Origin: a virus
Strand: one strand, 5' to 3'
IMG/VR virus record: IMGVR_UViG_3300017745_000083
Coordinates: 1 to 20,043 of that record
DNA: 20,043 nt
Shown: one piece after another, positions 1 to 20,043 of the stretch
Position numbering within the stretch: the first letter of the stretch is position 1
How the letters are laid out: each line of letters begins with the position of its first letter
Made by a program: the position numbers and the translations under genes
The notes under the pieces: generated by a model
Told to the model about the DNA's origin: nothing
Seen by the model: only the letters and a program-made list of their open reading frames with translations
The model's database searches: none

Positions 1-479
1 CTATATGTTTCATTTGCTTCCGAATAAGATAGAGTAAGATGATAGTTACTAGGCCAATCTTTAGCCACTCGATTATAAACTTTCGTATAGTCATAAAACT
101 GAATAGCTGGGTAGTCTATTATAATTTTCTTCCAATTATAATCGCTTGTCCCATTCAATCGAACTACAGGTTGTATACCTTTGCGTTCACAATACTTCTG
201 GAACTTGTCCAAGTCTTTACGCAATAGCGTACTAAATTCTTCTGGTACTTGTAACAGTAGCTTAGACTTTCTGTGTCTAGCAGCTTGCACGTTATTGAAT
301 GCACCGCGTCCCGCCGTGTTTAAACATCCCGCCTTACATCCCGCAAGCCGTGCCATAGGACATAAGAAATCATCGGGCAGTAGATACATGATAGCTGTTA
401 AATATTCAGAACCATCGCCCTTAATTGTCTTAGCATTATTGCCTACACCTAATAACTTCAAACCGTTTACTATAGCCAT
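1..479 (-). CDS. gp88-family phage protein, partial (C-terminus beyond window edge)
   Basis: A leftward reading frame starts at the ATG at 479 and stays open for 159 codons to the window edge. The ribosome site GGAG lies about ten bases upstream of the ATG. The protein matches my memory of the mycobacteriophage 'gene product 88' family: it has CPMARLAGCKAGCLNTAGRG (residues 40-59), RLNGTSD (107-113), FYDYTK (128-133) and YHLTLS (146-151). The family has no proven function. Three cysteines at 40, 48 and 52 form a CX7CX3C pattern, with another at 97. The spaced hydrophobic strands, each ending in polar residues, suggest a barrel-like enzyme, possibly iron-sulphur dependent; that is inference. 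It is the last visible gene of the leftward operon from the promoter near 950, and its start overlaps the preceding 28-aa peptide gene by ten bases. Identity as gp88 family is fairly sure; the role is unknown. Confidence 0.85.
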   Translation of the reverse strand, partial: MAIVNGLKLLGVGNNAKTIKGDGSEYLTAIMYLLPDDFLCPMARLAGCKAGCLNTAGRGAFNNVQAARHRKSKLLLQVPEEFSTLLRKDLDKFQKYCERKGIQPVVRLNGTSDYNWKKIIIDYPAIQFYDYTKVYNRVAKDWPSNYHLTLSYSEANETY

Positions 480-556
480 TTGTTCAACTCCAATGTGATG
501 TATCCAAGATAACAAAATAATATTATTAATGTAATTAAAAGTAAAATTTCCATCAT
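470..556 (-). CDS. 28-aa single-span membrane peptide
   Basis: This tiny leftward frame runs from the ATG at 556 (a second in-frame ATG follows at once) to TAG at 470. The peptide starts MMEILLLITLIILFCYLGY and is almost wholly hydrophobic, then ends in a short polar tail (LELNKWL), so it should cross a membrane once. Its start overlaps the stop of the 80-aa gene in an ATGA arrangement, and its end overlaps the gp88-family start by ten bases. Both overlaps fit translational coupling inside one operon. No clear ribosome site of its own is visible. A chance frame is possible at this length, but the double overlap and the coherent membrane segment argue for a real gene. Function is unknown; phage membrane micropeptides can modulate host envelope functions, but nothing here shows that. 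Confidence 0.5.
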   Translation of the reverse strand: MMEILLLITLIILFCYLGYITLELNKWL

Positions 557-795
557 GTCAATTCTGTTCGTTTAATTTTGTATTCTTTACCGTATACATT
601 ACAAGTGCCACCCGTTTGAAACATTCCAAGCGGTAAAGTCATTTCACTTGTGGGAAAAAATTTACCATTGATAGCTTTATTCCATATAAAGATGGCTTGA
701 AAACCATTTCTTTTATTATTTTGGTGTGTCTCATAACTTCCACCATCGGAATATGTAAATTTTGTTTTGATGCCATTTATATAAATTGTGTTCAT
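553..795 (-). CDS. 80-aa hypothetical protein of the leftward operon
   Basis: The frame encodes 80 residues beginning MNTIYINGIKTKFTYSDGGS. I do not recognise a family. The composition is that of a small soluble beta-rich protein: alternating polar and hydrophobic residues, many Thr, Lys and Asn, one cysteine, and no membrane segment. It has a ribosome site (GGGAG) about nine bases before the ATG. It sits between the 34-aa and 28-aa membrane peptides, three bases after the first and overlapping the second by four. The operon context and the good ribosome site support expression. The function cannot be judged from the sequence. Confidence 0.65.
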   Translation of the reverse strand: MNTIYINGIKTKFTYSDGGSYETHQNNKRNGFQAIFIWNKAINGKFFPTSEMTLPLGMFQTGGTCNVYGKEYKIKRTELT

Positions 796-798
796 TGT

Positions 799-903
799 TT
801 AAACTCCCGCCCAAATATTAAAATAATAATCTGCTATGATTGCTAGTGCATATGTTACGCTTGCTGCAAATACTGTGATGATTAAAGTTTTAAAATCAAG
901 CAT
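799..903 (-). CDS. 34-aa membrane micropeptide, first gene of the leftward operon
   Basis: The leftward frame runs from the ATG at 903 to TAA at 799 and encodes 34 residues. It has a polar start (MLDFK), a hydrophobic stretch of about 19 residues containing TLIITVFAASVTYALAIIA, and a short aromatic tail (DYYFNIWAGV). This is the pattern of a single transmembrane helix. A clear GGAG lies about six bases upstream of the start, and a sigma70-like promoter lies 34-62 bases upstream. It is therefore the promoter-proximal gene of the operon that ends with the gp88-family gene. No family is recognised. The ribosome site, promoter and intact membrane segment make it more likely real than not. Confidence 0.6.
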   Translation of the reverse strand: MLDFKTLIITVFAASVTYALAIIADYYFNIWAGV

Positions 904-936
904 GGTTGCTCCTTAGTTGGTGGTGGTGGTGTTCAT

Positions 937-965
937 GTTATGCCACAGTGATGAATGAACGTCAA
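937..965 (-). promoter_or_regulatory. sigma70-like promoter of the gp88 operon
   Basis: On the minus strand TTGACG (965-960) and CATAAC (942-937) are separated by 17 bases, matching the -35 consensus at 5 of 6 and the -10 at 4 of 6. The site lies just upstream of the 34-aa gene and just downstream of the terminator of the previous unit, so it would start a separate leftward transcript. Not proven. Confidence 0.55.
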
Positions 966-1020
966 TAATTAAATTAATTATTTTACAAATGATGTTTCGG
1001 GCCGCAATCATAAAATTTTA

Positions 1021-1051
1021 AAACAAAAAAAAGAGCGGTATAAAACCGCTC
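1021..1051 (-). terminator. intrinsic terminator after the 49-aa gene
   Basis: Read leftward, a 7-bp stem GAGCGGT/ACCGCTC (1051-1045 with 1039-1033) with a 5-base loop is followed by eight Ts (1032-1025). Nothing T-rich follows on the plus strand, so it acts only leftward. It lies 29 bases beyond the stop of the 49-aa gene. Confidence 0.85.
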
Positions 1052-1079
1052 CAAGTTTGAACTATGTGAATGTCTGAAT

Positions 1080-1229
1080 TTATTTAGAAGATTTAATTAC
1101 TGCATTTCTAATTTTGTTTTGAATGTTAACTGGCAATTTTTCAAACTGAGATTTTAATTCAGTGTTGTCTAGACCAGCAATTGAGTTGATGAAGGTAGCG
1201 GCTTGTTTGATTTCATTTGATTTAAGCAT
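1080..1229 (-). CDS. 49-aa hypothetical protein (single-gene leftward unit)
   Basis: The leftward frame runs from the ATG at 1229 to TAA at 1080, 49 residues, beginning MLKSNEIKQAATFINSIAG. It looks like a small amphipathic helical protein with a lysine-rich end (NAVIKSSK) and no cysteine or membrane segment. An AAGGA-like ribosome site lies about 10-15 bases upstream, a promoter-like pair lies about 40 bases upstream, and a clean intrinsic terminator follows 29 bases after the stop. This makes a complete one-gene transcription unit. No family is recognised. Its size and separate control would suit a regulator or host-takeover peptide, but that is a guess. Confidence 0.65.
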   Translation of the reverse strand: MLKSNEIKQAATFINSIAGLDNTELKSQFEKLPVNIQNKIRNAVIKSSK

Positions 1230-1266
1230 TGTCTTAATATCCTTAAAGTTGGTTAGTGTTAATGTT

Positions 1267-1295
1267 GTTGTACTACGTAGACGATCAGATGTAAA
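1267..1295 (-). promoter_or_regulatory. sigma70-like promoter of the 49-aa gene
   Basis: On the minus strand TTTACA (1295-1290) and TACAAC (1272-1267) are 17 bases apart, 5/6 and 4/6 matches to consensus. The predicted transcript would start about 30 bases before the ATG at 1229. Confidence 0.5.
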
Positions 1296-1656
1296 TATTC
1301 TTCCAAACTTTTTTTATTTTTTTTTAAAATAATCATTCCAATTAATTTGAGTGGTGATGTTTAAACAAATGCACGAGGGATGGGTAGGGGATATCTGCGA
1401 TTTTAGGTGGGGTATATTTATATATAAAGAGACAAGCCTTCTTATATAAAATTATTTATATTCTTTTTATATTAAAAAGACCTAAAAAACCTATGTGAAT
1501 GTCTAAAAAGCATTCCGGGCCGCAATGTGGAAATTTTCTGAGCGTAATTTATATAGACCCATGCAAAAAAATTTTGTTGCTTTGTATTATATATATATGC
1601 CTATGACATATACAGACCAAAAATACAAGGCTTGCTAACAATACTAAAATTTACAC
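1296..1656. other. stretch with no confident gene
   Basis: This stretch is mostly A/T runs. It contains a short G-rich island (about 1371-1412) and one copy of each direct repeat (1491-1504 and 1516-1526). Two short rightward frames exist: 1357-1449 (30 aa, containing MHEGWVGDICDF, weak ribosome site) and 1561-1638 (25 aa, no ribosome site). Neither is convincing. No RNA gene is evident. Confidence 0.5.
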
Positions 1657-1689
1657 AAAAAAAGAGGTGTATCCAATCTAGGAAACACC
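1657..1689 (-). terminator. intrinsic terminator after the 57-aa gene
   Basis: Read leftward, GGTGT and TCC pair with GGA and ACACC (1689-1666) with one T-T mismatch and a 6-base loop. The stem is followed by TC and a run of seven Ts. It ends the leftward unit that begins near 2095. Confidence 0.75.
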
Positions 1690-1804
1690 CCCTTAGTTTA
1701 TTTTTAGCAATTTGTGCATAGTAAAATTATTTTTTAAAATGCGGCTTACTAAACTTTTTTCTTTTTCTTACTTCCACGACGAAGCTTTTAAATCAGTAGC
1801 ATGG

Positions 1805-1978
1805 TTACATGCACACATCGTCATATAAAACATTCTTTGATCTACGATAGTTGTTCAGAGTTGCAGCATCAGCAGATGTTTCTTGTTTAAAAATAGAAAG
1901 CATCGATGATATTTTAGACACAGTAGTATTACGATTAGAAAAAAATGTCTGTAAAAAATTATCTGCTCTTTCTAACAT
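1805..1978 (-). CDS. 57-aa hypothetical protein (single-gene leftward unit)
   Basis: The leftward frame runs from the ATG at 1978 to TAA at 1805 and encodes 57 residues beginning MLERADNFLQTFFSNRN. A strong ribosome site, GGAGAG, lies about ten bases upstream. The middle is a Ser/Thr-rich amphipathic segment, followed by NNYRRSKNVLYDDVCM at the end. It has one cysteine and no membrane helix. No family is recognised. Its promoter has a perfect TATAAT, and the 115 bases after the stop end in a terminator. Those bases hold further lysine-rich but broken frames (for example RRGSKKKKKV in another frame near 1750), so a longer ancestral gene is possible. Confidence 0.65.
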   Translation of the reverse strand: MLERADNFLQTFFSNRNTTVSKISSMLSIFKQETSADAATLNNYRRSKNVLYDDVCM

Positions 1979-2082
1979 CTATATATACTCTCCATAAACT
2001 CTTTGCAACAGTTATTAGAACTTTATTTTTGTTTTTCTTTTTATTTCTTTTCTAACAGTTTTAAGTTACTGCTCTTTAGTGT

Positions 2083-2092
2083 CTCTATAGAG
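2083..2092. promoter_or_regulatory. 10-bp palindrome at the leftward start site (operator candidate)
   Basis: CTCTATAGAG is a perfect 10-bp palindrome. It covers the position where transcription from the adjacent leftward TATAAT box should begin, a usual place for a repressor site. It is short, so the inference is weak. Confidence 0.3.
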
Positions 2093-2095
2093 TAT

Positions 2096-2123
2096 ATTAT
2101 AACAGATAAAAAACAATATTCAA
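2096..2123 (-). promoter_or_regulatory. extended -10 promoter of the 57-aa gene
   Basis: On the minus strand a perfect TATAAT (2101-2096) is preceded by TG at the extended -10 position (2104-2103). TTGAAT (2123-2118) lies 16 bases further upstream. This is the best promoter match in the window. It drives leftward transcription away from the structural genes. Confidence 0.65.
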
Positions 2124-2160
2124 CAGTAAAAAATTAAAAAAATAAAAAAAGTTTTAGAGT

Positions 2161-2176
2161 GTTGCATTTATGCAAC
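2161..2176. promoter_or_regulatory. inverted repeat between divergent promoters
   Basis: GTTGCAT and ATGCAAC form perfect 7-base arms around a TT centre. The site lies between the leftward promoter (2096-2123) and the rightward promoter (2190-2218), where a regulator could act on both. No matching regulator gene is recognised in the window. Confidence 0.4.
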
Positions 2177-2189
2177 TGTGCTACCCTTG

Positions 2190-2218
2190 TTGTCTCTACT
2201 AAGAGTGGGTGTTAAAAT
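2190..2218 (+). promoter_or_regulatory. promoter of the structural gene block
   Basis: TTGTCT (2190-2195) and TAAAAT (2213-2218) are 17 bases apart, 4/6 and 5/6 matches. The predicted start is about 28 bases before the first rightward gene at 2253. Confidence 0.5.
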
Positions 2219-2252
2219 TACACTTTGTTGTCTTACTGTAGGAGTGTCTGTC

Positions 2253-2384
2253 ATGGAAGAAGTTAAATATTGTACGAATAAAGACTATTGTACTTGTGGT
2301 AAGGATGATGTATCTATAGATAATAATATATGCAATTGTAAATGTTGTAGAGAAGAAAGATCATCTGAACAAGAAGGAAACTAG
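2253..2384 (+). CDS. 43-aa cysteine-rich protein (possible metal binder)
   Basis: The frame extends upstream to 2178, but the ATG at 2253 is preferred. GGAG lies eight bases before it, and the longer form would begin upstream of the predicted promoter. The 43-residue product has seven cysteines within 26 residues, at 7, 13, 15, 27, 29, 31 and 32, as CxC and CxCxCC clusters, with acidic and lysine residues between. Such spacing is typical of metal-binding or metallothionein-like peptides; a disulphide-rich fold is the alternative. No named family is recognised. It is the first gene of the rightward block, one base before the next gene. A role in packaging, as a small terminase partner, cannot be excluded, but nothing shows it. 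Confidence 0.65.
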   Translation: MEEVKYCTNKDYCTCGKDDVSIDNNICNCKCCREERSSEQEGN

Positions 2385-2385
2385 T

Positions 2386-2634
2386 ATGTGGAAGATAGTA
2401 ATTTTTATGGTTATGGGTATTACCGCAGATCAAGATATATATCCACTAACAAGTAATGAAGCTGATACTATGGTTATTACTCACTATAATGGAAAGCCAT
2501 TAGATTTTAAGACACAAGAAAAATGTTATGCACATATGTGGGAAAATATAGAAGCTATAAAAGAATATGCTTCATCAAGGTTTGAAGGTAAACCAGTAAG
2601 ACAAATTATTTGTTCACAGCAAACAGAAATATAA
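2386..2634 (+). CDS. 82-aa hypothetical protein with hydrophobic N-terminus
   Basis: An AAGGAAA ribosome site precedes the ATG by about six bases. The protein starts MWKIVIFMVMGITADQD, a short hydrophobic stretch that could be a weak signal or anchor. An acidic helical middle (ENIEAIKEYASSRFEG) follows. Two cysteines at 47 and 76 could form a disulphide if the protein is exported. I know of similar short proteins from marine phages but no assigned function. It lies between the cysteine-rich gene and the large terminase, one base after the former and one base before the latter, so all three should share a transcript. The position is where a small terminase often lies, but it does not resemble one. 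Confidence 0.75.
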   Translation: MWKIVIFMVMGITADQDIYPLTSNEADTMVITHYNGKPLDFKTQEKCYAHMWENIEAIKEYASSRFEGKPVRQIICSQQTEI

Positions 2635-2635
2635 A

Positions 2636-4234
2636 ATGTCAGATTACCCAGAGGAAGAGAAGCTGACTGCTAGTCAAGAAGAGGCTAGACAAGAACAAGA
2701 ATTTAAGTACGCTACTCTTCTTCAAGTAAGAAATAATTTAAAAAACTTGGTTGCTCAGAAGTGTAGAAAAGACTTTCTTACATTTGTGAGAATGGTAGCG
2801 CCTACCCTAATATCTGATTGGGAAATGGGCAGACACATAGAAGTAATATCTAGTAAGCTACAGCAAGTAGTGGAAGGAAAAGTAAAACGCCTTATGGTGT
2901 TTCTTCCACCACGTAGTAGTAAATCAGTAATATGCTCTAAGTTATTTCCTGCATGGTATATAGGTAAAAATCCTAATCACGAAATACTTACAGTCAGTCA
3001 CTCAGATCAACTATCCAGTGACTTCGGTAGATCAGTCAGAGATATCGTAGGAACAGAAGAATTTATGGATATGTTTCCTGGGGTAAACCTGAGACAGGAT
3101 GTACGTGCAGCAGGTAAGTGGAAGACAAACCTGAATGGTAGTTATTATGCTGCAGGTGTTCGTAGTCAGATTGCAGGTCGTGGCGCACACGTAGCTATCC
3201 TTGATGATGCAATGTCTGAAGAAGATAGTTTCTCTGATGCAGGAAGAAGGTATATCAAGGAATGGTGGCCTTCAGGACTACGCACACGTATCATGCCTAA
3301 CGGTGCAATAATTATTATTAATACTCGTTATCATTATGATGACCTTTGCGGATGGCTGCTAAAGCAGCAAGAGAAGTTTGACATAGATACAGAGATGCGG
3401 TGGGATGTAGTAAGCATACCTGCATGGGTGGACGAAGACTCCAGTAAATTACTAGGCTTACCTGTAGGAACAAGTTACTTTCCTGAGTGGAAAACAGATA
3501 AAGTTCTTAAACAGGATGAGATGGAGATACGGTCTACCAATGGATCAAAGTACTGGGAAAGCCTGTACATGCAGAATCCTACACCAGATGAAGGTAGTCT
3601 GATTAAGAAAGAATGGGTTAGCTGGTGGGAATACGGTGATCCTCCTGGTTGTGATTTTATTCTACAGACTTACGATACAGCTTTCTCTACAAAGACAACT
3701 GCAGACTATTCAGTAATACAAACATGGGGTGTATTTTATTTTCATGATGATAATACTGAAACAGGTGAAGAGAATGTAGCATCTAATATTATACTGTTAG
3801 GAAGTAAACGAGGCAGGTATGAGTATCCTGATCTAAGGCGTATAGCACGGGAAGAGTACAGAAAACATAGGCCAGATTTTTGTCTGGTAGAAAAGAAGGC
3901 TAGTGGTCAGTCGTTGATACAGGACATGCGTAGAAGTGGCTTACCTGTTTTAGAATATACACCTGACAGAGACAAAGTTAGCAGAGTTATATCTGCATCT
4001 CCTATGATGGAGTCAGGAAGAGTATGGCTACCAGATGGTAAAAGCTGGTCAAATGAATTATATGAAGAAATGATAATGTTCCCTTATGGTAAACACGATG
4101 ACCAAGTTGATGCTATGACGATGGCTATTCACTACATAAAAGATAGCTGGCGTTTAGAACATCCAGATGATCCTGATTGGGAAGACGATCAAGGTTATAG
4201 AAGTCAGAAGCGAGTTGCGTACTGGCGAGTTTAA
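2636..4234 (+). CDS. terL: terminase large subunit
   Basis: This is the packaging motor and nuclease that pumps DNA into the procapsid through the portal and cuts it. The 532-residue length is normal. The ATPase half has a Walker A-like LPPRSSKS (about 90-97), a Walker B AILDD (187-191) and a coupling motif NTRYHYDD (229-236). The nuclease half has acidic residues in YDTAF (D347), VEKKASG (E419) and HDDQVDA (D488, D492), as expected of an RNase H-like fold. The Walker A is unusual in having Ser-Ser instead of the usual Gly before Lys-Ser, and Walker B ends in DD rather than DE. The start at 2636 directly follows the stop of the 82-aa gene. No strong ribosome site is visible, so coupling to the upstream gene is likely. 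No recognisable small subunit gene is in the window. Confidence 0.97.
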   Translation: MSDYPEEEKLTASQEEARQEQEFKYATLLQVRNNLKNLVAQKCRKDFLTFVRMVAPTLISDWEMGRHIEVISSKLQQVVEGKVKRLMVFLPPRSSKSVICSKLFPAWYIGKNPNHEILTVSHSDQLSSDFGRSVRDIVGTEEFMDMFPGVNLRQDVRAAGKWKTNLNGSYYAAGVRSQIAGRGAHVAILDDAMSEEDSFSDAGRRYIKEWWPSGLRTRIMPNGAIIIINTRYHYDDLCGWLLKQQEKFDIDTEMRWDVVSIPAWVDEDSSKLLGLPVGTSYFPEWKTDKVLKQDEMEIRSTNGSKYWESLYMQNPTPDEGSLIKKEWVSWWEYGDPPGCDFILQTYDTAFSTKTTADYSVIQTWGVFYFHDDNTETGEENVASNIILLGSKRGRYEYPDLRRIAREEYRKHRPDFCLVEKKASGQSLIQDMRRSGLPVLEYTPDRDKVSRVISASPMMESGRVWLPDGKSWSNELYEEMIMFPYGKHDDQVDAMTMAIHYIKDSWRLEHPDDPDWEDDQGYRSQKRVAYWRV

Positions 4235-4243
4235 TATTATAAT
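4215..4243 (+). promoter_or_regulatory. candidate promoter before the portal gene
   Basis: TTGCGT (4215-4220) and a perfect TATAAT (4238-4243) are 17 bases apart, at the end of the terminase gene and within the 44-base gap before the portal ATG. The -35 match is only 3/6, and the region is AT-rich. Confidence 0.35.
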
Positions 4244-4278
4244 TAAAAATTATTTATTTAGCAAAGGTAACACATAAT

Positions 4279-6798
4279 ATGGCAACTGAACGTAATCCCT
4301 TTGACCCTATTCCACAAGTTCAAGTTACTCAGATAGAGATTGAACCAGAAAGTGATGAGGCTACTATCGAATACGATGATTCTGATGGCGGCGTTATAGT
4401 AGAATTTAAAAACCCAGTAGAAGAACTTTTGTCTGATGAGCAAGTAGAAGAAACAGATGATGAGTTTTACAGAAACTTGGCAGATGATATAGATGAAGAT
4501 ATTCTGCAAGATATTGCTGAAGAAGTTTATGATAATTTTACAGCAGATAAAGATAGTCGTGGTGAATGGGAAAGTATGTTCGAGCGTGGCTTTGATCTTC
4601 TTGGTCTAAAGCTGGAAGAAGCCTCTGAACCTTTTGAAGGTGCGTGTACTGCAGTCCATCCTGTGCTTATTGAGTCAGCAGTTAAGTTTCAATCTAAAGC
4701 TACACAAGAATTATTCCCTGCAAGTGGACCTGTTAAGTCCCAGATTATAGGAAATGTATCAGAAGAAAAAGAAGATCAGGCACAACGTGTAGAAGAATTT
4801 ATGAACTATCAGGTTACTGACCAAATGTCAGAATACTTTGATGAGTTTGAAAGGATGCTGTTCCATTTACCTTTGATAGGTTCTGCATTTAAAAAGATTT
4901 ACTTTGATTCAGGTCTAAATCGTCCTGTATCTGAGTTTGTACCTATAGATCAGTTCTATGTTTCCTACTATGCTACAGATTTACGCCGTGCAGACAGGTA
5001 TACCCACGTAATTTACCGCTCTCCAGTAGAAATGCGTAGAGATATTGCTGCAGGTATGTATGATGACATAGAATTACCTGAAGCATCTACCCCACAAACT
5101 ACTGCAATGTCCCAAAAGATGGACAATATTATGGGTTTATCGCCATCTAGCGACAATGACCCACAGTATGTGCTATTAGAACAGCATTGTTATCTAGATT
5201 TAGAGGGATTTGAGGATGATGAAGATGTTGCTCTTCCATATATTGTAACAATAGAGGAAAAAAGCAGGAAAATACTATCTATTCGTAGGAATTATGACAG
5301 AGATGACCCACGAAAAGAGAAGAAAATCTTCTTTACACACTATCGTTTTGTACCTGGATTTGGTTTTTATGGTCTAGGACTGATACATTTCTTAGGTAAT
5401 CTTACCATGACAGCAACTGCAGCTATGCGTAGCCTAGTAGATGCTGGTCAGTTTGCTAATTTACCTGGAGGTTTCAAAGCAAAAGGTATGCGTATCGTAG
5501 GAGATAATGATCCTATATCTCCTGGTGAGTTTAAAGAAGTAGAGGCTACAGGTAATGACATCTCTAAGATGATTATTAACTTGCCTTATAAAGAACCTTC
5601 ACAAACACTTCTACAAATGCTCAACTTTGTAACTGGTACAGCGCAAAAGTTTGCAGACAGTACAGAACAAGTTGTAGCTGATGGTGTTAACTATGGTCCT
5701 GTAGGAACTACGATGGCATTGCTAGAAGCGAGTAGTAAATTCTTTAGTGCTATTCATAAACGCTTACACAAATCTCAGAAAGAAGAGTTTAAACTTCTAG
5801 GAAGAATTAACTTTGAATATCTTCCTGATGAATCTATGTGTGATATTCCTAATGGCACACTAAAAGTATTTCGTAGTGACTTTGATGGCAGGATTGATAT
5901 TATTCCTGTGTCTGATCCTAATATCCCATCCTCTGCTCATCGTATGATGATGGCACAACTTGCACTTCAACTATCTCAGTCATCACCTCCAGGTATGTTT
6001 GATATTGAAGAGTTAAATAAAACAATTCTTAATGCGGCAAATATTCCTAATCTAGACAAAATTATGCCAAGCAAGCCAAAGCCTGTACCTCTTGATCCTG
6101 TAAGTGATATTGCTGCGGCAGTTAAAGGTATGCCTATTAAAGCATTTCCTGGTCAAAACCATGATGCTCATATTCAAGTTAAAACTATGTACTTACAAGA
6201 CCCTGCTAATGGTGCTAATCCGTTAATGAAACGTATCGCACCTATTTTAGAAGCTAATATGCAGGAACATATGATGTTAAAATATCAGGAACAAATTACT
6301 GGTATTACAGAAAATATGATTTCCACATATGGCAATGAAGCAGAACAGCAGGGCATTGATCCTAATAGTCCTGATCTAATTGAAGCAGTTATGGCTACTG
6401 CTGCTCAACAAGTTCTTCAGGCTAATCAAGCTGCTGCTATGCAACAACAAGCTATGTCACCTGAAGCACAACTTGTTCAGATTGAAGCACAAAAACTTGG
6501 TATTGAACAACAGAAAGTTCAAGGACAAGCAGCAAAAGAAGCAGTCAATGCTGCTAATAAACAACGTGAACTTGATCTTAAAGAACTACAGATTCAACTA
6601 GACATGTTCAAAGAGGGTGCTAATATTACAGCTAAAGCAGAAGATTCAGAGCGAGATAGAGAATCTAAGAAAGCTATCGCTGCTATGGACGCTCTACTTG
6701 AATTAGCAGATACAGAAGCTAATATTGACAGAGATAAAACTCTTAAAGCTGCAGATATGCTAAGTAAGTTTATTTCTGATAAAGATAAAGGATCGTAA
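4279..6798 (+). CDS. portal protein (P22-like, long form)
   Basis: The dodecameric portal sits at one capsid vertex, takes DNA from the terminase and later binds the tail adaptors. At 839 residues it is on the long side, as in P22-type portals. Residues 1-80 are strongly acidic. The core starts with GRGEW-like and EPFEGACTAVHPVLIESAV (117-135) segments typical of marine phage portals, and the ring domain runs to about residue 660. The last 170 residues are Gln/Ala/Lys-rich and helical, which suits a barrel extending into the capsid. AAAGGT lies about 13 bases before the ATG. The gene follows the terminase by 44 bases, and its TAA shares one base with the next ATG. Identification rests on position, length and recalled similarity. 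Confidence 0.9.
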   Translation: MATERNPFDPIPQVQVTQIEIEPESDEATIEYDDSDGGVIVEFKNPVEELLSDEQVEETDDEFYRNLADDIDEDILQDIAEEVYDNFTADKDSRGEWESMFERGFDLLGLKLEEASEPFEGACTAVHPVLIESAVKFQSKATQELFPASGPVKSQIIGNVSEEKEDQAQRVEEFMNYQVTDQMSEYFDEFERMLFHLPLIGSAFKKIYFDSGLNRPVSEFVPIDQFYVSYYATDLRRADRYTHVIYRSPVEMRRDIAAGMYDDIELPEASTPQTTAMSQKMDNIMGLSPSSDNDPQYVLLEQHCYLDLEGFEDDEDVALPYIVTIEEKSRKILSIRRNYDRDDPRKEKKIFFTHYRFVPGFGFYGLGLIHFLGNLTMTATAAMRSLVDAGQFANLPGGFKAKGMRIVGDNDPISPGEFKEVEATGNDISKMIINLPYKEPSQTLLQMLNFVTGTAQKFADSTEQVVADGVNYGPVGTTMALLEASSKFFSAIHKRLHKSQKEEFKLLGRINFEYLPDESMCDIPNGTLKVFRSDFDGRIDIIPVSDPNIPSSAHRMMMAQLALQLSQSSPPGMFDIEELNKTILNAANIPNLDKIMPSKPKPVPLDPVSDIAAAVKGMPIKAFPGQNHDAHIQVKTMYLQDPANGANPLMKRIAPILEANMQEHMMLKYQEQITGITENMISTYGNEAEQQGIDPNSPDLIEAVMATAAQQVLQANQAAAMQQQAMSPEAQLVQIEAQKLGIEQQKVQGQAAKEAVNAANKQRELDLKELQIQLDMFKEGANITAKAEDSERDRESKKAIAAMDALLELADTEANIDRDKTLKAADMLSKFISDKDKGS

Positions 6799-6989
6799 TG
6801 GAATTTTGGGACGAGTTAAATTTAAAGTTTGAAGAAAAGATAGAAGAAACAAAAAAATCTCTTGCGTATGGAAACGCCTCTAGTTACGATGAGTATCGTC
6901 AAGCAGTAGGTCTTATAGAAGGAATTGAATTTGCACAAGACTTACTAAAGTACATAGTTAAAAATCGAATATATGAGGAAGAAGATTAA
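6798..6989 (+). CDS. 63-aa conserved hypothetical protein between portal and co-chaperonin
   Basis: A small, acidic, fully helical-looking protein that begins MEFWDELNLKFEEKIEETKK and ends YEEED. I recall similar short proteins next to the portal gene in uncultured marine phages, without a known role. Its ATG overlaps the portal stop (TAATG), and its own stop overlaps the GroES-like start in the same way, so the three are translationally linked. A head-assembly accessory role is possible from position alone. It contains no cysteine, membrane segment or enzyme motif. Confidence 0.8.
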   Translation: MEFWDELNLKFEEKIEETKKSLAYGNASSYDEYRQAVGLIEGIEFAQDLLKYIVKNRIYEEED

Positions 6990-7408
6990 TGCAAGCTGTT
7001 CAATTAGAAAAGTCAATCAATAATTCAGACTGGACAAATCCAGATAGTAGTTTAATTGATGTAAACGATTTACCAGATATTCCTGGTTATCATATTTTAG
7101 TTCAACCAGTTTTTGTAAAAGAAAAAACTAAAGGTGGTATTATTATCCCAGAAAAATTAAAGGATGATATCGCATACCTTACCACTGTAGGCAGAGTTTT
7201 AAAGCTAGGAGACTTAGCTTATAAGGATAAAGAAAAGTTTCCTTTAGGTGAGTGGTGCGCTACAGGTGACTATGTTTGTTACGGAAAATTTACTGGACAA
7301 AAATTAGTATACAAAGGTCTTAAACTACTTCTTTTGTTTGATGACCAAATAATTATGCGAGTACAAAGTCCAGAATTATTAGATCCAACTTTTAATCTTT
7401 CTAATTAA
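6989..7408 (+). CDS. GroES-like co-chaperonin
   Basis: This is a phage-encoded 10-kDa chaperonin homologue that would cap host GroEL to fold capsid proteins, comparable in role to T4 gp31. The beta-barrel core is visible from about residue 25: DIPGYHILVQPV, then the mobile-loop region KEKTKGGIIIPEKLKD (about 45-60), which should contact GroEL. It continues with TVGRVLKLGD, a turn with DYVCYGKFTG, and the closing strand LLLLFDDQIIMRV. The 139 residues exceed the usual 95-100 because of an N-terminal extension of about 22 residues and a short C-terminal tail. It sits between the portal and scaffold genes, just where the head proteins are made. Its ATG overlaps the preceding stop (TAATG). Confidence 0.9.
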   Translation: MQAVQLEKSINNSDWTNPDSSLIDVNDLPDIPGYHILVQPVFVKEKTKGGIIIPEKLKDDIAYLTTVGRVLKLGDLAYKDKEKFPLGEWCATGDYVCYGKFTGQKLVYKGLKLLLLFDDQIIMRVQSPELLDPTFNLSN

Positions 7409-7409
7409 T

Positions 7410-7438
7410 TTGTATATCTATACTTAATACTATAAAAT
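7410..7438 (+). promoter_or_regulatory. candidate promoter before scaffold and capsid genes
   Basis: TTGTAT (7410-7415) and TAAAAT (7433-7438) are 17 bases apart, the same -10 and spacing as the candidate at 2190. It lies in the 97-base gap upstream of the scaffold gene, a place where extra capsid transcription would make sense. Confidence 0.35.
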
Positions 7439-7446
7439 ATAGTTAA

Positions 7447-7480
7447 GGCGTAGGATAAACCTCAATTCGTTAGGTTCGCC
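7447..7480 (+). other. stem-loop in the scaffold leader
   Basis: GGCG (7447-7450) can pair with CGCC (7477-7480), and inside it AACCT (7458-7462) pairs with AGGTT (7472-7476), leaving a one-sided bulge of seven bases. No T-run follows, so it is not an intrinsic terminator. It could be an mRNA-stabilising or processing structure ahead of the scaffold ribosome site. Confidence 0.35.
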
Positions 7481-7505
7481 ACTAGCGGTATGTAAAGGAA
7501 AAGTA

Positions 7506-8510
7506 ATGAGTGATAATCAAGAAGAATGGTCAACCATTGAAGTAGGTGGTGAAGAAAAACAAAAAGCTGTTGAATTTGAAGTTGAAGGTGAAGAAGTTCA
7601 AGAAGAACCTATTCAAGCTGTAGTAGAAGAAAAAGTAGAAGAAGTACAAGAAGCTGCACAGCCAGAAGAACAAGCTGAAGATAAACAACAGCCAGTAAAA
7701 GAATTAGAAGGTATTGAGACTAAAGGCGCGGAAAAGCGTATAAGACAACTAATTCGTCAACGTAAAGAACGCGACGAAAAACTTCAGAAGATGGAAGAGC
7801 GTCTTAATACACTTCAAGGTGAACTACAACAAAAAGAAGAACAGTTATCTACTTCTATAAAAAGTTCTATTGATAGTAGTGAAGTTCAATTAAATAATAA
7901 TTTAGAGTCTGCTAAAAGTATTTATAAACAAGCCATTGAAAGTGGTGATGTAGATGCTCAAGTTGCAGCACAAGAAAATATTAGTAAAGCATATGCTGAA
8001 CTTAGTCAAGTTAATAATCAGCGTACAGCATTAGAAAATTATAGTACACAGGTAGAGCAACAACAGGTAAGTCAGCCACAACAACAATCACCTAAGTATG
8101 ATCCTAAAGCTGTTGATTGGGCAGCTAAGAATGATTGGTTTGGCAAGGATCAGATAATGACTACTGCAGCTTTATCTATAGATCAAGAATTAAAAGATGA
8201 GGGATATGATCCTTCTGATGACGACTTTTATGGGGAAATTGATAGCAGACTACGCAGTCGATATCCTCAAAGATTTCAGGCTACTCCTACTCAAGAACCT
8301 GAAACACCTCGTTTGCAGGATACATCGTCAAATTCTGCTCAAGTGGTAGCTGGTGCATCACGCACACCTAAAACCTCTAAGAGTAACAAAGTTAAACTAA
8401 CTCAAGAAGATGTTCGTTTAGCTAATAAGTGGGGAATATCACTTGAAAAGTATGCTGCTGAAAAGCTTAAAGTTGAAAAAGCTGAAGGCGATTACACAAG
8501 CATTTATTAA
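7506..8510 (+). CDS. probable scaffolding (capsid assembly) protein
   Basis: A scaffold directs capsid protein into procapsids and then leaves. The 334-residue protein has the typical build. Residues 1-75 are extremely Glu/Gln/Val-rich. A charged coiled coil follows at about 76-115 (RIRQLIRQRKERDEKLQKM), then a second helical segment at 125-190 and a Gln-rich linker (184-196). The DWAAKNDWFGKDQIMTTAA segment (204-222) is one I associate with capsid assembly proteins of marine podoviruses. The C-terminus is basic and helical (VKLTQEDVRLANKWG, 296-310), as expected for the capsid-binding end. AAAGGAAAAG precedes the ATG. Position between portal and capsid genes agrees. Confidence 0.8.
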   Translation: MSDNQEEWSTIEVGGEEKQKAVEFEVEGEEVQEEPIQAVVEEKVEEVQEAAQPEEQAEDKQQPVKELEGIETKGAEKRIRQLIRQRKERDEKLQKMEERLNTLQGELQQKEEQLSTSIKSSIDSSEVQLNNNLESAKSIYKQAIESGDVDAQVAAQENISKAYAELSQVNNQRTALENYSTQVEQQQVSQPQQQSPKYDPKAVDWAAKNDWFGKDQIMTTAALSIDQELKDEGYDPSDDDFYGEIDSRLRSRYPQRFQATPTQEPETPRLQDTSSNSAQVVAGASRTPKTSKSNKVKLTQEDVRLANKWGISLEKYAAEKLKVEKAEGDYTSIY

Positions 8511-8534
8511 TTAAGCGTGGAAGGAAAAATTACA

Positions 8535-9017
8535 ATGGCACGAAATACAAACTCACGTAGTACAAGCACTAGGGAAGCTAAACCTCGTAGGACATTTGAA
8601 GAACCAAATTGGTTAGACATACCACCTACTGTACAAGAACGATTCAAAAGTGAAGGCATGTCTTTGCGTTGGATTCGTATGACTATCAAAGGCAATGACG
8701 ATATTCAAAATATGAGTAAACGTCAAGCAGAAGGTTGGGAGATAGTTCAGTCCGAGGAAGTTCCCGAAATGACACACTCCTCTGTCGTGAGAGAGGAAGG
8801 ACGATATTCAGGAGCAGTCTGTCGTGGAGACTTGGCTTTGGCAAAAATGCCAACTGACCTAGCTGAATCGCGTCAAGAATTTTATGAACAAAAAAGTAGG
8901 GAAGCGGTAGGCGCTGTAAACGCACAACTAATGCGTAATTCAGATTCACGTATGCCAATTTCAAACTCTAGTCGTTCAAGGGTAACTACAGGAAGGCAAC
9001 CTTCTTTTCAAGAATAG
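8535..9017 (+). CDS. conserved head-module protein of unknown function (160 aa)
   Basis: The frame could begin at a GTG at 8517, but GGAAGGAAA lies inside that extension at the right distance from the ATG at 8535, so the ATG is chosen. The start is basic and Ser/Thr/Arg-rich (NTNSRSTSTREAKPRR). A conserved part follows with WLDIPPTVQERF (26-37), LRWIRMTIKG (44-53), and GAVCRGDLALAKMPTDLAE (92-110). I recall this family directly upstream of marine podovirus capsid genes but know no function. It could be a minor head protein or an assembly factor. The gene ends immediately before a hairpin that covers the next gene's ribosome site. Confidence 0.8.
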   Translation: MARNTNSRSTSTREAKPRRTFEEPNWLDIPPTVQERFKSEGMSLRWIRMTIKGNDDIQNMSKRQAEGWEIVQSEEVPEMTHSSVVREEGRYSGAVCRGDLALAKMPTDLAESRQEFYEQKSREAVGAVNAQLMRNSDSRMPISNSSRSRVTTGRQPSFQE

Positions 9018-9057
9018 CTTTTCCTGTTTGTCATCGTAACTTTAAAACAAGGAAAGG
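9018..9057 (+). promoter_or_regulatory. hairpin sequestering the ribosome site of the next gene
   Basis: Bases 9018-9029 pair with 9045-9057 (12 pairs, one G-T, one bulged A at 9050) around a 15-base loop. The right arm contains GGAAAGG, the ribosome site of the gene at 9067. The stem starts one base after the previous stop codon (9015-9017), so a ribosome finishing the upstream gene would open it. No T-run follows, so it is not a terminator. Confidence 0.5.
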
Positions 9058-9066
9058 AATAGTGTT

Positions 9067-9654
9067 ATGACTGATACTAAAGCACTAAACGGCCTTACTC
9101 CTTCTCGCAAACGTGGAGGTGCATCAAACAGCACTGCTACGAATGAATATCCCATTGCAAGTGGTTTCGGAACCAATATCTTCAGTGGCGATATCGTATG
9201 TAACGTAGCTGGAAATGTGGTCGTTTTAAGCGTTTCAACCCAAAAAGCTATAGGTGTTTTTCAGGGTTGTAAGTACACTGCTAACGGTGAAATTAAGTAT
9301 GCTAACTATTGGCCTAGCGGAACGTCATCTGATGATGCGGTAGCATTTGTTGTTGATGATCCACAAGCTACCTTTGTAGTTCAAGCTGATGCTTCTGTCA
9401 CCGCTGGTGATATTATGTCAAAGAACTTTAGTTGTACATTAGGTGCAGGTTCTACAGTAACTGGTCGTTCAGGCTTCGGAATCGAAGCTGCTTCTCGCAC
9501 TGATACTACAGGTGGTATGCTTCGTGCTATCTCTGTATTAAATGAGCCAGGAAACGATATTACTGTTGCTGCTGAACGTGCTTTCCCTAAAGTCGAAGTT
9601 CGTATTGTACGTCATGTGGATGCTTATATATCCGCTGATTCGTCAGCTAACTAA
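9067..9654 (+). CDS. conserved virion protein, probable capsid decoration (195 aa)
   Basis: The protein has the pattern of a beta-rich structural protein. A flexible N-terminus with LTPSRKRGGAS (10-20) is followed by YPIASGFGTNIFSGDIV (28-44). The long Gly/Val/Ala-rich body includes GVFQGCKYT and VDDPQATFVVQAD and ends in VEVRIVRHVDAY. I recall this family next to major capsid genes in marine phages, usually called hypothetical or virion-associated. A head decoration or capsid stabilising role is inferred from position and composition; there is no direct proof. The ribosome site GGAAAGGA lies inside a hairpin, which suggests its yield depends on translation of the upstream gene. It precedes the capsid gene by 18 bases. 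Confidence 0.75.
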   Translation: MTDTKALNGLTPSRKRGGASNSTATNEYPIASGFGTNIFSGDIVCNVAGNVVVLSVSTQKAIGVFQGCKYTANGEIKYANYWPSGTSSDDAVAFVVDDPQATFVVQADASVTAGDIMSKNFSCTLGAGSTVTGRSGFGIEAASRTDTTGGMLRAISVLNEPGNDITVAAERAFPKVEVRIVRHVDAYISADSSAN

Positions 9655-9672
9655 GGAAGGGAGTAATAACAA

Positions 9673-10617
9673 ATGGCTATTAATCGCTCTAGTATTGCGA
9701 AAGAACTGCTCCCAGGATTAAACGCTGTATTTGGTATTGAATACAATGATGTGGACAACGAACATGCTCCACTCTTTGATGTTGAACAATCAGATCGTGC
9801 GTTTGAGGAAGAAGTTCTATTCACCGGCTTCGGTACAGCACCTGTTAAAAGTGAAGGTGCTGCTGTTCAGTTTGATGATGCACAAGAAGGCTATGCTTCT
9901 CGTTACAGTCACGAGACAATAGCTCTTGCTTTTGCAGTAACTGAAGAAGCTATGGAAGACAATCTCTATGATACTTTTGCTAAACTACGTGCGCGTGGTC
10001 TTGCCCGTGCAATGGCAAACACTAAACAAGTTAAAGCTGCTGATGTTTTCAACAATGGCTTTGCGGCAGGAAGTCCTGGTGGGGACGGACAGCCTTTCTT
10101 TAGTGCAAGCCATCCGATAGTTGGTGGTGGTACACAATCAAACACTCTTGGTGCTACTGATCTTTCAGAAGCATCTCTTGAGTCTGCATTGATTACCATT
10201 TCAAAAGCAGAAGATGATCGTGGTATTCTTATTGGTCTACAAGTCGAGTCACTTCATGTGCCTTCGGATCTTGCTTTTACAGCAGACCAAATCTTGAATA
10301 GCACAATGTCAACAACGATTGGGGTTAACCCAACTACTGCTGCAAACGGTGCAACGAATGTAAACGACATTAATAGCATTCGTAATCAGGGTCTAGTTCC
10401 TGGTGGCTTTTATGTAAACCGTAGGTTCCAAGATGGCAACGCTTGGTTCTTGCGTACTGATTGCCCAAATGGTGCTAAGATGTTTGTACGTGCGCCTCTT
10501 CAAACTAAGATGGAACCTGACTTCGATACAGGCAATCTTAGATTTAAAGCGCGTGAGCGTTACAGCTTTGGCTTCTCTGATTGGCGTAGCTATTACGGTG
10601 CTTCAGGTTCTTCCTAA
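9673..10617 (+). CDS. major capsid protein (HK97 fold, Mu gpT-like)
   Basis: This is the main shell protein. The 314 residues have the expected order. An N-terminal helix (LLPGLNAVFGIEY) leads into the extended E-loop region with FTGFGTAPVKSEG (about 51-63). SHETIALAFAVTEEAMEDN follows (79-97) before the long spine helix, which continues through YDTFAKLRARGLARAMANT. The P-domain and A-domain segments include FFSASHPIVGGG and RNQGLVPGGFYVN, and the end is FGFSDWRSYYGAS. The motifs agree with the Mu gpT-like capsid family found in marine podoviruses. A strong ribosome site, GGAAGGGAG, lies before the ATG, as expected of the most abundant product. A strong terminator follows. No protease gene or obvious cleaved delta domain is seen. 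Confidence 0.93.
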   Translation: MAINRSSIAKELLPGLNAVFGIEYNDVDNEHAPLFDVEQSDRAFEEEVLFTGFGTAPVKSEGAAVQFDDAQEGYASRYSHETIALAFAVTEEAMEDNLYDTFAKLRARGLARAMANTKQVKAADVFNNGFAAGSPGGDGQPFFSASHPIVGGGTQSNTLGATDLSEASLESALITISKAEDDRGILIGLQVESLHVPSDLAFTADQILNSTMSTTIGVNPTTAANGATNVNDINSIRNQGLVPGGFYVNRRFQDGNAWFLRTDCPNGAKMFVRAPLQTKMEPDFDTGNLRFKARERYSFGFSDWRSYYGASGSS

Positions 10618-10646
10618 GTTCCGTTTAAATTAAGCTGAATTAAGTG

Positions 10647-10691
10647 AGGGTGGAGAGAGAGAAATAAAGTTCTTTTTCTTCACCCTTTTTT
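10647..10691 (+). terminator. long-stem intrinsic terminator after the capsid gene
   Basis: AGGGTG plus a GA-rich arm (10647-10663) pairs along 17 positions, three of them G-T, with 10670-10686. The loop is six bases (10664-10669), followed by a T-run at 10687-10691. It lies 30 bases after the capsid stop and would separate head from connector gene expression. Confidence 0.85.
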
Positions 10692-10714
10692 AATTACCAT
10701 TATTGTTATATAAT
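10686..10714 (+). promoter_or_regulatory. weak promoter candidate before the connector block
   Basis: A perfect TATAAT (10709-10714) lies just after the terminator. The only -35 at 17 bases is TTTTTT (3/6 or fewer matches), overlapping the T-run. AT-rich context makes this uncertain, but a promoter after a strong terminator is logical. Confidence 0.3.
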
Positions 10715-10752
10715 GTAACTAATTAAATTCTCTTTATGTAAAGGAATATAGT

Positions 10753-11058
10753 ATGGCAACTACTATCCGACAGGGATTTGTAACAGGAAGCGGTGCAGTT
10801 CTTGATACTGTAACCAGTGTTTCTCTTGAAGATACTCGTATACGTTCTGTGTTTGCAACAGGTATAGGCCAGTTTCTTATTACTGGTACTACTACTAGTC
10901 CATCAGGAACAGTTATAGGTAATAATATTAGATTTGTAAATACTACAGCATGTGATGCAAATGATGTTTACTTTTCTGATTTAGGTGTACCAATGAAAGG
11001 AACAGTTAGAGTTTCTGCTCCAGCTTCAACAGCTACAATAGCAGTATTCTATGGTTGA
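10753..11058 (+). CDS. 101-aa hypothetical protein, beta-rich
   Basis: AAAGGAAT lies about six bases before the ATG. The product begins MATTIRQGFVTGSGAVLDTV and alternates short hydrophobic strands with Gly, Thr and Ser, like small virion surface or tail proteins. It has one cysteine (in TTACDANDVYF) and no membrane or enzyme motif. It is the first gene after the capsid terminator, and its end overlaps the next ATG by eight bases. Its position, between capsid and connector genes, suggests a head or neck component. No family is recognised. Confidence 0.75.
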   Translation: MATTIRQGFVTGSGAVLDTVTSVSLEDTRIRSVFATGIGQFLITGTTTSPSGTVIGNNIRFVNTTACDANDVYFSDLGVPMKGTVRVSAPASTATIAVFYG

Positions 11059-11707
11059 TTATACTTATCTAGTAAACGACATTATTCAGGCATCTGAAAA
11101 CGAAGGTACAGAATTTATTAATTATATTCCTAATATGGTTAATCGTGCTGAAGAACGCTTGACAAAGGATCTAGATGATTATGGTTTAGTTAGCTACACT
11201 TCTGTTGCAGTTTCCTCTGGTAAGAATCTTTTAACTTTACCTACAGGAACACGTATAGTTAAGAACATTAATATTGTAAGTAACTCTACAAAAATTAATT
11301 TACTTCAAAGAACAGATGAATACTTAAATGACTATTGGCCTGTAAGTGCGTCAACAGAAGAACCAAGATATTATGCACCTCGTAATAACTCTACAGTTTT
11401 AATAGCACCTACTCCTGCATCTACTTACAGTGGACAGGTTGTGCATGTTAATCGCCCAGTAACATTAACATCTGCAACTCCTGAAAATTACTTTACTGAT
11501 TTTTGTTACGATCTTCTTTATAGTGCTTCTATGGTAGAGGCAATGATGTTTCAAAAAGACTATCCCACTTCACAATTATATGAACAACGATATGCACAGC
11601 TTTTAGAGTTACAGCGTAATCAGGCACGTAGAACACGTAGAGATGATATGCAAACTCCTGCAAGTCCTGCTGGCGCAGATGACAATCTGATAGCTAATAC
11701 TAATTAA
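11051..11707 (+). CDS. adaptor-like head-to-tail connector protein (218 aa)
   Basis: The arrangement is that of phage adaptor proteins of the SU10/P22 gp4 type, which form the ring under the portal. An N-terminal helical part (about 1-45, with NMVNRAEERLTKDLDDYGL) is followed by a beta insertion that includes LLTLPTGTRIVKNINI (60-75). A P..Y-type segment (EPRYYAPRNNSTVLIAPTPAS) leads to long C-terminal helices (YDLLYSASMVEAMMF and YEQRYAQLLELQRNQARR). A second protein of this kind lies at 15250. Whether both form rings, or one has another role, is open. The start overlaps the 101-aa gene by eight bases. The call rests on recalled family architecture. Confidence 0.7.
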   Translation: MVDYTYLVNDIIQASENEGTEFINYIPNMVNRAEERLTKDLDDYGLVSYTSVAVSSGKNLLTLPTGTRIVKNINIVSNSTKINLLQRTDEYLNDYWPVSASTEEPRYYAPRNNSTVLIAPTPASTYSGQVVHVNRPVTLTSATPENYFTDFCYDLLYSASMVEAMMFQKDYPTSQLYEQRYAQLLELQRNQARRTRRDDMQTPASPAGADDNLIANTN

Positions 11708-11718
11708 AGGAGATTATA

Positions 11719-12015
11719 ATGGCTGGTCCTATCTTTGATCCTCTTAATCCTAATGAAAGTCCTGCTACAAAGTATCAAAGAGAAATTGATGCTATGAATA
11801 AAAGAGGTGGCAAAAGAAAAAAATCTGAGGATGAAGAGTTTGATGAAGCTTATGAAAAGCAACAAGCAAACATGCCTACCTTTGAAAAATTAATGTCAGC
11901 GCAGGGTGAGTCTGCTGGTGGCCGTGTAGGAGAAGGTAAGAAAAAAAAGGTTGTAGTTAAAAAAAGAGCTAACTTTTTAGGTCGTGGAGCAGGTGCTGCT
12001 TTGCGCGGCTTTTAA
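11719..12015 (+). CDS. 98-aa lysine-rich protein with GGRVGEGKKKKV motif
   Basis: AAAGGAG sits seven bases before the ATG. The N-terminal half is charged and probably unfolded (DPLNPNESPATKYQREIDA, then GGKRKKSEDEEFDEAYEKQQ). The C-terminal third is basic: GGRVGEGKKKKVVVKK (about 67-82), then LGRGAGAALRGF. The same ending, GG[RK][IV]G.GKKKKV plus an A[AM]LRGF-like tail, recurs in the next gene, so the two share a C-terminal module. This is the first member of a run of basic proteins that extends to 15033. No family name or proven function is known to me. A virion-internal or DNA-binding role is a guess from charge and location. Confidence 0.75.
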   Translation: MAGPIFDPLNPNESPATKYQREIDAMNKRGGKRKKSEDEEFDEAYEKQQANMPTFEKLMSAQGESAGGRVGEGKKKKVVVKKRANFLGRGAGAALRGF

Positions 12016-12030
12016 TTAAGGGAGAATATT

Positions 12031-12738
12031 ATGGCAAGTAATACTGAAAAAAGGCTTAAAGCAGCAGAAAAACGTCGATTAACAGCTAATGAAAAAAAAT
12101 ATATTGATTCTATTGTTAGAGATGAAGATACTAGTAATAAAAAATTAGGTCTACTAAGTAAGCATCCATATTATAAAGCTTCTGTAAAAAGAGCAGAGAG
12201 AGAAATAGAAGTAAGAAAAGATAGAGCAAAAAAAGGTAAACCTCCTGAAACTATCTTTGAAAAAGCTAAAAGACAAAGAGAAGAAAGTGATGCTGCTAAA
12301 GCTAAAGCTAATTTAAAAAAACAAAAACCTGTTAAAAAACCTGATAAAACGGCTGCTCAAATAGCTGCTGAAGCAAATGTTAAAAAATCTATAGGTAAGG
12401 CTGCTAACAGAGTTTCTAAAAAAGAATCCGCTCCTAAAAAAGAAGGTAGTGAATACAAAGCATATCCTGGTGCGGCTGGAAGAGCAGGGTTTGAGTATAG
12501 AAGAGATACAGCAGAAATTTTAGATGACAAAAACATTTCTGATGAAATTAAAGAAAGAATAGAAGAAGAAGAACTTTATGAAGGTGACTTTAAAGGTGGT
12601 CGTATAGGAAAGGGTAAAAAGAAAAAAGTAAGTAAAGCACCTCGCGGTGTTCGCGCTGCAATGAGAGGTTTTAAAACAATGAAAATTGGTGGTAAAGTAG
12701 GTAAACGTACTAGAGGTACAGGAGGTAGTTGGGTTTAG
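12031..12738 (+). CDS. 235-aa lysine-rich coiled protein with repeated GG-K motifs
   Basis: AGGGAG precedes the ATG. Residues 1-120 are a nearly continuous Lys/Glu/Ala helix (KRLKAAEKRRLTANEKKYI at the start, then KRQREESDAAKAKANLKK). A short less charged segment follows (AYPGAAGRAGFEYRRDTAE, about 144-162). The end carries the shared modules GGRIGKGKKKKVSKAPRG (190-207), RAAMRGF, and GGKVGKRTRGTGGSWV. The two GG motifs match those in the 98-aa and 62-aa neighbours. DNA of this gene is unusually rich in AAA codons. A nucleic-acid-associated virion protein is plausible but unproven; there is no recognised domain. Confidence 0.75.
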   Translation: MASNTEKRLKAAEKRRLTANEKKYIDSIVRDEDTSNKKLGLLSKHPYYKASVKRAEREIEVRKDRAKKGKPPETIFEKAKRQREESDAAKAKANLKKQKPVKKPDKTAAQIAAEANVKKSIGKAANRVSKKESAPKKEGSEYKAYPGAAGRAGFEYRRDTAEILDDKNISDEIKERIEEEELYEGDFKGGRIGKGKKKKVSKAPRGVRAAMRGFKTMKIGGKVGKRTRGTGGSWV

Positions 12739-12740
12739 GT

Positions 12741-12929
12741 ATGGATAAACAAAGCAATGATTCATTAAAAAGTGTACCTGAAGATAATGTAGGTCTTAGT
12801 AAACTTCCAACATCTGTTCGTAATAAGATGGGATATATGAAAAAGGGAGGTAAGGTTGGTAAACCTTTAGGTTGTGGAGTTGCACAAAAAGGTTTTGGTA
12901 AAGGACCATATAAGAAACAAGGGACTTAG
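12741..12929 (+). CDS. 62-aa basic protein with GGKVGKPLGCG motif
   Basis: A TTG at 12729 could extend the frame by four codons, but it overlaps the previous gene end and sits too near the GGAGG at 12721. The ATG at 12741 is preferred although its spacing from GGAGG is long (about 15). The N-terminus is mixed (NDSLKSVPEDNVGLSKLPTS). The C-terminus is MKKGGKVGKPLGCGVAQKGF followed by GKGPYKKQ. I recall this GGKVGKPLG.G.AQ.GFGK tail in many small marine phage proteins, with no known function. The lone cysteine lies inside the conserved motif. Confidence 0.7.
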   Translation: MDKQSNDSLKSVPEDNVGLSKLPTSVRNKMGYMKKGGKVGKPLGCGVAQKGFGKGPYKKQGT

Positions 12930-12932
12930 AAA

Positions 12933-13121
12933 ATGAAAAAGAAAGCTGTTCGTAAATCTAAAGTTAATCAAGCTGGTAACTATACTAAACCTACTATGCG
13001 TAAAAGATTATTTAATAAAATTAAAGCTGGCAGCAAGGGTGGCAATAGTGGTCAGTGGAGTGCAAGAAAAGCACAAATGCTGGCAAAACAATATAAAGCT
13101 GCAGGTGGTGGATACAAGTAA
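12933..13121 (+). CDS. 62-aa strongly basic protein with KGGNSGQWSARKAQ motif
   Basis: The product has no acidic residue at all and about one third Lys/Arg. Its second half, KIKAGSKGGNSGQWSARKAQ plus LAKQYKAAGGGYK, matches a short domain that I recall from phage and marine bacterial proteins as a domain of unknown function (possibly DUF5872; the number is from memory). It starts three bases after the previous stop with only a weak ribosome site, and ends two bases before the next ATG, so coupled translation is likely. The charge suggests nucleic acid contact, which is inference. Confidence 0.75.
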   Translation: MKKKAVRKSKVNQAGNYTKPTMRKRLFNKIKAGSKGGNSGQWSARKAQMLAKQYKAAGGGYK

Positions 13122-13123
13122 AG

Positions 13124-13684
13124 ATGGCTTTAAAGAAATCACAAAAGAGTTTAAAGGATTGGACAAAGCAAAAGTGGCGTACAAAGTCAGGAAAGCCTTC
13201 AGCTAAAACAGGTGAGCGTTATCTACCATCTAAAGCTATAGCGGCATTGTCTCCTGCTGAATATGCTGCTACAACTAGAAAGAAAAAGAAAGATACTAAA
13301 AAAGGAAAACAATTTTCTAAACAACCTAAATCTGTTGCAAAGAAAACAAAAGCTTTTAGAAAAAAAGGTGGGACTGTGGCAGCTAAAAAGAAAAAGAAAA
13401 TTACTGGTAAAGGCATGAAAGGTCTTACTATTGGTAAGGGAGACAAGCGTCCTACAAAAGCTGGTGCAGGTCTAAGTGCTAAAGGGGTAGCAAAATACAG
13501 AAGACAAAATCCTGGCAGTAAACTTAAAACTGCTGTTACTGAATCTAAACCTCGTACTAAATCAAGAGCAGCTAGACGTAAGTCATATTGTGCTAGATCA
13601 GCAGGGCAAATGAAGAAGTTTCCTAAAGCTGCAAAGAATCCTAACTCAAGACTTAGACAAGCTAGAAGAAGGTGGAAGTGTTAG
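13124..13684 (+). CDS. 186-aa highly basic protein, DUF6321-like C-terminus
   Basis: I count 63 Lys/Arg and six acidic residues in 186. Two conserved parts are visible. Residues about 9-80 (SLKDWTKQKWRTKSGKPSAK, GERYLPSKAIAALSPAEYA, then GKQFSKQPK) form one block. The second runs from about 112 to the end (KAGAGLSAKGVAKYRRQNPG, RAARRKSYCARSAGQMKKF, and a final RRRWKC). The second part resembles a marine phage domain I recall as DUF6321. A lysine-rich linker with KKGGTVAAKKKKK joins them. Cysteines occur only in SYCAR and the last position. It sits in the cluster of basic genes, one base before the next ATG. Function is unknown; DNA or RNA binding would fit. Confidence 0.8.
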   Translation: MALKKSQKSLKDWTKQKWRTKSGKPSAKTGERYLPSKAIAALSPAEYAATTRKKKKDTKKGKQFSKQPKSVAKKTKAFRKKGGTVAAKKKKKITGKGMKGLTIGKGDKRPTKAGAGLSAKGVAKYRRQNPGSKLKTAVTESKPRTKSRAARRKSYCARSAGQMKKFPKAAKNPNSRLRQARRRWKC

Positions 13685-13828
13685 ATGGTAAAACAATTAA
13701 AAAAAGTTTCTAAAGCTTTATCTAAAGCCTCTCGTTTACATAAGAAACAATCTAATATCATTAAAAACTATGTGAAGAAAAATGAGAAAAGTAAAAGACC
13801 CAAAAGTAGGAACAGGAAAAAAACCTAA
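13685..13828 (+). CDS. 47-aa basic micro-protein overlapping the next gene
   Basis: The ATG follows the previous TAG at once, and the frame runs to TAA at 13826-13828, overlapping the next gene by 47 bases in another frame. It encodes MVKQLKKVSKALSKASRLHK, a helix, then a Lys/Arg-rich tail (KNEKSKRPKSRNRKKT), with only one acidic residue. I recall similar short KAL.KAS..H peptides in marine phage contigs. The immediate coupling, the charge and the otherwise empty 97-base gap support a real gene. Function is unknown. Confidence 0.65.
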   Translation: MVKQLKKVSKALSKASRLHKKQSNIIKNYVKKNEKSKRPKSRNRKKT

Positions 13829-14075
13829 AGGTTCTGGTCGTAGACTTTATACAGATGAAAATCCAAAGGATACAGTGGGTATAAAGTATGCTACAGTTAA
13901 AGATGCTAGAGATACTATTGCAAAAGTTAAAAGGATAAGAAAGCCATATGCAAGAAAGATACAGATATTAACAGTATTAGAACAACGTGCAAAGTTTGCA
14001 AAGAAGCCTGAACAGTCTAGGTTGGCAAAAGTTGCTAAAGAAACATTAAGAAAGAAACATAAAAGTAAAAAATAA
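13782..14075 (+). CDS. 97-aa conserved basic protein (KDPKVGTGKKPKGSGRRLYT family)
   Basis: The N-terminus KDPKVGTGKKPKGSGRRLYT followed by DENPKDTVGIKYAT is a very conserved pattern I associate with marine phage genomes. It continues with VKDARDTIAKVKRIRKPYAR and KIQILTVLEQRAKFAKKP, and ends in a basic helix. The protein is small and basic, with no cysteine and no enzyme motif. It overlaps the 47-aa gene by 47 bases and ends one base before the next ATG. The high conservation I recall suggests an essential virion or assembly role, but none is documented to my knowledge. Confidence 0.8.
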   Translation: MRKVKDPKVGTGKKPKGSGRRLYTDENPKDTVGIKYATVKDARDTIAKVKRIRKPYARKIQILTVLEQRAKFAKKPEQSRLAKVAKETLRKKHKSKK

Positions 14076-14076
14076 A

Positions 14077-14766
14077 ATGTCATATTTAAGTTCAAACATC
14101 CCACAGTTTAAATGTTGGGTACGAAAAGAATTTACTAATAACCACATGGACTACGAAGGAGAATATTTACACGCTTTAGTAATTGCAGTTAATACAATAC
14201 CAGATAGATCATTAACTTTTAATGTTGTATTTACTGGGTGTGATGAAGAAGAGAATGTACATGGTGGAGCAATGTGGGCAAGAATGCCTATTACAGCTTT
14301 AGTGGCTGATACTAGATTAGAAGAATGGCCTAATAAAATGCCCACACATTTAGCACAACCTTGGGATTGTTCTTCTAGAAATCATGCAGTCATAGTTATG
14401 GACAGAGTATCATCAAGTCCTTGGTTATGTAAGATAGACAATGTTTTTTATACTGGAAGATATTTGTTTACAGTAGATTATACGGATAGTTCTATATCAG
14501 ATGATCCTGCACAACATAAACAGTCACATGTTTTAGAATTAATTGATGCAGGACAATATACTGGTAATATTGTAGCACTACCGAATAATAGAGTAAGAGT
14601 AACTAATCCTGCTTTGTGGGTAACTGGTGAAGGCGCACCAGACTTTGCACCAAGTCAGTATGTACACTCAGCAGAAATACACGATAGCTATATGAATCCA
14701 TATTTAACTTTTAACAATTTATATCAAGAGGAGAATGAAGATGCCAGGACACACAAAAAAAAGTAA
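14077..14766 (+). CDS. 229-aa conserved phage protein of unknown function
   Basis: This is a soluble, compositionally ordinary protein within the basic cluster. It contains IPQFKCWVRKEF (8-19), a run of beta-like segments such as HALVIAVNTIPDRSLTFNVV, GGAMWARMPITALV (63-76), QPWDCSSRNHAVIVMDR, and a late VTNPALWVTGEG. It has four cysteines and no transmembrane segment. I recall homologues in uncultured marine phages at the same position, described only as hypothetical. Structural use in the neck or tail is inferred from context. Its last 26 bases overlap the start of the 53-aa repeat protein. Confidence 0.8.
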   Translation: MSYLSSNIPQFKCWVRKEFTNNHMDYEGEYLHALVIAVNTIPDRSLTFNVVFTGCDEEENVHGGAMWARMPITALVADTRLEEWPNKMPTHLAQPWDCSSRNHAVIVMDRVSSSPWLCKIDNVFYTGRYLFTVDYTDSSISDDPAQHKQSHVLELIDAGQYTGNIVALPNNRVRVTNPALWVTGEGAPDFAPSQYVHSAEIHDSYMNPYLTFNNLYQEENEDARTHKKK

Positions 14767-14902
14767 ATACATGTCAAAGATGAAAAAAGGCGGTTCTATG
14801 AAAAAGAGCAAGTACATGTCTAAAGGTGGCGCAATGAAAAAGAGCAAGTACATGTCTAAGGGCGGTGCTGTAGGCAAAGCACCTCATAATCGCCTCTACT
14901 AG
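14741..14902 (+). CDS. 53-aa repeat protein, three KKSKYMSK units
   Basis: A strong site, AGAGGAGA, lies before the ATG at 14741, inside the end of the previous gene. The product is built from three copies of KKSKYMSK starting at residues 6, 21 and 33, joined by Gly-Gly linkers (MKKGGSM, GGAM, GGAVGK), and ends APHNRLY. It has no acidic residue. The last two units are also near-identical in DNA over 36 bases, so they arose by recent duplication. Similar short GG/K/M repeat peptides occur in marine phages, function unknown. DNA condensation or capsid interior binding would suit the charge but is speculation. Confidence 0.75.
   Translation: MPGHTKKSKYMSKMKKGGSMKKSKYMSKGGAMKKSKYMSKGGAVGKAPHNRLY
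14797..14870 (+). repeat. 36-base tandem duplication in the 53-aa gene
   Basis: Two adjacent copies of a unit starting ATGAAAAAGAGCAAGTACAT (about 14800 and 14836) differ by only a few third-position changes near their ends. They encode the second and third KKSKYMSK units. A more diverged first unit lies at about 14756-14779. Confidence 0.75.
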
Positions 14903-14904
14903 TA

Positions 14905-15033
14905 ATGGCAATAAACAGATCAAAGATAAGCCAACAGATTATCAAAGCGCCGTCTAAAAGAAAAAAAGGTAATAAATTAATTAAGTCACTTGCTTTAAAA
15001 ACTAATAGACGGCGTAAATCTAGAAGGAGATAA
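14905..15033 (+). CDS. 42-aa arginine/lysine micro-protein
   Basis: The frame runs from the ATG at 14905, two bases after the previous stop, to TAA at 15033. The product begins MAINRSKISQQIIKAPSKRK and ends KTNRRRKSRRR. It has no acidic residue and about 40 percent Lys/Arg, like a protamine or an RNA-binding arginine-rich peptide. A tight fit between neighbours, with only two bases on each side, supports a real gene. No separate ribosome site stands out, so coupling to the 53-aa gene is likely. Function is unknown; it is the last of the strongly basic products in the cluster. Confidence 0.65.
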   Translation: MAINRSKISQQIIKAPSKRKKGNKLIKSLALKTNRRRKSRRR

Positions 15034-15035
15034 AG

Positions 15036-15239
15036 ATGTCCAATAATCCAAAGGGGATAACAGAATATACTTATAATTATATTCGTAATCCTCGTACTGC
15101 AGAACAGATTGATGCAATGACAGGTCGTCCTACTGGTCAAGGATACGGTGCTGCACGTAAAGGTCCACAGATCAAAGCTAAAGAACAAGATGTTGTAGTG
15201 GATTATGAGCCAGGAAAAATTATAGAATACAACGACTAG
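15036..15239 (+). CDS. 67-aa hypothetical protein
   Basis: GAAGGAGAT lies about six bases before the ATG. The product begins MSNNPKGITEYTYNYIRNPR and has a polar, probably extended middle (GRPTGQGYGAARKGPQIKAK) with an acidic end (DYEPGKIIEYND). Unlike its neighbours it is not strongly basic. It has no cysteine or membrane part. It precedes the gp4-like adaptor by ten bases and may be a small neck or tail component. No family is recognised. Confidence 0.7.
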   Translation: MSNNPKGITEYTYNYIRNPRTAEQIDAMTGRPTGQGYGAARKGPQIKAKEQDVVVDYEPGKIIEYND

Positions 15240-15249
15240 GAATAACTAA

Positions 15250-15924
15250 ATGGCTACTAGTGGAACATACGACTTCTCAATGGATATTGATGAAGTTATT
15301 CAAGAAGCAACAGAGATGATTGGTGGTGAGCAGACACTAGGACACGAACCTAAGTCTGCTCGTAGGTCAATTAATCTTCTTCTCCAAGATTGGCAGAACC
15401 GTGGTATTCTTCTTTGGACTGCTGGTACAACTGCTATTTCAGTCTCTACCAGTGTAACATCTTATGCTTTAACTTCAAGTACTATTGATGTTACTGAGGC
15501 AGTTCTTAGAAGAGATAATGTTGATCTTCAACTTGAGCGTATTACGATGGAAGAGTATTTAAAGATTCCTCGTAAGAGTCAGACAGGTAGACCTAATCAA
15601 TATGCTATTCGCAGAGGTAGAGATAATCCTACTTTATTTCTTTGGCCTGTACCTGAAAATACTACAGACATTCTAAAGCTAGAGAAAGTTAAGTACACAG
15701 AGGATGTAAACAAGTCTGCTGGTCAAACTGCAGATGTATCTCGTAGGTTCCTTCCTTGCCTTACTACAGGTCTAGCTTACTACATGGCTATGAAACGTCC
15801 TGGTACAGATGCAGGTCGTGTTGGTCTTCTTAAAGCAGAATATGAAGAACGTCTTATGAATGCTATGCATGAAGACAGAGAAAGAGCAAGTGCTTATTTC
15901 TTACCTAGAATAAATAGGGTATAA
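15250..15924 (+). CDS. P22 gp4-like tail adaptor protein
   Basis: Proteins of this kind form a ring of twelve under the portal and seal the packaged head before the tail nozzle joins. The 224-residue product has an N-terminal helical pair (DIDEVIQEATEMIGG, then RRSINLLLQDWQNRGILLW, about 37-55). A beta insertion carries SYALTSSTIDVTEAVLR and RPNQYAIRRGRDNPTLFLWP (115-134). The C-terminal helical domain holds RRFLPCLTTGLAYYMAMKRP, YEERLMNAMHEDRERAS and the final FLPRINRV. This order agrees with the gp4-type adaptors I know from podoviruses. A related connector-like protein is encoded at 11051. The next gene begins after two bases. Confidence 0.8.
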   Translation: MATSGTYDFSMDIDEVIQEATEMIGGEQTLGHEPKSARRSINLLLQDWQNRGILLWTAGTTAISVSTSVTSYALTSSTIDVTEAVLRRDNVDLQLERITMEEYLKIPRKSQTGRPNQYAIRRGRDNPTLFLWPVPENTTDILKLEKVKYTEDVNKSAGQTADVSRRFLPCLTTGLAYYMAMKRPGTDAGRVGLLKAEYEERLMNAMHEDRERASAYFLPRINRV

Positions 15925-15926
15925 TA

Positions 15927-16205
15927 ATGGCAAGTAACAAGAACGCCAAAGCTGTATGTGACATATGCGGTTTTGTTTACCCACATAGGGTAATGCAAAT
16001 GAACAGTTACGGTTTACTTGTTTGCCCAACAGATTTTGATGGAGCATATGATTTAAAAAATCATCCACAGAATAAAGTACCTGATGTAAGAGATGATATA
16101 AATATTCGTAATCCTCGTCCACCGTCTAACTCAGATAGAGGCATTGAGTGGCAAAATGCTAATACTAAATGGGAAGACACAGATAGATTTTGGAATTTAA
16201 TATAA
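15927..16205 (+). CDS. 92-aa zinc-ribbon-like phage protein
   Basis: The N-terminal half has CDIC (C11, C14) and, 19 residues on, CPTD (C33, D36), with H20 between. This is a zinc-ribbon pattern in which the usual fourth cysteine is replaced by aspartate. The conserved stretch YDLKNHPQNKVPDVRDD (41-57) and NPRPPSN follow, and the C-terminus is Trp/Asn-rich. I recall this family near tail genes of marine phages, with no function known. Whether zinc is bound is uncertain because of the missing cysteine; H20 or D36 could serve. The stop overlaps the next start (TAATG). Confidence 0.75.
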   Translation: MASNKNAKAVCDICGFVYPHRVMQMNSYGLLVCPTDFDGAYDLKNHPQNKVPDVRDDINIRNPRPPSNSDRGIEWQNANTKWEDTDRFWNLI

Positions 16206-17824
16206 TGGCAACACTCACTGGCAAACTCATATCAAACAGTTACAAAGATTTACTTCAGGTAAGTAATAGTAATAGTGGAGTAGACTCAACTGTACGTTTT
16301 GTTTCAGATGGTGAAGGAACAAACTCAGCCTTAAAAATAAGTAACTCTGAAGTAGAGACAACAGGTAAACTAACCGTTGGTGCTGCTCTTAGTGCATCAG
16401 GAAATATAACTGGTAATGCTTTAACTATAATAGGAAATGTTAGTGCAGCAACTTATTTTGGTGATGGTTCTAATCTAACAGGGGTTGTAGCATCTATACC
16501 AAACTCAGTTGCTTCTTTTACAGCTAATCAACTAACAGTCGTTAGTGGTGCAGCATTCACTGGTAAAGTTAGCGGTACTGCAGCAGAGTTTAGTGGCATA
16601 GTATCAGCAGCAACATTTACTGGAGCAGCAGGTATATTTACAGGTAAGGTAAGTGGTACAACTCTTGCTATGACAGGAGCAGTATCTGCTTCTACATTCT
16701 CTGGTACTGCTGCTACATTTACTGGTAATGTAACTGCTGCAGCTTACTACGGTGATGGATCAAATCTAACAGGTATAGAAGCATCTGCTGCTACATCAGT
16801 TGCAGCGTTTACAGCTAATCAGCTTACTGTTGTTAGTGGTGCATCCTTTACTGGAAAGGTCAGTGGTACTGCTGCAGAGTTTAGTGGTAATGTTAGTGCA
16901 GCTAATTTATTTGCATCTACTAATGTATTTGTAGGTGGTGCTGCAGTTCCTACTGCCTCAGATATAGCTGCAGTTAGCGCACTCACAAGTGTTAATAAAG
17001 CAGCCATAACTTCTATTAACTCTATACTGGGAGATGGTTCTAACTTTGCTACATCAGCAGAACTAGCTGCTGTTTCATCAGCATTAGCAACAAGCATAGG
17101 TAATACTAACACAAGAGTAGCTAATACTTCATCAGCATTAGCAACAAGCATAGGCAATAGCAATACAAACATTGCTGCTGTTAGTGTATTAACAAGTGTT
17201 AATTTAGCAGCTATAACTTCTGTAAATACAAGATTAACCAATACTTCTGCAGCATTAGCTACAAGTATAGGAAACAGTAACACAAATATTGCAGCAGTTA
17301 GTGTATTAACCAGTGTTAATGCTGCAGCTATTACATCTATTAATGCAGTTATCACAGGAGATATTTCTGCAGATAGTGGTATATTTAATACTCTGGTAGT
17401 TAAAACTTCTGCATCTGTAAGTGGTGAGTTAAGAGTAGGCAGTAAGATTGGTGTAGACAAAGCTTCACCACAAAAACAAATACATATTTCTAAGTCAGCC
17501 GCTGCAGATGTAAATCAGTTGACAGACGCTCCAACTATCGCAGTTGATTTTAATGCAGGTCAAAACTTTACAGTTACTCTTACTGATAACAGAACTTTAG
17601 GTAATCCTACTAATTGTACTCCAGGTCAGGTAGGAAGTATATTTATAGTTCAAGATGGAACAGGAAACAAAACTTTAGGCTATTCAAACTATTATCAATT
17701 TGCTGGAGGAACTGCACCTAATCTTTCAACTGCTGCTAATGCAATAGACAGACTAGATTATATAGTGCATACTGCTATTTTAACTCAAGCAGTATTAACT
17801 AAAGCATATTCAAGTGTATCGTGA
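16205..17824 (+). CDS. tail fibre with duplicated repeat modules (539 aa)
   Basis: A TTG 15 bases upstream is in frame, but the ATG at 16205, which overlaps the previous stop, is the likely start. The N-terminus (ATLTGKLISNSYKDLLQVSN) probably attaches to the virion. The shaft has two 97-residue modules, each with YGDGSNLTG-type motifs (G86, G183) and FTANQLTVVSGA...FTGKVSGTAAEFSG. A third GDGSN lies at 276. Then come Ala/Ser/Thr/Asn heptad-like repeats (SSALATSIGN, SNTNIAAVSVLTSVN) spaced 18 and 39 residues, like trimeric coiled stalks. The C-terminal domain (QLTDAPTIAVDF, NFTVTLTDNRTLGNP, LDYIVHTAILT) is a common phage fibre ending. It should be a trimeric receptor-contact or baseplate-bound fibre. 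Confidence 0.8.
   Translation: MATLTGKLISNSYKDLLQVSNSNSGVDSTVRFVSDGEGTNSALKISNSEVETTGKLTVGAALSASGNITGNALTIIGNVSAATYFGDGSNLTGVVASIPNSVASFTANQLTVVSGAAFTGKVSGTAAEFSGIVSAATFTGAAGIFTGKVSGTTLAMTGAVSASTFSGTAATFTGNVTAAAYYGDGSNLTGIEASAATSVAAFTANQLTVVSGASFTGKVSGTAAEFSGNVSAANLFASTNVFVGGAAVPTASDIAAVSALTSVNKAAITSINSILGDGSNFATSAELAAVSSALATSIGNTNTRVANTSSALATSIGNSNTNIAAVSVLTSVNLAAITSVNTRLTNTSAALATSIGNSNTNIAAVSVLTSVNAAAITSINAVITGDISADSGIFNTLVVKTSASVSGELRVGSKIGVDKASPQKQIHISKSAAADVNQLTDAPTIAVDFNAGQNFTVTLTDNRTLGNPTNCTPGQVGSIFIVQDGTGNKTLGYSNYYQFAGGTAPNLSTAANAIDRLDYIVHTAILTQAVLTKAYSSVS
16457..16887 (+). repeat. 291-base-period direct repeat in the fibre gene
   Basis: Segments 16457-16596 and 16748-16887 encode matching parts of the fibre shaft at an offset of 291 bases (97 codons). 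DNA differences fall largely at third codon positions, so the protein repeat is under selection. Confidence 0.75.
17081..17345 (+). repeat. stalk repeats in the fibre gene
   Basis: Copies of GCATTAGCAACAAGCATAGG or close variants start at 17081, 17135 and 17252, at spacings of 54 and 117 bases. The longer unit also carries AGTGTATTAACMAGTGTTAA. They encode the Ala/Ser-rich stalk and offer sites for homologous recombination. Confidence 0.75.
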
Positions 17825-17838
17825 GGTTTAAATTTTAA

Positions 17839-18699
17839 ATGGTTTTTAATACAAATATATTAGCTGGTTCTAGTGGTCAAGGTGAAGCTGGTTTTAGTCC
17901 AAAAGGCGCACAAATTAAAAATACATCTTTAGGTGATACTAATAATTATATTTTTTGTTCTACTAGTAATGCTGCACCAACTGCAGCATCTGTTGCTGGA
18001 GCATCTAATAAAACTTCTACTGCTCAAACAAAAGGAACATTTGTAATGTGGTATCATCCAACAGCAGTTGATGGGTTGGTCAATGGACCGTATCCTTTTG
18101 GTGGAGGAAGTACAGCATTTCCAAATTTTGGTGGTGTTTATACATTATTTGTACGCCATGAAGATAGTAGTGTTGATAATATACAGATATTACCAAGGAG
18201 TGCTTCAGGATATATAAAAATAGTAACACCTACAGGTGGTTATACTTTAAATGAGTGGAATTGCTTAATGTTTAGTTTTGATACAGCATCAAGTCCTACT
18301 AAATTTAGAGTATATATTAATGATACTCAAAAATCTTCAGGAACAGTTACAACAGCATCTGGAATACAATCTAATCTATTAAATGCTTCTTATATAGGAG
18401 CAAAAGTATTTAACAATCCTGCTTTTGTAGGCGCAGTAGCAGAATACTATCTTAATTTTGGAGAATTTGTTGAATTTGATACAGAATCAGAAAGAAGAAA
18501 ATTTATAAATGCTGATGGAACGCCTGTAGATTTAGGTTCAGATGGGTCAACTCCTACAGGAACTTCTCCTATGATATATTTATCTTTAAGAGAGGGAGAA
18601 ACTGCAGATCAGTTTGCTGTAAATAGAGGTATAGGTGCAGACTTTACTGTTCAAGGTTCAGTATCTGTTTTTGCAGCAGATGTTTCAGCACCAGTTTAA
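17839..18699 (+). CDS. LamG/concanavalin-like lectin-fold fibre protein (286 aa)
   Basis: The middle of the protein has the signature spacing of laminin-G or concanavalin-like jellyroll domains: GTFVMWYHPTAVDG (about 66-79), YTLFVRHEDSS, YTLNEWNCLMFSFDTASS (about 135-152), KFRVYINDTQKSSG, and SYIGAKVFNNPAFVGAVAEY. These domains bind sugars or cell-surface polymers. The end (FDTESERRKFINADGTPVDL, then GTSPMIYLSLREGE) is a pattern I recall from phage fibre proteins carrying such folds. The ribosome site is weak (GAGG 14 bases before the ATG). The gene lies between the repeat fibre and the assembly chaperone, so it is most likely a receptor-binding or accessory fibre protein. Catalytic residues are not evident. 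Confidence 0.75.
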   Translation: MVFNTNILAGSSGQGEAGFSPKGAQIKNTSLGDTNNYIFCSTSNAAPTAASVAGASNKTSTAQTKGTFVMWYHPTAVDGLVNGPYPFGGGSTAFPNFGGVYTLFVRHEDSSVDNIQILPRSASGYIKIVTPTGGYTLNEWNCLMFSFDTASSPTKFRVYINDTQKSSGTVTTASGIQSNLLNASYIGAKVFNNPAFVGAVAEYYLNFGEFVEFDTESERRKFINADGTPVDLGSDGSTPTGTSPMIYLSLREGETADQFAVNRGIGADFTVQGSVSVFAADVSAPV

Positions 18700-18710
18700 A
18701 AGGAAAAATT

Positions 18711-19211
18711 ATGTGGGCATTAGTTAAAGATAATTCTATAGTTGAAATTTTAAAACAATCAAAAGCTATAACTATAGATACTATTCAATATCCTAAAAAT
18801 ATATTTACATTGTGGAATGATTCAGAATTGGAAGCTGTAGGTGTTTATAAAGTAATAAAAAAAGGATCGATAAAAGATACTACTTTATATACTAATAGTT
18901 ATAAAGATGAATTTAAAGATAATGCTGTAACAAGAACATACACTAATGTAGAAAATAATGTAGCTGATTGTAAATCTATATTTATAAATATAATTAATGA
19001 AACTCTTTCTTTAAAATTAAATCAAACTGATTGGATAGTAATTCGTGAACAAGAAACATCAAAAGCTAAACCCAGTGACTTAGCTACATGGCGCACAAAT
19101 TTAAGAACTAAACATGCAGAGTTAGAAACAGCTATTAACAATGCCAGTAGTGTTTCAGCATTAGAAGCAATTGATATAAACAGTGGATGGCCTGAAGACC
19201 CAAGAACATGA
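18711..19211 (+). CDS. probable tail-fibre assembly chaperone (166 aa)
   Basis: AAAGGAAAAA precedes the ATG. The N-terminal part (MWALVKDNSIVEILKQSKAI) and the C-terminal part (LNQTDWIVIREQETSKAKPS, ATWRTNLRTKHAELETAI, ending SGWPEDPR) follow the layout of phage fibre assembly proteins, where W..VR..E, a helix of WR..L and a final WP.DPR are recurrent. Such proteins help fold and trimerise fibres and often follow the fibre gene, as here. It has a single cysteine and no membrane segment. The stop overlaps the next ATG by four bases. The family call is from recalled patterns. Confidence 0.65.
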   Translation: MWALVKDNSIVEILKQSKAITIDTIQYPKNIFTLWNDSELEAVGVYKVIKKGSIKDTTLYTNSYKDEFKDNAVTRTYTNVENNVADCKSIFINIINETLSLKLNQTDWIVIREQETSKAKPSDLATWRTNLRTKHAELETAINNASSVSALEAIDINSGWPEDPRT

Positions 19212-19588
19212 AGAAATACATTTTAATTTTTATACTATTTTATTTACAAGTTTTTTTATATTCTTTTTCTGCACAAGGTAAACACAATTCAATTCCTATA
19301 CCTGAAGACTTAATGACATATAAAAGTTTTTGTATAGATGAAGATGCAATATTAAGAATAGGTAAAGGTTTAGAAGAGTCAAAACAAAAAGCAGATCTTA
19401 CATTCCTTACCTTATCTATGGAAGAAAGATGTTTTACGCATCCAAGAAAAGTAATAGGTTTAGTGGTTGAAGAAGTATATAGATTTAAAAATTATTTAAA
19501 AACAGAAACAATAATTTATAAGATTAAAACAAATCCCATAGAGGTTGGTTACATATTATATCTGACTGTACCAGAATTAGGAGTTTAA
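19208..19588 (+). CDS. 126-aa secreted or membrane-anchored protein of unknown function
   Basis: The first 24 residues (MKKYILIFILFYLQVFLYSF plus SAQG) form a classic signal peptide with a lysine start, a long hydrophobic core and a possible cleavage site after AQG. The rest is a small soluble domain with two cysteines (C42, C75) that could form a disulphide in the periplasm. It contains ESKQKADLTFLTLSMEERCF and a beta-like end (IYKIKTNPIEVGYILYLTVP). Export is unusual for a gene among tail fibres. It might act on the host envelope, for example in superinfection exclusion or lysis control, but there is no direct sign of this. It is coupled to the upstream gene (ATGA). Confidence 0.75.
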   Translation: MKKYILIFILFYLQVFLYSFSAQGKHNSIPIPEDLMTYKSFCIDEDAILRIGKGLEESKQKADLTFLTLSMEERCFTHPRKVIGLVVEEVYRFKNYLKTETIIYKIKTNPIEVGYILYLTVPELGV

Positions 19589-19589
19589 A

Positions 19590-20043
19590 ATGGCGAGTAC
19601 TTATACATCAAACATTAGACTAGAGAAACAGGGGGATGGGGAAAATCCTAACTCTTGGGGTGCGCTTCTTAATACTAATGTTATTGATCTGGTCGATCAG
19701 GCAGTTGCAGCATATCAGATAGTTTCAGTTAGTGGTACAACTCCTTTAACGCTAACTCAGGTTAATGGTGCTACAGACCAATCACGTAAAGCTATCTTGT
19801 CTTTTGACGGTACACTTACTGCAGAGACTTCTATTATTATTCCTTCTGCTAATAAGATGTATTATGTAAGGAACAATACATCAGGATCGTTTGCTCTTAA
19901 AATTAAGACTGCAGGTAATACTGCAATTGCAATACAACAAGGTTCTAATGTGATGGTAGCATCTGATGGCACAGATGTATATCAGACTGCATTTCCTACG
20001 TCAGTAAGTTCTTTTACTGTTAACAGTCTTACTGCTACATCAG
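19590..20043 (+). CDS. tail fibre or tail spike protein, partial (N-terminus)
   Basis: A frame starts at the ATG at 19590, two bases after the previous stop, with GGAG about six bases upstream. It stays open for 151 codons to the window end. The N-terminus, STYTSNIRLEKQGDGENPNS, then WGALLNTNVIDLVDQAVAAY, is a well-known start of phage fibre-type proteins, usually written TYS..L.LE..G.GE..G.WG...N.N. The remainder is a Thr/Ser/Val-rich beta part (ILSFDGTLTAETSIIIPSAN, YYVRNNTSGSFALKIKTAG). It probably belongs to the host-recognition group. The receptor-binding C-terminus lies outside the window. Confidence 0.85.
   Translation, partial: MASTYTSNIRLEKQGDGENPNSWGALLNTNVIDLVDQAVAAYQIVSVSGTTPLTLTQVNGATDQSRKAILSFDGTLTAETSIIIPSANKMYYVRNNTSGSFALKIKTAGNTAIAIQQGSNVMVASDGTDVYQTAFPTSVSSFTVNSLTATS

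What the first reader, a model, noticed from the sequence alone, without database searches (positions are those of the whole stretch)
11719..15033. Dense cluster of very basic, lysine-rich small proteins sharing a Gly-Gly/Lys motif
At least eight genes in 3.3 kb (11719, 12031, 12741, 12933, 13124, 13685, 13782, 14741 and 14905, with one ordinary gene among them) encode strongly basic proteins. Three of them (12933, 14741, 14905) contain no Asp or Glu at all, and the 186-aa protein is about one third Lys/Arg. A short motif of the form GG-[RKS]-[VIM]-[GK]-K recurs in at least four (GGRVGEGKKKKV, GGRIGKGKKKKV, GGKVGKR, GGKVGKPLG), and GGSMKKS and GGAVGK occur in the repeat protein. The genes lie between two connector-like genes, where podoviruses often encode internal or ejected proteins, yet no standard ejection proteins are visible. 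They may be a set of virion-internal DNA-binding or DNA-condensing peptides, or carry a shared capsid-targeting tag. This is the best candidate for an undescribed system here.
Basis: partly seen in the sequence, partly recalled or inferred. Interest (0 to 1): 0.78.

Follow-up and report, generated by a model that had tools for sequence, protein, structure and literature searches.

The report
Phage cassette of probable head-packed proteins
Between two head-tail connector genes, this marine phage and its relatives carry a swappable set of small, lysine-rich proteins, some ending in a shared tag; homologues of some are found inside purified virus particles of other marine phages, so they are probably packed into the head and delivered to the host, and the function of none of them is described in the databases and papers searched.

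Summary
Nine genes at 11719-15033, interrupted by one ordinary gene, encode basic proteins between two SU10-type adaptor genes. In all 22 related contigs spanning this interval the content varies but stays basic (113/150 genes against 16/303 elsewhere). Three further results go beyond the finding. (1) The modules in 13124 and 13782 recur in T4-like cyanophages as strings in long proteins beside the terminase genes. Two DUF6321-ended proteins of this kind are reported in purified virions: S-CREM2 ORF137 by mass spectrometry, and S-SCSM1 gp029 by its 'virion protein' label. Linkers between the modules are enriched 2.3-fold in [ILVM]xE[AGS], resembling T4 prohead-protease sites; none of the 222 lies inside a module. 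(2) The GG-K motif belongs to a C-terminal tag carried by otherwise unrelated proteins. It occurs only in this interval, is more alike within a phage than between phages, and keeps its amino acids while codons differ. (3) 12933 plus 13124-N is also a widespread bacterial chromosomal protein, sometimes fused to a Rho_N domain. Best reading: a cassette of virion-packaged cargo comparable in logic to T4 internal proteins, with a C-terminal instead of an N-terminal signal. Packaging in these podoviruses and DNA binding are inferred, not shown.

The parts
11051..11707 (+). conn1: head-tail adaptor (left border of the cassette)
   Evidence: Pfam SU10_adaptor E 1.2e-18
11719..12015 (+). B1, 98 aa; basic tagged C-terminus GGRVGEGKKKKV...GRGAGAALRGF
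12031..12738 (+). B2, 235 aa; GGRIGKGKKKKV...RAAMRGF...GGKVGKR near the C-terminus; N-part unlike B1
12729..12929 (+). B3, 66 aa (ATG at 12741); tag GGKVGKPLGCGVAQKGFGKGPYKKQGT
12933..13121 (+). B4, 62 aa, phrog_17747; strongly conserved; N-terminal half of a bacterial chromosomal family (partly DUF5872)
13124..13684 (+). B5, 186 aa: N part phrog_14910 (res 1-80) plus C part DUF6321 (res 115-184, ends WKC)
   Evidence: Pfam 47.8 bits against cut-off 28.5
13685..13828 (+). B6, 47 aa basic protein overlapping B7; HTVC033P gp41 has the same size, place and character
13782..14075 (+). B7, 97 aa; LYTDENPKxT module shared with the cyanophage polyproteins
   Evidence: (16 invariant columns)
14077..14766 (+). 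ordinary gene (229 aa, phrog_3704) that travels with the cassette (HTVC033P gp43, 29% identity)
14735..14902 (+). B9, 55 aa lysine repeat protein ending GGAVGKAPHNRLY (NRLY tag)
14905..15033 (+). B10, 42 aa, no D/E
15250..15924 (+). conn2: second SU10-type adaptor (right border of the cassette)
   Evidence: Pfam SU10_adaptor E 3.2e-9

Best explanation
The interval between the two adaptor genes is a cargo cassette for head-packaged proteins. Shown: a variable set of basic genes sits at this place in all 22 related contigs that span it; some of their modules (DUF6321, the 13782 module) also build long modular proteins in T4-like cyanophages, two DUF6321-ended examples of which are reported in purified virions; several unrelated proteins of the interval share a C-terminal tag. 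Inferred: the proteins are loaded into the prohead during assembly, the tagged ones through the C-terminal tag binding the scaffold, portal or shell; they lie among the packaged DNA, where their lysines contact phosphates, and enter the cell with the DNA, where they may act on host nucleic acid or defences. In T4-like cyanophages the modules would be made as one chain and freed by the prohead protease; in these podoviruses, where no such protease was recognised, each module is its own gene.
For: Place and charge: 22/22 contigs have at least one basic gene in the interval; 113/150 genes above +0.08 net charge per residue against 16/303 elsewhere, and 62/150 above +0.2 against 2/303. Virion evidence: S-CREM2 ORF137 was detected by mass spectrometry with 4 unique peptides (PMC10665884 Table 3), and S-SCSM1 gp029 is labelled 'virion protein' by authors who ran virion proteomics (PMC9602691); both carry DUF6321 above the Pfam cut-off. 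Same modules as separate genes: HTVC027P gp50, gp49 and gp52 match modules of P-SSM2 gp114 (gp49 weakly); the 13782 family aligns with a cyanophage module. Head placement: between major capsid and tail tube genes in T7-like P-SCSP1d, and next to the terminase genes in T4-like phages. Cleavage-like sites: 222 against 96 expected in 67 polyproteins, 0 inside modules, ratio 0.72 in other ORFs of the same loci. Tag: 28 of 29 and 26 of 26 motif matches lie in the last 60 residues, on 14 and 11 unrelated N-parts; within-phage similarity exceeds between-phage, 0/2000 permutations, with many synonymous differences; 56 of 58 beside an adaptor gene and none in another interval. Tagged proteins include LysM proteins. 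Precedent: T4 packs about 1000 internal proteins whose lysines contact DNA and which share only a targeting sequence (PMC3012670).
Against: No virion proteomics was found for any podovirus of this group. In HTVC033P, HMO-2011 and HTVC010P the modules lie beside lysis genes, not head genes. 12933 + 13124-N is chromosomal in many bacteria, so its basic function is not tied to virions. S-CREM2 ORF137 is net acidic overall (17% D+E), has 4.1% coverage, and where its peptides lie is unknown; carry-over in CsCl cannot be excluded. That the S-SCSM1 label rests on mass spectrometry is my inference. B4 itself has no virion evidence. No solved fold resembles B4+B5N, and the DUF6321 model is weak (pLDDT 70).
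Confidence: 0.55

Rival explanations
1. They are late-expressed nucleic-acid-binding proteins that act in the infected cell (host nucleoid, transcription or repair) and are not packaged.
For: 12933 + 13124-N is a bacterial chromosomal protein in many phyla, some copies with a C-terminal Rho_N domain; the cassette moves between phages with different head genes and is not always in the head module.
Against: Reports of DUF6321 proteins in purified virions; conserved position between adaptor genes; a tag confined to this interval is hard to explain for cytosolic proteins.
Confidence: 0.2
2. They are lysis helpers: cationic peptides that disrupt the outer membrane at the end of infection, like the disruptin gp28 of phage phiKT (from memory).
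For: Adjacent to amidase, lysozyme or endolysin genes in HTVC033P, HMO-2011 and HTVC010P; small size and high charge; LysM domains on some tagged proteins.
Against: 12933 is as constrained as the capsid protein and shared with bacterial chromosomes, unlike a membrane-disrupting peptide; head location in this lineage; virion reports.
Confidence: 0.1
3. They are head-assembly or head-completion factors (minor capsid, scaffold-binding or neck components), with the charge serving protein contacts rather than DNA.
For: Position between two adaptor genes and near capsid genes in several phage types.
Against: Content of the interval varies greatly between close relatives, unlike assembly parts; the modules are interchangeable and occur outside head modules.
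Confidence: 0.1
4. Compositional artefact: AT-rich, lysine-prone frames that are not genes.
For: Small ORFs in a 36% GC genome.
Against: dN/dS 0.11-0.21 for 12933, 13124, 13782, 14735 and 14905; family matches; conserved across hundreds of phages and bacteria.
Confidence: 0.01

Closest known systems
T4 internal head proteins IPI-IPIII and Alt with their capsid targeting sequence
   Same: A diverse set of small proteins unrelated to each other, held together by one short shared terminal signal; lysine-rich; head-packaged (here shown only by relatives)
   Different: Signal is C-terminal, not an N-terminal 10-residue CTS; no sequence relation tested or seen; removal of the podovirus tag by a protease is not known; several modules also occur in bacteria
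Pfam DUF6321 (PF19846), PHROGs 727, 3477, 10346 (T4-like cyanophage long proteins)
   Same: The C part of 13124 is a member; 13782 is homologous to another of their modules
   Different: In the window the modules are separate genes or one two-module gene, not long chains; no cleavage-like sites are needed
Pfam DUF5872 and bacterial chromosomal B4+B5N proteins
   Same: 12933 and 13124-N together correspond to one bacterial protein (about 50-75% identity for the fused phage version)
   Different: Split into two genes here, without the Rho_N domain
Ejection proteins of T7 (gp14-16) and P22 (gp7, gp16, gp20)
   Same: Encoded near head-tail genes; some tagged proteins carry LysM
   Different: No homology found; much smaller and far more basic
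Disruptin-type lysis peptides (phiKT gp28, from memory)
   Same: Small, cationic, near lysis genes in some relatives
   Different: Strong sequence conservation and chromosomal homologues; head-module location here

Membership tests
DUF6321 (PF19846) | Profile score above the curated cut-off | tested here: met
   13124 residues 115-184, 47.8 bits against 28.5; invariant Cys71 and C-terminal Trp-x-Cys in the alignment
phrog_17747 and phrog_14910 | Full-length profile match | tested here: met
   12933 E 8.9e-37; 13124 residues 1-80 E 7.7e-38
DUF5872 (PF19197) | Profile score above the curated cut-off | tested here: not met
   No match for 12933 or 13124-N; two bacterial fused homologues just pass, 28.0 and 27.9 against 27.5
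T4-type internal head proteins | Packaged inside the virion | tested here: inconclusive
   Only through cyanophage DUF6321 proteins reported in virions
T4-type internal head proteins | Shared N-terminal capsid targeting sequence | tested here: not met
   The shared element is C-terminal
T4-type internal head proteins | Cleaved by the prohead protease after xxE | tested here: inconclusive
   Motif enriched between modules in cyanophage relatives; no protease recognised among the window head genes scanned; cleavage itself not testable
T4-type internal head proteins | Bound to packaged DNA | not testable with these tools
   Only charge supports it
Ejection proteins (T7, P22, N4) | Homology to known ejection proteins | tested here: not met
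   No Pfam, PHROG or NCBIfam match
Disruptins | Outer-membrane disruption required for lysis | not testable with these tools
   Needs an assay; only genomic neighbourhood in relatives bears on it

The most novel reading that the evidence does not exclude
Two undescribed devices for filling phage heads with cargo: in marine podoviruses a C-terminal loading tag (GG[KR][VI]..[RG]GxGxAxRGxGKA type, and an NRLY-ending type) that brings unrelated, swappable proteins into the head and is matched to a phage-specific receptor; and in T4-like cyanophages a combinatorial polyprotein of basic and Cys-rich modules that the prohead protease cuts apart inside the prohead.
Probability: 0.4. Interest if true: 0.86.

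Novelty: new variant of a known kind. Interest (0 to 1): 0.72.

Why it matters
If they are head cargo, they give a function to large unknown families in phages of SAR11, SAR116, Roseobacter and picocyanobacteria. They would also turn the question of what marine phages inject besides DNA into a testable list, and would provide a C-terminal tag for loading proteins into small phage heads.

Tried and rejected
Artefact of AT-rich sequence: rejected by dN/dS and families. Known fold: B4+B5N model is good (pLDDT 83, helical) but has no PDB match; DUF6321 model too weak to search. Solved-structure sequence searches: none. Alignment A1 misplaced the B4-only rows and was dropped. Neighbourhood of the bacterial homologues showed no consistent partner; the top clusters were overlapping frames. 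The P-SCSP1u cryo-EM paper gave no passage on the DUF6321 gene in the terms searched. S-CREM1 proteomics could not be mapped, since its table is in a supplement. No paper names DUF6321 and one names DUF5872 only in a gene table. The PHROG name 'ferredoxin' for 14077 was not accepted, as Pfam shows none and a relative calls the family PurM.
Full report
What the window is. It is a 20,043-base virus record of IMG/VR, linear and probably a fragment. It reads terminase, portal, GroES-like co-chaperonin, scaffold-like gene, major capsid, adaptor, basic cluster, second adaptor and tail genes. Its portal resembles those of HTVC023P, HTVC027P, 023Pt_psg01 and Roseobacter phages CRP-901/902 at 38-42% identity.

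Observation. All listed ORFs exist, and the cluster is basic while the genes before it are neutral or acidic. 11719 is only mildly basic as a whole. Relatives show purifying selection on 12933, 13124, 13782, 14735 and 14905 at the level of the capsid or connector genes. The motif shared by 11719 and 12031 is beyond chance for their own composition (0 of 1000 shuffles) and half of its identical residues use different codons.

The place is conserved, the content is not. In 22 related contigs with both adaptor genes in this order, the interval is 0.7-4.7 kb long and always holds basic genes: 113 of 150 genes exceed +0.08 net charge per residue against 16 of 303 elsewhere, 62 of 150 exceed +0.2 against 2 of 303. 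The families differ from contig to contig. This is a hot-spot for interchangeable basic genes.

The cassette is shared by different phages. HTVC033P carries 12933, 13124-N, DUF6321, 13782 and 14077 homologues together, plus a 42-aa basic gene like 13685, although its portal gave no match to the window's. There, and in HMO-2011 and HTVC010P, the modules lie beside lysis genes. A head location is therefore usual in this lineage but not universal.

Bacterial homologues. In some phages 12933 and 13124-N are one protein. That fused form is a chromosomal protein of many bacteria (Sphingomonas, Methylobacterium, Azospirillum, Pseudomonas, Chloroflexota, Actinomycetota) at about 50-75% identity. Some copies end in a Rho_N domain, one above the Pfam cut-off. 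Rho_N domains bind nucleic acid in known proteins (own knowledge), so this is a hint of nucleic-acid binding, no more.

Cyanophage polyproteins. DUF6321, the C part of 13124, ends long proteins of T4-like cyanophages next to the terminase genes. These chains are made of a limited set of small modules in varying order. One module is homologous to 13782. HTVC027P encodes as separate genes close relatives of modules that P-SSM2 gp114 strings together: gp52 (E 3e-14), gp50 (E 7e-6) and gp49 (weak, E 0.003). In the T7-like P-SCSP1d the DUF6321 gene lies between capsid and tail tube genes.

Virion evidence. S-CREM2 ORF137 is listed in the virion proteome with 4 unique peptides and 4.1% coverage (PMC10665884). 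S-SCSM1 gp029 is labelled 'virion protein' in a record whose authors report virion mass spectrometry (PMC9602691); that the label rests on the spectra is my inference, as the table is in a supplement. Both are DUF6321 proteins by Pfam. ORF137 is net acidic overall, so it supports the module, not the charge.

Cleavage-like sites. T4-type prohead proteases cut after Glu in short xxE motifs (PMC5694885, PMC9026906). In 67 dereplicated cyanophage chains [ILVM]xE[AGS] occurs 222 times against 96.4 +/- 9.1 in shuffles (maximum 131 of 1000), while the same pattern with D, K, Q, N, R or T is not enriched. None of the 222 lies inside a module core, though modules make up 27% of the residues. 101 of 157 lie within 12 residues before a module start, against 46 of 233 for other xxE[AGS]. 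Other ORFs of the same loci are depleted, ratio 0.72. The S-CREM2 capsid protein has LLTE|APTQ near residue 56, where a T4-like maturation site is expected. The motif was chosen after looking at the sequences and the chains share ancestry, so the P-value is not exact; the controls are the stronger argument. Cleavage itself is untested.

The C-terminal tag. The GG-K motif is the start of a longer tag. Two regular expressions for it match 29 and 26 proteins, with 28 and 26 of the matches in the last 60 residues, on 14 and 11 groups of proteins with unrelated N-parts; a second type ending in NRLY is on 8 groups. Within a phage, tags on unrelated proteins are more alike than between phages (0.60 against 0.45, 0 of 2000 permutations), yet identical residues often use different codons. 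Of 58 tagged ORFs, 56 lie beside one or both adaptor genes, the other two lie on stretches without an anchor, and none lies in another interval. Two tagged proteins have LysM domains. Selection, not recent copying, keeps the tag, and matching within a phage fits a docking signal read by a phage-specific partner. Shared ancestry and recombination could add to the matching.

Mechanism. I take the cassette to be head cargo, loaded during assembly, in contact with packaged DNA, and delivered into the cell. T4 is the model: about 1000 internal proteins per head, only their lysines touching DNA phosphates, and a varied set of host-directed proteins held together only by a targeting sequence (PMC3012670). 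Here the signal would be C-terminal. Steps shown: conserved place, charge, tag, shared modules, reported virion presence of DUF6321 proteins in cyanophages. Steps inferred: packaging in podoviruses, DNA contact, injection, and the receptor of the tag.

Limits. No virion proteomics was found for this podovirus group. Structures gave no functional hint. Loci were fetched through genes of this region, so counts are not unbiased samples.

Noticed in passing
L247-L326, L231, L242-L245: T4-like cyanophages encode combinatorial modular proteins with [ILVM]xE[AGS] sites between modules, probably protease-processed; no paper describing this was found in the searches made.
   Followed up: yes
L327-L406: 12933 + 13124-N is one chromosomal protein in many bacteria, some copies with a C-terminal Rho_N domain; function unknown, no consistent neighbours seen.
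   Followed up: partly
window 14077-14766; L003 27047-27691: The 14077 family has conflicting labels (ferredoxin in PHROGs, PurM in HTVC023P) and no Pfam match; it travels with the cassette.
   Followed up: partly
L131 6882, L044 9758, L084 5761, L002 20430: Several basic or tagged proteins contain an EF-hand-like loop D[LF][ST]GDG[KE][IV]T[RKQ][KRA]D[VI]L.GRGV.
   Followed up: no
window 6989-7408: GroES-like co-chaperonin gene inside the head module, conserved in relatives (phrog_3188).
   Followed up: no
window 1-2177: The left 2 kb has no convincing + strand genes; a few short minus-strand ORFs (553-795, 1080-1229, 1805-1978).
   Followed up: no
L246 9189-9365; L239 11000-11131: Another basic family, GLYANIHAKRKR...KGAPT, follows DUF6321 in P-SCSP1d and HTVC033P, two unrelated phage types.
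   Followed up: no
L093 2825 and 3583; L099 6233: A third possible C-terminal tag, GG[SR][VI]..ERNPYG..R.LI, on proteins between portal and GroES genes; all three begin with ALSKL[VI]K, so they may be paralogues.
   Followed up: no
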